From: a virus
Strand: one strand, 5' to 3'
DNA: 64,000 bases
IMG/VR virus record: IMGVR_UViG_3300031578_000009
Span: 1 to 64,000 of that record
Shown: positions 1 through 64,000 of the stretch, one piece after another
How the letters are laid out: each line of letters opens with the position of its first letter
Numbering within the stretch: position 1 is the stretch's first letter
Made by a program: the position numbers and the translations under genes
The notes under the pieces: model-generated
What the model saw: the letters and a program-made list of their open reading frames with translations, nothing else
Told to the model about the DNA's origin: nothing
The model's database searches: none

Positions 1-2
1 CT

Positions 3-254
3 GTTCAATGGCTTCAGGAGAGAGTTGAAAATCAATCTGAAGGATCTCAATTAACAATTTTACAAACAATAAAATCTCCTGCATTATTAAAGGAATTTAT
101 GAGTTTCAAACCAGGTGGAAACTTTGATAGAATTTCTGCATTAATTATGCTATTGATAGCATTTGAAGATAAAAGAAGATTTGTAACATCAATTAAAAAA
201 AGAATTAACACAGCAGCAGATGATGAATTTTTTAGCAAGCATTGGGTTGGATAA
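3..254 (+). CDS. terL: Terminase large subunit, C-terminal end (partial)
   Basis: This is an open frame entering from the left edge and ending in TAA at 252-254, with 83 residues visible. The visible part has the pattern of the end of a packaging nuclease domain: a short helix (SPALLKEF), then a Gly-Gly-Asn-Phe-Asp-Arg motif followed by a hydrophobic helix, as in the NxDR..AL segment that closes many terminase RNase-H-like domains. It ends in a basic tail. Its place directly before the portal gene is where crAss-like phages carry TerL. The ATPase domain and nuclease aspartates lie outside the window, so the call rests on context and the C-terminal pattern. Confidence 0.7.
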   Translation, partial: VQWLQERVENQSEGSQLTILQTIKSPALLKEFMSFKPGGNFDRISALIMLLIAFEDKRRFVTSIKKRINTAADDEFFSKHWVG

Positions 255-276
255 TAATTATGTATATGAAATTAAT

Positions 277-307
277 TTGTGTTAATGAATTTTAACCTAT
301 AATTTTG
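277..307 (+). promoter_or_regulatory. Bacteroidota-type promoter before portal
   Basis: TTG at 277-279 is followed after exactly 20 bases by TAATTTTG at 300-307, matching the Bacteroidota primary sigma consensus (-33 TTTG, -7 TAnnTTTG). It lies 20 bases before the portal start. The same pattern with 19-20 base spacing recurs at four other module starts in this window. Confidence 0.6.
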
Positions 308-327
308 TTTTTTAAATTTATTTTATT

Positions 328-2691
328 ATGGAAGGTCCAATGGTTGATCTACAGTCTCCGTTTTTCCCAAAACAGGCGATTAGTGATTCACAAAAGAATG
401 CTGAATGGTATAAAAAAAATATAGAGACAGGTGTCTCTCTTGTTAATTATAGGAGAGAATCTGGATTAAGAGCAAGTAGAGAAGAAAAAATATCTAATGT
501 TAGATTATTTAATGATGAAGTAGATCCAAGAGAGATTGAGATTGCCATTAATCCATTTAATCTGTCTGGTAAATTTCCAGATACATATAAGAATTATCCA
601 ATAGCTAACAGTAACCTTAATTTGTTATTTGGAGAAGAACGTAAACGTTTATTTAATCCAATAGCATATGTAGTTAATTCTGATTCTATAAATACAGACC
701 AAGATATTATTTCTGATAAATTCAGAGAATTACTAAAAGAGCAATTATTTTCAGAACAATTAACTGAAGAACAAGCCAAGAAAGAAATAATGAATCTTGA
801 TAAATGGAAAAAATATACTTATCAGGATCAGTATGAAAGGATGTCTAATCAGATTATCCAATACTTCTTAAATACAACTGAAATACGAGAACATTGGAGT
901 AAAAATTTTGAAGACTTACTTATACAAGGTGAAGAAATTGCATCTATAGATATTCTTGGTGGTGAATTAGTATTTGAAAGATTAAATCCATTAAACGTAT
1001 ATACATTTAGATCTGGAGACAGTTATAGAATAGAAGATTCAGATTGGATTGTTATTTCAAGATTTCTGCCAATTGGACAGGTAATTGATGGTTATCATGA
1101 TTATTTGTCAAAACCTAATAGAGATTATCTTGAAGAAATTTATATGTCAAGAACATCATCAAGCAGTTTATTTCCCGATGGTCAATTAAGAAGTGAAACT
1201 TGGGATATTAATAAAACTCTTGAGATGATGGGAGCTGATGGTAATTCTTATTTAGGAACTGATAAACTATTAGTTACTCATAACAGGAATTATGATGAGC
1301 AGGGTAACGTACGTGTAACCAGAGTATTGTGGAAGGGTCAACGTAAAATTGGTATTCTTGAATATAAAGACGTTGATGGAACAATGCAAAAAAAATATGT
1401 ATCTGAACAATATAAAGCAGATGCAGAAAATGGAGAAAAAATTAAATGGGAGTATATATCAGAATGGAATGAAGGAACTAAGATTGGTAATGATATATAT
1501 GTAAAATATGGTCCAAGACCAATTCAATTCAGAGATCCAGATAATCCATCTATATGCCATCCTGGTATAGTAGGTAATATTTTAAATACAAATTCCGCAA
1601 AATCTAAATCACTAATGAGTTATATGAAACCATATCAGCTTTTGTATAACTTTTTTATGTATAGATTACAACAAGATATAATGAAATATCAAGGACATAT
1701 AGCAAGATTTAATTTAGCAACTAAGCCCGATAAATGGTCAGTTGATAAAGTTATGTACTATATGCAACAATTTGGTATATATGTAGAAGATCCATTTAAT
1801 GAAGGACAAGAAGGAGCTGCTACTGGTAAACTAGGTGGAGCATTAGGACATAATCCTGGAAGTATGCAAATTGGAGATCATAATTTAATTCTTATGAATA
1901 TCCAAATGCTTGAATTTTTAGAACAACGTATTGCAGATATTTCTGGAGTAAGTCCACAGCGTAAAGGTTCTATATCAAATAGAGAAACTGTTGGTGGAGT
2001 TGAGCGTTCTGTAATGCAATCAAGCAATAATACTGAGAAATATTATGGACTACATGATAATTTTAGGTTAAGATGCTTGAGAACAATAGTAGAAACGGCT
2101 AAAGTTGCTTGGAAAGATAAAAAAGAAAAACGTTCATTTGTTTTAGATGATGGAACAAAAACAGTATTGGATTTTGATGGAGAATCATTTAAACAAGGTG
2201 TGTACGGTGTAGCAACTACAACTTCTTCTGATGTTACAAATATGATGAATGACATTAAAGGATTAGCTCCATATATATTACAAAATGGCTCTACTCTTGC
2301 TGAAGTAGCTATGGTGTATAAAACTAAAGACCCAGCAACATTACAGCGCAAACTTGAACAATATGATGATGATAAAGCTCAAAGGGCTGATCAGACTGAA
2401 AAAAGACAAATGGAAGCACAACAAGCACAAATTGCATCAGCAGAAAAAATTGAAGCAGCCAGGATGGAGCATGAAAGATTATTGAAGGAGATGGAATTAA
2501 ATAATGCACAACAGATTGAGTTAATTAAACAATCTGGACAAGACAACTCTGTAGAACTTGAAAAATTAAGAATTCAGGAAGATAAAATTAAATCAGACTT
2601 AAAATTAGCTGAGAACAAACTTAATGAAGATAAAAGACATAATCAAATGATGGAATCTATACAGAGATCTAAACAAAATGTTAAGAAATAG
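328..2691 (+). CDS. Portal protein
   Basis: A 787-residue protein, the usual size for crAss-like portals, located between terminase and the scaffold/capsid genes. It would form the dodecameric ring at the capsid vertex through which DNA is packaged and ejected. The middle holds the Tyr- and aromatic-rich core (for example MSYMKPYQLLYNFFMYRL, about residues 430-450) typical of portal stem and wing regions. The last 120 residues are a long Gln/Glu/Lys-rich coiled coil (about 670-780), probably the barrel or crown. The first ATG is used, with an AT-rich leader and no Shine-Dalgarno. The stop is TAG. The family assignment comes from position, size and general pattern. Confidence 0.85.
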   Translation: MEGPMVDLQSPFFPKQAISDSQKNAEWYKKNIETGVSLVNYRRESGLRASREEKISNVRLFNDEVDPREIEIAINPFNLSGKFPDTYKNYPIANSNLNLLFGEERKRLFNPIAYVVNSDSINTDQDIISDKFRELLKEQLFSEQLTEEQAKKEIMNLDKWKKYTYQDQYERMSNQIIQYFLNTTEIREHWSKNFEDLLIQGEEIASIDILGGELVFERLNPLNVYTFRSGDSYRIEDSDWIVISRFLPIGQVIDGYHDYLSKPNRDYLEEIYMSRTSSSSLFPDGQLRSETWDINKTLEMMGADGNSYLGTDKLLVTHNRNYDEQGNVRVTRVLWKGQRKIGILEYKDVDGTMQKKYVSEQYKADAENGEKIKWEYISEWNEGTKIGNDIYVKYGPRPIQFRDPDNPSICHPGIVGNILNTNSAKSKSLMSYMKPYQLLYNFFMYRLQQDIMKYQGHIARFNLATKPDKWSVDKVMYYMQQFGIYVEDPFNEGQEGAATGKLGGALGHNPGSMQIGDHNLILMNIQMLEFLEQRIADISGVSPQRKGSISNRETVGGVERSVMQSSNNTEKYYGLHDNFRLRCLRTIVETAKVAWKDKKEKRSFVLDDGTKTVLDFDGESFKQGVYGVATTTSSDVTNMMNDIKGLAPYILQNGSTLAEVAMVYKTKDPATLQRKLEQYDDDKAQRADQTEKRQMEAQQAQIASAEKIEAARMEHERLLKEMELNNAQQIELIKQSGQDNSVELEKLRIQEDKIKSDLKLAENKLNEDKRHNQMMESIQRSKQNVKK

Positions 2692-2723
2692 TTATGGCGG
2701 AATATACAAACAAACCTATTATC

Positions 2724-2754
2724 TTGATGAGAATTTGAATATTATATATTTTTG
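2724..2754 (+). promoter_or_regulatory. Bacteroidota-type promoter before scaffold/capsid genes
   Basis: TTG at 2724-2726, 20-base spacer, TATTTTTG at 2747-2754. It is the only sizeable gap between the portal and capsid genes and lies 25 bases before the next ATG, so it could boost transcription of the scaffold and capsid genes. Confidence 0.6.
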
Positions 2755-2779
2755 TTAAACCTAAAAACAGATAAAAACA

Positions 2780-3913
2780 ATGAGTGAACAAGAAAAAGAA
2801 GATTTTGTATTTGATCCTACGCAAATAGTTGGGGCAAGTACAGAACAAAAGACTGATGAAAAAGCTGAAAAGTTAAACTTATTTAACGATACTATTTTTG
2901 ACCTGGATGAAAAACCAGATAAAGAAAATAAAGACATTACAAAAGAATCTGATGAAAACTCCCTTTCTCCTGATGAAATTAAGAATAAAAAAGATGAGTC
3001 TTTAAAATCTGTTTTTTCTGTTGCACTAGGTCAAGATTTGATGGAGAGGGGAGTTCTTTCATCTTTTGATGAAGAAGAAATTTCAAAGATAGCACAAGAG
3101 CAAGGTGAAGATGCTGCAATAATGAAGATGTTTGAATCACAAGCTAGTGCTATTAATGAAGAAATTAAATCCACTTATGATGAAGGATATAAGGAATATC
3201 TTAATATGATTCAAGGTGGAGCTACTAAAGAAGAAGCTGTAGGTATTAATCAACTTGATAATTATCAAAAATCAATTAAAGATTTAGATTTAAAATCAGA
3301 TGATAATATTGATGCAAGAAAAAATTTATTAACACTACATTATAGGTTAACTACTAAATGGTCTGAAGATAAAATTCAGAAATACATTGAAAAATCAGTT
3401 GATGAAGGATCTGATCTTGATGAAGTAGATGAAGCATTAACAAACCTTAATGCTTATGTTACTGAAGAAAAACAATCTATTAAACAAAGGGCTGAACAAG
3501 CCAAAATAGATGCTCAAAAAGCTCAGGAAAAAATGGTTAATGATTATAAATCATATATAGATAAAACTGATGAATATTTTGCAGGAGAAAAAGTTTCTAA
3601 ACAAATTAAAGAGAAAATTCAAAAAGCATTATTAGATCCAGTTAAACTTGAAAATGGTGTAGTTACTAATCATGTATGGGCAAAAAGAGCAGAAAATCCT
3701 ATTTCATTTGATGCAAAAGTTGCTTATTTAGATTCAATAGGATTCTTTGATAACAAACCATTAGACAAGTTCATTAAAAAAGCAGAAACAAAAAGCACTA
3801 CAAGATTAGCAGAATTTCTTAATGACAATAAAGGTAGAGATGTAATGAAGTCTATGAATAGAAGCTTTACTGATAAAGAGTCAAAAGAAGTTGATCTTTT
3901 TGAGTCATTATAA
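2780..3913 (+). CDS. Putative capsid scaffold or head-assembly protein
   Basis: A 377-residue, strongly acidic and almost wholly helical protein. The first 100 residues are Asp/Glu/Lys-rich and look disordered. A coiled coil follows at about 220-260 (QSIKQRAEQAKIDAQKAQEK). The C-terminal 100 residues are more compact and basic, ending in a short acidic tail. Its place between the portal and the major capsid protein is where scaffolds are found in many tailed phages. No protease motif is visible. The role is inferred from composition and position only. Confidence 0.5.
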   Translation: MSEQEKEDFVFDPTQIVGASTEQKTDEKAEKLNLFNDTIFDLDEKPDKENKDITKESDENSLSPDEIKNKKDESLKSVFSVALGQDLMERGVLSSFDEEEISKIAQEQGEDAAIMKMFESQASAINEEIKSTYDEGYKEYLNMIQGGATKEEAVGINQLDNYQKSIKDLDLKSDDNIDARKNLLTLHYRLTTKWSEDKIQKYIEKSVDEGSDLDEVDEALTNLNAYVTEEKQSIKQRAEQAKIDAQKAQEKMVNDYKSYIDKTDEYFAGEKVSKQIKEKIQKALLDPVKLENGVVTNHVWAKRAENPISFDAKVAYLDSIGFFDNKPLDKFIKKAETKSTTRLAEFLNDNKGRDVMKSMNRSFTDKESKEVDLFESL

Positions 3914-3934
3914 AAATATTAAATTTAGATAAAA

Positions 3935-5416
3935 ATGAGTAATATTCAACATTCAAAACTCCAGATCATTGATCCAAAATATTGGTCTGGTTTAACAAGA
4001 GAAAGCCATATGGCATGGCTTGGAAACAAGACCTATCAATATATTGATGAAAAAATTGAGAAGGTCTATGAACTTAACTATGGAGACGATAACCTGGTAT
4101 CTTTTATTAATAAGATTCCTGTAGTTGAAGTAGACGAAGATGTTCCTTTCAGATGGAAACTAATGGGTGCAGATGAGCGTAATATTCCATTGGTAAAAGC
4201 TGCATTGACCACTTCTGGTAGTCAGGTTAGTGGAACTGATCAAGCTGGATTAAACTTTACTCCATTCTATTTGTGGTTTAGTGAAAATTATTTTGCTGCT
4301 ACTTCAAATATCTGTGGTGATAATCCTGAAGGATTGCAATATAGGGTTATGGAAGATCCGGTTCAGGATGGTACATTATACAGGTGTAAAGTACAGTTGT
4401 TTGGTAATGATCCAGATGCCTTTGCTCCAATTGATGAATTGGCTGCTGGCATTCGTTTCAAAGAATTATTTGCACAAACAGAACAGGAGTTTTCTCATCG
4501 TGGAAACACAATTCACCATGCATCGCATTTTGAACTTGAGAATATTCTTTCTATGATTCGTAAGAATTATGAAGTTACCGGAAGTTTAATGGGTGCAAAA
4601 AACCCTGTTATGGGTATGCAAGCAACTGATGGAAAATCAGTTCAAACCAAATGGATTAATAAGCAAGAATGGGATTTCTTTGTACAATTTAGACGTGATA
4701 AAGCTCGTCTTTATATGTATGGAAAATCTAACAAAATGGCTGATGGTACATTTGTGCATAAAGGAGAATCTGGTAACACTATACGTTCTGGATTTGGATT
4801 ATATGAACAAATGGAAGCAAGTAACTTGTTATTCTTCAACACATTCAGTTTAGATATGCTTTCAACATTTGCATTAGATTTATCTATTGGACGTATTGCT
4901 GAAGATAAACGTGAGTTTGTATTGTCTACTGGTGAACGTGGAGCATTTGAGTTCCATAAAGCAGCTTCTGAAAAAGCTTCTTCTTACACATGGTTGCGTT
5001 CAGATCATAATTTCCAAGGTGGCGGTAAAGAATTAAACGAAGTTCAAATTACTACTTATACTTTTGTAAATGGAATTAAATTCCATGTTATGATTGACCC
5101 AATGAAAGATGATCCGATTATCAATACCATTACTTGGAAAGATGGATTAGCTAGTTCTTACTCATATGATATTTGGGACTTTGGTACAACTAATGGTTCT
5201 GCAAATATTGAAAGAGTTTCCTTAAAAGGTTCTCCTGAAGTTTATAAAGTTGTTCCTGGATTACGTGATCCTTATAGTCCTGCTGGACTTGGAGATACTC
5301 CTGGAATTACATCGTCTCTTGTAGATGGTTATACTTTAGGTAAAGCATTCTGGGGTGGAATTCGTATCCGTAATATTAAGAAAACTGGTCGTTTGTTACC
5401 AAACGCCTTGAGATAA
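3935..5416 (+). CDS. Major capsid protein (HK97 fold, crAss-like)
   Basis: A 493-residue protein downstream of the portal and scaffold, matching the length of crAss-like capsid proteins. The N-terminus (SKLQIIDPKYWSGLTRESH) and the FINKIPVVEVDEDVPFRW segment resemble the N-arm and E-loop side of that family. The gene uses CGT for many arginines, whereas most neighbours use AGA, a codon bias expected for a very highly expressed gene. It is followed by a strong hairpin terminator, which also fits high expression. Confidence 0.88.
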   Translation: MSNIQHSKLQIIDPKYWSGLTRESHMAWLGNKTYQYIDEKIEKVYELNYGDDNLVSFINKIPVVEVDEDVPFRWKLMGADERNIPLVKAALTTSGSQVSGTDQAGLNFTPFYLWFSENYFAATSNICGDNPEGLQYRVMEDPVQDGTLYRCKVQLFGNDPDAFAPIDELAAGIRFKELFAQTEQEFSHRGNTIHHASHFELENILSMIRKNYEVTGSLMGAKNPVMGMQATDGKSVQTKWINKQEWDFFVQFRRDKARLYMYGKSNKMADGTFVHKGESGNTIRSGFGLYEQMEASNLLFFNTFSLDMLSTFALDLSIGRIAEDKREFVLSTGERGAFEFHKAASEKASSYTWLRSDHNFQGGGKELNEVQITTYTFVNGIKFHVMIDPMKDDPIINTITWKDGLASSYSYDIWDFGTTNGSANIERVSLKGSPEVYKVVPGLRDPYSPAGLGDTPGITSSLVDGYTLGKAFWGGIRIRNIKKTGRLLPNALR

Positions 5417-5427
5417 TAAATTTATTA

Positions 5428-5465
5428 GGATAGTTGGGATTGACCTCTCAACTATCCTTTATTTA
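5428..5465 (+). terminator. Rho-independent terminator after the capsid gene
   Basis: A 9-bp perfect stem (GGATAGTTG 5428-5436 with CAACTATCC 5449-5457) with a 12-base loop, followed by TTTATTTA. It ends or attenuates transcription after the capsid gene. Confidence 0.75.
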
Positions 5466-5492
5466 CTAACAACAGAAAAAATAAAAAGATTT

Positions 5493-6404
5493 ATGGTAAA
5501 AGAATTAATTACAAAAGAAGAAGCAGTTAAACGTGGATATTTAGAGAATAAAAAAATAGTAGTTAAACCATCTCCCAGAGTAGGATTAATGGGAATTACC
5601 GCTCCAGAACATATAGCATTCTTTCAACATGATCAATGTTCTACATTTTTTAGCTTACCACGTACTTCAAGAGGAGATTTGGTAAATGTATTTAAGGATG
5701 AAGAAGAAAGATTATATTTTGAAAATGAACTTGGTGCAAATTTAAATCCATTTAAACCTGGTAATTTATTTGAAAGTATGCTTGTTAAAATAACAATGGA
5801 CAGACAATTATTAAAAGATGGTGAATCATTTGATATGTCTAATCCAACAGATAATTTAAGATTGAGAATAATTAGGGCAAATTCAGATAAAGTAGCTCCA
5901 TCATGGGATGATCGTAAGAAGAAAAATACTTATAGATGGGCATTAGTTGATGAATCACAAATTGGTAAAGAAGCAGAAGTTGAATTTGATTCTAAAATTG
6001 AGTTTGGTATGCTTATGGGTAAATATGCTGCTACTACTCCAGATATGAGGGATTTACTAAAAATTTATTATGGATCTATAAGTTCAAATAAAACTATTAG
6101 TAATGAAGATCCTAAGAATGTATTAATGAAAGAATTAAATACTATTTCTGAAGATAAAAATGCAAGAAATAAACTTTTATCAATTGTAGAAGATAAAACA
6201 TTTCCAATTAAGAAAACTGTACTACAAGCTATTAATGCTGGTATAATTAAAAAGACAGATGTTGATACATATGTATTTGTTGGTGATGAAGCCACGTTTA
6301 CATTTAATGAAATTACAAAAACTATTCATAATTGGAAGAATGAAGATGATGATGAATATTTTAAATTAGTTGCTCGTATAGAAGAATTTAATAAAAAACA
6401 ATGA
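5493..6404 (+). CDS. Conserved head-region protein of unknown function
   Basis: A 303-residue soluble protein of mixed helix/strand pattern, placed between the capsid and connector genes. Its N-terminal third is rich in Pro, Gly and aromatics (SPRVGLMGITAPEHIAFFQH). The C-terminal third is helical and charged. No signal peptide, membrane segment or catalytic motif is visible. Its stop overlaps the next start by four bases (ATGA), which suggests co-translation with the connector proteins. A minor capsid, decoration or head-completion role is likely from position, but the family was not recognised. Confidence 0.6.
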   Translation: MVKELITKEEAVKRGYLENKKIVVKPSPRVGLMGITAPEHIAFFQHDQCSTFFSLPRTSRGDLVNVFKDEEERLYFENELGANLNPFKPGNLFESMLVKITMDRQLLKDGESFDMSNPTDNLRLRIIRANSDKVAPSWDDRKKKNTYRWALVDESQIGKEAEVEFDSKIEFGMLMGKYAATTPDMRDLLKIYYGSISSNKTISNEDPKNVLMKELNTISEDKNARNKLLSIVEDKTFPIKKTVLQAINAGIIKKTDVDTYVFVGDEATFTFNEITKTIHNWKNEDDDEYFKLVARIEEFNKKQ

Positions 6405-7084
6405 CAATAGTTGATTTAGTTTCAGAATTCGAGGTTCTTTATGAAATAGGGAGCCTCGGATTACCTGGATTTGAAGATGATGAAATTAGGAAATTGCTTG
6501 ATATAGAGCAATATAAACTCATAAATCAAAGATTTCAGGGTAATGATATCTATCATACTAAATTTCCAGACACTCAAAAACGTATTGATGATTTATTAAG
6601 TTTACTTATACTAACTGATTTGGATCTCAATCAAACTGGCAATGTAAATGAATATTTGGTTCAACTACCAGCAGATTATTTACATATATATGAAGTAAGA
6701 GTAAAAAATACTAATGGAGTATATAATGTAGCAGAACAAGTATCAATTAAAGCTGCAATGAGATTTAGTGACTCATTAAGAAATACAGGTCCTGTAGTAC
6801 ATAGTCCAAAATTTAATTTTATATCTGATTCTTCAGGAAATAAATTATTAAGGATTTTTTACTATGATGCAACTGAAACTACGATACAAACAACTAGTGG
6901 ATGTCAAATAATGTATATTAAACTTCCTACAGATTTAACTTCAGTAGCAGATGGAACTACATTAGATGATTTTAATATAGATGTATATCATGAAATAGTA
7001 AGAGCAACTGTAGATACTGCAATTTCGATTGTAACTCCACAAAAAGCTCAGGTTAGTCAATCACAATTAAATAAAACAGAATAA
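6401..7084 (+). CDS. Head-tail connector/ring protein, paralogue 1 of 3
   Basis: A 227-residue protein and the first of three overlapping genes with the same layout: an N-terminal helical region (about 1-70), a central beta segment containing LPADYLHIYEVRV, and a C-terminal helix with the pattern VYHEIVRATVDTAISIV. That layout is shared with head-completion and adaptor proteins that stack under the portal. The stop and the next start share one base (TAATG at 7082-7086), so the proteins are likely made in fixed ratio. Confidence 0.6.
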   Translation: MTIVDLVSEFEVLYEIGSLGLPGFEDDEIRKLLDIEQYKLINQRFQGNDIYHTKFPDTQKRIDDLLSLLILTDLDLNQTGNVNEYLVQLPADYLHIYEVRVKNTNGVYNVAEQVSIKAAMRFSDSLRNTGPVVHSPKFNFISDSSGNKLLRIFYYDATETTIQTTSGCQIMYIKLPTDLTSVADGTTLDDFNIDVYHEIVRATVDTAISIVTPQKAQVSQSQLNKTE

Positions 7085-7782
7085 TGACTGGAAGAGAGAT
7101 GTTGGTCTTCTTTGAAGAACTAATAAGAACTACAAATCCTGATTTAGAATTTGATATAACAATTAACACAGATTTAGTATATTCTATATTATCAAGAGCA
7201 CAAAAAGATTATATTGAAGTAAATTTCTTAAATGGAGATTCTATTCAAGATAATGTTAATGCAATTAGAAAACGCTCAGATGTATTAAGGAATATTATAA
7301 AAAGAACTACTACAACAGGAACACATACATTATTAACAGATGGTGGATATTCTGCTGTATTTAGCGCAAGTGATTACTGGATGTTTATGTCTGGCACAAT
7401 AGCTCACTCAAGTTTTGTTACCAATGATAAAGGTTCTTCTTTAAAAGTATATGAACTTGATTTAATCAATCATTATAATTTGCAGAAGAAAATAAGGACT
7501 ATCAATAATGAACCAGTATATAAATACGTACCAATAGTTCTTGAAGGAACAAATGGATTTGTATTCTATATAGATAAAACAATGTATGATGCTGTTGGAG
7601 CTACTATAAACTCAGCAACATTTAATATTGTATATTTAGCATATCCAACTGGAATTGATGGTTCAAATGATTCAGAATTAGCATTATCTACACATATTGA
7701 TATAGTAAAAATTGCTGTAGATATATTTATAAAAGAATACAAGTTTTTATTAGGTCAAATTAATAAAAAAGCTAACGGATAA
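7084..7782 (+). CDS. Head-tail connector/ring protein, paralogue 2 of 3
   Basis: A 232-residue protein with an N-terminal helix-helix unit (NTDLVYSILSRAQKDYIEVNF, about 29-48) resembling that of the next gene (residues about 29-46). It also has a central strand-rich part and a C-terminal helix (IDIVKIAVDIFIKEYKF). It overlaps both neighbours by one base (TAATG). The role as a connector or tail-ring subunit is inferred from position and resemblance to its neighbours; no catalytic residues are apparent. Confidence 0.58.
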   Translation: MTGREMLVFFEELIRTTNPDLEFDITINTDLVYSILSRAQKDYIEVNFLNGDSIQDNVNAIRKRSDVLRNIIKRTTTTGTHTLLTDGGYSAVFSASDYWMFMSGTIAHSSFVTNDKGSSLKVYELDLINHYNLQKKIRTINNEPVYKYVPIVLEGTNGFVFYIDKTMYDAVGATINSATFNIVYLAYPTGIDGSNDSELALSTHIDIVKIAVDIFIKEYKFLLGQINKKANG

Positions 7783-8411
7783 TGAATGCTATTGAGATGC
7801 AAGAAGCTGTTGAAATTGAATTGAGACAGCGTGATCCAGATTATGAAGTTAAACATAAACTTGAATCTAAAGAAATATTCTATTTTTTATCAAGATCAGA
7901 AAGAGATTATGTACAAGAAATATATGATGAAGGTATTGATAAGAATGAAAAAAATAAGAAAAAATTAGGTGGTTTATTATTAACTTCAACTATAACTGGG
8001 GGAGACATTGCATCAAGTACATTTTATCCAAGTTCATATGTTGTAACATTACCAGATGGTGTATTATATGTGTTAAATGAGAGGGCTAATTCAGATGTTT
8101 TTGTTAAACCAATATCATATGACGAATACAATGTAAGTAGAGATAATCCATTCAGACAACCAAGAATTGATAAATTTTTACGATTGGATGGATTGGGAAT
8201 ACACATTATATTAACTCCAAGTGTAACATTGACTAAATTGAGTATAGATTATGTAAAAACACCACTAGGAATAAGCGTTAATCAAAACTGTGAATTGCAT
8301 GAGAGTGTACATTATAATATAGTTAAAGGAGCAGTTAAATTAATATTAGCTGCTAAACAAGAACAAGTTGGATATCAAATTCAATCAATAGAAGAAAAAC
8401 AAAATAAATAA
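7782..8411 (+). CDS. Head-tail connector/ring protein, paralogue 3 of 3
   Basis: A 209-residue protein and the third member of the tandem family. Its N-terminus (KEIFYFLSRSERDYVQEIY) aligns by eye with paralogue 2. The centre has LPDGVLYVLNERA, matching LPADYLHIYEVRV of paralogue 1. The C-terminus (HYNIVKGAVKLILAAK) is the shared final helix. The start shares the last base of the preceding TAA. Confidence 0.58.
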   Translation: MNAIEMQEAVEIELRQRDPDYEVKHKLESKEIFYFLSRSERDYVQEIYDEGIDKNEKNKKKLGGLLLTSTITGGDIASSTFYPSSYVVTLPDGVLYVLNERANSDVFVKPISYDEYNVSRDNPFRQPRIDKFLRLDGLGIHIILTPSVTLTKLSIDYVKTPLGISVNQNCELHESVHYNIVKGAVKLILAAKQEQVGYQIQSIEEKQNK

Positions 8412-8428
8412 TTTAATATTTTAAAAAT

Positions 8429-9067
8429 ATGAGTGATTTACAGAAACCAAAAACGATGTATAGAAATCAGGATTCTGATTATGCTATAATTAAAGGAAAA
8501 CTATTTAATCCTGTCGTTGATAAATTAAATGCATTATCAAATACTGATGATACATTAACTGTAGATACAATTTCAGAAGTAACATCTGGAAGTGGAGTAA
8601 CGGTTGATGGATTAAAATTTTTAGATGGGGGTGTGCAAATTTCTACCAATGTATGGGAAAAGAGTGCTGAAGTTACATTGACAGCAACTGAAATAGTAGG
8701 GACTGATGCTGGAGATATTGGCCATACTGCTGGGGCCATTGTTGTTGCTGCTCCAAGTTCAAGTTATGCATTAGAATTTGTATCTGCTGTATTAATTTAT
8801 AATTATTCTGCTGCTGCTTATACTGGAGGTAGTGATGATATGACATTTAGAGTTGGAACAGTAGATTGTTCTACTGCAATTACAGATACAAACTGTATTA
8901 AAGCAACTGGAGATAAAGTATATAAGCTTGGATGTATTGCTACAGAAACAAGTCTTCCAGTTGGAAGTTCAATTAATTTATCTGGCACTGCATTTACAAA
9001 CCCTGGAACTGCTGCTGGTACTTTAACTGTACATGTAACTTACAGAATTCATACCACTGGATTATAA
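8429..9067 (+). CDS. Small fibre-like or capsid-decoration virion protein
   Basis: A 212-residue protein. After a 35-residue N-terminal segment (SDLQKPKTMYRNQDSDYA) comes a Thr/Ser/Gly/Ala-rich beta sequence with the motif VDTISEVTSGSGVTVDGLKF at about 45-64. A version of that motif appears in the 939-residue fibre (15779 onward). The remainder is predicted beta with almost no charge, typical of trimeric fibre or head-fibre domains. It could be a head fibre attached to the capsid, given its place among head genes, or a short tail-side fibre. Confidence 0.5.
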   Translation: MSDLQKPKTMYRNQDSDYAIIKGKLFNPVVDKLNALSNTDDTLTVDTISEVTSGSGVTVDGLKFLDGGVQISTNVWEKSAEVTLTATEIVGTDAGDIGHTAGAIVVAAPSSSYALEFVSAVLIYNYSAAAYTGGSDDMTFRVGTVDCSTAITDTNCIKATGDKVYKLGCIATETSLPVGSSINLSGTAFTNPGTAAGTLTVHVTYRIHTTGL

Positions 9068-9106
9068 AATAAATAATATATATTGTTAAATTTAAAATAA
9101 ATAAAC

Positions 9107-10351
9107 ATGTTTGAAGGAAATGCAACCTATTTATATGTAGGTAACGTAGCAAGAAGCACTGATACTTTAGCAGCAATGGCTGCTGGATCAATTGCTATCG
9201 TTAATGAAGCTGGCACTGTGCAAACCAGTACAATTATGGCAAGTAATGCAAAATACAGAATTGCACAAAAATTAGCAAGTGGACAAATCATCTATTCAGA
9301 TTGGTTTAATCCTACTCTAATTAAGAATCTTACTGGTAAATCTTATGATGCTCCGGTGCAACAAATATCCTATTTAGGATATAATGGAACTAGTGGTTCA
9401 TTTGATGCAACTGCTAATGAAGATTTCGTAATGCATGTAGAATGGAAAAATACTGCTGGATTTTATAATTCATATCCATTTTTAGTTCCAGCTACATACC
9501 ATCCATCTACTGCAAGTCAGGCTGAATTAACTTTAGGGTTAATTCAATCGTTAGATGCAAATATGAAACGTCAACCGTTTAAATTTGTAGTAGTAGATCG
9601 TATTAACAGTGCTGCTGTTGTAACAAGCAATGACTTCTTAGCAGATGCAACTGTAGTTAATGGAAGTAAATCTATTTCTATTGCAGAAAGCTCTGGAGCT
9701 GCTGCTGATGCTGGTCAATATGCTACATCAACGGAAACTGCTGTAGGAGATTATTTACGTATTGGTGGTGTAGGTGCTGGAACTGCTTTAACTAGCACAG
9801 TTTATAAAGTAACTGCTGTTAGTGGAATTAGTACTGCTGCTGCTGTGATTACAGTTGATAGACCAATTACTGTTGCATCTGGAACTTATGCTGCTGCAAC
9901 TCATGATGTTGAAGTCATTCCTGCTGCTTCTATTGCAAACTTTGGATTAAAATTTGTAGGACAGACTAATGCTACTTTTGATCCAATGGTTGATACTTAT
10001 TCTTTAACTAATTTTGGAATTTTGTTGAATGAGTCTTTTGTAACTGCAACTGTAACTAATTCAACTGCTGCTTATATTGGAATTGGGAATCCATATGTAT
10101 TAGCTAATCTTGAAGTTTATGCTCAATACAATGACAAAGCTCCATTTATTAGCGCATATCCACGTAATAATGTACGTGCTGAAGTTGATAAAACTGGTAC
10201 ATATGATGTGATGTCGTTTGAAGTTAATGATCCTGTAACCACATGGGTTAGCACTGGAATGACTACTAATAAACGTACACACATGGTTATTGCAACTAAA
10301 GTTGCTTTATCTGGTGATGGTGTAGACGCTTGTTTAGGATTTACTTTGTAG
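9107..10351 (+). CDS. Probable abundant virion protein (auxiliary capsid or fibre)
   Basis: A 414-residue, Ala/Thr/Val-rich, all-beta protein. About six of its nine arginines use CGT, as in the major capsid gene and unlike most neighbours. It is followed by a strong terminator and preceded by a clean AT-rich leader. These signs suggest a second highly expressed structural protein. The C-terminal region (EVYAQYNDKAPFISAYPRNN) looks like a compact domain. No enzyme motif is visible. An auxiliary capsid, head-fibre or tail-spike subunit are all possible. Confidence 0.5.
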   Translation: MFEGNATYLYVGNVARSTDTLAAMAAGSIAIVNEAGTVQTSTIMASNAKYRIAQKLASGQIIYSDWFNPTLIKNLTGKSYDAPVQQISYLGYNGTSGSFDATANEDFVMHVEWKNTAGFYNSYPFLVPATYHPSTASQAELTLGLIQSLDANMKRQPFKFVVVDRINSAAVVTSNDFLADATVVNGSKSISIAESSGAAADAGQYATSTETAVGDYLRIGGVGAGTALTSTVYKVTAVSGISTAAAVITVDRPITVASGTYAAATHDVEVIPAASIANFGLKFVGQTNATFDPMVDTYSLTNFGILLNESFVTATVTNSTAAYIGIGNPYVLANLEVYAQYNDKAPFISAYPRNNVRAEVDKTGTYDVMSFEVNDPVTTWVSTGMTTNKRTHMVIATKVALSGDGVDACLGFTL

Positions 10352-10372
10352 TATTTATTAATATTTGTTTTG

Positions 10373-10404
10373 AAAATAGGGAGTATAATAGCTCCCTATT
10401 TTTG
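10373..10404 (+). terminator. Rho-independent terminator
   Basis: An 11-bp perfect stem (AAAATAGGGAG 10373-10383 with CTCCCTATTTT 10392-10402) with an 8-base loop and a T-rich 3' side. It separates the head module from the fibre module, which has its own promoter just downstream. Confidence 0.8.
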
Positions 10405-10434
10405 TTTATATATTAACCGTATATAAACTTTATT

Positions 10435-10464
10435 TTGTAGATAGAATAGTTATGGTTAATTTTG
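10435..10464 (+). promoter_or_regulatory. Bacteroidota-type promoter of the fibre module
   Basis: TTG at 10435-10437, 19-base spacer, TAATTTTG at 10457-10464, placed between the terminator and the ATG at 10485. Confidence 0.6.
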
Positions 10465-10484
10465 AATTTTAAATAGTTTTTATT

Positions 10485-10793
10485 ATGAATAAGATAGATA
10501 TACAACAGATATCTCAAACTGTAGTTGATAAATTACAGGAACGTGATCAAGCATTAAATGGTTGGATTGGATGTAGTGCAGCTCAAACTGCTCCAGTTGG
10601 AAATTATTCTGGTATTAAAGTTCTTGCTGGAGATGATTTTATAGCTACAGTAACATTTGATACAACTTCTCCATGTAGTTTAAATAGTGTAACTTTAACT
10701 TTAGTTCCTGGTGATTATTTACCAACTCCTGGACTAACATCTTGTACAGTGTCTGCTGGAAGTTGTCTATTGGTTAAAGCAGAAAGAAAATGA
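10485..10793 (+). CDS. Small virion-associated protein, unknown
   Basis: A 102-residue protein. A short N-terminal helix (KIDIQQISQTVVDKLQERDQAL) precedes an 80-residue beta-rich, Thr/Ser/Cys-containing domain with four cysteines. Its stop overlaps the esterase fibre start by four bases (ATGA), so it is probably translated with that fibre. It may be a fibre base or adaptor. The family was not recognised. Confidence 0.45.
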   Translation: MNKIDIQQISQTVVDKLQERDQALNGWIGCSAAQTAPVGNYSGIKVLAGDDFIATVTFDTTSPCSLNSVTLTLVPGDYLPTPGLTSCTVSAGSCLLVKAERK

Positions 10794-12676
10794 GGCTTAC
10801 ATTAAGAAATTCAATTTCAAATAGTGTTACAAATGGATTAAAGACTATCCTAAACGTGTTTGGGTCTGCTCCTGTTTTATCAGGAACTGATTACATATTC
10901 CCTGATGATTCAGGAAACGATAATTCCTTGACGATACTGAACAATACAGCAGTTCATCTAAATGGAACGGATAATTATTTAAGAATAATAGGCATTAGGT
11001 CAACCGGGCAACAGCCGATATCGTGGAAAGGTTGGATAAAAATACTAAATTTTGATAGTTCAAGTAATTATTTGTTTTCATGCGGTGGAAATTCTAGTGC
11101 AGTAAAAGGCGTTGGAATGTATTTGAATTTATCAACAATGTATGTACAATCATCGAATGGAACAACTGTTGCTTCAAGAAATTTTGGAAGTATGGTTGAT
11201 AAAATAATACCTGGAGAATATTGTTTTGTAGAATTTTATTGGACTGGACTTACAGTTAATTTACCTGTTTTAACAATAAATGGAACTCCTATAAACGCAA
11301 ATGCAAATATATTAGAATGGACTGGGCTAAGCGAAGCAGACTTCTATATGTCAAAGTATTCAGCTGGTTCCTTATTTGATTTTGCCTACACAGAATTAAG
11401 TTTTAACAGTGCTTTAGTAGCTAAATATCTATGTTTTGAATCAAGTTTAGATTATTTATTAGACGTTTCAGGATTAGGACATAATGCAACAGTTTACGGA
11501 ACGAAATCAACTATCCGGGATGCTGTATTTGATGGTGAACCATTTGCTTTAACACATGGTTTTTCCTTATCTGGTTCAGATATTATTCCACCGGACTTGA
11601 GTAATCCCGGGTATGATGTAAATGGAAACGTATTAACTTATCCTGCTGGGTCTGGGATAACCGATTATTTAGAAAATCTATTTACGTTTCCTGATGATGC
11701 AGATATAAAAAAATTGGTATTTGAATTTTATGAAAGTGGTACGCCTAAACAATTGACCTTTTCAGATATTGATTCTGCAACTTCACTAAATCTTAAAAAG
11801 ACTAAAGTAGGGGAAGCAATTACCCGTTTAAGAGTTATATATCATAATTTATTTTCCGCTCAGAGTTGGGGTGATTCGCTTGGTAATCAGTTGTGGTCAG
11901 CAGTTCCAACTATGGGAGAAAGATTAAATCGCACATTCACTGTGTTTGGTTATGGCGGGTACACTTCAACGGAAATTAAAGCAAAATATTTACTATTCGC
12001 TGATTATGCTAAAACCCAAATAATCTGGGTTGGTTCAAATAATAGTACCGCTGTTGATGTCATATTAGCTGATATAGCTGAGATGGTTTCACATTTAACT
12101 CATAATCGGTATATAATCATGACAACCGTAAACGGGGGGTATAGTGTTTCGTTTAACGATGGCCCATATTATCCATATTACGGAATGTTAGAGGAGTCCC
12201 TTTTGTCCATTTACGGAGACCATTTTTTAAACAATCGCAGGCTTTCAATTGATAATTATAATTTTAATAATATTGTTACACTTACTCCGTTTGTTCAGCC
12301 AGCAGTCGGGGCTAATGTTCAAATTGAAGTTACTGATGCAACGTTTTTAACTACCGAAAACACCTATTCAATTACAGATTATCCTGCAAAATCAGGCTTA
12401 ATAAGAATTGGTGACATGACTAATAATAGCCAATACACTGTTATAAGTGTCGATTCGGGTACATTATTAACAATTCGTTTAGATGTTGAAGGGGCGTATC
12501 TTGAAGGGGAAACTGTTCCTGCGGATACATTAGCATTTCAGGAATTTGATTATTTTTTCAAAACAAAAGATGCAACCGCATCAACGTTCAGAATAGATAA
12601 GATTCACATGAGTGCGGTAGGTATTGAATTTATTGCAAAACTTATTATTGAAAAAATGAAGGCGTTGAATATTTAA
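10790..12676 (+). CDS. Tail fibre/spike with lectin-like and SGNH (GDSL) hydrolase domains
   Basis: A 628-residue protein. Residues about 55-240 have the alternating beta pattern of a LamG/ConA-like sugar-binding domain (ISWKGWIKI ... FVEFYWTGL). The C-terminal 270 residues look like an SGNH esterase. Block I is GDSLG (361-365) with Ser363 as nucleophile, a glycine block GYGGYTS follows at about 392-398, GSNN (415-418) takes the place of GxND, and DKIH (603-606) would supply the catalytic Asp and His. Such domains de-acetylate surface polysaccharide during adsorption. The gene uses more C- and G-ending codons than the structural genes, suggesting a more recent origin. The esterase call is good; the sugar-binding call is weaker. 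Confidence 0.7.
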   Translation: MRLTLRNSISNSVTNGLKTILNVFGSAPVLSGTDYIFPDDSGNDNSLTILNNTAVHLNGTDNYLRIIGIRSTGQQPISWKGWIKILNFDSSSNYLFSCGGNSSAVKGVGMYLNLSTMYVQSSNGTTVASRNFGSMVDKIIPGEYCFVEFYWTGLTVNLPVLTINGTPINANANILEWTGLSEADFYMSKYSAGSLFDFAYTELSFNSALVAKYLCFESSLDYLLDVSGLGHNATVYGTKSTIRDAVFDGEPFALTHGFSLSGSDIIPPDLSNPGYDVNGNVLTYPAGSGITDYLENLFTFPDDADIKKLVFEFYESGTPKQLTFSDIDSATSLNLKKTKVGEAITRLRVIYHNLFSAQSWGDSLGNQLWSAVPTMGERLNRTFTVFGYGGYTSTEIKAKYLLFADYAKTQIIWVGSNNSTAVDVILADIAEMVSHLTHNRYIIMTTVNGGYSVSFNDGPYYPYYGMLEESLLSIYGDHFLNNRRLSIDNYNFNNIVTLTPFVQPAVGANVQIEVTDATFLTTENTYSITDYPAKSGLIRIGDMTNNSQYTVISVDSGTLLTIRLDVEGAYLEGETVPADTLAFQEFDYFFKTKDATASTFRIDKIHMSAVGIEFIAKLIIEKMKALNI

Positions 12677-12854
12677 AAATAAAATAAATTAATTCAAATT
12701 ATTTTAAAAACAAAAAAAATCAAATGACTGAACTACGTAAAAGTAATTATTTTATAAAAGACAGGTAAATTAATTCAAGTTATCTAAAAAAGCAAATAAA
12801 AATTCACAAAGCAAATCATTAACTATATTCAAATAACAACTAACTAATAAAAAT
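12677..12854. other. 178-base non-coding gap with a short direct repeat
   Basis: A very A-rich gap. TAAATTAATTCAA occurs at 12685-12697 and again at 12766-12778, each followed by a similar TTAT/TAT-rich stretch. A 14-codon ATG frame (12724-12768) lies between them and is probably not a gene. No promoter or terminator pattern was found. Confidence 0.4.
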
Positions 12855-13133
12855 ATGTTAACACTCAAGGACATTAAGAGTTCATTATCTAACAATTTTC
12901 CAACAATAGTAATGGTTGGATTAGTATGGTGGAATTTAACTACTAAAATTAATACATTGTTAATTAAACCAGAAGTAAATTCTACAGAGATAAAACAAAT
13001 AAAAAATGATATTAATAGAATAGAATTAACAGTCTCTGAAGATAAACGAAGAATAACAGTTCTTGAGAATAGAATGAGCGCACATATTGGAGATGCGAAG
13101 ATAGAAGAATCTCCTAAGAATGAATATTATTAA
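12855..13133 (+). CDS. Small protein with N-terminal membrane segment and coiled coil
   Basis: A 92-residue protein. Residues 14-29 (FPTIVMVGLVWWNLTT) form a short hydrophobic segment. Residues 43-75 have a heptad-like charged pattern (IKQIKNDINRIELTVSEDKRR). The topology resembles small phage membrane proteins of the XhlA/holin-accessory type. However, the gene lies between fibre genes rather than in the lysis cassette, so a membrane-anchored or fibre-linked coiled coil is equally possible. Confidence 0.45.
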   Translation: MLTLKDIKSSLSNNFPTIVMVGLVWWNLTTKINTLLIKPEVNSTEIKQIKNDINRIELTVSEDKRRITVLENRMSAHIGDAKIEESPKNEYY

Positions 13134-13144
13134 ATATATATATT

Positions 13145-13711
13145 ATGGCATTAACATTAACAAACAGTCAAACAAACGACAGTAAAATATTATATCTTAC
13201 AGATGGCTCAACTTGGGGTAGCGATAGTGTTCCAGCATTAGCTTCTGTTGTATCTGCAAGTTTATCAATTTCATACAAAACTCCAGACCTAACAGATTAT
13301 ACTGATCCAATAGTAATAGATGTTATTTCAATATTTACTGCTGCTGCTGGAGACGCATCATTGTTAATATTTCCATTAGTATTTGGATCTGAACCATCAT
13401 TAGATGCATCAGCTGTTGGAATAAATGAATTTCCAGATGGTATCTGGAAAATTGAATATACTATAAGTGATGGATCTGAAATATCTATAAATATCGAATT
13501 ATTACTGGATATGCAGATTAAAAATGTAATATATTCAAAATTAGCTTCTGTTCCTGTAAAATATTTATCAGCAAATAATTATTACACAAAACCAATTGAT
13601 GACATTTTATTGGAGAAATGTTTATATGATTCAATGACAGCAGATGCATATGTAGCTAAAAAAGATGAAATATTAAATACTTTAGAAGTTTTACAAAGAC
13701 TAACACAATAA
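13145..13711 (+). CDS. Fibre-associated protein of unknown function
   Basis: A 188-residue protein. The first 120 residues are beta-rich and Ser/Thr/Asp-rich, with an immunoglobulin-like rhythm (SASLSISYKTPDLTDYTDPI). The last 60 residues are helical (KPIDDILLEKCLYDSMTADA). It stops three bases before the large repeat fibre starts, so it is likely co-transcribed and may be an adaptor for that fibre. Confidence 0.5.
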   Translation: MALTLTNSQTNDSKILYLTDGSTWGSDSVPALASVVSASLSISYKTPDLTDYTDPIVIDVISIFTAAAGDASLLIFPLVFGSEPSLDASAVGINEFPDGIWKIEYTISDGSEISINIELLLDMQIKNVIYSKLASVPVKYLSANNYYTKPIDDILLEKCLYDSMTADAYVAKKDEILNTLEVLQRLTQ

Positions 13712-13714
13712 ATT

Positions 13715-16534
13715 ATGTCTGTTCAATTAGGTCAATCATATACTCCACCATTAGGAAATGATAGTAGTATAGTTATACCAGCATCAACTGCACCACAAAA
13801 ACAACTTCAGCTTGATACAAAACAACAGGTTGCAAGTAGTTCTATTGTTGTAGGAGATACTTATAAATTTCTTGCTACTGCATTAGATTCTACTCCTGGA
13901 TTTTTAAGTGCAAAAATAACAACAGGAGAATTTTCTGTTGTATCTAATAAATTAAAACTTGTTGGATTTGGAGACTTAACAACTGCTGATTTAACAGAAG
14001 ATACAAATTTATATTGGACTCAAACAAGATTTAATACAGCATTTGCATTAAAAGATACAGATGATTTATCTGAAGGTGTAACTAATTTATATTACTCCAG
14101 TAGTTTATTTGATACAGATTTTAGTGGTAAAACTACTACAGATTTAACTGAAGGAACAAACTTATATTTTACTAATTTAAGGGCTACTAATGCATTAGCT
14201 TCACATACTTCTGATACAACAATTCACTTTAGTGATTTATCTGGATTCACTACTGATGATTTAGCAGAGGGTGGAACAAATAAATATTTGACTACTGCAA
14301 TATCAGATCAGGTAACATTAAATACAGCAGCTCGTCACACACATACAAACAAGGTATATTTAGACGCTATTGATAGAAGTGGAGCATCTATTAACTCTGC
14401 TGTAGATAACTCACATACACACTCAAATAAGGCTGTATTAGATGCAACATCTGCATCATTCACTACTGCATTAAAAGCTCAATATGATGCATATACATCT
14501 GGTATAATTACAAGCGTAGTTTCTCCATTAAATTTATTAAGTGGAGTATTAACTCATTTAAATACAGATGGAAATAAACATGTACCTTCAAATAGTGGGG
14601 CTGCACAATATGCAATTTTATCATCTGGAGCATCAGCAGGAACATATTCATGGATAGAACTTGAAACAATAATTGCAAACTCAACAGTATTTGATGCAAC
14701 ACCGTCTACTTCAACGACAACTGGAGTTCAGGCTGCATATATTAATTCATTGGTTACAAATGCAATTACTGATGTAAAACATGTAACTGATGCAAATTTA
14801 ACTTACATAAACACAACAATACCAGCGCATATTGCTGATACATTGTTGCATATACCAACTATAACACCTACTACAGACCAAGGAAAATTTCTCTGGGTAA
14901 ATACTTCTGATGAACCAGAATGGACTGATTCTACTGCTAATATTACAACTAGCGGAAGCGGAACTTATATTACTGCATCTGGAAGTGAATTAACTGTTGA
15001 TATCATTGATATATCAGATACTAATATTACTGCTGGAGATAATATTACAATTGTTGATAATGTTATTTCTGCAACTCCAATGACAATTGATACATATCCT
15101 GTTACTGGAAACACTGATCATTCAATAAGTTCAGATTGGGCTTACGATCACTCTGTATTATACGGTAATTCAGGACATATTCCAACTATTGGAACTACTA
15201 ATCAATTTCTTGCATGGGATGGAACTTTTAAAGATGTTACTGAATTTGCAGGAACAATAGACGTGCTTGATTATGCACTTGCAATGCAAGAGGATAATAC
15301 ATTAGACCCCGGGATTTCTCCAACAACTGGAGATAGATATATTATATTAGATTCAGCTAATCTAAATGGTAATTTTGGTGTAATTACAGGAGTTGGTGAT
15401 AATGATATAGTTGAATTTGATGGAGCTAATTTTGTTGTCTCATTTGATGCATCTGCTACTATAGCGAGCGTATCTGTAACTGTAACATTAGACATTAATG
15501 GTAATGCAGATAGAGAATGGTATTACAGTTATTCTGGATCAGAGTGGAGAGATCGTGGATTAAGTTCATCTATATATTGGACTAGAGGTTCTGAAACAGT
15601 TAGTCCAGCAACTGTTGGTGATGATATATTGCTCCCAACTGGAGATAAACTGGCATGGGATACTGGAGTAAGTTACATAACAGCATCTGCAACAAACATA
15701 ATTGGAGTTTATATAGCTTCAACTGAAACATTGCAAATAAATGCTACAAATATAATATCAAATGTTCCAATAAGTGTTGATACCATTGTTGAAAAAACTT
15801 CTGCTACCGGAGTAACTATAGATAGCGTATTGTTGAAAGATAATGAAGTAACCTCTACTATAGTTAATATAACTTCATCTGCAACAAGAATTCAGAAAGA
15901 TGGGTCAAATAATATGACATTTACAGATGTAGTTAGTGGAACAAAAACTTTAGCAGAATTGATCGGTACTGGAAGTGTTACATCTGTAGCAATGACTGTT
16001 CCAACAGGATTAGCAATAAGTGGCTCTCCTATAACAACTTCTGGAACATTAGCTTTAGCTATGGACACTGGATATGCAATACCAACTTCAGCAAAGCAAA
16101 CAGAATGGGATACTGCATATACAAATAATCTTAGATGGGATGGTGGATCTACAAGTTTAGTTGCCGCAACCGGAAGAACTTCTCTTGGATTAATTTTAGG
16201 GGTAAATGTACAATCATATACTCAAATTCCACAAGCATTAACTCAATCTACATCCACATTAACAATGGATATAGCCTCTGGATATAATGCACGAGTTACA
16301 TTAACAGAAAGTGTTACTACGTTCACTTGGAGTACTGCTGCTACTGCTGGGGATAGCGGTGTTTTGACAGTGATTCAAAATGGTACTGGTGGTTGGACTT
16401 TAGCCTTGCCAAGTGGACATTTGACAGAAGGTGGATCGTTAACTTTAAGTACTGCTGCAAGTTCTAAAGATATATTAGGATGGTATTATGATGGTACGAA
16501 TTATTTTTGGAATTTAGGAAAAGCATTTGCATAA
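13715..16534 (+). CDS. Long tail fibre with tandem beta repeats
   Basis: A 939-residue protein. Residues about 85-195 hold three copies of a repeat of the form (T/D)-D-L-(T/S/A)-E-G-x-T-N-L-Y-(F/Y)-(T/S), common in trimeric phage fibres. HTH/HTHSNK segments at about 208-242 resemble histidine-rich metal-binding fibre shafts. The motif VDTIVEKTSATGVTIDSVLL (from about 690) matches the fibre-like protein at 8429-9067. The C-terminus is a compact Gly/Thr-rich beta domain (about 840-935) that could bind the receptor. No chaperone or protease motif is visible. The stop overlaps the next gene's ATG (TAATG). Confidence 0.75.
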   Translation: MSVQLGQSYTPPLGNDSSIVIPASTAPQKQLQLDTKQQVASSSIVVGDTYKFLATALDSTPGFLSAKITTGEFSVVSNKLKLVGFGDLTTADLTEDTNLYWTQTRFNTAFALKDTDDLSEGVTNLYYSSSLFDTDFSGKTTTDLTEGTNLYFTNLRATNALASHTSDTTIHFSDLSGFTTDDLAEGGTNKYLTTAISDQVTLNTAARHTHTNKVYLDAIDRSGASINSAVDNSHTHSNKAVLDATSASFTTALKAQYDAYTSGIITSVVSPLNLLSGVLTHLNTDGNKHVPSNSGAAQYAILSSGASAGTYSWIELETIIANSTVFDATPSTSTTTGVQAAYINSLVTNAITDVKHVTDANLTYINTTIPAHIADTLLHIPTITPTTDQGKFLWVNTSDEPEWTDSTANITTSGSGTYITASGSELTVDIIDISDTNITAGDNITIVDNVISATPMTIDTYPVTGNTDHSISSDWAYDHSVLYGNSGHIPTIGTTNQFLAWDGTFKDVTEFAGTIDVLDYALAMQEDNTLDPGISPTTGDRYIILDSANLNGNFGVITGVGDNDIVEFDGANFVVSFDASATIASVSVTVTLDINGNADREWYYSYSGSEWRDRGLSSSIYWTRGSETVSPATVGDDILLPTGDKLAWDTGVSYITASATNIIGVYIASTETLQINATNIISNVPISVDTIVEKTSATGVTIDSVLLKDNEVTSTIVNITSSATRIQKDGSNNMTFTDVVSGTKTLAELIGTGSVTSVAMTVPTGLAISGSPITTSGTLALAMDTGYAIPTSAKQTEWDTAYTNNLRWDGGSTSLVAATGRTSLGLILGVNVQSYTQIPQALTQSTSTLTMDIASGYNARVTLTESVTTFTWSTAATAGDSGVLTVIQNGTGGWTLALPSGHLTEGGSLTLSTAASSKDILGWYYDGTNYFWNLGKAFA

Positions 16535-17172
16535 TGAGAGCTACAACGTTTATAAGACAATTAGGGGAAGATGCGTTATCTGAACCAGGTTATGGACTAC
16601 TTTACAATTGGTATGCTGCTAGTGATGCTAATTTTGCTCCTGCTGGATGGTCTGTTCCTACAACATATCAATTAATAGATTTAATAGTTATATATCTTGG
16701 TGGAGACACTAATGCTGGATATATACTTAAAGAAGTTGGGACGGTTCATTGGAATCCTCCAAATCCTTCTATTGATACTTATGGATTTAGCTTTTTGGGG
16801 GCTGGAGTACGTAACAATAGTGGAATATTTCAGAATTTTAAAACTTATGGAAGATTAAATACTATAACCGAAAATGATATTAATACTGCCCAAAACTGGT
16901 TAGCTACTTCTTCTGAATATTCATTTATTCAATCTTCTGTTAATAAAAAATATGGAGCATCTGTTAGATTAATAAAAAACGATTCAACTGACCCCGGAAC
17001 AATGACCGACTACGATGGGAACATTTACCCGACGGTTAAAATTGGAACCCAAGTATGGACGGCTGCAAACTGGAAGTGTACCCACTTAAAAAACGGAACC
17101 GTAATCCCAGAAGTAACCGACAATACCGCATGGGCAGCGTTAACAACAAAAGGTTGTTGCACATATGTGTAA
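16534..17172 (+). CDS. FISUMP-domain tail protein with reversed half-domains
   Basis: A 212-residue protein starting at the ATG overlapping the previous stop (TAATG), in preference to an upstream ATG at 16507 inside the fibre gene. Residues 20-150 match the second half of the FISUMP (Fibrobacter succinogenes major paralogous) domain: YGLLYNWYAAS, then APAGWSVPT, GFSFLGAGVRNNSG and ASVRLIKND. Residues 159-212 match the first half: DYDGNIYPTVKIGTQVW then NGTVIPEVTDNTAW. The halves are therefore in reversed order relative to the usual domain. The last 190 bases are clearly richer in G and C than the rest. It is probably a receptor-binding tip accessory to the fibre. Confidence 0.65.
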   Translation: MRATTFIRQLGEDALSEPGYGLLYNWYAASDANFAPAGWSVPTTYQLIDLIVIYLGGDTNAGYILKEVGTVHWNPPNPSIDTYGFSFLGAGVRNNSGIFQNFKTYGRLNTITENDINTAQNWLATSSEYSFIQSSVNKKYGASVRLIKNDSTDPGTMTDYDGNIYPTVKIGTQVWTAANWKCTHLKNGTVIPEVTDNTAWAALTTKGCCTYV

Positions 17173-17219
17173 TAATAATTAGGGGAGTGTTTAATATCTT
17201 TTTAGTATATAAATATTAT

Positions 17220-17250
17220 TTGCAAACTATATACATTAATTATATTTTTG
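17220..17250 (+). promoter_or_regulatory. Bacteroidota-type promoter before the lysis cassette
   Basis: TTG at 17220-17222, 20-base spacer, TATTTTTG at 17243-17250, 24 bases before the ATG at 17275. Confidence 0.6.
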
Positions 17251-17274
17251 TCTAAACTAATAAATTAGAACAAT

Positions 17275-17499
17275 ATGGCAACTAAAAAAACAGAAACTAA
17301 GGTAGATGAAACAAAAAAAGAATTAACATTTGATCAACAATTGTTAGAAGACATTAAATTTAATAAAGATGCAATTGCAAAAAAGTATGCTGAGATCAAT
17401 CAACATAAAGGAGCATTAAATTACGCACAATATGCTTATCAAATATATATGGAAACATTAGAAGATAAAGAACCAAAAGATGATAGTAACAAGGACTGA
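17275..17499 (+). CDS. Small charged protein of unknown function
   Basis: A 74-residue, Lys/Glu-rich, helical protein with a central heptad-like stretch (LLEDIKFNKDAIAKKYAEI) and no membrane segment. It is the first gene after the promoter and overlaps the next gene by 20 bases. The family was not recognised. Confidence 0.55.
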   Translation: MATKKTETKVDETKKELTFDQQLLEDIKFNKDAIAKKYAEINQHKGALNYAQYAYQIYMETLEDKEPKDDSNKD

Positions 17500-17770
17500 A
17501 TTTGAGTATAGTATAGTAGATTCTTATTGTGATTATGCAAATAAAGTTGCAAATGCTTTACTATTGACTGAAGTTAAAGAACAGGAGCTTAGGAAGTTTA
17601 AGGTAGCAACTATTTGTGTGGAAGCTATTAGAAGTTATTTTAGTAGGTATGATGTTGATACAGCACCTACTGATGATGATAATGGATTATCCAAAGATGA
17701 TATTGAGAATCTTGTTCAAATACTTAACCATATTCTTGAAACTAATTTTTGGTACGAATTTCCTGATTAA
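17480..17770 (+). CDS. Small helical protein of unknown function
   Basis: A 96-residue soluble helical protein with two cysteines in the N-terminal half and an acidic middle (DVDTAPTDDDNGLSKDDIENL). It starts inside the end of the preceding gene and stops 12 bases before the holin candidate, hence in the same transcript as the lysis genes. Confidence 0.55.
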   Translation: MIVTRTEFEYSIVDSYCDYANKVANALLLTEVKEQELRKFKVATICVEAIRSYFSRYDVDTAPTDDDNGLSKDDIENLVQILNHILETNFWYEFPD

Positions 17771-17782
17771 AATATAAAATAT

Positions 17783-17995
17783 ATGAAAAATAGATTATTA
17801 GGTAGTTGGTTAACTACAATTATAGGTGGAATTATAGGATTAGCTGGATTAGCTTTTTTATGGTTTAATAAAATGAGTATTTGGGAAGCAATACCAATGT
17901 GGTTATTAGCCTGGACCTTTATGGCTGCAAAAGATAGTTTACTTGAAGGATTAACTGCTGGTTTACTAAAGTTTAAAAAAGATGATACAAATTAA
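17783..17995 (+). CDS. Holin candidate
   Basis: A 70-residue protein with two predicted membrane segments: about 8-27 (SWLTTIIGGIIGLAGLAFLW) and about 33-48 (WEAIPMWLLAWTFMAA). A short turn joins them and a basic/acidic C-terminal tail (KFKKDDTN) follows. Size, topology and position directly before a DUF5675-like gene fit a small phage holin. It overlaps the next start by 14 bases. Confidence 0.6.
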   Translation: MKNRLLGSWLTTIIGGIIGLAGLAFLWFNKMSIWEAIPMWLLAWTFMAAKDSLLEGLTAGLLKFKKDDTN

Positions 17996-18392
17996 TGTCT
18001 ATAGGGAGAAATACACTAATAAAGAAGTTATTGGAACATGTATTGTTTTAAAGAATGGTAAATTTGAAGGTGGATTTGTTACTCTTGAACGACCTTGGTT
18101 AAATAATAAAAAGAATGAATCTTGTATTCCAACAGGATCATATAATGTTGAGCATTGGAATAGTAAAGATCACCCTAATACATTCCATGTTAAAGATGTA
18201 AAAGATAGAGATTATATTCTTATACATTCAGGAAATTTTTATAATAATACTGCTGGATGTATATTACTTGGTGGATTAGTTGATGATATTAATAATGATG
18301 GAATAAAAGATATTCTACATTCACAAGAAGCTATTAATATTTTAAATAAGATTTGTAAAGATGAAACTGATATTAAATTACTTGTAGCATGA
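17982..18392 (+). CDS. DUF5675-like protein, possible lysis enzyme
   Basis: A 136-residue protein with the features I associate with DUF5675: ERPWLNN (about 37-43), SCIPTGSY (about 48-55), DYILIHSGN (about 78-86) and a GCILLGG stretch (about 92-98) carrying a conserved Cys. His82 and Cys93 sit as in the His/Cys pairs of L,D-transpeptidase-like folds, so a peptidoglycan-acting role is plausible but not proven. It lies between a holin candidate and a membrane-anchored protein, with overlaps on both sides. No signal peptide is present, so release would depend on the holin. Confidence 0.6.
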   Translation: MIQINVYREKYTNKEVIGTCIVLKNGKFEGGFVTLERPWLNNKKNESCIPTGSYNVEHWNSKDHPNTFHVKDVKDRDYILIHSGNFYNNTAGCILLGGLVDDINNDGIKDILHSQEAINILNKICKDETDIKLLVA

Positions 18393-18928
18393 AACAATCA
18401 GAAAGAATCATTTATTTAATAATTATAGCAATATTAATGTATGTATCTTTTACAAGAACCCTATTGAAGCAAACTATTGTAACAATTCCTGGAGATATTA
18501 AAATAGATACTGTTAAAGTTACATATGATTCATTAATATACAGAATAGATTCTATTCCATATGATAGTATTACATGGTTACATGATACTGTATTTTTACC
18601 AACAGATACTGCTAAAATATTAACAGATTATTTTAAAATAATATCATATGATAGTATTAGTTTAAGAAATGATTCTTCTATTACAAATTGGATAAGGGTT
18701 AAAGTTACTCAGAACAGATTATACGAAGTCAAAGGATATTCTCTAAACAACAGAAAGACAAGTATTATTGAAGACCACAATAATCTTGGTATTGGAGCTA
18801 TAGTAGGTAAGCAACTTGTTGCTCCTACTATTAGCTATCAATTTAATCAACACCAATTTGGAATAGGATATAATGTTGTGGGAAGTGGATTAGTTTTGCA
18901 ATATGAATATAAATTTAAGTTAAAATGA
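18389..18928 (+). CDS. Membrane-anchored protein, possible spanin-like lysis factor
   Basis: A 179-residue protein. Residues about 7-22 form one membrane segment (IIYLIIIAILMYVSFT) and the rest would be periplasmic. Repeats of YDS(I/L) at about 50-100 suggest beta hairpins, and the C-terminal 60 residues alternate like outer-membrane strands (GAIVGKQLVAPTISYQF ... YEYKFKLK). With the holin and DUF5675 genes directly before it, a role in disrupting the outer membrane is the best guess. It lacks a lipobox and a long coiled coil, so it is not a standard Rz. Confidence 0.5.
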   Translation: MKQSERIIYLIIIAILMYVSFTRTLLKQTIVTIPGDIKIDTVKVTYDSLIYRIDSIPYDSITWLHDTVFLPTDTAKILTDYFKIISYDSISLRNDSSITNWIRVKVTQNRLYEVKGYSLNNRKTSIIEDHNNLGIGAIVGKQLVAPTISYQFNQHQFGIGYNVVGSGLVLQYEYKFKLK

Positions 18929-19638
18929 GCGTTTCATTAAATGAATTAGGCTATAGAATCTTTAATATAATACTTCCAAAAGTATCAGATGATAGTTCTA
19001 TTGATATAGCTGATATAAGATATGATATTGAGAATACCAGGGCTTTACTAATCAAAAGAAGGTATGGTAGTAAATTTAAAACTCAATTACCAGAAGCAAT
19101 TGTACAATCAATAGAATCTCTTGAAATAGAATCTGTAAATGCCTCTAATGTAATTATACAATCAGATAAGGTGTTGATGAAAACTAAATTACAGATTCCT
19201 CAACTATTGGAAAAATCTTCTGGCATGCCAATGGTAAAACGTATTAGTGCTGCTACTGTATTAAGTAACAATTTTACAGTAGTAACGCCACAACAAGCTA
19301 TATATTCTGGTAATGGTAAATTTAATCAAAAGAATATATTCTGTTTTTATGAAGATGGATATTTATATTTGGTTACAAAAAGAGATTTGTTTAAAGGAGT
19401 TAAATATATAGATGTAGATGCAGTATTTGAAAGACCAACTGAATATTTTACATTTATGAATGCTAATCTAAGTGGGGCATTTGATTATGACTCAAATTAT
19501 CCAGTAGCATTAGATATGATTGATGATATTGAACAAATTGTAATTAAAAATAAACTTAGAATTGAATCTACTCAACCAGTAGATGATGTTAATGATTCAA
19601 GTGATACTTCTAAACAAATGGCAAATCCTAGTAATTGA
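18925..19638 (+). CDS. Tail/ring-region protein of unknown function
   Basis: A 237-residue protein. A helical N-terminus contains DIADIRYDIENTRALLIKRRYG (about 26-47). A beta-rich middle and an unstructured Asp/Ser-rich tail follow. It opens the tail block and overlaps the lysis gene by four bases (ATGA). Its place before the adaptor and muzzle genes suggests a virion ring or adaptor subunit. The family was not securely recognised. Confidence 0.5.
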   Translation: MSVSLNELGYRIFNIILPKVSDDSSIDIADIRYDIENTRALLIKRRYGSKFKTQLPEAIVQSIESLEIESVNASNVIIQSDKVLMKTKLQIPQLLEKSSGMPMVKRISAATVLSNNFTVVTPQQAIYSGNGKFNQKNIFCFYEDGYLYLVTKRDLFKGVKYIDVDAVFERPTEYFTFMNANLSGAFDYDSNYPVALDMIDDIEQIVIKNKLRIESTQPVDDVNDSSDTSKQMANPSN

Positions 19639-20165
19639 TGGCTTTTAAAAGAACTACTGGCAAAAATAATGCAGATGTTGGATTAAGAGATTTATACAAA
19701 GAATATAAATCACAAGTTAAAACTCCAGTTACATATAAAGTATATGTAGCTTTCTTAAAAGAATACAATGAACGCATCATGAAAGCTGTAGTTTATGAAG
19801 CTTTAGAATATAAGATGCCATATAGATTAGGATATTTAAGAATACAAAAACGTAAGAAGAAACCTTACTTAAAAGAAGGTAAACTAGTCACAAGACATAT
19901 ACTTCCAAATTGGAAAAAGACATTAGATTATTGGCGAGAAAAATGGCCAGATAAAACAGATGAAGAAATTAAGTTAATCCCTAATAAGAAAATATTTTTA
20001 CATCATAATGATGATACAAATGGATATAGTGTAAGGTTTTATTGGGATAAAAGATTTTCAAATGCTAAAAACCAAACAGCATATATATATAAAGCAACAA
20101 GAACTACTAAAGAAATTTTAGCAAAGTTTATTAAACAACATGGAATCTCTGGATACTTAGAATAA
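19638..20165 (+). CDS. Basic protein of the tail block, unknown
   Basis: A 175-residue protein. The ATG at 19638 shares its A with the preceding TGA stop; the TTG three bases earlier was set aside. It is very basic, with a Lys/Arg cluster (RIQKRKKKPYLKEGK, about 71-85) and aromatic strands later (GYSVRFYWDKRF). This could be a DNA- or RNA-binding virion protein or a chaperone. Its fixed place before the tail adaptor suggests a structural or assembly role. Confidence 0.5.
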   Translation: MAFKRTTGKNNADVGLRDLYKEYKSQVKTPVTYKVYVAFLKEYNERIMKAVVYEALEYKMPYRLGYLRIQKRKKKPYLKEGKLVTRHILPNWKKTLDYWREKWPDKTDEEIKLIPNKKIFLHHNDDTNGYSVRFYWDKRFSNAKNQTAYIYKATRTTKEILAKFIKQHGISGYLE

Positions 20166-20171
20166 AATATT

Positions 20172-20990
20172 ATGGCAACAACTGGTAAATTTACAAACAT
20201 ACAAGATATTATAGAAAGAACCCATAGAAGTGGGTTCAATGATTTTACTGAGGAAGAAGCTAAAGAATGGGCTTGGGAAGCTATTAGTTTAATTGGAAAT
20301 CCAGCACATTATGTAGATAGGGTTGCAATACTTCCAGTTGAAAATGCAAGAGCAGAATTGCCTTATGATTTATATGATATGACTGAAAGTGGAATCAGAG
20401 ATTATTATAGTAAACTTCCATTGATTAAAGAGACTGATATTTATTACGATTCAGATAGAGTTGGAGAAACAATTAAACCATTAAATTTTGAGACAACAGG
20501 GGCTTCTGTTGTATATGTAGATGGAGTTCCGCAAGAGAACACTGATGCTTATTTATCTTTAATATCTTATGAAGATTATAAAATGGAGCATAGAACATAT
20601 AAAGTAAATAATGGATTTATATATACTGGATTTAAAACAGGGGTAATAGAATTAGCATATAAATCATTTCCAATAGATAATGATGGTTCTCCATTAATTG
20701 AAGATAATTTTAAGATTGTACGTGCTGTAGTATCATATATTAAAAGAATGGTAGCAGAACGTATGTGGATGAGAGATGAAATCATTGATAAGAAATTTGA
20801 AATTGTAAAACAACAATCTATGTTTCATATGGCTTCTGCTAAAAGTGAAACTGCTATTGGTTCAGTAGATGATTGGGATGCAATAAGAAGTAGGATTAAT
20901 AGGTTACATAGAGATCCAAATTTACAAAGAGTTGGATTTAAAGGATACTCAGATAGAGAAGGAATTAATTTAACGTCAATACATGGCTAA
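20172..20990 (+). CDS. Tail tube/adaptor (ring) protein
   Basis: A 272-residue protein. The N-terminal helices (FTNIQDIIERTHRSGF ... FTEEEAKEWAWEAISLIG), central beta strands (ASVVYVDGVPQEN) and C-terminal helices (FKIVRAVVSYIKRMVAERMW) give the layout of podovirus adaptor proteins of the gp4/tail-tube type. It immediately precedes and overlaps (by 8 bases) the muzzle gene. It probably links the portal to the tail muzzle. Confidence 0.6.
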   Translation: MATTGKFTNIQDIIERTHRSGFNDFTEEEAKEWAWEAISLIGNPAHYVDRVAILPVENARAELPYDLYDMTESGIRDYYSKLPLIKETDIYYDSDRVGETIKPLNFETTGASVVYVDGVPQENTDAYLSLISYEDYKMEHRTYKVNNGFIYTGFKTGVIELAYKSFPIDNDGSPLIEDNFKIVRAVVSYIKRMVAERMWMRDEIIDKKFEIVKQQSMFHMASAKSETAIGSVDDWDAIRSRINRLHRDPNLQRVGFKGYSDREGINLTSIHG

Positions 20991-23900
20991 AGATATATAC
21001 AGGCCCAGAAAGGGTATAGATGTAGATTCTGCATTTAATGTTAGAGACAATGATAATTTATATATGGCCAAGAATCTTCGCCCTAATAGTGCAGAAGAAC
21101 TAAATCTTGGCCAATATACTAATATTAAAGGTCCTAATGTTATATTAAATTCTACTTCTACATATAGCATTATTAAAATACACAAGATACTTGACAATAT
21201 TATATTATTTGTAAAAAAAACTACATATCCAACTACTGATATATTATGCTTAATTAAAGAATCTGCATTGCCATTAAATGGAGAAGGAGCTATTACATTA
21301 GTTCCAGATCAATATTATTGGTCAGGATTTGGGACTGGTCATAAAATTATATCTGGAGATTTTGGTTTTGATGTTGATGAAAAAATTCAAGTTAAATCAT
21401 ATTATGAAGGTAGTGAAACAATTAAGATATATTGGACTACAGCAGGAGAGCCATTAAGAGCTTTAAATATAATATATACTTCTGGTAAAAACGATCCAAG
21501 TGCTTATTCTGCTTCTGATTTAATTGCTACTCCAAACTCTGATTTATCTATACCAGTAATCAATCAAACTGTAAGTGGAAATTTATTATGTGGTAAAATA
21601 TATTATGCATATAAATTAGTTAATTCTATCGGAGCAGAAACTGCACTAAGTGAATTAAGTTTTCCATTTCATCTCACAAAGTCTAATGATAATTTATCTA
21701 CTGATTATGACTATAAGGGGTATGGATTTGATGTAAATTCCGATAAAGGCACTAATATTACTATAAGTTCAATAGATTCATCATTTAGTAGAGTTAAAGT
21801 ATATTCTATTCATTATATAGATGATGTATCATTACCAGTAATAAAACTAATATATGATAATTCTGCAACAGATAGTTTAACTATAAATGATACTGGCAAT
21901 GCTATATTAGAATTATCTGCTGAGGAATTTATAGCAATAAATAATTTATATAGCATAAATGGACAACTTGAAATAAAAAACAATCATTTATTTATAGCTA
22001 ATTATACAGAAGAATATTTTGACATAGATGAAGTTGCTCCTGGAGGATATTGGGACGCAAGGGCTTATAGATTTAGCTCAACACCAATAGCAAGAATATA
22101 TGATGTAGATTTTTCAACACATATTGATATAGATAATTCATCTGTTAATTATGAAGATGTACCAACTGATCATGATTGTGCTGTATTTTCAAATGATATA
22201 AGTAGAAATCTTACTGATATTTATAAATATCAAAGCGATGGTTCTACAATGGGGGCTTCTGGACTGAATATTACAATTACTCAAATAAATACTGGTGGAG
22301 TGCATCCCGATTATTCAAATGAAAATATAAAATGGTATGCTAAAAAAGCTAGTGGATTATCTGCTTTTACGACAAAGAGTTATGACAATTACTCCAATCC
22401 GATTATAGATTCGAGATATAAATCATTTATTCCAGAAGAAGTATATAGGCTTGGAATACAATTTAAACGATCCAGAGGTGGTCAATATTCTTATCCAAAA
22501 TGGATTTGTGATTACAAATATAACTATGACTATAATATAGATATGTTTGTTTATTATGGTGGTAAACAAATAGGATTTAGAGTACAAAATTTATCATTTA
22601 CAGTAAGTAATATACCTACTGATCCAGATACAGGAGCTGCTTATGAATGGAGAATAGTTTATGTTCCAATAACTGATACAGATAGAAGTGTATATTGGGG
22701 ATTATTTAATACTTTACACAAATCCTCATCTACAGATACGCATTTAAGACCAGTATTTTTACAGTATTACTCAAATGATCATGAAGATGGGTCTTCATAT
22801 GTTAGTAAGAATTTAGAGTTTGTAAGTCCAAATTATTGTATTGGCGATAAAAATGATTATAAATATTTCAAAATATTTAAATATGGAGACATTGTAGATG
22901 TTCAAGGTGGATATACTAATAAATATAAAGCTTTAGTCTATAAAATATATGATTGGACTACTAATGCTGATTCTTCAAGAACTGAAGTTGTAAATCAATA
23001 TGATATAGATTATAATATTGATATTGAAGAAGAAGTTTCCCTTGATGGTTCTAATACATTACACAGAACAGCTTATTCTATCAAATATGATTCTGGATAT
23101 ACAGATCCAGATGTACTGATTATTGGATATGCTAATAAAGGTAGATGTCAAATTATTGCACAAGCTGGAGTAACTCCAGCATATGATAAAATATATTGGG
23201 GCTGTACATATGTAGATAATTTTACATCAAGATATGGTGGTGCATCATATGAGGCAAGACAAAATAATGGATATATTCCACTAAGTTCATTTACTAATAC
23301 TACTAAAAAAGTATATGGAGATGCTTATTTAGGCTTATTTGAGTACCTCAGATTGATAAGTGAAAATACAACAACTGGATATGTACATGATCAAAATAAA
23401 TGGGCTATGCCTGAAATACTAATATTTCCAGCAATAACAAATATAAATCTTGCATTAAGAAGTGATGATTTCTTTACAAAAATATATACAAAGAATTCAT
23501 CATATGCAATACATGAATATAGTGGAGTTTATGAAACATATTTTCCGAATGATGGAGACGCAACATTGTTTACCCAAGAAACTGATCTATATTTATACAA
23601 TAATACTTACTCAAGAAAACAAGACTTATTTAAACATTATCCAAAACAAGATATATCAAGCACATCTAATGAATTTAATGCCAGAATTATTGCTTCTCAA
23701 AATAAAATTATAGGAGAACAGTCTGATTCATTCTTAAAAATCCAACCATCAAACTATATAGATGTAGATGGTCAATATGGAGAAATTAAATTGCTTAAAG
23801 TATTTAACGATAGATTATTCTTTTTTCAACAGAATGCATTTGGTGTAGTTTCTACTAATGAGAAAGCATCTACTAGCACAACAGATGGATCTACTTTAAT

Positions 23901-24741
23901 AGTAGGAGAAATTGGTTTATTAGCAAGAAGAGATTATATATCAATTAAAAATGGTATAAGTAGCGATAGACATGTATGTACTACAAATACGGGATTATAT
24001 ATCATAGATAGTGTTAGAAAACAACTATTAAGATTTGGTGATGGATTAGAGAAAATATCTATCACAAAGAATGTAGATAGTCTTACAAGAGTAAAAGATT
24101 GGGAAAATGGATTTGTAATGTATAATAGAAAATATGATGAAGTATTATTTTTCTACTATGATACATCCTGGAATGCTTTAGTTTATAATGAAAGAATACA
24201 ACAGTTTACTGGAATATATACTTATGCAGATCAATTACTTGATTCAGTTGAAATTAACAGAGAAGATCTGTATGATGAATTAGTATTAAATAATTCAGAA
24301 GATCTAATGGTTTTAAATGATGGAAATTACAATAGATTTTCATTTGCATCATATCCAAGTGAAATAACCTTCTTAATATCAACAAAAGATGAATCTATTG
24401 TACTATATAATGTAATAGAATTTATATTAGAACAGTTTGATTCTGGTATGCTACCTGTAGATTTTATGAGTTCAATAAGATTCCAAACTAAGACTCAAGA
24501 TTCTGGGTGGCTTGGATTTTCCAGTAATACTAAATTAAAATTTGGAAAATACAGAACAAATAAATTAAGAGATTATGCAGATACTAATTCAAGAATATTA
24601 TCTGATCATTTATATGTTACAATTAAAACTGGAACAAATAGTAGATTTGATGGTGGATTAGGGCATACTGTATATGATAATTACAGAGTTTTCTTTAGAG
24701 ATTTGATTGTAAACTTTACCGAATATAATTGGTTTGAATAG
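20983..24741 (+). CDS. Tail muzzle / stabilisation protein
   Basis: A 1252-residue, Tyr/Asp/Asn-rich, nearly all-beta protein, in the size range of the crAss-like tail muzzle (P22 gp10-like stabilisation) proteins. The N-terminus (YRPRKGIDVDSAFNVRDNDN) and later segments such as RLFFFQQNAFGVVSTNEKA and VCTTNTGLYIIDSVRKQLL fit beta-propeller blades. It would form the distal tail tube that contacts the cell surface. It ends the tail block; a separate promoter starts the cargo block. Confidence 0.7.
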   Translation: MAKDIYRPRKGIDVDSAFNVRDNDNLYMAKNLRPNSAEELNLGQYTNIKGPNVILNSTSTYSIIKIHKILDNIILFVKKTTYPTTDILCLIKESALPLNGEGAITLVPDQYYWSGFGTGHKIISGDFGFDVDEKIQVKSYYEGSETIKIYWTTAGEPLRALNIIYTSGKNDPSAYSASDLIATPNSDLSIPVINQTVSGNLLCGKIYYAYKLVNSIGAETALSELSFPFHLTKSNDNLSTDYDYKGYGFDVNSDKGTNITISSIDSSFSRVKVYSIHYIDDVSLPVIKLIYDNSATDSLTINDTGNAILELSAEEFIAINNLYSINGQLEIKNNHLFIANYTEEYFDIDEVAPGGYWDARAYRFSSTPIARIYDVDFSTHIDIDNSSVNYEDVPTDHDCAVFSNDISRNLTDIYKYQSDGSTMGASGLNITITQINTGGVHPDYSNENIKWYAKKASGLSAFTTKSYDNYSNPIIDSRYKSFIPEEVYRLGIQFKRSRGGQYSYPKWICDYKYNYDYNIDMFVYYGGKQIGFRVQNLSFTVSNIPTDPDTGAAYEWRIVYVPITDTDRSVYWGLFNTLHKSSSTDTHLRPVFLQYYSNDHEDGSSYVSKNLEFVSPNYCIGDKNDYKYFKIFKYGDIVDVQGGYTNKYKALVYKIYDWTTNADSSRTEVVNQYDIDYNIDIEEEVSLDGSNTLHRTAYSIKYDSGYTDPDVLIIGYANKGRCQIIAQAGVTPAYDKIYWGCTYVDNFTSRYGGASYEARQNNGYIPLSSFTNTTKKVYGDAYLGLFEYLRLISENTTTGYVHDQNKWAMPEILIFPAITNINLALRSDDFFTKIYTKNSSYAIHEYSGVYETYFPNDGDATLFTQETDLYLYNNTYSRKQDLFKHYPKQDISSTSNEFNARIIASQNKIIGEQSDSFLKIQPSNYIDVDGQYGEIKLLKVFNDRLFFFQQNAFGVVSTNEKASTSTTDGSTLIVGEIGLLARRDYISIKNGISSDRHVCTTNTGLYIIDSVRKQLLRFGDGLEKISITKNVDSLTRVKDWENGFVMYNRKYDEVLFFYYDTSWNALVYNERIQQFTGIYTYADQLLDSVEINREDLYDELVLNNSEDLMVLNDGNYNRFSFASYPSEITFLISTKDESIVLYNVIEFILEQFDSGMLPVDFMSSIRFQTKTQDSGWLGFSSNTKLKFGKYRTNKLRDYADTNSRILSDHLYVTIKTGTNSRFDGGLGHTVYDNYRVFFRDLIVNFTEYNWFE

Positions 24742-24750
24742 ATATTATAT

Positions 24751-24781
24751 TTGTAAAATAATAACCTAATATATAAATTTG
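24751..24781 (+). promoter_or_regulatory. Bacteroidota-type promoter of the cargo module
   Basis: TTG at 24751-24753, 20-base spacer, TAAATTTG at 24774-24781, 17 bases before the ATG at 24799. Confidence 0.6.
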
Positions 24782-24798
24782 CATTAAATATAAATAAC

Positions 24799-25779
24799 AT
24801 GTATAAACAACGTCTTCCACAATATGCATTCGGTGATTGGTTAAAGGATAATGGCATGAGTATGATGATGGGACCTGCTGGATTAATAGCAAACAAATTA
24901 TCTCATGGTAAGATTAATGATTTTTTAAGTGAACATGCCGGAGCAATTGGTAGTATTGGTGGAGCTGCTGTAGGTACTGCATTAGGTGGCCCTGCTGGTG
25001 GAGCTATGGGGGCTTCTATAGGTGGAGCTGCTGGAGGGTTCGTTCAGAATAACTATCAGCAAGATGAGCAAGCTAGTGAGGAAGAAAAACAGATGCAGCA
25101 AATGCAATTTAGGAATAGGATTAATATGGCCAATCAAAGATTATCTAACAACAACTTTCAAGGTAATAATTTTGGTGGTACAAGTAATTTTGCAGGTGGT
25201 GGTAGACTAAATCCAATTCAGCCTAATAATGTAGGAACTGTTACACAACCAAATAGAAATTTAAGCATTCCATATAATAGAGTTAATCAATTAGCAACTG
25301 CAACATTTGGTACAACTTCAGATCCATTTGGAGAATATTTTAATGCAGTAGATAGAAGTTTGACTCCTACTACTCAAAACTTTATCTATAATAGAACTGG
25401 AGCAACTTCACCTGAAGAAGCTGCTGTTAAAGAAACATTAAATAGTTCACCAAGAACATTTTTTTCTACTGATAATAAAGGAGTAAATAGATTAATTCCA
25501 ACAACTCAGATTCCATTAGACAAAGCTATACAAGCTAAGAAATTTATTACTGATTTATATAATAGAGGTCAAATTAAATACGCCAATGGTGGTGAACTAA
25601 GAACTTATAGTGGACAGACTCATAGTGGATCTCAAGGTGGTATAATGGTTGATCAGCTAGGAAATCCATCAGTAATTAACAATACTGAACCAGTTGGCAA
25701 AGTTGAGAATAATGAGACAGTTTGGACTGATCCAGAGACAAAACAAGAATATATATTTAGCGATAGACTTACATTATAA
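24799..25779 (+). CDS. Virion cargo/ejection protein with Gly-Ala-rich segment
   Basis: A 326-residue protein. Residues about 45-77 form a Gly/Ala-rich hydrophobic stretch (AGAIGSIGGAAVGTALGGPA then GGAMGASIGGAAGG) like membrane-inserting segments of ejection proteins. A Gln/Asn-rich middle follows. The C-terminus has THSGSQGGI and ETVWTDPETKQEYIFSDRL, a module common in Bacteroidota phage cargo proteins. It probably enters the cell with the DNA. It ends three bases before the next gene. Confidence 0.6.
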   Translation: MYKQRLPQYAFGDWLKDNGMSMMMGPAGLIANKLSHGKINDFLSEHAGAIGSIGGAAVGTALGGPAGGAMGASIGGAAGGFVQNNYQQDEQASEEEKQMQQMQFRNRINMANQRLSNNNFQGNNFGGTSNFAGGGRLNPIQPNNVGTVTQPNRNLSIPYNRVNQLATATFGTTSDPFGEYFNAVDRSLTPTTQNFIYNRTGATSPEEAAVKETLNSSPRTFFSTDNKGVNRLIPTTQIPLDKAIQAKKFITDLYNRGQIKYANGGELRTYSGQTHSGSQGGIMVDQLGNPSVINNTEPVGKVENNETVWTDPETKQEYIFSDRLTL

Positions 25780-25782
25780 AAT

Positions 25783-27069
25783 ATGAATAATAAGATAACA
25801 TTTAGCGAACAAGCCAAACGAATCAAGGCTAAATACTATAAAAATAGAAAACCTGGAGAAGATTCCATGACTGATGAAGCATTTAATCGTGAAATGAAAC
25901 AATTAATGCTAAAACAAGAAGCAGTTAAGCCTAAAGAATCAAATGATCAGGATGAAGATGATTCGCAATTTGCAAATCAAGAATATGGCAATGGTGGTTC
26001 AATACATATAAAAAAGTCGCACGAAGGTAGATTTACTGAATATAAAAAACGTACTGGTAAAACTACAGAAGAAGCTTTACATAGTAAAGACCCTCATGTA
26101 AGACAGATGGCAAACTTTGCAAAAAATGCTGCAAAATGGCATCATGCTGATGGTGGATTCCTGGATGTATTTGATAATAGTAATGGTATGCCTGTATATT
26201 GGGGACCAAATGATACTAATGGATATAGTAATTTTTTACAAAATTCTGGTACATACAATCCAATTAATACAGATTATTCTAATTTTGGAAATAATGCATT
26301 TTATAATCCAAATGAATTTAGTTCACAAGGATTTGATGAAAATGGATTAAATTTTAATGATAATACTGTTGTTAATGATATAGTTCCTGATTTAAAAACT
26401 AATAATAGTTTTAATTATTCACCAACAGCTAATGTATTAGGGCCAGCAATTGCTATTGGAACAAGTGCTATAGCTTCTGGATTATTAGCAAACAATAATA
26501 AAAGAAGAATGGATAGCTTGTTATCTGGAATTAGTTTAGGCAGGGTAAATCCACAACAAATTGATTTAGGTAGAGAAAGAACTAATATTAGGTCAAATGC
26601 AGCATTATCTGATTCTGGTGGTAGATATATTGCTAAGAATGCAACAAGTGCATCAGAAGCTGCTAATATAGCAAATTCAGCCAGAATAAATGCACAAAGA
26701 ACATCTGGTAGTTTATTAGGGAACTCATATCAAAGAGAAGCAACTACTAATGCTGAGATGAGAGCAAGAGCTGATGAAGAAAATATGAGGTTAGGCAATC
26801 AAGAGCAACAAATGAAAATGGGAATTGAATCTCAATATGGTGGACAGAATGATAGAATCTGGAGTGATTTTGCTAAGTCTACTGGACAATCAATTGCCGG
26901 ATATATGGGAGAAAATCAACAAATGAGAAATGATTATAATTTTCTTCAAGCATATCAACCAAACATGGACTTGAGCTATGATATACCAAATAATTTAACT
27001 GATTGGGAAAAATTCAAATATTATTCAGGTATGAAAACTCCTAATAGGAAAATAACTGCAAGGCATTAA
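25783..27069 (+). CDS. Virion cargo/ejection protein
   Basis: A 428-residue protein. Residues about 75-120 carry the motif GSIHIKKSHEGRFTEYKKR followed by KTTEEALHSKDPHVRQMA and NAAKWHHADGG, which I recognise as recurrent in crAss-like and related Bacteroidota phage virion proteins. A hydrophobic stretch (VLGPAIAIGTSAIASGLL, about 219-236) could insert in membranes, and a long helical Asn/Gln/Ala-rich region follows. Probably packaged and ejected. Confidence 0.6.
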   Translation: MNNKITFSEQAKRIKAKYYKNRKPGEDSMTDEAFNREMKQLMLKQEAVKPKESNDQDEDDSQFANQEYGNGGSIHIKKSHEGRFTEYKKRTGKTTEEALHSKDPHVRQMANFAKNAAKWHHADGGFLDVFDNSNGMPVYWGPNDTNGYSNFLQNSGTYNPINTDYSNFGNNAFYNPNEFSSQGFDENGLNFNDNTVVNDIVPDLKTNNSFNYSPTANVLGPAIAIGTSAIASGLLANNNKRRMDSLLSGISLGRVNPQQIDLGRERTNIRSNAALSDSGGRYIAKNATSASEAANIANSARINAQRTSGSLLGNSYQREATTNAEMRARADEENMRLGNQEQQMKMGIESQYGGQNDRIWSDFAKSTGQSIAGYMGENQQMRNDYNFLQAYQPNMDLSYDIPNNLTDWEKFKYYSGMKTPNRKITARH

Positions 27070-27073
27070 TATT

Positions 27074-29188
27074 ATGAGAAATAGAAATAATTATAATCCA
27101 TATACGCAAAACTATATAGCTCCAGTAAATGAGGCTAATATGGTTTATGAGCCAACATATGATCCTTCTGAAGCTGATAAATGGGCAAATTTATTACAAC
27201 AAAGGCAACAGCGTTATGATGCAGGAAGACAGCAATTATCTCAAGCTGAAGCTCAGTTTGGTGGTATGGAAACTCAAGCTCCAGATATATTGCAACAGCG
27301 TGTAAATGATTTTACTACAAATGTTGAAGATATGGTTTCAAAGCATTATAATGGAGATTATGGATTAGCTGTAAATGATATATATAAACAAATTGCTAAA
27401 GAAAGATCTAATCCATTTTATAAATATATAGCAGAACAAAATAATCAGGCTAAAATGTTACAGGAAGCTAAATTAAGGAATCCTGATTCATTTTATACAT
27501 ATAATAATAACACATTAAGTCCACAAGAGCAATTATTAAAAGCTCAACAAACTGGAGACGTATCAGTATTCCAACAAAATTTTGGATATAAACCAGATAC
27601 GTATGCTCTTGCTGAAAAACAATTAAGTAATGTTAGAGCAAATTCATTTGACAATTTAGTATCAGATTGGACGGATTCAGAAAAAGCTGGATTGGCTAAG
27701 GCTGGTATAATCAATGTGGATAAGTTATTAAAAGGATACAAATCTGCTGGAATAAGTCAATCAAGATTAGACAGTTTAAAAGAATCTATGGCTCAATCTA
27801 TGCTTAATCAAACTCCATATTTTGAACACATGTATAGTAATGAACAAGTTCAAGTTGGTGAAGATAAACAAGGTAATCCAATTATGAAACCAAGAGCATT
27901 GGTTGAAGCAGAAAAAGTAATTGAACAAGCTTCTCCACAATTTGTATTTAATCAAGTTGATAAAAATATTCAGAATCTTAATGGTAAAAGTGGATCTGGT
28001 GGTAAAACTCCATTTTCACTACAAAGATCTGTTAGTGGAGATCCAATAATTGATAAATCAACTCAATCGAGCATTAATGGATTAATTGATAACATAACAA
28101 AATATAATATTGATTTAGATAATCCTCAGTTTAAAGATTCTAAAATAGCTGATTTATTTAAAGCACATGCTGGGTATAGAACTAGTGAGTCTGAAACTAT
28201 GGGGAATATTTCAGACAAGATTCCAGTATTAAATTCTATATTTGAAGCAATGAATGTTAAAATGCCAGAATCAGTGTCAAACTTAATATCAGAAGTTGAA
28301 CCAACTGGTGTATTACATGCTGCTCAATTATATAAGAATTTGACCGGATTATATAGTAAAGCTTCAAGTTTAGAAAGTAAATTAGCATTAGGTCTTGCTA
28401 AACAACTTACTGGAGAATCAACTGTTGCTGATGCTAAAGATTTTGTAAAAACATTTGAAACAAAATATGGTATTAATTTAGATGGAATGTCAACTAAAGA
28501 TAAATTTGCAATTGCAACTCAAGCTTCTTTGGGAGAAACAGCAGTACAGGGACAGTTAATACCACTTGGAGAAACTTCAACTGAAGGTTATTATAATACA
28601 CAAAGATTAAATAAAAATCTTGATAGCGGAACTATTAATTTTGATATATATGTTAAAGAAGATAATGGTAATATGAAACAAGTTCCATTTGAAAAAATAC
28701 ATAAGGAGTTAAGTCTTCCAAGTGATTTTAAATTCTCTGATTTTAAAGCATCTACATTTAATCCATCAACTGGAAGATTAAGAGCAAATTATTATGATTA
28801 TAAAGATAAAAAATTCAAATCTATTGAGTTTACAGATCAAACTATAAAGAATCAAATGAGGCCAATAGAAAGATTAAATCAACAGATGAATTCAAGAAAA
28901 GATCAAAATTCTCCAGCTAAAGGATTTGGTATAACTGATTATTCTTATGAAGGCGGTAATGGTAAATTAATTTCAGCTTATGATTTTACTCAAGATCAAA
29001 ATGGTGCAGTTAAACTAATTAAGAGAACTTCATTTGTTCCTTCTGATGTACAAACTCCAAAAACAAGAAAAGAAGCATTAGAATTAATACATAAATATAA
29101 TTTTGATAATAATGGTAATTTATTACCAAATGCAAACATAGGAGAATTGGAAGATTACTCTGTTGCTTTAATGAATCAAATTAACTAG
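27074..29188 (+). CDS. Large virion cargo/ejection protein
   Basis: A 704-residue, Gln/Asn-rich, mainly helical protein with no membrane segment and no catalytic motif that I can see. The N-terminal 130 residues look like an extended coil (DKWANLLQQRQQRYDAGRQQ). The C-terminal half is mixed with strands. It stops six bases before the giant polymerase gene and is probably packaged with it. Confidence 0.55.
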   Translation: MRNRNNYNPYTQNYIAPVNEANMVYEPTYDPSEADKWANLLQQRQQRYDAGRQQLSQAEAQFGGMETQAPDILQQRVNDFTTNVEDMVSKHYNGDYGLAVNDIYKQIAKERSNPFYKYIAEQNNQAKMLQEAKLRNPDSFYTYNNNTLSPQEQLLKAQQTGDVSVFQQNFGYKPDTYALAEKQLSNVRANSFDNLVSDWTDSEKAGLAKAGIINVDKLLKGYKSAGISQSRLDSLKESMAQSMLNQTPYFEHMYSNEQVQVGEDKQGNPIMKPRALVEAEKVIEQASPQFVFNQVDKNIQNLNGKSGSGGKTPFSLQRSVSGDPIIDKSTQSSINGLIDNITKYNIDLDNPQFKDSKIADLFKAHAGYRTSESETMGNISDKIPVLNSIFEAMNVKMPESVSNLISEVEPTGVLHAAQLYKNLTGLYSKASSLESKLALGLAKQLTGESTVADAKDFVKTFETKYGINLDGMSTKDKFAIATQASLGETAVQGQLIPLGETSTEGYYNTQRLNKNLDSGTINFDIYVKEDNGNMKQVPFEKIHKELSLPSDFKFSDFKASTFNPSTGRLRANYYDYKDKKFKSIEFTDQTIKNQMRPIERLNQQMNSRKDQNSPAKGFGITDYSYEGGNGKLISAYDFTQDQNGAVKLIKRTSFVPSDVQTPKTRKEALELIHKYNFDNNGNLLPNANIGELEDYSVALMNQIN

Positions 29189-29194
29189 TATTTT

Positions 29195-32100
29195 ATGAAT
29201 CCATTTGATATAAAAAATATAAATCCACAAACTGGATTAACTGAACCTTTACAAACAAATAATCCATTTAAAAATATTAGAGGATCTCAATTTGGCCCTG
29301 TTAAAGCTGGTCAATATGGTGTTGGGGAATATTCAAGAGATAAGAATTTGAATTTCTCTGATGTTGTAGAGCAGCCAGATGAATTACAATATAAAAGAGC
29401 TGGACTACAATCTAATGCAGAATTAATTGGTAAATTTCTCGGACAAGCTGCAACTGAATCTACTCTTGGAGCTATTGAATCAGTAGGATATTTATTGGAT
29501 TTTGAAGACTTATTTAATACAGATGATATGGCTTCAAGAGATTTTGATAATGTATTTGCTAAATGGGTTAGAGGTAAAAAAGAAAGAGTTAATGATAAGT
29601 TTTTTCATATTTATAAATCAAAAGTTGCAGAGAATGGAACTCTTGGCCAGAAGTTAGGAGACAAAACCTGGTGGGCTTCACAAGGAGATACTTTTGGACA
29701 AAGTATGACCATGATGTTGCCGGCTATAGGAATAGCTGGATTAACTTCTGGAATAATGAAATCTGCTGGATATGGAGCAAAAATATTAAAAGCAGCTAAA
29801 ACAGCAGAAGAAATTGCTCAGGCTACTAATAAAATCGGAGAAGGAATCAATGCTATATCAGGACTTACTGCTGGTTTGACTTCTGCAAAGATTGAAGCAG
29901 CTGTGGAAGCTACAGATGCTTATAGAACTAACTATCAGAATTTCTTAAATGATCCAGATGTAATACAAAAATCATTAGCTCAATATAAACCAGAATATGA
30001 TCAATTGCAATCTGAATATGAAAAATTAAGTCAAACTTTATATAATCCATCTAACGAAGATTATCCAGTTAAAGAGGCTGGACGTAGACAAAAAATGTCT
30101 CAACTTGAGCAACAGATGGATCACATTAAAGATATTACACATGGCTCATTAGATCATACAGCAAGAGAGATGGCTGGTGAAGCTGCATCTTTAGTATATA
30201 AAGCAAATGCTATCAAAGCTCCATTAGAAGTTGCTCAATGGATGGTTGGATTAAAATCATTTGAAAAACTTAAGGGTGGATTAGAAGCAGTTAAAGAATC
30301 TAAAGTTGGGACTATTGCAGAACATATATTCCAACCTGCATCAGAAACATTTGAAGAAGGTTGGCAAGGATTTGCTCAAGTAGATGCTACTCATTCAGTA
30401 AAAACTGGTGAACAATTTTTAGGTGGAGAAGATGTTGGTCAAAGAATTAAAGACTATCAGAAAACAGAAGATGCTAAAGAATCTGAGTTTCTAGGTGGTC
30501 TAATGGGTATCGTATTTGATTATGGTGCAAGATATGGTGGCAAAGTTCTCAAAAATATTAATAAAACAATTAAGAAATCTACAGAAGATCCTACTATTAC
30601 TAAACCAGAATATAAGGCTATTCAGAATAACAATCATAAAGAAGCATTTATTAATGCATATGAAAATGATGGTATTAAAGGTATAAATAGTCTAATAAAT
30701 AATATACAATCTGCAAGTGAAGATATATTAAAGAATGAACAATTATCAGATGCAGATAAAGAAGAAGTTAAGTCTGGCCTTGAAAAAGCAAATGAATTAA
30801 ACAAATTTATTCAGGAGAAAGATAATTTCTTATCCAATGATCCAAGATTTCAAAATCAACAACTAAAATCTGCTTATGTAAAAGCACAACTTGAAGATAA
30901 GATGTATCAGGATGATGTTGATGTTATGAATCAGTACATGTCTGAGAGATTAAATAATTCAGGATTAGAAGCTCAACATTCAAAGGTTTATGAAAATTTA
31001 ATATCAATTCAAAGTTTAAAAGCTGCTCAGAATGAATTATTAAAAGAACAATCTTTAACTAAAGAAGAAAAAGATAATATTAAATCTCATGTTGAAGAAA
31101 AAATCAATAATATCAAAACTGAAAATGATGCACTTGTAAAATCCATTAAAGAAACAAATCCTAAATTTGATGTTAAAAAATTAGCTCCAAGAGATTCACA
31201 TGAGATTATTAAATATAACAGAAACAAAATCAAATCTGAAGTTTATAGAGAAGCTGTGACCCAACAAAGAATTAACAAATTTAATAATCTTAAATTAGAA
31301 GATGTCCAAGCAGCAATTTCTGAATCAGAATCAGAAAATAACAGATCTGATTTTGCAATTAATTCTGATGCATTAAAAAAGATTAACAATACAAGTGAAT
31401 TAAGAGTTTTTGAATCTCAAATATCAAAGAATAATCCTGTAGTATATGATAAATTAAAACCTGTAATTGAAGCTAAGAAAGCTGAATTACAAGTATCGGA
31501 AGATAAGACTAAAATTGCTACTATACAAGAAACTAATTTTAGAAAGTTATCAGATAAAGTAAATAATATGCAGACTAAGCAGGAATTAGAAACTGCTAAA
31601 GTTCAACTTGAATCTGATAATAAGAAAACTATTAATGACAATCATAAACAAGAACTATTTAAACAAATTGATAATAAGCTTTCTACTATTACAGAAGAAC
31701 CTAAAATAGTCAAAGCTAAAACTAAATCTGGTAATGAAATCATTGGAGAATTATCTTATACCAAAACTGGTAAACCAATGATTAAGAAAGAAGGTAATAA
31801 ATCTTCTACTCTCGTAGATCCAGAAACTATTGAAGAATTAAGTAAACAATCTCAACCAGAAGATATTGAAGCCCAAAAAGCTAATATTGAGAAAAGAAGA
31901 AATGCTGAAATAGCTAACCCTTATAAAATGTTACATGATTCTAATATAAAAAAGGGAACTGAATTATTTAGAAGAGCAACATCAGAAGAAGAATATTTTG
32001 ATCCAAATAGTAGATTTGTTTCATTAGGTAAAATAAAAGCGCTCAAAACAAATTCTAATGGAAACAATTTACAAGGCGTTTTAGTTGGTGATAGATGGCT

Positions 32101-35100
32101 TAATAAAGGAGCTTGGTATGATATGTATATCAAAAATGATGTTGATGCAATCAATGCTAAATATGATTCTGAATTATCAGCATTAAATACACAGCCAAAT
32201 GTATTAACCAATACAATACCTTTAACGACAGAAGAACAAACTATAACTGAAGAAACTCCTATAGTTGATAATCAGTCTATTATTACTCCTGAATTAGAAG
32301 ATGAATTAAATGATTTAGAAACAAGGAATGATGGTAGTGATAGAACTGGATTATTTGAAGTAGACCCCAGGGTTTTATTAACTACTAAAGCTAAAGAATC
32401 TGTTGAGTATAGAGACAAGAATGGTAATTTAAGATTTAAAGATAAATATGATAGTCATGGTGATTTAATTAAAATGCCTTTGTATGATGCTAAAATGGCT
32501 TCTGAAGATGTATTTAAAGAAAACTCACAAGTTATATTATCTGTAAATACAGAATTTATTAAAGTTAAAAATGGAGTAGAACATGTTGTAATTGATGGTA
32601 AAGATAAAGGTAAATTAACAATTGAAAATTTACCAATCAATATATCTACAGTAGAAGATTTTGAAGCAAATAAAACTCCATATGTAGCAATAAGGGATTT
32701 ATCAGAAGGCAAATGGACTAACTTAGAATCATCTGCTAAAGAGAAAACTATAGCCTTACGTGAAAAAATGTTTAAGGCTTATAAAAAGAATAAACAATCA
32801 ATATCATATTCTACTGTAACAAGTAAAGATAATGGTTGGATTAATAAAACTGAAAGACCTAAATCATTATCTGATAATTTAAAGATTAGTGGTCATTCAA
32901 TATATGGAGATAAAATATCATTTGGAGTATCTGGATTGTCAAATACAATTATGACTGCTAATGGTGAAGCTGTTAATATGGGTAGAATACCACCTGGATT
33001 ACCATATTTAATTATACCTAATGCTAATGGTCAAGAAGTTGGTACAAGATTAACTGTTAGTCCACTATCAGAACAAATAACTCCAAGTGGAGAACCTACT
33101 GGAGTTTATAATGATCATGTACAAAATGTATTTGCTATTCTTGAAGCATATGCAAATGATGATCCTAGATTTACTTATCAAAATGTATATAAAGAAGTAG
33201 GTAAATATTTTAATCTTAGGGAATCTGCAAAAGGATTAGATGATAAAGTTAATCCTAATGGTGAAGATTTAAACAACAATGTATTTGCTGCTTATAAAGA
33301 CAAATCTGGTAGAGTTGTTATATCATTACCTGCTAATAAAGGTTATAAACAAATAGTAATTAAGAAGACTAATGGTGGATTACAATACTATACTACATTT
33401 AATGGAATTGACCAACAATCTTCTAAAGAATCTTTATTGAAAGAATTCAATAATAGATTAGATCAAATGTATCAAAATATTCAGGTTGTTAGTAATAGTG
33501 AGATATATAATTTCAAAAGATTTGAATATAAAGATGGTAAATTAGAACAAGTATCTGATAATTACATAGACTTTCTATCAAAATCTGGTATTAAAACCAG
33601 AGTTATTCCAATGATTGGTTCTGATGGAAAACCATATTATGTATCTCAACCTAATATTACTATTGATGAAAATATCAAATCAGATGTCGAATTTAATCAA
33701 ACTCAGGAATCTCCAAAGCAATCTAATGATAATAAAGTAGTAGAAGAACAATCAACTGAACTAATATCTGAGATTCCTACTGTAACTACAAATGAAACTT
33801 TTAGTATAGAAGATTTTAATAATATTGATTTTAATTTAGATATTGATAATTTAAATGAAGCAAATGAACCTATTGATGGTATAGAATTTAATAATACTTC
33901 ATTATCTTCATTCTCTAATTTAAATGATATTCAGAAAGAATCAGGATTGGTTCAATCAATGTTGAATATATTATTGCAAAGACTTGATTCTAAAAGAGAA
34001 TTAAATACTCCAACAACAACCAAAGAAGCATTAGGTGAAGTAAAATCAATATTAATAAATACCAGAGACAAATTTAATAGATTTACAACACAAAATATTT
34101 CTACATCAGAAGCTAATACTAATGGCGTAACAATTGGTGCAACTAATAATGCTAAGATTGCTCAGAATCTTGATTTCTTTATTAATAATTTTGAACAACA
34201 ATTAAATAATGATGGTAGTGTTAAATTCATTGGATATGGCAATAAAGTTTTAATGGAATACAACAGATTATCTTTTAATTCTGCTTATTTACTAGATGAA
34301 GAAGCATTAGAAGATGTAGAAGATAAGCCTGAATCATTTATAGAAGGAAAAAACTATAAAACAGATCCAGAGAAATCTTTATCTGCACAAATCAAAAGAA
34401 CATTATCTGATATTAAAAAAGTAAAACCTAATGGTAAATATATATCTAATGCATTTGGATTAACTGAGAGGGAAGATTTTGGTAAGGTTTTTAACTATTT
34501 AATGGAAAACTTATCAAATGTTGCTACAGATGATATTATGAGTGAACTTTCAGAATTAGCTAAAGTTAGTTATATAGCAAAAGAAGTTAATTCAAAATTA
34601 GACTCATTAAGGGCTAAAAATCCAGAGATAATTACCAAGTTTATATCTACGTTCAAAAAACAAAAGATTAAGCTTTATTCTGTACTATATGAAGTAAATA
34701 ATGGTAAAATTATTACTAAGGTTACAGAGTCAAATAGAAATGGTGCTAAAGATGTAATATTTAATAATTGGAATACTGAGTTTGTAAGTACTGGTCATAA
34801 AAATGGATTCTTAATCAACAAAGACAATAAAGATACAGTAGTCAAAACTAAAGCCTCTAAAATAAATAATGACTTTGTAAATCTAAGAAAATTATCTGGA
34901 GAAGAATATATTAATGAATTATATTCTTTATTTAATAACATTGGAATAAAAGTGTCAAAAGATGCTTTAAAAGCTATTAAAGAAGATTTTAAGAACAAGA
35001 ATAATAAAAAATACTTTAAACAAGAGTTTAAAGGTAAAGCATTAAATCAAGAAACATTTGAAGGATTTATAAATGCTTATTTTGGACCAATGTTTAATAA

Positions 35101-38100
35101 GTTCAACAATGGTGAAAACATATTTGAAACAAACAAAGGAACTATTAAATCATTAGCAGTCTATGAACAAAAGTTTGATGTAGATGCATCTTCTCAGTCA
35201 TTTAGAAGTGCAAATGGTAATATGTATTATGCCTATGTTAATACACATCATTTGAGCAATACAATTGATAAAATCAACTCAAATGATACAGATTTTTTTA
35301 ATGAGAAATTAAACAATCCATTCTCATCTAAATCAACTTGGATTAATAATTCAGACGCTGTTAAGTTAGCTTATATTGATGTATCAAAAAGTACTCAAAA
35401 AGGTAGCACTGCTAAATCATATGAAGACCAAAATAATTTTGAAAAAGAAGTTACAAAAGTAAGTTTCTTTTTAAATAATGGTAATGTAGATAGAACAATG
35501 ATGTTAACTGTTTCTCCATCTGATAAAACAACGTTTTCATTATTAGATTCACAAAGAACCAGAGTAAATAATGGTTCATATTTAAATGAGAAACTTACAT
35601 TAGATAGCAATTTAGAGAAGCAATTGTTTGATTTATTTGTAACTTCTGAAATTAACAGGATTAATCAAACTGTTGATGATTTCAATAAAACTGAAGACAA
35701 AAATAAACTAATAGAAGGTTATCATTATCAAGGTAATCGCGTGGGAGCAGGTGGATATTTCTTCTTTATACCAGAACTTAATGAAGTATTAAAACGTAGT
35801 TCAGAAGGTAAAATAATAATGAATGAATCTAATTTATCTAAAGCTAAAGATATAATGCTTGGATTTTTAGAATCAGAAATTGGATCTAAAATTAAACAAT
35901 GGGAGAATATTGGTTTACAAGATTTTGTAGATGATGAAGCATTTAAGCAATATGATAGCAAACTATCTGATTTGGCTACAAATTATGTAATAAATAATGC
36001 ATCATCTTATGCTAACCAGTTTATGATGGTTACTGGAGATCCAGCTTTATTTGCAAAAATAGATGGTAAATTTACAGGAGAATATTCAAATTGGAAACCA
36101 GTAGTAGAAGCAAGTTTAGTAAATTTATTTAAACGTACATCTAAAGATATTGCTCCTGGAATAAAAGGTAAATTTGACAATCCTACATATAAAACATTAT
36201 TTATTGAAGAACCTAAAGAGAATTCATTATTAGGTAAAGAGATTAAAGCTTACAATAATATTAAACTTGCTGATGCTCAAGAATGGACAACTCTTGAAGA
36301 GCATTTGAATGTTATGAAAGCTATTGGTAAGATAGATCAGAATGATTATGATAACATAATTTCTAATAAAGATAATCTAACTTATGAACAAATATTGACT
36401 GTTATACAACCAATGAAACCTGTTCAGGTATTATCTCAAATGGATAATAATTTTAATGCAGAAACTCAATATTATATTAAAACATCATCATTCCCGTTAT
36501 TATCTCAATTAACTAAAGGATTTCCTGAATTAGATAAAATGAGGAAATTCATGGAAGATAATAAAATTGATAGAATTGCTCCAAAAACTGCTGTTAAATT
36601 AGGATTTCATAATGCAATAAATTTATTTAATGAAGATTCATTTAATGATAATAATGGTTTTAACGGTACTGTTCTTACTTTAAATAGAGAAGGATTTAGT
36701 ATTCAACAGGATGTTCCATATGATGAAAATAAATCTGAGATATTAGAAGGTTCTCAAATGAGAAAAACTATATTTGCTGATTTAACTCCAGATATGGAAT
36801 TTTCTATGGGTAATGCTGTTGAACTAAAGAAGTTATCAGATGCTATACACATAGAACAGTATCAGAGAAAGTTAGAAGAACTTAAAACAAAACTTAAAGT
36901 AGAATCTGATGGTATCATTCAAAATATGAATGAGCTTAAAGACATGATGATTAAAGAAGGTCTTGATAGAGGTTATTCTATTAATGATTTGTTAGCATTA
37001 ACAACTAAAAAATTATCTAATGGAAGATCTGTATTTAATATACCATTATTTTTTCATCCTATGGTTCATAAGATTGAATCATTATTGAATTCTATTGTAA
37101 AAAATAAGATACTTAAAAACAAACTACCAGGTAAATCATTCGTACAAGGTTCATCATTGGGATTTAAAGTGGCAACTGAAGATTTTCTAAAGAGAGTTGC
37201 TGGTGATAATAATGGAATTATTTTAACTAAAGATTATAAAGGAAGTTTAGATTATAGAGAAGAAAATGGTGAATTATATGCTGAAATATTCTTACCATCT
37301 ATATTTAAAGACATAGATTTAACTCAATATATTGGCAAGGATGGATTATTAGATACAAATAAAATAGATCCAGAATTATTAAATATGATTGGATATAGGA
37401 TTCCAACTCAGGGATTTAGTTCAATTATTAGATTAAAAGTAGTTGGAATATTGCCAAAAGTTTCAGGAGATTTAGTTATAGTTCCACCAGCAATGGTTAC
37501 TCAAATGGGTAGTGACTTTGATGTTGACAAACTATATGTTCATAATTATAATTATTATAAAGATTCCAATACAGATAAGATTAAAAAGATTAAGCATAAA
37601 AATACTGCTGAATCAAATCTACTCCAAAAAATGGGTAATTTAAGTGATTTATCCATGTATTCTGATGAAGAATTACAAAATCATTTATTAGATATATATC
37701 ACTCAATACTTAAAAACAAACAAGTACAGGAATTAAGTAAAAATCCACTTGATAATACAGAAATTGATAAACTTGCAAATGGAGACTTAAAGCAAGAAAG
37801 AGATTCTAAGTCTTTATTATCTGACAATTTACATTCAGATATGGTTGATGTTCAGGCTGCTGGGAAATTGGGTATTGGCATAACTTCCTTGTGGGTAACT
37901 GGACATAGAGATAATCAATATTCTGGGCTATATATTGAACCTAAAGCTGTAGATGGTAAGTTAATTTATAATGCAGTAATGTTTGATAATAAATCTGATC
38001 ATGAAGATTTAAATGAATCAACTAATGAGAACAATAAAATATATAATCCAAAATCAAATACAGTTGATCCAAATATAACTTATGGAAATCATGCATTTAA

Positions 38101-40516
38101 AGGTGCATTTAGGTTAGATAAAATTACTGGATTTGATGGTAGAAGAATTAGTTCGGTTCAAGTGAATATTCAAACAGAATCTGTTGATAATGCCAATAAA
38201 GGTAATTTATACCCAATGAATCTTAATAAATATACATTCGATGTAGCCATGTTAATTGCAGATACTGGATTCAATGAAAAAACAATTGGATATTTCCTTA
38301 ATCAACCAATTATTAAAGAATACATTGATAAATTACAAAGTCTAAACAATTTTACAGATACAGAATTTATAGCAGATAAGAAGAATAAACTTAAAGAAGA
38401 AGTATTAAATAAATTAGGAATTAAGATTTCACTTGATGAATTAACAACATCAAATATCAATACTGAAGAAATGAAGTCTGCTTTAAATACTACTAAAACA
38501 AATACTGATTTACAAAAAAGAGTAATACAAAACTTTTTTGTATATGAAGAATTAGCAGATGATATTAGAAAAATTCGTAGTGCATTAAACGTAGATACTA
38601 AATTTTTAGGTAGTAATTTTTCAGGAGTTATAAATAGAAGTGCAAATTTCTCACAAAAATTAGATTCTAAGTTAATTGGTAATACTCAAAATTTATATAA
38701 TAATACAACATCTGGTGTTGCTCATGATATAGGAGTTGAAGAAACTATTAAGTTATTTGGAAGCAAGAATCTATTACCATATGATAGCACAAGTTTAAAA
38801 ACTATATTTAATAAAATATCTGATATTACAGATAGAGATTTATCAGATAAAGATATTGAAAATATTACTATTGGAATTAGGTCTGCTTTAGTTAGTGAAG
38901 AATTGAGGAAGATATTTAATATTAATGATATATATAAATATAGAAAAGCATTATTATTTGGTGATAATAATATAGCAAGGAGAGTTATTGAAGCTAAAGA
39001 ATCAATGCCAAATAATTCATTCATACAAAGCTTAAATCCAAAAGACTCTTATGACTCAAAAGTTCCAGCAACTGTAGAACATTATTCTGCTAAAGATTCT
39101 AAAGCTGATTATGATTATAAAAAGCAGATGGATTGGCTGAAAATGCTACAATCTGATGATTTAAAAACAAGACAATTGGCTAAAGACTTAATATTGTACG
39201 CTACAACATTTGGAACAGAACGTAATGCAAGAGATTTTGGTAGATTTATACCATTTGATTTTTATATGAATTCTGGATTAGCAAAATCATTGCAAGATAT
39301 TGATTTTAATGATGAATCTAATGCAAGTGTTCAGAAACTATCAAGTAACTTTGTTCAACAATATTTCCAACATTATCCAAATAAACTTGAAACATTAAAT
39401 GATAAAACTGATAGTTTATATGCAAGAAAATATAATAAAGATACAAAACAAATTGAAGTTTATAAGAATATAAATGGTAAATATGTAATGTTGGATAGAC
39501 TTGGCGATGATTTCTTAGATGAATATGATTTAGATTTGTCATATAATAAGACAATTATGCCAAACAATCCCATTGGCACAAGACTGGAATCAATCAGAAC
39601 TGTAAATCCAGATGCAGGTATAGTTAAAGATATTCATGCAGGAGAAGCAATATTAAAAGATTATGGATTTGATAATGGAATAAATTCTGTATTATTAAAG
39701 ATTTCAGAATCAAATAGCAGGTTTGCTAACTTAGCCAAGCTGTTATATGATAATTCAGATAAGATTTCTGATTTTACATTAGAAAGAATGAATCCTGATA
39801 ATCCAGAACATAATGTATCTAACTATTATAATCTTCGTGGTAAAGTTATAGATAATGCAGGAACTAAGTTAATTTTGGTTAACCAAACTAACGTTGATTC
39901 TGATAGTCGATTTCAGCGTACTTTTATGCATGAAACAGTACATGCTTTTACATTAAGATTACTTAAAACAAATGATTCATTATTAACTAAAGAACAAATT
40001 GAAGCAAAAAACAATATTAATAAATTATATAATGATTTCTTAACTAAATCTAAACTAGATAAAAGATCATTTGGTAATGCAGAAAAAGATGTATATGAAT
40101 TTGTTTCAGAAGTAATGGTTAGTGATAACTTACAGAAATATCTTGAATCTAAATCTTATAATAACAAATCAATGATGCAGAAGTTTATTGATTTAGTTAA
40201 GGATTTGTTTGGAGTTAAAAACGATACTATGTTGGAAGCTTCTATTGCTAATATATTTCAATTAGCAGAATTACAAACTGAACCAATGCCTAAGAATATT
40301 ATTTCAGATATAAAATTAGAAGCTAACGAAACCGTAGATGAAAATAATTTGCAATCTCAAAATAAAGATATAACTTTGTCAAAAACCTATAAATCTGTTA
40401 TTGACAGTTGGGATATTTACGGAAGTAAGTTTGAGAAAGCTGGATATACACAAGAAGCAATTGGTAAAATGAGTGAAGAAGAATTAGGTCAATTTATAAA
40501 AGATAATATTTGTTAA
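29195..40516 (+). CDS. Giant virion RNA polymerase with C-terminal zincin metallopeptidase
   Basis: A 3773-residue protein. Residues about 169-190 are hydrophobic (MMLPAIGIAGLTSGIM) and the next 700 are mostly coiled coil. At 2774-2778 is DFDVD, preceded by YRIPTQGFSS and LPKVSGDLVIVPPAMVTQMG. This is the DxDxD metal-binding loop of double-psi beta-barrel RNA polymerases described in crAss-like phages such as phi14:2, whose enzyme is carried in the virion and transcribes early genes. Near the C-terminus, HETVH (3579-3583) is an HExxH zinc site, with downstream glutamates in YEFVSEVM as possible third ligand. The peptidase might cut the polyprotein, for which no other protease is visible. Its length is far above typical single-domain members. 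Confidence 0.8.
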   Translation: MNPFDIKNINPQTGLTEPLQTNNPFKNIRGSQFGPVKAGQYGVGEYSRDKNLNFSDVVEQPDELQYKRAGLQSNAELIGKFLGQAATESTLGAIESVGYLLDFEDLFNTDDMASRDFDNVFAKWVRGKKERVNDKFFHIYKSKVAENGTLGQKLGDKTWWASQGDTFGQSMTMMLPAIGIAGLTSGIMKSAGYGAKILKAAKTAEEIAQATNKIGEGINAISGLTAGLTSAKIEAAVEATDAYRTNYQNFLNDPDVIQKSLAQYKPEYDQLQSEYEKLSQTLYNPSNEDYPVKEAGRRQKMSQLEQQMDHIKDITHGSLDHTAREMAGEAASLVYKANAIKAPLEVAQWMVGLKSFEKLKGGLEAVKESKVGTIAEHIFQPASETFEEGWQGFAQVDATHSVKTGEQFLGGEDVGQRIKDYQKTEDAKESEFLGGLMGIVFDYGARYGGKVLKNINKTIKKSTEDPTITKPEYKAIQNNNHKEAFINAYENDGIKGINSLINNIQSASEDILKNEQLSDADKEEVKSGLEKANELNKFIQEKDNFLSNDPRFQNQQLKSAYVKAQLEDKMYQDDVDVMNQYMSERLNNSGLEAQHSKVYENLISIQSLKAAQNELLKEQSLTKEEKDNIKSHVEEKINNIKTENDALVKSIKETNPKFDVKKLAPRDSHEIIKYNRNKIKSEVYREAVTQQRINKFNNLKLEDVQAAISESESENNRSDFAINSDALKKINNTSELRVFESQISKNNPVVYDKLKPVIEAKKAELQVSEDKTKIATIQETNFRKLSDKVNNMQTKQELETAKVQLESDNKKTINDNHKQELFKQIDNKLSTITEEPKIVKAKTKSGNEIIGELSYTKTGKPMIKKEGNKSSTLVDPETIEELSKQSQPEDIEAQKANIEKRRNAEIANPYKMLHDSNIKKGTELFRRATSEEEYFDPNSRFVSLGKIKALKTNSNGNNLQGVLVGDRWLNKGAWYDMYIKNDVDAINAKYDSELSALNTQPNVLTNTIPLTTEEQTITEETPIVDNQSIITPELEDELNDLETRNDGSDRTGLFEVDPRVLLTTKAKESVEYRDKNGNLRFKDKYDSHGDLIKMPLYDAKMASEDVFKENSQVILSVNTEFIKVKNGVEHVVIDGKDKGKLTIENLPINISTVEDFEANKTPYVAIRDLSEGKWTNLESSAKEKTIALREKMFKAYKKNKQSISYSTVTSKDNGWINKTERPKSLSDNLKISGHSIYGDKISFGVSGLSNTIMTANGEAVNMGRIPPGLPYLIIPNANGQEVGTRLTVSPLSEQITPSGEPTGVYNDHVQNVFAILEAYANDDPRFTYQNVYKEVGKYFNLRESAKGLDDKVNPNGEDLNNNVFAAYKDKSGRVVISLPANKGYKQIVIKKTNGGLQYYTTFNGIDQQSSKESLLKEFNNRLDQMYQNIQVVSNSEIYNFKRFEYKDGKLEQVSDNYIDFLSKSGIKTRVIPMIGSDGKPYYVSQPNITIDENIKSDVEFNQTQESPKQSNDNKVVEEQSTELISEIPTVTTNETFSIEDFNNIDFNLDIDNLNEANEPIDGIEFNNTSLSSFSNLNDIQKESGLVQSMLNILLQRLDSKRELNTPTTTKEALGEVKSILINTRDKFNRFTTQNISTSEANTNGVTIGATNNAKIAQNLDFFINNFEQQLNNDGSVKFIGYGNKVLMEYNRLSFNSAYLLDEEALEDVEDKPESFIEGKNYKTDPEKSLSAQIKRTLSDIKKVKPNGKYISNAFGLTEREDFGKVFNYLMENLSNVATDDIMSELSELAKVSYIAKEVNSKLDSLRAKNPEIITKFISTFKKQKIKLYSVLYEVNNGKIITKVTESNRNGAKDVIFNNWNTEFVSTGHKNGFLINKDNKDTVVKTKASKINNDFVNLRKLSGEEYINELYSLFNNIGIKVSKDALKAIKEDFKNKNNKKYFKQEFKGKALNQETFEGFINAYFGPMFNKFNNGENIFETNKGTIKSLAVYEQKFDVDASSQSFRSANGNMYYAYVNTHHLSNTIDKINSNDTDFFNEKLNNPFSSKSTWINNSDAVKLAYIDVSKSTQKGSTAKSYEDQNNFEKEVTKVSFFLNNGNVDRTMMLTVSPSDKTTFSLLDSQRTRVNNGSYLNEKLTLDSNLEKQLFDLFVTSEINRINQTVDDFNKTEDKNKLIEGYHYQGNRVGAGGYFFFIPELNEVLKRSSEGKIIMNESNLSKAKDIMLGFLESEIGSKIKQWENIGLQDFVDDEAFKQYDSKLSDLATNYVINNASSYANQFMMVTGDPALFAKIDGKFTGEYSNWKPVVEASLVNLFKRTSKDIAPGIKGKFDNPTYKTLFIEEPKENSLLGKEIKAYNNIKLADAQEWTTLEEHLNVMKAIGKIDQNDYDNIISNKDNLTYEQILTVIQPMKPVQVLSQMDNNFNAETQYYIKTSSFPLLSQLTKGFPELDKMRKFMEDNKIDRIAPKTAVKLGFHNAINLFNEDSFNDNNGFNGTVLTLNREGFSIQQDVPYDENKSEILEGSQMRKTIFADLTPDMEFSMGNAVELKKLSDAIHIEQYQRKLEELKTKLKVESDGIIQNMNELKDMMIKEGLDRGYSINDLLALTTKKLSNGRSVFNIPLFFHPMVHKIESLLNSIVKNKILKNKLPGKSFVQGSSLGFKVATEDFLKRVAGDNNGIILTKDYKGSLDYREENGELYAEIFLPSIFKDIDLTQYIGKDGLLDTNKIDPELLNMIGYRIPTQGFSSIIRLKVVGILPKVSGDLVIVPPAMVTQMGSDFDVDKLYVHNYNYYKDSNTDKIKKIKHKNTAESNLLQKMGNLSDLSMYSDEELQNHLLDIYHSILKNKQVQELSKNPLDNTEIDKLANGDLKQERDSKSLLSDNLHSDMVDVQAAGKLGIGITSLWVTGHRDNQYSGLYIEPKAVDGKLIYNAVMFDNKSDHEDLNESTNENNKIYNPKSNTVDPNITYGNHAFKGAFRLDKITGFDGRRISSVQVNIQTESVDNANKGNLYPMNLNKYTFDVAMLIADTGFNEKTIGYFLNQPIIKEYIDKLQSLNNFTDTEFIADKKNKLKEEVLNKLGIKISLDELTTSNINTEEMKSALNTTKTNTDLQKRVIQNFFVYEELADDIRKIRSALNVDTKFLGSNFSGVINRSANFSQKLDSKLIGNTQNLYNNTTSGVAHDIGVEETIKLFGSKNLLPYDSTSLKTIFNKISDITDRDLSDKDIENITIGIRSALVSEELRKIFNINDIYKYRKALLFGDNNIARRVIEAKESMPNNSFIQSLNPKDSYDSKVPATVEHYSAKDSKADYDYKKQMDWLKMLQSDDLKTRQLAKDLILYATTFGTERNARDFGRFIPFDFYMNSGLAKSLQDIDFNDESNASVQKLSSNFVQQYFQHYPNKLETLNDKTDSLYARKYNKDTKQIEVYKNINGKYVMLDRLGDDFLDEYDLDLSYNKTIMPNNPIGTRLESIRTVNPDAGIVKDIHAGEAILKDYGFDNGINSVLLKISESNSRFANLAKLLYDNSDKISDFTLERMNPDNPEHNVSNYYNLRGKVIDNAGTKLILVNQTNVDSDSRFQRTFMHETVHAFTLRLLKTNDSLLTKEQIEAKNNINKLYNDFLTKSKLDKRSFGNAEKDVYEFVSEVMVSDNLQKYLESKSYNNKSMMQKFIDLVKDLFGVKNDTMLEASIANIFQLAELQTEPMPKNIISDIKLEANETVDENNLQSQNKDITLSKTYKSVIDSWDIYGSKFEKAGYTQEAIGKMSEEELGQFIKDNIC

Positions 40517-40517
40517 T

Positions 40518-41009
40518 ATGAAAGAATTTTTAAGTCAAGAAGCAATTAAAGAGCTTAATTACAGGATAAATCAAGAAGAATTTTCTGCTCGTATCTATGA
40601 AGGTATGAACTTATGGTTTGACGATAGAGGATATAAGAATTTTGCAGCTTTATATACTAAATATGCAGAAGAAGAATGGAAACATTCTAAGCTAGCTAAA
40701 GAATTTCTATTGTCGTTCAAAATTAAACCAGAATTACAATCTATAGAAGCTCCACCAGCAAATTATGAAAGCTGTTATGAGATATTAGAATCTACATTAG
40801 AACATGAAGCAGAAGTTTCAAGGCAATGTCAGGAATTAGCTATTAACTCCTTAAAACGTGGAGAAATAATGTTGCATACATTGGCTCTACAATATTGCAA
40901 GGAACAAATAGAGGAGATGGATAAATCATATACAATCCTGGATATCAGTAAATTAACAACAGATATGTTGGTTTTGGATCAATATATAGGTGAAACATAT
41001 TTAGATTAA
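40518..41009 (+). CDS. Ferritin-like iron-storage protein with complete ferroxidase centre
   Basis: A 163-residue protein that aligns end to end by eye with bacterial non-haem ferritin (FtnA-like, about 165 residues). All diiron-site residues are present: Glu20, Tyr27, Glu53, His56, Glu97, Gln130 and Glu133, in NQEEFSARIYEGM, AEEEWKH, LEHEAEV and CKEQIEEM. Ferritins of this class oxidise Fe(II) and store it as ferric mineral in a 24-subunit shell. The haem-binding Met of bacterioferritin is not evident. The gene has one base between the preceding stop and its start, and one between its stop and the next cargo gene, so it is expressed late with virion cargo. Whether it is packaged or acts in the host cell is open. 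Confidence 0.88.
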   Translation: MKEFLSQEAIKELNYRINQEEFSARIYEGMNLWFDDRGYKNFAALYTKYAEEEWKHSKLAKEFLLSFKIKPELQSIEAPPANYESCYEILESTLEHEAEVSRQCQELAINSLKRGEIMLHTLALQYCKEQIEEMDKSYTILDISKLTTDMLVLDQYIGETYLD

Positions 41010-41010
41010 T

Positions 41011-44000
41011 ATGAGTATTATATGCCCCCATAAGGGATTAAAAAAATGGTCTGACTTAGTGGCTTTACATGGTGAAGCTAAGAGTTATTTTTTGTGGAAT
41101 GAATTTGAAGGTAAGGTTCCTAAAGAATTTTACTCAGAAAATAGTAATGTTCAAGTCTCAGATAAAGACTTAGAGCCATACTACAAATATTCTCCACAAG
41201 AACCTAAAGTTCCATTAATTCAAAAAGTTCCTAAAGTTAATTTCAATAGTAAGTTTGCTGCCGGAACAAAACTTGTTGAAAGACAAGCTGGTGAAATTAA
41301 TGCTAAATATGATGAGATGTTACCACCTAATTCTATTAAAAGACAAGTGGCTAACAAATTCTTTAGATATGCTAAATATGATAAAGATGGCAATAATTCA
41401 CCAGTATATTATCCATTTAAAGTATCTGATTCATGGGAGAAAAATAAACAATATAAAGATGCTATTAATAAACTATATAGTGAAGATGTAGTTGGTGTTG
41501 ATAATGATGGAAGTATTGTATTCAGACCTAATATTGAAAATGCTATATATACTGGTGGAGATTTTGGATATGCAGTAGAACCTGTTGATACAGATGTAGG
41601 AACAATTGAATCACCAGATACTAAGGCAATAGATACTGCTATTGAACGTTTAAATGAGAGACTAGCATTATTAACAAGGAGAGCATCAAAAACTGGTGGA
41701 TCTTCACAAATGAGAGCTAATATTGCTGATTTAAAGAGTCAGATTAAAAAGCTTGAAGAAAATAAGACTACTTTAGCATCTAATAATATTTTAGAAAGGT
41801 TTGCTAAAAATGATGCTGTACAAATACAAGATAATCTTGATAATATCAGAGAAAATGTTGATACTATCTTAAAAGCAGATCTAAGAGAAGAAAAAACAAA
41901 GCAACAAATGTTAGCTCTCATGGATAGTTTAATGCTTAATTCTATTACTATTCAAGGATGGATAGACATTCAGGATTTTGTAGAGCATAGTGATCCAGAA
42001 TTAATCAATGAATTAGAAAAAATATCTGGTCATTATTCAAGATTAAATAGAGAGTGGAATGATTTAGCTAAAACACTATTTACAGAGTATGCAAACAGAT
42101 ATTCTTATAGAGATAATTTCTCTAAAGATGAGTTATTTGATGCAGTAAAAGATACTAGTATTTATAAGTCTAATGTACTAGGATTAAGTGAATCTCATAT
42201 TGAATTATTAAAAGTTGTAGATGATATCATTAGAAAATCAGCAAGTGATATTAATGAAGAATCGTTTGATAAAAAATCAGAAGTAAGAGAGTGGAACAAA
42301 AAACTTAAAGAGGATGGATTTTCAGAATCAGAAGTTAATGATATATTTAAACAAAAACATAATGGAGATTGGACTGGTAATATCATTGGTGATATAGATC
42401 ATTCATACTATGTAAAAAAACAAGAATTATTTGATGAAGCAAATAGAACTGGTAAGTATGCTAGAGTAAATAAATGGTTAAAAGATAACTCTAAATCTTT
42501 AAACTTAAAACAACTAAGAGATATTAAAGAAGGAAATTTTGAATCCAGTAAAAATATAGGTTATTCTCAGGAAGAATTAGATATTCAAAAAGAATTATTA
42601 GAGAAATACCAAGAAGACCATGATACTTATCAGGAAATAACTGAGATGAAATATGGTAATTCAGAATTTGCTCAAAGAGAATTAGAAGAATGGGAGTTGG
42701 CACATTCTCCATTTTTGTATGCACAAGGAGAAAAAAATTCTGGATATAAATATTTAATTAAAGAAAAACCTAGTATTAATAAATGGGGAGATAGAAGGTT
42801 TGATAAAATTAAGAATAATCCAACTCTATTTGGATTCTATAATTTTATGAAACAAAGATTTAATGAAAATAATAAAGCTTTAGGTTATTTTAATGCATTT
42901 GAGGAGTTTTATATGCCTGAGAAAGAATCTAATTTTGCAAAACAATTAATGCAGAATAAAGGTCTTTTAAAGAAAGTTGGATTTCTTGGTAATAGTATAA
43001 AGAATTCTATATCACAAAGTGCTAGTGAAACATTTCCAGCTATTCATATAAAAGGAAAACCAGTTAAGTCTGTGCCAATTAGAATGATGCAGAATAGAAT
43101 TCCACCTCAGATAAAAGAAGATCATTTATTAAATATAATTAATTTACATACTGAAAATTCATTAGCACATAAATATAAGACAGAGATTGAACCAATGTGC
43201 AATGCTGCTACTGAATTATTAAATACTATTAAAGAATTAAAACCTGGTGACAAAGAGATTGAGAATCAGCTTGCAAATGCTAAAAAACAATTAGAATATG
43301 CTAAAGATGCAGGATTATATGATGAAAGAAAATCCAGGATAGAAGGTAAAACAGGAGTTAAATTCTATACTGATGAAGAAAAACAAAAATTAGCTGAACT
43401 AAAACAACAAAGATCTAATAAAAAGATAACTGAAGAAACATTTAACCAAGAAAAAGATAAACTTGGTAAAATGATTACAGGCAATAAATTAGTTGATTCA
43501 TTAATTAATTATACCTATATAAAAGCAATGTCATTTCCAAACGTTATTACTCCTGGGGTGAACGTACTTTTTGGTATTAATTCAAACTTAATTTATGCAT
43601 CTGCTGGAGTTGATGTTGACTTAAAAACTATGAATAAAGCAATGATTCAAATGATGTCAGCTACAGCAAGAAGTTTTGGTGCCAAAAATAATCCAGAGTT
43701 AGTTGAGAAAGTTTATGCTTTTATGGAAAAATTACATTTATTAGGAACTATCCATGACAATGAATATGGTAGTAGAAAGTCTTTTTCAGAAAAGTTAACT
43801 ATATTACAAGAGAAAGCAGAACATTTTAATCAAGGATCATTGATGTTAGCTATTCTACAATATCAAAAACTTCTTGATAAAAATGGTAAAGAAGTATCTA
43901 TTTTTGATGCATATAAAGTACAAGATGAAAAACTTGTATGGAATGAAGAATTAATGGGAAAACAAACAAATACTCCAAATTCAAGAGTTATTTCTGAAGA

Positions 44001-44760
44001 TAAACATGGAGTTAATCTGTTTGGATTAACTAAATATATTGATAGAATTAATGCAACTGTACATGGTGATTATAAGTCTCCAATGATGGCAAAAAAGAAT
44101 GCTGCTTTAAGAATGTTAATGTTATTTAAGACATGGTTACCTAAAGCTATTGATCATAGATTTGGAACACAAAGATTAGATAAAGATTTAATCAATAAAG
44201 AAGGATTTTTTGGTAGAGACGTAAAAGGTAGATATTTATCGTTTTGGAATTCTACTACTATGGATGCACAGGAAGTTCTATTTAAAGATACATTAGGAAT
44301 GATTTTAAAGAGCTTTGTTTCTAAAAAGGCATTTGATAAACTCTCTGATATAGATCGTGTAAATATGATGCGTAATATGCGTGAAATTAAACATTTGATC
44401 GCTATCTATGGTGGATTATTAATGATGAGAGGTTTGCTAATGGATGATGATGATGATAATAAGCCTATATTAAATATTACGCTCAATATGCTATCTAAAA
44501 CTGGTCAAGATATGAGCTTCTTTTTGTCTCCAAACTCAATGAGTCAAATGGTAGATAATATTATCCCAGTATATTCTACAGTTAGAGATGGCCAAAGAGC
44601 AATAAATAATGCATTTGGATTATTAACTGGAGATGTATTTTATCAAAATGGTCCTTGGAAAGATTCTCCAAAATTAGCAGTTAATACATTTAGAATGATA
44701 CCAGGTTCTTCAGGAGCAATTAAGATGTGGAATATGGGTAATAAGTTTTATCAATATTAA
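41011..44760 (+). CDS. Large virion cargo protein, last gene of the virion half
   Basis: A 1249-residue, Lys/Asn/Glu-rich helical protein. It opens with a Cys-containing segment (SIICPHKGLKKWSDLV). The middle is coiled coil. Hydrophobic stretches occur at about 843-868 (NVITPGVNVLFGINSNLIYA) and about 1130-1146 (IAIYGGLLMMRGLLM), the second followed by DDDDD, so it could insert in the membrane during ejection. Crassvirales genomes carry a protein of this type beside the giant polymerase. No nuclease or polymerase motif was found. Confidence 0.6.
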   Translation: MSIICPHKGLKKWSDLVALHGEAKSYFLWNEFEGKVPKEFYSENSNVQVSDKDLEPYYKYSPQEPKVPLIQKVPKVNFNSKFAAGTKLVERQAGEINAKYDEMLPPNSIKRQVANKFFRYAKYDKDGNNSPVYYPFKVSDSWEKNKQYKDAINKLYSEDVVGVDNDGSIVFRPNIENAIYTGGDFGYAVEPVDTDVGTIESPDTKAIDTAIERLNERLALLTRRASKTGGSSQMRANIADLKSQIKKLEENKTTLASNNILERFAKNDAVQIQDNLDNIRENVDTILKADLREEKTKQQMLALMDSLMLNSITIQGWIDIQDFVEHSDPELINELEKISGHYSRLNREWNDLAKTLFTEYANRYSYRDNFSKDELFDAVKDTSIYKSNVLGLSESHIELLKVVDDIIRKSASDINEESFDKKSEVREWNKKLKEDGFSESEVNDIFKQKHNGDWTGNIIGDIDHSYYVKKQELFDEANRTGKYARVNKWLKDNSKSLNLKQLRDIKEGNFESSKNIGYSQEELDIQKELLEKYQEDHDTYQEITEMKYGNSEFAQRELEEWELAHSPFLYAQGEKNSGYKYLIKEKPSINKWGDRRFDKIKNNPTLFGFYNFMKQRFNENNKALGYFNAFEEFYMPEKESNFAKQLMQNKGLLKKVGFLGNSIKNSISQSASETFPAIHIKGKPVKSVPIRMMQNRIPPQIKEDHLLNIINLHTENSLAHKYKTEIEPMCNAATELLNTIKELKPGDKEIENQLANAKKQLEYAKDAGLYDERKSRIEGKTGVKFYTDEEKQKLAELKQQRSNKKITEETFNQEKDKLGKMITGNKLVDSLINYTYIKAMSFPNVITPGVNVLFGINSNLIYASAGVDVDLKTMNKAMIQMMSATARSFGAKNNPELVEKVYAFMEKLHLLGTIHDNEYGSRKSFSEKLTILQEKAEHFNQGSLMLAILQYQKLLDKNGKEVSIFDAYKVQDEKLVWNEELMGKQTNTPNSRVISEDKHGVNLFGLTKYIDRINATVHGDYKSPMMAKKNAALRMLMLFKTWLPKAIDHRFGTQRLDKDLINKEGFFGRDVKGRYLSFWNSTTMDAQEVLFKDTLGMILKSFVSKKAFDKLSDIDRVNMMRNMREIKHLIAIYGGLLMMRGLLMDDDDDNKPILNITLNMLSKTGQDMSFFLSPNSMSQMVDNIIPVYSTVRDGQRAINNAFGLLTGDVFYQNGPWKDSPKLAVNTFRMIPGSSGAIKMWNMGNKFYQY

Positions 44761-44792
44761 TGCCTAACTAGAAAAATTTTTATTGGCAATAT

Positions 44793-44825
44793 AAAAGAGG
44801 AGAATTAATTCTCCTCTTTTTTTTG
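44793..44825. terminator. Bidirectional terminator at the convergent junction
   Basis: Perfect 14-bp inverted repeat AAAAGAGGAGAATT / AATTCTCCTCTTTT (44793-44820) followed by a T-run on the + strand and a matching T-run on the - strand. It lies between the last + strand cargo gene and the last - strand gene (RNA ligase) and can stop transcription from both sides. Confidence 0.85.
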
Positions 44826-44826
44826 T

Positions 44827-45948
44827 TTAATCAAATTTTAATAGAAAATCTGGATTGATAGCTTTAAATGATGAAATCTTTTTTCCATCTTCTATACATC
44901 TAAAAACTATTCCTTCTCTCGGAATATTTGCTAATGTAGATTTTCCTTTAGTAAGATTAATAATTTTATCAACAGTATCTCCAAGATATTCTAATCTATC
45001 CATGCCTAAAAATGGAACAATATTTAAATTATATTTTTTACAAAACATATTCATTTCATGATAATCATAATGATATCCCTTTTCATGATCTATAATATTA
45101 AATACCCACATAGTAGGTTCTGTAACACCATATTTATTTCCTTGAACTTTAGTATCACCTTGTTCTCCTTGAATTGTTAAGGTAGGATTTTCTTTAAGTA
45201 TTTGTTCTAAATTGTATTTCTTGGCAATTTTCCAATACAGAGAATTTTTATCATTTGTAGTTAAATTTCTACTACATACAACAAATTGATATTTCTTAAA
45301 TGGTAATTTACTTAGTATTCCATTAAATCTTGGAACCATTTTACCTGTCCATGTACCTGATTGATAGTCTATTTTTTCAGTTATATAGAATATTTTATCT
45401 TTATATTGTTTTAATACTTGTGGAATATTTTGTATTCTTTCTTCATCTGTTTTAGAAACCCAATAAGGAAATCCAGATTTACCTTTCTTGCTTAAAAACA
45501 ATCTTCTAAAGAGACTATATCTCAATAAGAATTTCTTTAACTTGGACTTCTCTAACTTAATTTTATTTTCTAATTGTTCAATTTCAGTTCTTTCAGAAGG
45601 AGATAGGTATTTAGTTATCCCCATCCACTCAGTTACGTCTTGATGTTCCCCAAATTTACCAGAATCTACTGAAAGGTAAGAGGTAGGTAGCACAAGACCC
45701 ATTGAAATTTGCCCACGAAGTTTAATGGTTCTTATTCTAAATTTTCTTTCTCTAAGGAATTCAAATTCAGGTTTTTCTGGCATTACGGAATCAACTTCGC
45801 AATAAACTACCTTATCTCCAACTTTAAAATTATCTTTTTTAGCAATTACACATTGCCAACCAAGTATTCCACATAATTCAATTTTATCTGCACCATCAAT
45901 AGGCTTTATCCACTCTATTTTTTCTATATGAGCAAGTTTCCTGTCCAT
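44827..45948 (-). CDS. RNA ligase, DraRnl/Rnl5-like, with altered motif I
   Basis: A 373-residue protein. The N-terminal OB-like part (about 1-90) has GWQCVIAKKDNFKVGDKVVY and the FEFLRERKFRIRTIKLRGQ segment seen in Deinococcus-type RNA ligases. The nucleotidyltransferase part has motif I TEKIDY (190-195, Lys192 as AMP acceptor), motif IV EGIVFR (345-350) and motif V SFKAINPDF (360-368). The usual KxDG is KIDY here, with Tyr195 replacing glycine. It would seal nicked RNA or repair host-cleaved tRNA. It is the last gene of the - strand operon and ends next to the bidirectional terminator. Confidence 0.8.
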   Translation of the reverse strand: MDRKLAHIEKIEWIKPIDGADKIELCGILGWQCVIAKKDNFKVGDKVVYCEVDSVMPEKPEFEFLRERKFRIRTIKLRGQISMGLVLPTSYLSVDSGKFGEHQDVTEWMGITKYLSPSERTEIEQLENKIKLEKSKLKKFLLRYSLFRRLFLSKKGKSGFPYWVSKTDEERIQNIPQVLKQYKDKIFYITEKIDYQSGTWTGKMVPRFNGILSKLPFKKYQFVVCSRNLTTNDKNSLYWKIAKKYNLEQILKENPTLTIQGEQGDTKVQGNKYGVTEPTMWVFNIIDHEKGYHYDYHEMNMFCKKYNLNIVPFLGMDRLEYLGDTVDKIINLTKGKSTLANIPREGIVFRCIEDGKKISSFKAINPDFLLKFD

Positions 45949-45952
45949 TTAT

Positions 45953-46174
45953 TTACAATTTATAATTTTTATTAATGTATCCATAATATGTTAAGTATCC
46001 AATTAACCAATAAATATTGTAATCATCACTAGAAATAAAATCTCCATCATTAGTAACAATATCATAACAATATCCGGTTAATGTAATATTACAATGTTTG
46101 TTTATAAATGTATTTGAATCATGTGGATCTTTCTTAAATCCATTATTAATTAGAAAATTAACTACCGTTTCCAT
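45953..46174 (-). CDS. Small protein of unknown function
   Basis: A 73-residue protein starting at ATG (46174) rather than the GTG one codon earlier. The sequence (NFLINNGFKKDPHDSNTFIN ... ITLTGYCYDIVTNDGDFISS) alternates beta-like strands. It overlaps the upstream gene by 17 bases, so it is part of the operon. The family was not recognised. Confidence 0.55.
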   Translation of the reverse strand: METVVNFLINNGFKKDPHDSNTFINKHCNITLTGYCYDIVTNDGDFISSDDYNIYWLIGYLTYYGYINKNYKL

Positions 46175-46406
46175 CACTTAATTCTTCTAATATAATAAAT
46201 TCATCTAACCATTTATAAAATTCACCAGCCTTAACATCTACCCAATCTATAACTTCCATTAAATCTCCAGAAATTAAATCAATACTTTCTATCTTAACTA
46301 CTGGTTCATTATCTGGTAAATCATAATTATTTGATGATGATTGTGGAGTATAAATATATGTAACTCCAATTACACTTTCTCCTAGATTTATATTTCTGTA
46401 TTTCAT
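46158..46406 (-). CDS. Small acidic protein of unknown function
   Basis: An 82-residue protein: N-terminal strands with GESVIGVTYIYTPQSSSNNY, and a C-terminal acidic part with three Trp/Tyr residues (DWVDVKAGEFYKWLDEF). No motif was recognised. It lies between a zinc-ribbon protein and another small operon gene. Confidence 0.55.
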   Translation of the reverse strand: MKYRNINLGESVIGVTYIYTPQSSSNNYDLPDNEPVVKIESIDLISGDLMEVIDWVDVKAGEFYKWLDEFIILEELSDGNGS

Positions 46407-46410
46407 AACA

Positions 46411-46662
46411 TTAATTATTAATTAATACACTTTTATTTGTAACCCATCCGCCAATAGCATTTGATGTGTCTCCGTCACCTATATGTTTTTCATATTCAAA
46501 GAAAGTATGTGTTTCATTTTCCCAATAAATACACTTGCATATAGGGCAAATTTCAACGTCAATTACTTCAAGTGGACTATCTATATCAAACTGATATTGA
46601 TAGTCCTTATTTGGCTCTAATATAACTTCATTTTGACAATTTTTACATTTCACTAGACTCAT
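46411..46662 (-). CDS. Small zinc-ribbon protein
   Basis: An 83-residue protein with two CxxC knuckles: CKNC at 6-9 and CPIC at 38-41, plus Cys43, which together can bind one zinc. The rest is acidic and aromatic. Such proteins often bind nucleic acid or protein partners. Its stop is directly followed by other small operon genes. Confidence 0.6.
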   Translation of the reverse strand: MSLVKCKNCQNEVILEPNKDYQYQFDIDSPLEVIDVEICPICKCIYWENETHTFFEYEKHIGDGDTSNAIGGWVTNKSVLINN

Positions 46663-46986
46663 TTATTGTTCTAATTTAAATCTATCATCTAATTCTGGTC
46701 TTGTTTCTAACACAAATGCTGCTACCAACAAATTCCATGCAGCATGATATAAATGATTTATTTTACTTTCATCATCAAAATCAGATAATCTTGGATCTTC
46801 AAATGCATCCATATGTCTATCATGTGAATCTAAATACTGGGTAATTGGTGCGCCTTTTAAAAAATTGTATGTTGCATATTTACCTTCTCCATAATGTGCA
46901 ACTTTAGCAATCCCTCTAAATAAAAATTTAGGAAAATTATGCCATCTCAACTTACCTTCATTAAATCTTTCTGCTAATTCACTCAT
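46663..46986 (-). CDS. dATP/dGTP diphosphohydrolase-like protein (MazZ/DUF5664 type)
   Basis: A 107-residue protein with RFNEGKLRWHNFP (7-19), KYATYNFLKGAP (36-47), DSHDRHMDAFEDP (53-65) and NHLYHAAWNLLVAA (81-94). This series (RxNxGKxRW, KYxxxN, DSxxRHxxA, HxxHAAWN) is the one I associate with the phage dATP/dGTP diphosphohydrolase N-terminal family, all-alpha NTP pyrophosphohydrolase relatives. It may remove selected dNTPs or damaged nucleotides. No PurZ-type enzyme is visible, so a base-substitution pathway is not supported. The next gene is also nucleotide-related. Confidence 0.65.
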   Translation of the reverse strand: MSELAERFNEGKLRWHNFPKFLFRGIAKVAHYGEGKYATYNFLKGAPITQYLDSHDRHMDAFEDPRLSDFDDESKINHLYHAAWNLLVAAFVLETRPELDDRFKLEQ

Positions 46987-47341
46987 AATATTTTAAATCA
47001 TAATATTTTAAATACTTAACTGGTATATTATTTTCTTCTGCAATCCTTAATTCAGATTGACAACCTTTACTATTTTTAATTAGTTCCATGCCACTTTCTC
47101 CAATAATTACTACAATAACCTCGTTACATCTTTTAAGTAATTCAGAATCTTGTTTCATCCAAAAATCATGATCTGTTTGTAATCTATCATGCATATATTC
47201 AGATATTGGATGAGAATGACTTATTGGACTAAATACGATGTTTCCTTTTAACATTAATTCAGAAGCAACTCTATTAGCTATTTTAAATGAACGTTCTGGA
47301 TGCCAACTATAAGGAATACATAAGTATATGATTTTACTCAT
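46979..47341 (-). CDS. Nucleoside 2-deoxyribosyltransferase-like protein (DUF1937/DUF4406 type)
   Basis: A 120-residue Rossmann-like protein: strand I (IIYLCIPYSW, 4-13), then VFSPISHSH (36-44) and DHDFWMKQD (57-65). A VIVVIIGESG strand (75-84) follows, and KGCQSELRIAEENNIPVKYL (91-110) supplies the conserved glutamate (about 96), the nucleophile position in deoxyribosyltransferases. It may cleave or exchange bases of nucleosides. It overlaps the diphosphohydrolase gene by 8 bases, so the two likely act in the same nucleotide pathway. Confidence 0.6.
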   Translation of the reverse strand: MSKIIYLCIPYSWHPERSFKIANRVASELMLKGNIVFSPISHSHPISEYMHDRLQTDHDFWMKQDSELLKRCNEVIVVIIGESGMELIKNSKGCQSELRIAEENNIPVKYLKYYDLKYYE

Positions 47342-47407
47342 TATTTATTTGTTTTAAATAGTCTTCAAATGACTTAAATTTATATTCAGTTATTTATTAC
47401 TTTTTTT

Positions 47408-47746
47408 TCATAACATTTTAATTATTAATAATTTATCTTCTTCACTTGTATCAATATCTTCTGATTGTAGTAGAGATATAAAAGATTCTTTTGTACTTCT
47501 AAAGGATAAATTATTGTTATTATAATTCTTAAAAACACATCTTAAATGTTCTCCTTTATTGTTAAAATCATTTCCAACTAATTCAATAAATTCTACTAAA
47601 TCTTCATCTGTTAATTCAGAGAGTTTTCCTAAGATTTTATAATCTTTGTCTTTATATCCAAATAATATTAATGCTCTTTTAGTAAAAGGTCCTGGATTTT
47701 CTATTATAATTAAATCATTAGATTGTGTTTTTATTTTAGTTGTCAT
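47408..47746 (-). CDS. Small protein of unknown function
   Basis: A 112-residue protein. The first half has basic/Gly strands (NPGPFTKRALILFGYKDKDY) and a central acidic helix (LSELTDEDLVEFIELVGND). No motif was recognised. It is followed by a 66-base gap with no hairpin and then the deoxyribosyltransferase-like gene. Confidence 0.5.
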   Translation of the reverse strand: MTTKIKTQSNDLIIIENPGPFTKRALILFGYKDKDYKILGKLSELTDEDLVEFIELVGNDFNNKGEHLRCVFKNYNNNNLSFRSTKESFISLLQSEDIDTSEEDKLLIIKML

Positions 47747-47773
47747 AATATATTTTCAATATATAACATTGTT

Positions 47774-48259
47774 TCAGTTTTTTTCATATATCTGTATTAT
47801 TATTTCTCTATTATCAAATTCTTCTATCGCTTCAAACTCATATTCAATATTATTTATATATTGAACTGAATCATCGGGAATAATTTTAGCTTTTACCAAA
47901 CAATCCAATGAACCTTTAACCCATAATTGTAACATATTGTCAAGATCATAATTGGGAACATAGTTATCATCTGGATATTTCCAAATAATAACTTCATTCC
48001 TACGCTGAATAGAGCCATGATTAATTACAGTCTTTATAATGAATTTAACTTTAATTGGAAAATTATATATTTTTAATCTCTTAGGAATTTTATTCATCAC
48101 ATATTTATGAATGTTGTCCATTAAAGTATTTCTTGCAAATCTATTTACATTTGAATTATATAATAGTTGTCCATTTAGTTTAACATACTTAGGCTTGGCT
48201 TTCTTAGGATTTGTTATTGGTAAGTGAGTTGGAAATTTTGTTAGTTTTATTTCTATCAT
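47774..48259 (-). CDS. RusA-like Holliday junction resolvase
   Basis: A 161-residue protein. The C-terminal half has YDLDNMLQLW (104-113), DCLVKAKIIPDDS (119-131) and a following strand. This is the RusA signature DxDN...D.L...I.DD, whose aspartates (Asp105, Asp107, Asp119, Asp129, Asp130) bind Mg2+ at the junction. It would resolve recombination or replication intermediates before packaging. The start shares one base with the stop of the DUF932 gene. Confidence 0.7.
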   Translation of the reverse strand: MIEIKLTKFPTHLPITNPKKAKPKYVKLNGQLLYNSNVNRFARNTLMDNIHKYVMNKIPKRLKIYNFPIKVKFIIKTVINHGSIQRRNEVIIWKYPDDNYVPNYDLDNMLQLWVKGSLDCLVKAKIIPDDSVQYINNIEYEFEAIEEFDNREIIIQIYEKN

Positions 48260-49071
48260 TATACATATTCTAATTCCTTAACTATATCAAATGCTTTATC
48301 ATTAAATCTTGCTTGATTACCAACGACAGCTCCAAATATATTCTTTGATTTATCTTTATTCAATAGATGCGTTGAGTAATAAGTCATTCCTTGCATAATT
48401 GACCATAAATTGTTTCCAAAATCATTAGTTGATTTTTGAATAGCATGTGTTAATATTTCAGCTTTATTAATCTTTCTTGTAGAGTTTTCTTCTATATCAT
48501 CCCAATCAACCATTTTTTTAACAGCTATTTCTGCTGTATCTTTTGTTATTGAAATATCATTCCATAAATTAAATTGTCTAATTAAAGCATCTTTTTCTCT
48601 AAAATAGTCTTCAATAGAAGTTACTAATTCTTCTAATTTAAACTGAGAAGATGTTGTATGTTTAAATTTAGTTCTCATTAACTTGCTAAATTGATTTTGA
48701 CAAAACAATACAGTTGTTGAATTTGATAGAAATATTTGACTACTACCATCAAATGAATTACCAAGTATCAAATATGTATCTAAATCAAAATCACCAACCT
48801 TATTATATCCAGTATTGTTCTTTAAATAAGATAATACTATTTTACCACCTTTAAATTGTTGATATCCATGGGTATCAAATCCAGATATTTCTCCCAATCT
48901 ATTAGTAATATTATGAAAATCTCTCATATAAAAAGGTTTATAGCTATTTTTCATGATACTTAATAATGAACCATCATTCTTCACTATAGCCTTATGTTCT
49001 AAACTTCGAGTATATAAATCACTAACAAAAACAGGCTGTTCTGTTATTTCAAAATCTAATTTTTCTTCCAT
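48259..49071 (-). CDS. DUF932 phage/plasmid protein
   Basis: A 270-residue protein matching the DUF932 pattern: LLSIMKNSYKPF near residues 36-47, then GGKIVLSYLK, LGNSFDGSSQI and TVLFCQNQFSKLM. A C-terminal helical region (DTAEIAVKKMVDWDD) follows. The family is common in phages and plasmids; its biochemical role is unknown. It overlaps both neighbours by one base. Confidence 0.65.
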   Translation of the reverse strand: MEEKLDFEITEQPVFVSDLYTRSLEHKAIVKNDGSLLSIMKNSYKPFYMRDFHNITNRLGEISGFDTHGYQQFKGGKIVLSYLKNNTGYNKVGDFDLDTYLILGNSFDGSSQIFLSNSTTVLFCQNQFSKLMRTKFKHTTSSQFKLEELVTSIEDYFREKDALIRQFNLWNDISITKDTAEIAVKKMVDWDDIEENSTRKINKAEILTHAIQKSTNDFGNNLWSIMQGMTYYSTHLLNKDKSKNIFGAVVGNQARFNDKAFDIVKELEYV

Positions 49072-49709
49072 TATTTATTGTTTTTAAGTTTCCAATTGTT
49101 AAACATGTCAATATAAGATTCCCTAAAAGAATGTTTAGCATCTATTGCAAAATCTATCATTTGCATTTGAGAATACATAGGCTTGTTTATTTCAATATAT
49201 TTTTCAGCAGCTTTTTTAGTTGAGAATTGTACATAACCTAATGGTGGTTTATTTGGATTTCTCCAATCACATTGGTGTGATAGCGCAGTCCAACCTTTAA
49301 GATAAGGCGAATCGCTTTCTACTACATAATAGTAAACATCTCCTTTATAAATACCTACTCCATCTTTAGTTGCAAATAATGGAGTTTTTGCATGTTTAAC
49401 ATCTTCCATAATATTAATATGTTTAGATTGAGCTATTTGTTCATCGGTATAAGAAGTTAATTCTGAAGGTCTATGCCATCCATCTTCTTTCTTAGTATAA
49501 GTAGTTTTAGTCTGACTATTAAATACTTTAGTTCCAATTGGATATTCAATTATTTCTTCCCAAAATTCTGGATAAAATTCTACTTTTGTATGTGGAATTG
49601 GCTGATGATATGGATCATCTGGTATATAATCACCATGATTATTTCTATATGTTGCAATTGTTCCAATTTTTGGAGAACCTGGATATTCACGTATGAGTTT
49701 AAATTTCAT
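49071..49709 (-). CDS. Phage protein of unknown function with two small beta modules
   Basis: A 212-residue protein. The N-terminus (KFKLIREYPGSPKIGTIATY ... VEFYPEFWEEI) is an SH3-like beta module that I have seen repeated in other phage proteins. A second module (IGTKVFNSQTKTTYTKKEDGWHRPSEL) follows and the C-terminus is helical. No catalytic residues are visible. Confidence 0.5.
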   Translation of the reverse strand: MKFKLIREYPGSPKIGTIATYRNNHGDYIPDDPYHQPIPHTKVEFYPEFWEEIIEYPIGTKVFNSQTKTTYTKKEDGWHRPSELTSYTDEQIAQSKHINIMEDVKHAKTPLFATKDGVGIYKGDVYYYVVESDSPYLKGWTALSHQCDWRNPNKPPLGYVQFSTKKAAEKYIEINKPMYSQMQMIDFAIDAKHSFRESYIDMFNNWKLKNNK

Positions 49710-50389
49710 TTATTTCTATTTTTAAGTTGCCATTCTTCATTTAATTCATCAACTATCTCAAGTGAATCAATTAATCTATCATATTCTTTATCTATATCTA
49801 CATAAAGTATATTCTTCATATAAGTAACCGAAATACTTTCTTTAGAATAGTCTTTAGTAGGTAATTTGTAGTTTAGTTGAAATAAATATATACTATTAGT
49901 GAATACTTGAGATATATGAGTTAAATAAGCGTTTCCAGTAAGATAGATGTAATTATTATTTCCTAATTTTGATAAATGTAATTTGCAATAATTGTTGCCT
50001 TTTTTAGAAATTCTATACTCTATTCCAGTAATTCTATCCATCACAACAATGTTTTCTGTATTCTCTGTTAATTCTAATAAATCAGTAACTTGATGAGTGC
50101 AGAATATTTCATTACAAATATCATACTCCCATAATGGATCATATGTAATTGGAATACCAAGTAATTCAGTTTCCTTATTAACCCAATACATTATATCAAC
50201 ATCATATTCATATAAGTCAATAGTTGGATAAGTAACTGCTTTATCCATTCCCATATCAAATAAAGTTAATTGTCCATCATTGTAAGAGTGCTTTTGACTA
50301 CTCTTATTTACTGCAATTATCTTATCCAAACTATTGACTAATGATTGTCTTCTTCTAAATATTTCTATTGCCTCTTTTTTGCTATACAT
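49706..50389 (-). CDS. Possible stand-alone DnaE C-terminal module
   Basis: A 227-residue protein. Residues about 39-120 read like the end of a family-C polymerase: GQLTLFDMG, then WVNKETELLGIPITYDPLWEY, the position of the DnaE ExELLGxYxxxHPL segment. A possible OB fold then follows: VVMDRITGIEYRISKKGNNYCKLHLSKL (about 115-141). No palm aspartates or PHP motif are present, so it cannot polymerise by itself. It could be a split polymerase piece or an accessory that mimics the clamp-proximal part. The resemblance is by eye only. Confidence 0.35.
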   Translation of the reverse strand: MYSKKEAIEIFRRRQSLVNSLDKIIAVNKSSQKHSYNDGQLTLFDMGMDKAVTYPTIDLYEYDVDIMYWVNKETELLGIPITYDPLWEYDICNEIFCTHQVTDLLELTENTENIVVMDRITGIEYRISKKGNNYCKLHLSKLGNNNYIYLTGNAYLTHISQVFTNSIYLFQLNYKLPTKDYSKESISVTYMKNILYVDIDKEYDRLIDSLEIVDELNEEWQLKNRNK

Positions 50390-50613
50390 TATAATTTAGG
50401 ATGCGGTGTATTTATAATTGAATTTTTATCAACTATTACATTATTTGCTACTGAAGTAGTATCTGCAAATGATGCACATAGTTCTCTCTGTTCTAAGCAT
50501 TTTTGTTTAGCATAAAAATAACACACGCTAACTATTTCATCCAATGAATTAAATACATTACCAGATTCATCATGTAATATTCTTTCTCTTAAATATTTCT
50601 CAGTCTCAGTCAT
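50389..50613 (-). CDS. Small protein of unknown function
   Basis: A 74-residue protein: an N-terminal helix (EKYLRERILHDESG), then a helix with two Cys (VCYFYAKQKCLEQRELCAS) and a disordered end (IINTPHPKL). The family was not recognised. It overlaps the upstream DnaA-like gene by 8 bases. Confidence 0.55.
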   Translation of the reverse strand: MTETEKYLRERILHDESGNVFNSLDEIVSVCYFYAKQKCLEQRELCASFADTTSVANNVIVDKNSIINTPHPKL

Positions 50614-51103
50614 TATATTTCATGTTTTTTACAAAATTATTAAATAATATCTTATTGTGTATGTCTGGTAAGGATTTTTTTATCTGTTTTAAAGCATCAT
50701 CATTTTGAATATCAAAAGATTCATTTTTTATATCAAATTTAATTGCCCTTCTGCATTTTGATAATAGATGTTGATATCTTTTATTGAATTTTTTATCTGT
50801 ATCAATATAATTATTAATTCTCTTAAGACTATTATATACACAAGTTCTCTCCTTATATTCAAAATATTCTGATAATACTGTTGGATTACAATTAACTAAT
50901 TCCATTGATATAGATTGTGCAATTTGTTTAGGAAGCATAATATTTACATCTCTTGTTTTTATAACAAAATCTTTTGGCTTTAAATCATAATCTTTACTTA
51001 CAATATCACTAATAATTCCTAACTTCTTTTTACTTACTACTTTATTATATTTCTTAAATGTCCTTGGTTTATAATTAATATCATCTTTATCAATACTGTC
51101 CAT
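50606..51103 (-). CDS. DnaA domain IV-like DNA-binding protein
   Basis: A 165-residue protein. Residues 27-117 align by eye with the DnaA C-terminal domain: IISDIVSKDYDLKPKDF corresponds to the IVAxYYxIxxxDL helix, and the next segment corresponds to the RPRQxAMxLxxxLT helix-turn-helix (here LPKQIAQSISMELVN). RTCVYNSLKRINNYIDTD matches the DHTTVLHAxxKI signature. There is no ATPase domain. It is therefore a candidate origin-binding or copy-control protein of the phage. Confidence 0.65.
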   Translation of the reverse strand: MDSIDKDDINYKPRTFKKYNKVVSKKKLGIISDIVSKDYDLKPKDFVIKTRDVNIMLPKQIAQSISMELVNCNPTVLSEYFEYKERTCVYNSLKRINNYIDTDKKFNKRYQHLLSKCRRAIKFDIKNESFDIQNDDALKQIKKSLPDIHNKILFNNFVKNMKYND

Positions 51104-51284
51104 GTAATAAATTGTTTAATTCATGTATTAATAATGCTATTTCTGATTTTTCAACAAGTATTATGTCACCCATACTACTATGTTGTTTTTTGTCTTTGTC
51201 TTTAAAGTAGAATGGAGATATTGTAAAAACATCTCCAATTCTACTTAATTTTATCTTATGATTTTTAAAATTAAGTTCTGTCAT
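51090..51284 (-). CDS. Small protein of unknown function
   Basis: A 64-residue protein: strands at the start (LNFKNHKIKLSRIGDVFTIS) and a Leu-rich C-terminal helix (VEKSEIALLIHELNNLL). It overlaps both neighbouring genes by 14 bases and is likely co-translated. No motif was recognised. Confidence 0.5.
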   Translation of the reverse strand: MTELNFKNHKIKLSRIGDVFTISPFYFKDKDKKQHSSMGDIILVEKSEIALLIHELNNLLHGQY

Positions 51285-51594
51285 CTTTTTGTTTTTTATT
51301 ATCTATCTCAAAAGAAATTGCTGTAGCTCTATTTGCATCTTTTGTAGTATATGCCCATATGCCAAAGTCTCTTGATTTTGGATATGCTTCTTTGAATTCA
51401 GTTTCAGAATAAATTCTATTTTCAAAATCTAAGCATAATGGAACAACTTTAGTTTCAAACACTTCATACCATGAATCACCAAATTCATTAAATACTTTAT
51501 AAATTTTTGAATATTCATTAGATTTTATTTGTATAAACTTAAACTCAGAAACTTCTCCAGTACCATTAAACTCTAATTCTAGTTTATTTATCAT
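51271..51594 (-). CDS. Small protein of unknown function
   Basis: A 107-residue protein with mixed strands and helices, including EFKFIQIKSNEYSKIYKVF and WYEVFETKVVPLC followed by the YPKSRDFGIWAYT segment. The pattern is found in several phage-encoded hypothetical proteins, but no function is known to me. It overlaps both neighbours. Confidence 0.55.
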   Translation of the reverse strand: MINKLELEFNGTGEVSEFKFIQIKSNEYSKIYKVFNEFGDSWYEVFETKVVPLCLDFENRIYSETEFKEAYPKSRDFGIWAYTTKDANRATAISFEIDNKKQKDDRT

Positions 51595-51796
51595 TTTCTG
51601 TAAGTAATTTACACGTTATCATTTTACCACACTCTTTACATATAGTAACAGTATAATCATCTCCATTGGGATGAGTATCATACCTATTACTAGTTATATG
51701 ATTGTCTTGATTTAGACAACATATACTGTTACCATCTTCTGTTGGTTCTTTATTTTCTTCCATAAGATCCATTAAATAACTTAATACACTAATCAT
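51584..51796 (-). CDS. Small zinc-knuckle protein of unknown function
   Basis: A 70-residue protein starting at the ATG at 51796, which overlaps the upstream stop by 8 bases as elsewhere in this operon; a longer frame from 51829 is less likely. It has CCLNQ in the middle and ICKECGKMITC near the end, giving a possible zinc site. The rest is acidic. The family was not recognised. Confidence 0.5.
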   Translation of the reverse strand: MISVLSYLMDLMEENKEPTEDGNSICCLNQDNHITSNRYDTHPNGDDYTVTICKECGKMITCKLLTENDK

Positions 51797-52160
51797 TTTT
51801 ATGTTTGTTGTACCATTTAATAAATTCAACTACTGCGCTCCAAGTTACTTCTATAAATTTTGTATTTATAAAAACTTCATTTTCAAATTGTCCAGAAGCA
51901 TCTTTCCATTTATAATATTCATTACTTTGATATATTTTATTAATACAAGGTATTAACCAATCCCAAGATGAATGATATTTTAGTTCACTGAATTTCCAAC
52001 AACTTCCATCATGGGGATTTTCTGGATAATCTTCTTCTTGAAAATTAATTTCTTCTTCAGATATATACCCTCGAATCCAAGGAGAACATTTTTCCTTAGA
52101 TTGTCCCCCCATAAATTCAGCAATTAGCTTATTTCCTTCTAATATTTCTTCTTGTGTCAT
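51789..52160 (-). CDS. Protein of unknown function
   Basis: A 123-residue protein with an acidic N-terminus (QEEILEGNKLIAEFMGG, then SEEEINFQEEDYPENPHDGSCWKF) and many aromatic residues (SSWDWLIPCINKIYQ). It overlaps the next upstream gene by four bases (ATGA). Its pattern resembles small phage proteins of unknown role. Confidence 0.55.
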   Translation of the reverse strand: MTQEEILEGNKLIAEFMGGQSKEKCSPWIRGYISEEEINFQEEDYPENPHDGSCWKFSELKYHSSWDWLIPCINKIYQSNEYYKWKDASGQFENEVFINTKFIEVTWSAVVEFIKWYNKHKND

Positions 52161-52954
52161 AATATATCTTGTATTAAAATATCATTTTCATCAAACTTAC
52201 TATATAATTCTATTCTATCTGGATAATTCATATTAACATCTAATTCTTTCTCATAATGCTTAATTAATGATTCTTCTCTAATGAGAATCTTCTTTATTAA
52301 ACCACCTTCTTGAGAATTATAATGGAATGTAATTATTCTTTCTTTAGCTTGTTTACTAATTAATGAATATTTACCATCTAATAATAATTTATAATCTTCT
52401 ATGAAGTTATCTGGAATTATAAATTCATATAGTACATATCTATTATTGATATCTATTGTTCTTACAAAACATTCATGTTTGATTAAATATTCCTCTTGAG
52501 CTTTAAATCTTGAAGACTTGGAAAATTTCAACAATATAAATATAGAATTTTCTGCTTTATGTTCTATAAAATTACAATCTAAATATCCATTCATTAAATA
52601 TCCAATATTTCCACTATTATATTCAATATAGGAAGCAAGCGTTTTATTTTTGAATATAAGTGGAATTATAAATAGTGAAGTTTTATTATAAATAGATTCT
52701 AAAACATAAAATGTTTTTAAATCTTTTTTGCTTTCTATTATATGATTAGTTTTATACTGGATATCAAAGTTATTTACAGAACAATTATACATATCTCCAA
52801 GCTGAAGAATAGAATCATTAAATTCTATTGAACTTATGATTCTATTGTCTTTGTTAATTATATAATTGCTATTTGGAAATGTAATCATCATCTCACAAAT
52901 ATTTATTGGAGTAAAACTCACTCCATAGTTCTCTAACGCTTGCTTTTTATCCAT
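52157..52954 (-). CDS. Protein of unknown function next to the exonuclease
   Basis: A 265-residue, mostly beta protein with an Ile/Asn/Tyr bias and four cysteines. No catalytic pattern, membrane segment or repeat stands out. The start shares one base with the exonuclease stop, so they are translated together. Recombination or replication partner roles are possible from position only. Confidence 0.5.
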   Translation of the reverse strand: MDKKQALENYGVSFTPINICEMMITFPNSNYIINKDNRIISSIEFNDSILQLGDMYNCSVNNFDIQYKTNHIIESKKDLKTFYVLESIYNKTSLFIIPLIFKNKTLASYIEYNSGNIGYLMNGYLDCNFIEHKAENSIFILLKFSKSSRFKAQEEYLIKHECFVRTIDINNRYVLYEFIIPDNFIEDYKLLLDGKYSLISKQAKERIITFHYNSQEGGLIKKILIREESLIKHYEKELDVNMNYPDRIELYSKFDENDILIQDIL

Positions 52955-53847
52955 TAAAAGTCTATTTTTATTTCTTCATTCAGTTTTTGTATTTCTGTTA
53001 TTATTGGAAATTCTGGTAATCGGCCAATTTCTCGCATGAAATCATCATTGCAATCTAATAAATGTAAAAGTCGATAATTCTTTTGAAATTCATAAACTCC
53101 TTTTGATCTACCAAGTCCATCAATTGTTTTCTTTTGTCCACTTGGTGTTTCATAGTACATTCCCCATATATATCCATGTAGTATTTCATGTGAATCTAAT
53201 TTATTATTGAATATTCCACAATTCTCAGGGAATGGAGTTATAACATTATCTCCAGCATCTCCAGATATTAATTGAAAACTTTGCCATTTTAAAGAATCTT
53301 CTATTGAAGTTTCAATCCACCAACCTTTAATTACATCTTCCTCTTGAATCTGATACATTACATCTTCTTTAACTAATGCTTTAATATCATCTTTTAGCTT
53401 ATAGGTATAATTAAAATTTTTGCCTGGAATACTTTGTAATAAATCTTTATCTGGAGAAACTAATATTTTATCAAAATATGTTATATCATCATCTAAGATA
53501 TTTTCTTTCAAATCATTATTTATCCAATATGCTATCAAATCATCGGATTCCATTAAATCCATCCATTGAGCATTCCAATTCTCTATTAAATAAGATTTAA
53601 GTGTTTTAATCCATTTTAATTGAGTTGGATACTTACTTCGATTTGACTTATATAATGGATCAATGTTGTGACGAAAATATTTATCTTTACTAATAAAAAA
53701 TACATAATGAGTTGCTTCTGTTTTAATAAAAATATTCTGGATTTTTTCATCCAGAATATTTATACTTTCCTCTAATGTATTTTTACTACTATGATAAACT
53801 AGTCCATCTGCATCAACTAATACTAACTTCTTCTGTTGGTCTTGCAT
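52954..53847 (-). CDS. 5'-3' exonuclease (FEN / T7 gp6-like)
   Basis: A 297-residue protein. Acidic metal-binding sites appear in the order expected for this family: LVDADGLVYHS (10-20), FRHNIDPLYKSNRSKYP (58-74), MDLMESDDLIAYW (96-108), VSPDKDLLQSIPG (129-141) and LISGDAGDNV (192-201), with GLGRSKG (244-250) as the helix-hairpin-helix turn. It would remove RNA primers and supply resected ends for recombination, together with the Sak4-like ATPase and SSB. It overlaps the upstream gene by 35 bases. Confidence 0.82.
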   Translation of the reverse strand: MQDQQKKLVLVDADGLVYHSSKNTLEESINILDEKIQNIFIKTEATHYVFFISKDKYFRHNIDPLYKSNRSKYPTQLKWIKTLKSYLIENWNAQWMDLMESDDLIAYWINNDLKENILDDDITYFDKILVSPDKDLLQSIPGKNFNYTYKLKDDIKALVKEDVMYQIQEEDVIKGWWIETSIEDSLKWQSFQLISGDAGDNVITPFPENCGIFNNKLDSHEILHGYIWGMYYETPSGQKKTIDGLGRSKGVYEFQKNYRLLHLLDCNDDFMREIGRLPEFPIITEIQKLNEEIKIDF

Positions 53848-54328
53848 ATTCTATAAATTCTTTACTAAGATTTAATTGTTTTTCTTTGTCATAATCTTCC
53901 ATAGTAGACTTTAATAAATCAACTCCAAATATATCATTAAGATTTCTCATATTAATAACCTGCTTTCTACTGCTCCATCCAAATTTGTTAATTGCAGTAA
54001 TGATTCTTCTATAATCACCACTAGATAAGTTTGATTTATCAATTAAAGCCATTGGAAGTTCTAGATTATTTCTATTATAACAAACAATTAGTCCCATTGC
54101 ATCAAGGCTATTACGTATGATCCCATTACCAACATAATACTCTGCTGTTGAATTGTTTGTAATAAGGCTTCCATCTACAGATAATATTTCTTCAAAGTTG
54201 AATTTATCTTTTAAATCATGAACATATCTACGTTTAGTATTAGAATTAATCTGAAAATATTTTCTGGTTTTAAATCCCCTTTGATTAAAACAATATGGAA
54301 TATATTCTTTTGTCTTTTGTATAATCAT
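53813..54328 (-). CDS. Unknown protein co-translated with the E1-like enzyme
   Basis: A 171-residue protein with a basic N-terminus (KTKEYIPYCFNQRGFKTRKY), a middle containing VDGSLITNNSTAEYYVGNG and NNLELPMALIDKSNLSSGDY, and an acidic end. No UBL, JAMM or E2 motif is visible. The start overlaps the E1 stop by four bases (ATGA), which links it to the ubiquitin-like cassette, and its end overlaps the exonuclease. It may be a substrate adaptor of the cassette or a separate recombination protein. Confidence 0.5.
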   Translation of the reverse strand: MIIQKTKEYIPYCFNQRGFKTRKYFQINSNTKRRYVHDLKDKFNFEEILSVDGSLITNNSTAEYYVGNGIIRNSLDAMGLIVCYNRNNLELPMALIDKSNLSSGDYRRIITAINKFGWSSRKQVINMRNLNDIFGVDLLKSTMEDYDKEKQLNLSKEFIEYARPTEEVSIS

Positions 54329-54984
54329 AATACTTCAATTAAAAATGGTTCTCCAAATTCGCTTATTTTAAATGGAAGATTACATATTTCTTCATTTGCA
54401 TATTTATTAATTAAATAATTAACCAATACATGAGTAATTCTAGCTCCTATTAGCATTCCAAAATAAGCAGTTTGTTTAAATGTACATGGTCCATCATCTA
54501 CTTCTGAATCATCAAATAATGTAGCCTCATATTGTTCTTCCCTACCTTTAGTAACTACATATACTTCATATAGGTTCGCTCTTAATCTCCCGTCAATCAG
54601 CAATTCTCTATTATCCTGTTTACTCCATTTTTCAAATACTTGTTTTCTGGTAGCCATATTATCCAATCCAGTAATCATAATTGGAAAATACTCATTATTA
54701 TATTTTGAATTGAATTGCCTTATTGAACAATTAGATTGTTCTTGACAATTTTGTAAAATAGAACTAACTTTATATTTACCAATTTGATTTTTTTTGAAAT
54801 TTTGAGTTCCAATATTTATAGCTTCAACTTTATCTGGATCATATATCCAATAAGTTGCTGGAACTGTTTTGGTTAATGCAAATAATGCATTTGATCCAAT
54901 TCCACCAGTTCCAACTAATATTATATGCTCATTTGAACTTTTTTCATACCAAGGAGCATCTTTAAATCTATCATTGTATTCCAT
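54325..54984 (-). CDS. E1-like (ThiF-family) adenylating enzyme of a ubiquitin-like cassette
   Basis: A 219-residue protein. GTGGIG (25-30) is the ATP-binding loop, Asp49 with Glu54, Asn57 and Gln61-Asn62 follow as in ThiF/MoeB/UBA, Gln67-Lys70 is the conserved Q..GK, and GLDNMATR (106-113) replaces the SADNxxxR motif. Cys167 in GPCTFKQTAY is the best candidate for the thioester cysteine. It would adenylate the C-terminus of a ubiquitin-like partner. It is short, with no extra adenylation domain or ubiquitin-fold domain, as in bacterial E1s. It overlaps the JAMM gene by 14 bases. Confidence 0.82.
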   Translation of the reverse strand: MEYNDRFKDAPWYEKSSNEHIILVGTGGIGSNALFALTKTVPATYWIYDPDKVEAINIGTQNFKKNQIGKYKVSSILQNCQEQSNCSIRQFNSKYNNEYFPIMITGLDNMATRKQVFEKWSKQDNRELLIDGRLRANLYEVYVVTKGREEQYEATLFDDSEVDDGPCTFKQTAYFGMLIGARITHVLVNYLINKYANEEICNLPFKISEFGEPFLIEVL

Positions 54985-56047
54985 AAAGTAAATTATTAAT
55001 AGTTATATCAAATATTGGATTAGTTTCAAATTTATCTCTTAAATCTTCCATTTTAGAACATGCTTCAAGGCAATTTTTACGTAAATTAGAATCTGATCCA
55101 AATTCAAAATCATGAATAATTTCTAAATTAGTTTCCATAGCAACTTCGTATTCATCATAAGCAATTTCTTCATCTTTTGATAATTCATTATTAATTTTCT
55201 CCATTGCATCTCCAATACTTGAATAATATTTACCAGAATTTAATGAAATTAACTTTTTAAGAAAATTATCAACAGTTCCTGTTTTCTTATAAGTCTTTGT
55301 TAATGTTTGTAAATCACTATTCCCACCTTGATTTAGCCATCCTGCATTATAATCATCATTCCAATCTTCTTTGAAATTATATTGTTTTTGCCAAGATTGC
55401 TGACCAAATGTTTGTACTGGTTTAATTGCTGTTTTTTCTTTTTTAAGTTCATCAATTCTTTTATTCAACCAATTAATACTATTGAATTTTGTAGGCATAT
55501 CAATATCTAAATCTCCAATAAGAATAATATCTTCTTCTGTAGATGATTTAATATTAATTAATTTACCATCCGTACCTTTAATGGATGAATTATACAATAC
55601 TTTAGTTTTAGATGGAAATGCAACTTTACATTTATATTTTCTATCAAAACTAACAATCAATGATAAATAATAATTAAAGTTTGTAGCATTTGATAATAAT
55701 TCATCAGAATCGGTGTTACTAAAAAACGCTTGCATATTATGATGCGTATGCACCATACCACTATTACTATTAATTAAATTTTCATTAATATCATAAGCAT
55801 CCATTACTTTACCAGAATATTCGAATTCAGTATATGTATGACTACCAATATTCATTGGAAATATAAAATCAACTGTAAATTCCAAATCTTTCATTTGAAA
55901 CAAGTTACCTTTTGTTAATTTGTAAAATAATATTCCAGACCATTCTGTACTACCAATAGCAGAATGAAGATTATCTATTACATTAATAATTTCTTCATCT
56001 AATACTATTTTACCTATTGTTCCTAATTCTTGAGTTTTTTTATCCAC
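54971..56047 (-). CDS. JAMM/JAB metallopeptidase of a ubiquitin-like cassette
   Basis: A 358-residue protein with a GTG start at 56047 (no nearby ATG in frame). The JAMM signature is complete: Glu35 (TEWSGIL), His100 and His102 (VHTHH), Ser110 and Asp113 (SNTD), spaced HxH-x7-S-x2-D. This zinc site cuts isopeptide or C-terminal bonds of ubiquitin-like proteins. About 220 residues follow, acidic and helical (NNELSKDEEIAYDEYEV), longer than a minimal JAB domain. It overlaps the E2-like gene by 8 bases and the E1 gene by 14. Confidence 0.85.
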   Translation of the reverse strand: MDKKTQELGTIGKIVLDEEIINVIDNLHSAIGSTEWSGILFYKLTKGNLFQMKDLEFTVDFIFPMNIGSHTYTEFEYSGKVMDAYDINENLINSNSGMVHTHHNMQAFFSNTDSDELLSNATNFNYYLSLIVSFDRKYKCKVAFPSKTKVLYNSSIKGTDGKLINIKSSTEEDIILIGDLDIDMPTKFNSINWLNKRIDELKKEKTAIKPVQTFGQQSWQKQYNFKEDWNDDYNAGWLNQGGNSDLQTLTKTYKKTGTVDNFLKKLISLNSGKYYSSIGDAMEKINNELSKDEEIAYDEYEVAMETNLEIIHDFEFGSDSNLRKNCLEACSKMEDLRDKFETNPIFDITINNLLYGIQ

Positions 56048-57251
56048 GTTGTTTTAGTTTTTTATTAATTATATATTGTGAAAATTCTTCTTCTATCTTA
56101 CTAATAACTTCATTTAATATATCAACATGTATTGATTTTTCTAAATTATTTTCTAAATCATCATCTGGAATTACTATGTTTTTGATATTTTCTTCCTTAA
56201 ACATTACTTCAGAACCTGTATCATTATATCTTTTATAAAAATAATTCTGTTCAAAATTTTCAGTTACTGAAATTCCATTCCTATAAGAATATAAATAATG
56301 TTCAGGAACAATCTCATTTAAAACTTTACGAATATGATCTTTAGAATCATCTGATAATTTAATATCATAATAATCAATATCATTTATATTATAAATAAAA
56401 CTAAAATCATTGATATGCGATAACAATAATAAATAAACTGTATTTGCATCATAAAAATATTCAATGTCTGCTTCTTTAAATCTATTTTCATCACATAGTA
56501 CATTATCAATCTTTCTATATGGAACTCCCTCAATACTTTCCCAAGAAATATATTCTTTTAATAAGTAATAGAATGGAACAATATTTAAAAAACAATGTTT
56601 TGTTGAATTTCTAGTTCTATCAAATACATTTTTTATTTGAGTATCTCCCATACATAAATCATTATCATATGTTCCAATGTGTGAGTGAGATAGATGTGAA
56701 AATATATAACTATTTCTTAATTCTCTTTCCGACACTGTAGTTCTTGCAAACTGTAAATAATGTAATCTTTTATTACTAAATGTTAATTTCATATATAAAT
56801 CTTTCATCTCAAGAGATTGTTCAAATGAATTTGAAATTATTACAGAAGGAATCCATATAATTATACTATATCTATAACCATCTTTGTAGCTATTATCATT
56901 TTGTAAATCTACATATTCTTCACCAAATACTTCTATTGCTTTATTCAAATAAAATGTTCTAAGTTTTTCATCAGACATTTTGTCTACAGAATCTATGATA
57001 TTATTTAATTTTATATCATGAACTTCTTTTTTAGTTAATGGTTTAACTTGACTACTTAAATCTTTAATTGAAAATGCAATAGGTGACACTTTATTATTTA
57101 CATCCGAATAATACATTTTATTTGCTACTCTTCCTTCTTTCTTGAAAATATATTGTTTGTTATACATTACATATTTACTTTGATAAACATTATTTGGTAA
57201 TTTATCTAATTCTTTATCAGAAAGTCTTAATATTTCTTCTGGAAGTACCAT
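56040..57251 (-). CDS. E2-like (UBC-fold, PRTRC protein B-like) protein
   Basis: A 403-residue protein. Residues about 127-215 resemble the UBC core: YSIIIWIPSVIISNSFEQS, a long strand/helix stretch, then SHLSHSHIGTYDNDLCMGD (185-203). This mirrors the E2 motif HPxI...G.ICLG, with Cys200 as the catalytic cysteine and His189/His191 before it. PRTRC system protein B and bacterial E2-like proteins share this arrangement. The flanking regions are longer than in eukaryotic E2s. The call is by motif and by its neighbours (Ubl candidate, JAMM, E1). Confidence 0.65.
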   Translation of the reverse strand: MVLPEEILRLSDKELDKLPNNVYQSKYVMYNKQYIFKKEGRVANKMYYSDVNNKVSPIAFSIKDLSSQVKPLTKKEVHDIKLNNIIDSVDKMSDEKLRTFYLNKAIEVFGEEYVDLQNDNSYKDGYRYSIIIWIPSVIISNSFEQSLEMKDLYMKLTFSNKRLHYLQFARTTVSERELRNSYIFSHLSHSHIGTYDNDLCMGDTQIKNVFDRTRNSTKHCFLNIVPFYYLLKEYISWESIEGVPYRKIDNVLCDENRFKEADIEYFYDANTVYLLLLSHINDFSFIYNINDIDYYDIKLSDDSKDHIRKVLNEIVPEHYLYSYRNGISVTENFEQNYFYKRYNDTGSEVMFKEENIKNIVIPDDDLENNLEKSIHVDILNEVISKIEEEFSQYIINKKLKQRG

Positions 57252-57269
57252 ACATTAATATTTTTTAAA

Positions 57270-57289
57270 AGAGGGGATTTCTCCCCTCT
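57270..57289 (-). promoter_or_regulatory. Stem-loop between the Ubl candidate and E2-like genes
   Basis: Perfect 8-bp stem (AGAGGGGA / TCCCCTCT) with a 4-base loop, 6 bases after the Ubl stop and 18 bases before the E2 start. On the - strand it is followed by TTTTAAAAAATATT, a weak T-run. It may act as an attenuator so that the Ubl is made in excess over E2, JAMM and E1, or as an RNA 3'-end stabiliser. Confidence 0.55.
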
Positions 57290-57295
57290 ATTTGG

Positions 57296-57832
57296 TTAAA
57301 ACAAATTTAATAATTGTTGTGCTTCAAAATCTATGTCGTCTTCAGTCGTTTCATCCAATAATTTTACTTTATTAGTGGCTTTTGGTTCAGTTTCATTACT
57401 CATAACCTTTAAAATATAAGTTCCTGGATATAAATGAATTTCATCTACTTCTTCTGCTTGATTATTGTTTTTTTCAATCGTATCAAGAAATTCATTCAGT
57501 TCTTGAGTAGTTTTATGAGTATAATTAAATGGAACATCACCACCATTATCTTTATATTCTTTAACTGCATCTCTTGCTTCCCAATAACCTAATGCTCCTG
57601 CTTTTGATTTAGTTGGCATTACAAACATTACTGAATCAATTTCTGGTAATACTGCTTGGTCTACTTCAAATGAAGCTTTAGAAGCTCTGTCAATTAGCTT
57701 TGATGAACTCCAATCAATACCTAATTCAGTAATTTCTTCTTTTAACTCACCTAATGTACGAGCTGATGTTTCTACTTTCACTAACTCAGTTTGAGTTAAT
57801 AACTTTAATTTAATTGTTCTTTTTGTTGTCAT
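57296..57832 (-). CDS. Candidate ubiquitin-like (beta-grasp) protein
   Basis: A 178-residue protein. The first 75 residues match a beta-grasp rhythm: strands TIKLKLLTQ and ELVKVET, helix TLGELKEEITELG (26-38), then strands ASFEVD and DSVMFVMPTKSKAG (66-79). The last is a form common in small phage Ubl-like proteins and PRTRC protein C. The C-terminal 100 residues are acidic and likely flexible. There is no C-terminal GG; an internal Gly-Gly lies at 97-98. It is the first gene of the cassette, just after the primase (overlap of 4 bases), and is followed by a stem-loop. Confidence 0.5.
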   Translation of the reverse strand: MTTKRTIKLKLLTQTELVKVETSARTLGELKEEITELGIDWSSSKLIDRASKASFEVDQAVLPEIDSVMFVMPTKSKAGALGYWEARDAVKEYKDNGGDVPFNYTHKTTQELNEFLDTIEKNNNQAEEVDEIHLYPGTYILKVMSNETEPKATNKVKLLDETTEDDIDFEAQQLLNLF

Positions 57833-58851
57833 AATTTGATTTTTAAATCTGTTAACTGATTTTGTAAATAAAAATTAAACTCACGTCCACCATCTTTATA
57901 CCACATGTCTGTGGGGTCTTTTGGTGCACGTAATGGATTATGTATGTATGGTATTTGATAAATTTGAGAAAACTTCTTTGCATATTTTATTCCAGCTTCA
58001 TCATTATCAAAATAAATTACAAGATTTGGATATCTTTTTTTAAGTTTATAGAATACTTTGTCTGGTATCCAAGATCCTTCATTATTTGGAGCTATTGCTA
58101 TTGGTTTATTATATATTCTCCAAAATGGCCCTGTATCTTTAAAACTACTTGTTATAAAGCATATATCTCCACTTTTTGGCAATAAATCCCATCCCTGTAC
58201 GATTGTATTATCAACATTTGACAACCACTTTCTATAAGATGGTTTTTGTGGAAAATACAACTTCCTTCTGAATATTCCATTATGCCAATAATAATCCATA
58301 CTATATGAATAATCATCACATACATATAATTTTTCATATATATTCTTTTTTTCAGAAGTTAATCTGAAATAAGAAATTGGATTTATATTAGCTTTAATAA
58401 GCATATTTTCAGCCCATGACTGACTACCCCACCATTCTAAATCATGCTGAAGAAGTTCTCTCTTTTTAATTGTTAATATTGTTTTGTAATCCTCATATTC
58501 AACTGTATGAATTTGTTGTTCTGAATACTTAGTATAATTATTACTTCCTGAACCTCTTAAATACAGATTAAAATCAATATTTATTTTTTCTAATACTTCT
58601 TTAAAAGTTAATCCATATTTTCTACTAACAAATTGGAAACAATTTAAAGCCCCATCTTCACCAAAGTCTTTATATAAATAAGTGCCATTAAAATATGAGA
58701 TAACAGCACTTGGATTTGGATCATTTCTAAATTCAGCTTTAAAATGTTTTCCTATCTTTTGAAAATACTTTGAATATTTCTTATATATATCTAATGGACT
58801 AACTCTTTCAAGAATATTTTCTATTGTTAATAGTCCATTTGTTTTAAACAT
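57829..58851 (-). CDS. DnaG-like primase with TOPRIM domain
   Basis: A 340-residue protein. The N-terminus has GKHFKAEFRNDPNPSAVISY and YKDFGEDGALNCFQFV, the core of the DnaG zinc-binding module, but the zinc cysteines are absent. The TOPRIM segment has ITSSFKDTGPFW (about 229-240) and VIYFDNDEAGIKYAKKF (277-293), the DxDxAG site being DNDEAG. The final part (NPLRAPKDPTDMW) is typical of primase ends. It makes RNA primers for phage DNA replication. No helicase domain is fused. Confidence 0.75.
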   Translation of the reverse strand: MFKTNGLLTIENILERVSPLDIYKKYSKYFQKIGKHFKAEFRNDPNPSAVISYFNGTYLYKDFGEDGALNCFQFVSRKYGLTFKEVLEKINIDFNLYLRGSGSNNYTKYSEQQIHTVEYEDYKTILTIKKRELLQHDLEWWGSQSWAENMLIKANINPISYFRLTSEKKNIYEKLYVCDDYSYSMDYYWHNGIFRRKLYFPQKPSYRKWLSNVDNTIVQGWDLLPKSGDICFITSSFKDTGPFWRIYNKPIAIAPNNEGSWIPDKVFYKLKKRYPNLVIYFDNDEAGIKYAKKFSQIYQIPYIHNPLRAPKDPTDMWYKDGGREFNFYLQNQLTDLKIKL

Positions 58852-58855
58852 TCAA

Positions 58856-59077
58856 TTAACTAATTAACTTCCATTCATATATAGAATTTAATGTTCTGAA
58901 TTTGTTTTCAGATATTATTTCAGTAACTCTTGACGTTACCCAATTATATCCTACAAAAAATCCCTTGCCAATTTCTGGATTTTCTACAAATTTTCCAATT
59001 TTTTCAAATCCAACTTCTATATTGTTTGGATGAAGTGGATTTTCTGCTTCTTCTAATTTTCTAATTAGGACGTTCAT
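58856..59077 (-). CDS. Small protein of unknown function
   Basis: A 73-residue protein, beta-rich in its second half (IGKGFFVGYNWVTSRVTEIIS), with a basic start. No motif was recognised. It lies one base after the small zinc protein gene. Confidence 0.55.
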   Translation of the reverse strand: MNVLIRKLEEAENPLHPNNIEVGFEKIGKFVENPEIGKGFFVGYNWVTSRVTEIISENKFRTLNSIYEWKLIS

Positions 59078-59078
59078 A

Positions 59079-59246
59079 TTATTTATTGTTTTTACTAGTT
59101 AAATGCCAACCAAAACAATGTGGACAATAATATTTATAAAGAACTTTATTATCTTTTAAAGCTCTTTTTATGATATTATCTGCCCATGATTCTTTTAGTT
59201 TTTTCTTATGTAAACATGTTTTTACCCATTCATCAATTTTCTTCAT
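59079..59246 (-). CDS. Small zinc-binding protein
   Basis: A 55-residue protein starting at the ATG that directly follows the SSB stop (TAAATG). A helical charged first half contains Cys11 and His13. Then YYCPHCFGWHLTS (39-51) has a CxxC knuckle with Trp-His-Leu, a pattern common in tiny phage and bacterial zinc proteins of the form CxxCxxWHLTS. The zinc site is probably Cys41, Cys44, His48 and one further ligand. Confidence 0.6.
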   Translation of the reverse strand: MKKIDEWVKTCLHKKKLKESWADNIIKRALKDNKVLYKYYCPHCFGWHLTSKNNK

Positions 59247-59882
59247 TTAAAATGGAAGATCGTCCTTAATAGATTGAGTATCAGTTGATTGTTGGGGATC
59301 TTCATCCATCTTAACTAATGCTTTATAAAAATACTTATTAGTTTTATCAGGCCATGTATTATCCTTCTGTCTTGCTTGTAATTCTGCTTCTGTTGCTGCT
59401 ACATAACCATATCTGGGTAAATTAATCAACATTTTAACTTTAGGACTTCCATCCTTATCCTTACCCATATATTCTACTGCTCCAATCAAAAACCAAGTAT
59501 ATTTGTTATTAAATACTCTTTTTACTTGATTAAGAAAATCTTCAATACTATCTGCTTTAATAGCATCTACTTGCTCTTTTACACCCATTGCTGTAGCAAT
59601 AGTTGCAATAATATCTATAAAATCATTTGTAGCTTTATCATCTTGCTTACCTGTAATATAGATACCTAAATCTACTCTTCCAATTTGCCCCACTGCTCCT
59701 TCAAACCCTTCAAAATCTCCACCTAATGGTTTAGTTTCAAGATTGGCTTGCACTTTAAACTTTTCTCCGTTATTTGATTGTGTTATTTCAAATCCTGTAA
59801 CCTTTAACTCATTAGGGCCAATGTTAATGAATTGTGGAGTTTTAAACCCTGAATCTACTTTTGCTTCTTTTGTACTAAACAT
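59247..59882 (-). CDS. ssb: Single-stranded DNA-binding protein (SSB-like)
   Basis: A 211-residue protein. The N-terminal part has strands and loops like phage OB-fold binders (FINIGPNELKVTGFEI ... KFKVQANLETKPLGG). The C-terminal tail is acidic and ends in KDDLPF, the SSB tail (DDDLPF in Escherichia coli) used to recruit repair proteins. It would protect single-stranded DNA and load the Sak4-like ATPase and exonuclease. It is longer than E. coli SSB (178) by a helical insert. Confidence 0.72.
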   Translation of the reverse strand: MFSTKEAKVDSGFKTPQFINIGPNELKVTGFEITQSNNGEKFKVQANLETKPLGGDFEGFEGAVGQIGRVDLGIYITGKQDDKATNDFIDIIATIATAMGVKEQVDAIKADSIEDFLNQVKRVFNNKYTWFLIGAVEYMGKDKDGSPKVKMLINLPRYGYVAATEAELQARQKDNTWPDKTNKYFYKALVKMDEDPQQSTDTQSIKDDLPF

Positions 59883-59908
59883 ATATATTTGTTTTTAATT
59901 GTTTCTAA

Positions 59909-60418
59909 TTATAATTCGCCATATTCTACATAAACTTTTGGTTCATCTACTTCATCTTCTTTAGTGAACGCATTATCAGGAAATTCTGCAAAATCATCTC
60001 TTGTTAAGCTTCCTGGGTATGAATCATTAAGAATAATCAAATACGCATAGTCTGCTTTAACATCTGGTACTTTTAATAAGAATTCCCTACCATTGTATAA
60101 TTCAACTCCATATTCCTTAATTATTCTGTCTGCGAATTTAGAATTTGAGAAACTATTATCTAAGTTAATTTTTGCATCATTCTGAGTTTCTACACCAGTT
60201 GTATTAGCAATAAATAATAATTCATTTAATGGACCATAACTAATCATTTTACCAGTTATTTGAGAATTACTATAATTTAATAATTCAGCAGCTTTTTGAT
60301 TAATTTGCCATTTTTTAGTTTTACCATCAGAACTACCAATATATGTTAATACTGGTAAATCTGGATATTTGTCTACTTTTTCTTCTTTTTGTTTCTTAAA
60401 ACTGAAATTTAATTCCAT
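59909..60418 (-). CDS. Protein of unknown function in the recombination block
   Basis: A 169-residue protein: a basic/acidic N-terminal tail (SFKKQKEEKVDKY), a mixed core (YIGSSDGKTKKWQINQKAAE ... VELYNGREFLLKV) and an acidic end (FTKEDEVDEPKVYVEYGEL). No catalytic motif was recognised. It sits between SSB and the Sak4-like gene, so it may be a DNA-binding accessory. Confidence 0.55.
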   Translation of the reverse strand: MELNFSFKKQKEEKVDKYPDLPVLTYIGSSDGKTKKWQINQKAAELLNYSNSQITGKMISYGPLNELLFIANTTGVETQNDAKINLDNSFSNSKFADRIIKEYGVELYNGREFLLKVPDVKADYAYLIILNDSYPGSLTRDDFAEFPDNAFTKEDEVDEPKVYVEYGEL

Positions 60419-60436
60419 ACTTTATTTTTTTAATTA

Positions 60437-60619
60437 TTATTCTTCAAAAATTACAAATTCATTCTCAATATCTACATCACTTATTTCTGGATATAATTCT
60501 CCACATTCTTCCATTCCTGGCCAATTGTCAACTCCAGCAGCTTCTAGTTCCATTAATGTAGTTTCACTGCTTAATAAATCCATTATCCTTTTTAAAGGAA
60601 CTTTTACATATCTATTCAT
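60437..60619 (-). CDS. Small acidic protein of unknown function
   Basis: A 60-residue protein: an N-terminal basic helix (VPLKRIMDLLSSETTLMEL) and an acidic tail (PEISDVDIENEFVIFEE). It fits between two operon genes with gaps of 8 and 18 bases. No family was recognised. The acidic tail resembles partners of SSB or recombinases, but this is a guess. Confidence 0.5.
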   Translation of the reverse strand: MNRYVKVPLKRIMDLLSSETTLMELEAAGVDNWPGMEECGELYPEISDVDIENEFVIFEE

Positions 60620-60627
60620 ATTATTAT

Positions 60628-61419
60628 TTATTTTAAATATATTTTATCCCAATAAGTTTTAATAGATTTGTCTTCCATCTTTTCAGATATTAAAATACTT
60701 CCATCTAAATGGGGGCATCTTCCGCCACATACGACTTTGTATTCATTGTTATAACTTAAATAACCCTTACCATCCTCTCTATAAAAATGTCCAACTGCAT
60801 CAACTCTTGAGGAATAAATAGATTTAACTTTACCAGTTAAATTAATGTCAATTGATTCTACTGAATCTCCATTTCTTGATTCTACTAATTTATCCTTAAC
60901 ATGAGCTAATAATATAACATAAGTTACTTTATCTAATGATATCAATTCAAGTAATTTATCGTACCAAGTAGTCATTGCTTCTCTTGAGTGTTTATATCCA
61001 TATCCTTGACCTAAATCATGAACTGTTTCAAATTTTGGATCTGTATGATATATAACAGCACCAGTTTCAACTTCCCCAACTCTATTAAACTTCTTACCTT
61101 GAGGTTTATTCATATAATTATATGTACCAACAATTTCTGACCATTCATCAAGTTTTGTTACAGTATCTATAATTAAGAATTCACATACTTTTGTTTCAGA
61201 ATTCTTAATTAAATTCAATACTTCATTAAATTCTGAAGCTTTATATATTTCTTGAACTCTACCTTCAATATAATCAGCACCACCTGGTTCTAATTCTAAT
61301 ATAAGATGATTTTTTAATTGAGCAACAATATTTGTCTTTCCCGCCTTGGGTACAGAATATATCATATGCACTCTTGGATTAACAAACTTTTGCTTTCTTT
61401 CTTCTGTTACTAATTCCAT
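60628..61419 (-). CDS. Sak4-like RecA-family ATPase
   Basis: A 263-residue protein. The Walker A site is YSVPKAGKT (21-29) and Walker B is FLIIDTVTKL (81-90). A segment with HSREAMTTWYDKLLELIS and VILLAHVKD follows, the layout of phage AAA_24/Sak4 proteins. These act as single-strand annealing or strand-exchange ATPases with SSB. A Cys/His-rich segment near the end (GGRCPHLDG) is usual for the family. The TnpB element is inserted just upstream of its start. Confidence 0.75.
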   Translation of the reverse strand: MELVTEERKQKFVNPRVHMIYSVPKAGKTNIVAQLKNHLILELEPGGADYIEGRVQEIYKASEFNEVLNLIKNSETKVCEFLIIDTVTKLDEWSEIVGTYNYMNKPQGKKFNRVGEVETGAVIYHTDPKFETVHDLGQGYGYKHSREAMTTWYDKLLELISLDKVTYVILLAHVKDKLVESRNGDSVESIDINLTGKVKSIYSSRVDAVGHFYREDGKGYLSYNNEYKVVCGGRCPHLDGSILISEKMEDKSIKTYWDKIYLK

Positions 61420-61435
61420 ATTTTTATTTAAAATT

Positions 61436-62739
61436 TATATGACGGAGCGTAAAACCAACTCATTACGAAGTGTGGGTTGGATGTAAGCGACTCCTTTACA
61501 CTCACATTTTGACATTTTGTTTGTTTTGTATAAATTGGCATAATTTTTGTAATATATAAACTATGTTTAAATCGTTCAAATACAGAATTTACCCAACCGA
61601 GCCACAAAAAGAGCTTATTGCCAAACATATTGGTAGTAGTCGTTTTGTGTTTAATCTTGCGTTGGAAACTAAAAACGCTGCATATATTGGTAACAAACAT
61701 AACTACAGCCCTTTCGATTTAATTAAACAATTACCAGAACTTAAAAAAGAATGTCCTTGGCTAAAAGAAGTAAACTCACAAAGCTTACAACAATCTATAC
61801 AAAATATGGATATTGCTTTTAAGAAATTCTTTAAAGGAGCTGGTTTTCCAAAATTTAAGTCTAAAAGAGATAGACAATCTTTTTCAATACCACAAAATGT
61901 AATAGTTGAAAATAATCTTTTGATAATACCAAAGTTTAAAGAGGGTATTAAAATATTTTTACATAAACCTACACAAGGTATTGTAAAAAGTGGAACTATC
62001 AGTGTAACACCTACAGGTAAATACTTCGTGTCAATACTTTGTGATACTAAAGAAGATATGCCAATTAAGGTTTCTATTAATGAAAACACCACAATAGGTA
62101 TTGACCTTGGAATAAAAGACTTTGCCATTACCTCAGATGGAGAGGTATTTGATAATCCTAAATTTCTTCGTAAAGCACAAAGTAAATTAAAATATGTACA
62201 ACGTAAATACTCAAAACACAAAGGCAAGCGAACTAAAAAGAAACTTGCCAAATTACATGAAGATGTAGTAAACAAACGCAAAGATTTTTTACACAAAGTT
62301 TCAACTAAATTAATTCGTGAGAACCAAACGATAGCCCTTGAAACTTTAGCGGTTAAAAATATGGTTAAAAACCACAATTTAGCACAAGCAATTAATGATG
62401 TAAGTTGGTCAACTTTTGTTTCTATGTTGGAATATAAAGCTGGTTGGTATGGTAAAAATATCCTACGAATAGGACAATTTGCACCATCTTCAAAAACTTG
62501 TTCAAACTGTGGGGCTATCAACAATGAACTACAACTAAAAGACCGTGAATGGACTTGTGGCAGTTGTTCTACTGTTTTAGACCGAGATGTTAATGCTGCT
62601 TGTAACATAAAATCATTTGCTTTAAAAAATATTTTGTCTGGGGAACACAGACTTAAAAGTCAAGACGAACTGCCTACATTAGTAGGAGTAATGACTCTTG
62701 AAGCCAAACCCATCGCCTTTGGCGTGGGTGGGTAGTTCA
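61436..62739 (+). mobile_element. IS200/IS605-family (IS1341-type) TnpB-only element
   Basis: The element carries tnpB but no transposase tnpA. The left end has an imperfect hairpin (CCAACTCATTAC 61455-61466 with GTGTGGGTTGG 61470-61480, loop GAA). The right end has the typical hairpin CCCA-t-CGCC / GGCG-TGGG (62709-62728) followed by GTGGGTAGTTCA. It interrupts the - strand operon between the Sak4-like gene and a 32-residue gene. The exact left end is uncertain by a few bases. No target-site duplication is expected for this family. Confidence 0.8.
61563..62735 (+). CDS. tnpB: TnpB RNA-guided nuclease
   Basis: A 390-residue, full-length TnpB. The RuvC catalytic residues are intact: Asp181 in GIDLGIKDFA, Glu260 in IALETL and Asp342 in DRDVNAA. 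The zinc ribbon has Cys313/Cys316 and Cys332/Cys335. TnpB uses a right-end-derived RNA to guide cleavage next to a short target-adjacent motif. The frame is undamaged, so it may be active. Its strand is opposite to the surrounding operon. Confidence 0.9.
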   Translation: MFKSFKYRIYPTEPQKELIAKHIGSSRFVFNLALETKNAAYIGNKHNYSPFDLIKQLPELKKECPWLKEVNSQSLQQSIQNMDIAFKKFFKGAGFPKFKSKRDRQSFSIPQNVIVENNLLIIPKFKEGIKIFLHKPTQGIVKSGTISVTPTGKYFVSILCDTKEDMPIKVSINENTTIGIDLGIKDFAITSDGEVFDNPKFLRKAQSKLKYVQRKYSKHKGKRTKKKLAKLHEDVVNKRKDFLHKVSTKLIRENQTIALETLAVKNMVKNHNLAQAINDVSWSTFVSMLEYKAGWYGKNILRIGQFAPSSKTCSNCGAINNELQLKDREWTCGSCSTVLDRDVNAACNIKSFALKNILSGEHRLKSQDELPTLVGVMTLEAKPIAFGVGG

Positions 62740-62745
62740 CTCTTC
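62600..62745 (+). ncRNA. Candidate TnpB guide RNA (omega RNA) at the right end
   Basis: In characterised TnpB systems the guide RNA comes from the 3' end of tnpB and the right end of the element, with the guide taken from the flanking DNA. Here the right-end hairpin (62709-62728) supplies the scaffold. The guide would begin around 62739-62741 and read into the phage sequence CTCTTCTATTATTAAATT. The 5' boundary is a guess. Confidence 0.35.
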
Positions 62746-62835
62746 TATTATTAAATTAAAATTATATATACTTTCTTCTATTAATTTGAACTGTTGTTCA
62801 ACCCATAAGTCATAATCATCCCAATCATTTGTCAT
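62737..62835 (-). CDS. Small acidic protein, C-terminus probably truncated by the TnpB element
   Basis: A 32-residue protein with an Asp/Trp-rich start (MTNDWDDYDLWVEQQ) and an Ile/Glu-rich end. Its TGA stop is created within the element's last bases (TTCA). Removing the element, the frame would read about four more codons and end just before the Sak4-like ATG, as usual for this operon. It overlaps the upstream gene by 11 bases at ATGACAAATGA. Confidence 0.55.
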   Translation of the reverse strand: MTNDWDDYDLWVEQQFKLIEESIYNFNLIIEE

Positions 62836-63139
62836 ATGCTTCTAAATATTCGTTAAAATGTTTTTTACAAAACCAAACTTTTTCTCCATATAATTCTCCA
62901 CTATATTTAACTTTATTTCTACATGGTGAAAAATAGCATCTATGTTCTGGAACATTTAATCCTAATATTTTTGAATTATTATCAAATTTATCTAATAATT
63001 CATCTTTTATATTTAAGATAGTAGCCCATTCTTCTGTTTCAAATTCTGTTAATGCATCAAAATTAATTGGTTTTTGTATTCCAGAAAGAATATATTTAAA
63101 ATAATTTCTGTTTTGAGCTAATTTTTGCTTATTTGTCAT
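62825..63139 (-). CDS. Small zinc-binding protein of unknown function
   Basis: A 104-residue protein. I chose the ATG at 63139 (MTNKQKLAQNRNYF), which overlaps the upstream stop by 11 bases (ATGACAAATAA) in the same way as the downstream gene; a frame from 63166 would add nine residues. The C-terminal half has HRCYFSPCRNK and VWFCKKHFNEYL, giving a possible Cys/His zinc site of treble-clef type. Confidence 0.55.
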   Translation of the reverse strand: MTNKQKLAQNRNYFKYILSGIQKPINFDALTEFETEEWATILNIKDELLDKFDNNSKILGLNVPEHRCYFSPCRNKVKYSGELYGEKVWFCKKHFNEYLEAYDK

Positions 63140-63362
63140 ATCCATACTTTTTACGTAAACTTTCAAATGCCTGATTTAACAATGCAAAATCTTTTTCTTC
63201 ATAAATAACCCTTAATCCACGTAAACTAATTCCATTAATATTCAAATCTATTATTGAATCTAAATAGTATTGAATAACTGGTAATCTATGTTTGGCTAAT
63301 TCTTCTGGATTATCAAACCAAGTATTATCTTTTAATTTTTTTACAAACTCTTGTCTATTCAT
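63129..63362 (-). CDS. Small helical protein of unknown function
   Basis: A 77-residue, mainly helical protein with two charged segments (RQEFVKKLKDNTWFDNPEEL and YEEKDFALLNQAFESLRKKY). No motif was recognised. It overlaps both neighbours, including by 8 bases the end of the extended frame upstream (63355-63672). Confidence 0.55.
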   Translation of the reverse strand: MNRQEFVKKLKDNTWFDNPEELAKHRLPVIQYYLDSIIDLNINGISLRGLRVIYEEKDFALLNQAFESLRKKYGYDK

Positions 63363-63672
63363 GTTTTACATATATATCAGAATCATCCTCTTTCTTAAAT
63401 AATTTTACAAATTTATGTACATCTGAAGATCCAACATCTTGCAATTTTTCTGGGAATTCTTTTTTAAATGTATCTACCTATTTATTATGACCAATTATTG
63501 ATAATTCTTTAGTGTCATATAATTCCACTATAATCCAATTCCCATTATTATATTCTTTACTACATATTCCTGTTTCATATGGTTGATCGGAATCTGTTAC
63601 TAATGCAGTATCAATTGTTACTCCATTAATTACATCATTTGCAACAACTCTATCTTTATAAGTTCCCATCAT
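63355..63672 (-). pseudogene. ORF interrupted by an in-frame TAG (63478-63480): nonsense mutation or readthrough
   Basis: The frame opens at 63672 and runs 64 residues to TAG, then continues in frame for 40 more residues (VDTFKKEFPEKLQDV ... IYVKHE) to a second TAG at 63355-63357. No ATG follows the first TAG. The second part ends by overlapping the next gene's ATG by 8 bases, exactly as real genes do in this operon, so it looks like genuine coding sequence. Other genes here (portal, polymerase-side cargo, muzzle) end in TAG, so general recoding of TAG is unlikely. The product is unknown. Confidence 0.55.
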
Positions 63673-63741
63673 TTCTAATTATGTCGTTGTAAATCATAGT
63701 AATAATGTTATTTATTACACATTAATGATGTTTATACAATA

Positions 63742-63949
63742 GTTATGTGGCATTAGGCTTCGGTGTATTTATTTCACGCACCATTTCCATAATCTTTTCC
63801 ATAACCTTTGGCACATACTTTTCACTACAAGTTGTTTCTAACCTAATTCCTGCACGTAATAATGGTGCTTCTACTGTAATTTTATATTTATTGTTCATAA
63901 TTAATAACGCCACATAACAATTTATAAAAAATAATAGCAGGTTATGTGG
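63742..63949. repeat. Three copies of a 9-10 base inverted repeat around a small ORF
   Basis: GTTATGTGGC (63742-63751), its complement GCCACATAAC (63909-63918) and GTTATGTGG (63941-63949). The second and third can form a 9-bp hairpin with a 22-base loop; the first and second flank the ORF at 63743-63898. The surrounding DNA is less AT-rich than the phage average here. Confidence 0.6.
63743..63898 (-). CDS. Small protein of unknown function
   Basis: A 51-residue protein (NNKYKITVEAPLLRAGIRLE ... VPKVMEKIMEMVREINT) with a beta start and a helical, Met-rich second half. It is bounded by the inverted repeat GTTATGTGGC, whose bases include its TAA stop. It has a more host-like codon use than nearby genes and could belong to a transferred cassette. 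Confidence 0.45.
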   Translation of the reverse strand: MNNKYKITVEAPLLRAGIRLETTCSEKYVPKVMEKIMEMVREINTPKPNAT

Positions 63950-63999
63950 TACTTGTTAGCTGCTACCGCTGTATTTAAGTTTGTAATTATTTCAAAGTG
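63922..63999 (-). CDS. Possible end of a gene entering from the right edge
   Basis: Only 25 codons are visible before TAA (HFEIITNLNTAVAANKYHIT then CYYFL). It is too short to identify, and it spans the hairpin repeat, so it may be chance. Confidence 0.2.
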   Translation of the reverse strand, partial: HFEIITNLNTAVAANKYHITCYYFL

Positions 64000-64000
64000 T

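Follow-up and report, generated by a model that had tools for sequence, protein, structure and literature searches.

Why would a phage place genes for putative protein tagging among those that replicate its DNA? The question is raised by a window of 64,000 nucleotides (positions 1 to 64,000 of IMG/VR record IMGVR_UViG_3300031578_000009), whose proposed origin from a crAss-like phage is supported by the relatives of its portal protein. At 54325–57832, on the minus strand like all genes named here, it harbors four consecutive, overlapping or closely spaced open reading frames that a sequence-only reading had assigned to the parts of a ubiquitin-like (Ubl) conjugation system, and all four were recovered at these positions. 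These are ubl (57296–57832), encoding a 178 aa Ubl precursor, e2 (56040–57251) for an E2-like protein of 403 aa, jab (54971–56047) for a 358 aa JAB/JAMM metallopeptidase with GTG start and C-terminal extension, and e1 (54325–54984) for an E1/ThiF-like activating enzyme of 219 aa. A DNA primase gene (57829–58851; Toprim_2, 6.1e-5; PHROG primase, 3.3e-30) forms the upstream border of this slot and a 5'-3' exonuclease gene (52954–53847; 5_3_exonuc_N, 7.3e-11) is the downstream neighbor, which bears out the suggested location in a replication operon. Overlaps of 4, 8 and 14 nt join ubl to the primase gene, jab to e2 and e1 to jab, respectively, while 44 nt separate ubl from e2. Downstream of e1, and overlapping it by 4 nt, lies a fast-evolving companion, gene n (53813–54328; 171 aa), which is found at this place in 55 of 86 loci of the E1-seeded set. 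Nothing in Pfam matched it at E<=1, and the idea that it is another E2 or belongs to PRTRC was rejected, as hhalign probabilities did not exceed 0.8% against the Ubl, the phage E2 and PRTRC A, B and C. Judged from sequence and structural models, the four genes very probably constitute a complete phage-encoded ubiquitin-like conjugation cassette that works by the cycle proposed below.

The gene order seen in the window recurs in other genomes. All 82 E1-seeded loci with enough flanking sequence display ubl-e2-jab-e1, as do 72 of 72 such loci in a second, partly overlapping set; 69 of the latter are IMG/VR loci, 40 of which share no exact 200-base stretch (sampled every 50 bases) with the E1-seeded IMG/VR loci. 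Chance association is therefore excluded, and ubl-e2-jab-e1 is a conserved unit. GenBank phage records contain E1 in 74 and JAB in 74 cases, with equal totals per group (totals, not individual records, being compared). Cultured carriers include crAss001 (gp79–gp76), DAC15, the PhiCrAssBcn isolates and Flavobacterium phages, among them Fipvunavirus, whose own record does not place it in Crassvirales. The genes are currently annotated as hypothetical, metalloprotease or "thiamine biosynthesis". A rule that all Steigviridae have the cassette does not hold, as three genera of this family are devoid of it. A cellular origin was rejected on a scan of genome contigs with two short peptide patterns, which yielded no clearly cellular copy. 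Its four hits were contigs from metagenome-assembled genomes: three carry the complete cassette, and one of 3.7 kb (L094) has E1 and n only.

For the 178-residue protein, the sequence-only reading had put forward a beta-grasp fold, and structure prediction agrees. The AlphaFold2 model (pLDDT 85.5) displays beta-grasp strands and helix at residues 1–75 and matches ubiquitin-fold proteins in the PDB (best Foldseek E 1.6e-4; Z about 9.3 for ubiquitin), so that the window Ubl is, at the level of the model, a clear beta-grasp. In the alignments with 6nyo_E and 7wfc_B, the last aligned model residues are 78 and 80, and the ubiquitin side ends at residue 76. This is where Gly79 (codon 57596–57598) is located, which is retained in all 120 Ubl rows with a letter and, together with Met1, makes up the full set of invariant columns over 74 distinct Ubl sequences. 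Beyond this fold-terminating glycine extends a tail, 99 residues long in the window and ranging from 1 to 217 residues among relatives, that varies in length and sequence, as expected of a Ubl precursor cut by a JAB peptidase. Directly after the glycine, the tail contains a conserved segment that is helical in the window model, and the tail may therefore do more than be shed. In one of 64 Ubl members it gives a weak HeH/LEM match (E 0.0056), and in locus L049 it holds a ribosomal L7/L12 domain. Sequence searches place the Ubl in no family: the best Pfam match of the window protein is no better than 0.088, a PDB sequence search with the Ubl profile gave no match, and no member convincingly matches any Ubl family, a single one of 64 matching DIX at 0.0023.

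The E2-like protein retains a compact set of conserved features, namely H186, C200, E238-S239 and G242-x-P244. Cys200 (codon 56652–56654), proposed before as part of an HxH...LCMG motif, is present in 123 of 124 E2 rows, the exception having Ser. The HxH portion of that motif fared differently, since HSH at 189–191 is not conserved and the histidine of the family is H186, found in 123 of 123 rows and, in a separate count, in 74 of 74 sequences with a letter. The E2s of relatives are only 15–30% identical to that of the window, and the predicted catalytic residues are nevertheless near-invariant. The model of the window E2 (pLDDT 92.2) may contain a UBC-like core, as had been anticipated: E2 or UEV is named in 43 of 50 titles among the structural matches listed, with a best Z of 7.3, a level that can reflect a common arrangement. 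Foldseek, however, returned no match at E<=0.001 with the same model. Hence, the E2 model appears UBC-like, less strongly than the Ubl model is a beta-grasp. Nothing in Pfam matches the window e2 at E<=1, none of 65 E2 members matches an E2 family, and the sole hit of a PDB sequence search with the E2 profile is a cellulose-binding domain (0.026). Single E2 members weakly match Ubl-like models (SAMP1, 0.032; moaD_arch, 0.043; Ubiquitin_At1g33420, 0.011).

The two remaining enzymes are recognized more readily by their motifs. The complete JAMM site that had been read from the window JAB is near-invariant in relatives (E35 in 122/122, H100 in 122/125, H102 in 121/121, S110 and D113 in 123/123 rows with a letter); the Pfam match to Prok-JAB is sub-threshold (0.0074). 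The E1 belongs to the ThiF family (Pfam 3.7e-13) and possesses GTGGIG, D49, R133 and C167, the last within CTxKQT and kept in all 113 rows with a letter; the earlier assignment of GTGGIG, Asp49 and Cys167 thus stands, these residues being near-invariant in relatives. Within the window cassette, PADLOC matched E1 alone, to E1-E2 models. An E3 component was not identified. Some copies are interrupted: six jab genes of the E1-seeded set are split, every break lying at or beside the HxH of the JAMM motif, the e2 of L085 is broken at the conserved His and the ubl of L068 just after KKIKSG. Group I introns were detected in four of these broken-gene loci at gathering score and in a fifth at E 2.5e-7. 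As counter-cases, e2 is broken away from the motifs in L023 and L045, and the break in e1 of L065 spans the Cys motif.

Is the cassette a phage version of a known bacterial system? The PRTRC system of plasmids and bacteria (operon type 6d of Iyer 2006) comprises a Ubl, an E2-like protein, a JAB, an E1 and a helical protein. It thus provides all four functions, and on a Paraburkholderia plasmid, one of four plasmids compared, it shows the order Ubl-(F)-E2-JAB-E1, albeit with protein F intervening between Ubl and E2; the order is partial in two of the others and dispersed in Deinococcus. PRTRC ThiF and the phage E1 are related (hhalign probability 99.1; PRTRC_ThiF match 1.6e-10), and 21 of 21 E1 members match PRTRC_ThiF (TIGR03736) at E<=1e-4, although the window E1 scores 40.8 bits, below the cut-off of 144.75. 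The phage JAB is related to PRTRC A in the region of the JAMM motif (hhalign probability 69.9), the window JAB reaching 12.4 bits against PRTRC_A (TIGR03735), below its cut-off of 101.8. In contrast, PRTRC B and the phage E2 are unrelated by profile (hhalign probability 0.5%, four PRTRC B proteins; no PRTRC_B match at E<=0.1 in 65 E2 members), and the conserved His precedes the Cys in the phage E2 and comes after it in PRTRC B. PRTRC C is likewise unrelated to the phage Ubl (hhalign probability 0.1%, two C sequences; no PRTRC_C match of the window protein at E<=1); the two C proteins examined are small and have little sequence beyond the fold, whereas the phage Ubl is a tailed precursor.

A Bil-like nature, the other affiliation suggested from the sequence, fails on both features tested, E1 architecture and Ubl domain number. 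As described in excerpts of PMC11354881, Bil also has Ubl, E2, JAB and E1 as separate genes, and BilC processes the BilA Ubl precursor, a precedent for cutting by the JAB. According to the same excerpts, the Bil E1 has two domains (inactive and active adenylation domains), its modifier is a tandem of two Ubls, and the E2 of this bacterial defense carries a CEHH motif. The phage-carried cassette, on the other hand, has an E1 of 219 aa with a single adenylation unit (one ThiF domain), a Ubl that contains one beta-grasp in the window model and an E2 with an H-C motif. Type II CBASS employs E1, E2 and JAB chemistry in Cap2/Cap3, with Gly at the modifier C-terminus (PMC10097602, in part); unlike the separate phage genes with their beta-grasp Ubl, Cap2 fuses E1 and E2 and conjugates a cyclase. 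Finally, lambdoid phages have a tail-assembly Ubl (TAPI) and JAB (TAPK), which are sited in tail genes and for which the consulted part of PMC1779556 describes no E1 or E2. Membership in PRTRC, Bil or CBASS was rejected on scores, E1/Ubl architecture and gene separation. As far as sequence comparison goes, E1 and JAB resemble PRTRC ThiF and A, and E2 and Ubl convincingly match no known family.

A working cycle can be proposed for these parts. Gene set and order, the catalytic residues with their conservation, the Ubl fold and the UBC-like E2 model are taken from sequence or models; processing, thioesters, conjugation, reversibility and early timing are what we infer for the cassette. JAB would cleave behind Gly79, where the beta-grasp ends, so that the Ubl precursor loses its tail. 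Gly79 would then be adenylated by E1 and held as a thioester, probably on Cys167; as this E1 is minimal, the acceptor Cys is assigned by position and is thus a guess. E2 would next receive the Ubl on Cys200 and pass it to a lysine (or other nucleophile) of a protein that is produced or encountered early in infection. JAB may later remove it again, and we infer that the outcome is reversible protein tagging, probably in the service of host takeover.

Which proteins might be tagged? The cassette lies between primase and exonuclease in the window and has replication genes around it in five GenBank phages, which points to the phage's own replication and recombination proteins, near which the precursor tail could keep the Ubl close to DNA. 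SUMO and ubiquitin act on such proteins at eukaryotic forks, and the conserved, model-helical segment after the Gly, together with the HeH/LEM match in one member, is in keeping with such a role. This HeH evidence is weak, however, the tail of L049 carries an L7/L12 domain, and the primase-UDG slot itself speaks against the idea: in the three cassette-less Steigviridae genera it is filled by unrelated genes, an amidoligase cassette or rIIA/rIIB, while primase and UDG remain. Tagging of replication proteins is hence rather unlikely. Among 15 DAC15 ORFs related to both crAss001 and the window, those for Ubl, JAB and E1 are the only ones absent from all three cassette-less relatives. Yet, 24 further DAC15 ORFs (beyond the cassette and n) common to crAss001 are missing from these three phages, so absence at close range is not unique to the cassette. 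Since related phages put rIIA/rIIB or an amidoligase cassette in the slot, the comparison tilts toward host takeover or counter-defense over replication proper. It is conceivable, if at less than even odds, that a large crAss-like group possesses Ubl tagging as a core module, either whole or absent, in an exchangeable host-takeover slot. The variable tail (L7/L12-like in one phage) would then guide the Ubl to its targets, and JAB would release it afterwards.

The presence of rIIA/rIIB in the slot also fits a narrower form of counter-defense, in which E1 and JAB interfere with a host Ubl defense such as Bil or type II CBASS and the Ubl is a decoy. The shared chemistry of these host systems (PMC10097602 and PMC11354881, both in part) would allow this, but a full cascade with its own E2 exceeds the needs of a decoy, which renders the proposal improbable. 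Maturation or cross-linking of virion proteins could be imagined from the lambdoid JAB and Ubl proteins of tail assembly (PMC1779556, in part) and from moderate size discrepancies of crAss001 virion proteins, for which modification or anomalous migration is considered possible in the consulted part of PMC6235969. The cassette lies among replication genes, apart from the virion genes, and gp76–gp79 are mentioned zero times in the virion atlas (PMC10172136), according to a word search of its main text; a virion role is accordingly doubtful. The annotation "thiamine biosynthesis protein" would imply a sulfur-carrier pathway of the ThiS/MoaD type. Indeed, the best score of the window E1 is that against the ThiF model (43.5 bits), which 21 of 21 members match, and sulfur pathways are another setting in which JAB and Ubl-like proteins are found (PMC1779556, in part). 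The score is far under the cut-off of 159 bits, though, the annotations of five GenBank phages show neither a rhodanese nor a sulfur-using enzyme next to the cassette, and every complete locus has an E2-like protein whose Cys and His are near-invariant. Thiamine biosynthesis was rejected on the E2-like gene and the score, and a sulfur-carrier pathway is very unlikely.

No report of a phage-encoded E1-E2 cascade was found among the listed titles and abstract starts of the open-licence PMC literature, in which two papers, PMC12129868 and PMC13011352, contain both "crassvirales" and "ubiquitin"; word searches gave zero occurrences of ubiquitin, ThiF and metalloprotease in PMC7886860, PMC10136315, PMC10354031, PMC10569736 and PMC6235969, and of ubiquitin in PMC10172136. 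Cultured phages carry the cassette, so experiments can address its function directly. The mature crAss001 Ubl is predicted to end in ...KKIKSG; hence, trypsin should leave a Ser-Gly remnant on modified lysines (calculated mass +144.05 Da) that can be searched for in existing infection proteomes.

Bacterial Ubl systems are antiphage weapons, and here a full Ubl system is owned by the phage side. Taken together, the sequences suggest that many crAss-like phages couple a small protein to others while they infect their hosts. If true, this would provide functions for four genes conserved in an abundant group of gut viruses. Should the cassette also be an all-or-none module in a slot exchangeable among itself, the amidoligase cassette and rIIA/rIIB, phages would have repeatedly swapped, at one place, chemically different means of modifying proteins or neutralizing host responses.

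The cassette of four genes on the minus strand of the window (54325-57832) very likely constitutes a complete, conserved and phage-owned ubiquitin-like (Ubl) conjugation system. Its four open reading frames lie exactly at the positions assigned from sequence alone and follow the order primase, ubl, e2, jab, e1, n and exonuclease, with overlaps of 4 nt (primase/ubl), 8 nt (e2/jab), 14 nt (jab/e1), 4 nt (e1/n) and 35 nt (n/exonuclease), and a gap of 44 nt between ubl and e2. In Pfam, E1 is identified as ThiF (3.7e-13) and JAB finds its family below the cut-off (0.0074), while e2 returned no match and ubl no useful one. The downstream gene n (53813-54328, minus strand), which accompanies E1 and evolves fast, was detected in 55 of 86 loci and possibly missed elsewhere. 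Its product has a weak YYxGxGxI-type motif and in locus L004 ends in EDLPF, resembling the tip of SSB proteins.

The earlier assignment to the crAss-like phages is confirmed by PHROG portal and major head proteins in the window and by the relatives of the portal. The latter matches 147 phage records and, among the matches listed, these are chiefly crAss-like and Flavobacterium Fpv phages, all below 60% identity. An RNA ligase gene (phrog_968, 3e-65; 44827-45948, minus strand) closes the minus-strand gene block. Within the minus-strand replication region, a transposase gene (phrog_506, 2.9e-121; 61563-62735, plus strand) is probably an insertion sequence.

Using tblastn, E1 was found in 74 of 50,697 phage records, i.e. 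29 Flavobacterium phages and 45 others that are chiefly crAss-like, and JAB likewise in 74 records with equal totals per group, the level at which the two were compared. The crAss001 E2 and Ubl queries each retrieved 45 records and left the Flavobacterium phages unmatched, which are detected by profiles. According to annotation and profiles, crAss001, DAC15, cr111_1, cr128_1 and Fpv1 carry the identical four-gene order downstream of primase. Downstream of n, crAss001, cr111_1 and cr128_1 have a gene annotated as UDG; in Fpv1, UDG precedes Ubl and jab is split, with a reverse-strand endonuclease gene inside.

Scanning IMG/VR with an E1 alignment identified 151 relatives; 80 of them were retained and combined with five GenBank phages and the window into 86 loci, whose genes were called with iterated profiles (e1 in 86, jab in 84, e2 in 84, ubl in 82). 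Since all four loci without ubl (L037, L039, L052 and L054) are cut by a contig end, the gene order that the sequence-only reading had proposed to look for is complete in 82/82 loci of this set, which includes some phages twice (e.g. L003 and L040; the E1 of L007 is identical to that of the window). It recurred in 72/72 loci with enough flank from a second, JAB-seeded scan (165 relatives, 80 kept, plus four loci from metagenome-assembled genomes). The remaining 12 comprise two complete loci with short flanks (L116, L177), eight short ones with jab and some neighbours, jab alone in 1.5 kb (L105), and E1 and n only (L094). An exact 200-base stretch is common to 32 of the 80 JAB-seeded loci and an E1-seeded IMG/VR locus, and 40 of the 69 complete JAB-seeded loci have none. 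Among loci with enough flank, at 80 relatives kept per scan, neither E1 nor JAB occurred without the other cassette genes.

The AlphaFold2 model of the 178-residue Ubl precursor (64 rows, pLDDT 85.5) predicts the beta-grasp that had been suspected, at residues 1-75, followed by lower certainty around Gly79, helices at 83-95 and 109-125, a low-confidence stretch and a final helix. The 11 PDB matches of Foldseek at E<=0.001 include DWNN, UBX domains, and ubiquitin and its variants; of these 11, two superpose poorly (rmsd 13.9 and 7.4). VIA-align placed a DIX domain on top (Z 9.7), tied within 1 with ubiquitins (Z about 9.3, rmsd about 2). The fold mostly ends in K-S-G, with Ser before Gly in 64 and Lys before Ser in 52 of 74 sequences, and the sequence beyond Gly varies, from 1 (L086) or 5 (L036) to 217 residues (L049); in L068, ubl is split immediately after KKIKSG. 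This is the pattern expected of a precursor that would be cut by JAB. The tail is not random, as its first 40 or so residues have a common pattern (70 tails), and in the precursor of L049 (L049:3322-4260) the tail contains the C-terminal domain of ribosomal protein L7/L12 (PF00542, 3.1e-10, residues 162-224). One phage carries two ubl genes in tandem (L056:2509-3500).

The 403-residue E2 was modelled with confidence (pLDDT 92.2, pTM 0.83). As regards the postulated UBC core, Foldseek yielded zero matches at E<=0.001, yet 43 of the 50 listed VIA-align entries carry E2 or UEV in their title, the other seven being six Mediator-containing complexes and one Fts-Hook complex, and the model follows the UBC order of strands (114-174), His186 and Cys200, and helices (205-234). 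The best match is the TSG101 UEV (Z 7.3, 118 residues, 3.6 A); taken alone, such a Z could reflect a common arrangement. The one-sided match list together with the H-C motif makes a UBC-like domain likely rather than proven. None of 65 E2 members matches a Pfam E2 family or NCBIfam PRTRC B at E<=0.1.

Conservation was counted over distinct aligned rows, leaving out the 1 to 30 per site that have no letter there; a row may represent part of a split gene, and a phage may be included twice. Retained are Ubl G79 (120/120), E2 H186 (123/123), C200 (123/124) and E238 (124/125), JAB E35 (122/122), H100 (122/125), H102 (121/121), S110 and D113 (123/123 each), as well as E1 GxGG, D49 and R133 (115/115) and C167 (113/113). 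As other E2s are only 15-30% identical to that of the window, this conservation points to active enzymes. The split genes fit this reading, because homing introns tend towards conserved, important codons: jab is split in six E1-seeded loci (L004, L032, L056, L066, L071, L075), always at the codons of the JAMM HxH motif or next to them, and e2 of L085 at its HSH. Rfam detects group I introns in L032, L071, L075 and L085 and, short of the gathering score, in L066 (2.5e-7), and none in L004, L056 and L068. The HSH coding word is common to jab and e2 at the split sites, and one might speculate that it lets one intron type use both genes. Breaks elsewhere, in e2 of L023 and L045 and across the Cys motif of L065 e1, look like frame breaks. 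Further splits occur in the second set (e.g. L092, L110, L172).

The cassette would work like PRTRC-type systems. Its E1 resembles PRTRC ThiF (hhalign 99.1%, E 2e-18) and its JAB PRTRC A (69.9%, E 4.1e-5), whereas E2 is not linked to PRTRC B (0.5%) nor Ubl to PRTRC C (0.1%, with only two C sequences). One of four plasmids fetched has a complete C-F-B-A-ThiF array in the same order of functions; the Polaromonas stretch lacks an annotated C, that of Pelobacter an annotated A, and the Deinococcus genes are dispersed. Moreover, the conserved His follows Cys in four PRTRC B proteins and precedes it in the phage E2. From these comparisons, common ancestry in E1 and JAB is probable, and PRTRC membership was rejected. 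Type 6d E2-like proteins also have His after Cys, according to Iyer et al. (PMC1779556). The cassette is not Bil, judged by the features that PMC11354881 reports for that system. With high probability the four proteins belong to a single Ubl pathway, and the proposed conjugation mechanism is only somewhat less probable.

Three cassette-less Steigviridae genera have other genes between primase and UDG. The slots of cr108_1 and Cellulophaga phage phi14:2 hold mutually matching ATP-grasp, COOH-NH2 ligase and glutamine amidotransferase genes, an amidoligase cassette (L096:27279-34335 and L097:22025-27669, respectively) of a kind proposed to modify peptides or proteins. A matching unknown protein (27279-28739 in the cr108_1 locus) adjoins UDG. 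The cr116_1 (Pamirivirus) slot encodes, among others, homologues of rIIA (phrog_612, 7.6e-17) and rIIB (phrog_609, 5.6e-35) at L098:10117-12764, proteins which in T4 overcome Rex exclusion. When nine slot proteins of cr108_1 and cr116_1 were compared by blastp with the ORFs at the 86 Ubl loci, none had a match at E<=1e-3; these loci reach at most some 7 to 10 kb from e1 in each direction. In crAss002, cr113_1 and cr10_1 (other families), neither cassette is annotated within 20-22 kb around primase. Replacement as a rule is weakened, since the comparison comprises only three genera and other phages commonly encode COOH-NH2 ligases (315 records).

In a phmmer comparison of 171 mechanical DAC15 ORFs, with stretches of up to 12 kb missing from four genomes and the window covering 64 kb of a 95.7-kb record, 15 have relatives in crAss001 as well as in the window. 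For 12 of the 15, a relative is also present in two or more of cr108_1, cr116_1 and phi14:2, and the three without any there are Ubl, JAB and E1 (e2 and n escaped this single-sequence test in the window). Over this long range, the cassette persists like portal, head protein and primase. At close range it is less special: 24 other DAC15 ORFs share with the four cassette genes and n the pattern of a relative in crAss001 but in none of the three phages that lack the cassette, which makes 29 in all. DAC15 also carries ribose-phosphate pyrophosphokinase and nicotinamide phosphoribosyl transferase genes near each other (L189:37021-39762), a type of pair known from NAD+ rebuilding against defence.

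As to the targets, the Ubl might tag phage replication proteins, which we consider unlikely, or virion proteins, which appears more doubtful still. Given its varying contents and the roles of rIIA/rIIB and amidoligases, the slot appears to accommodate host-interaction modules that can be exchanged. Tagging by the cassette may serve host takeover or counter-defence, which jointly come close to an even chance.
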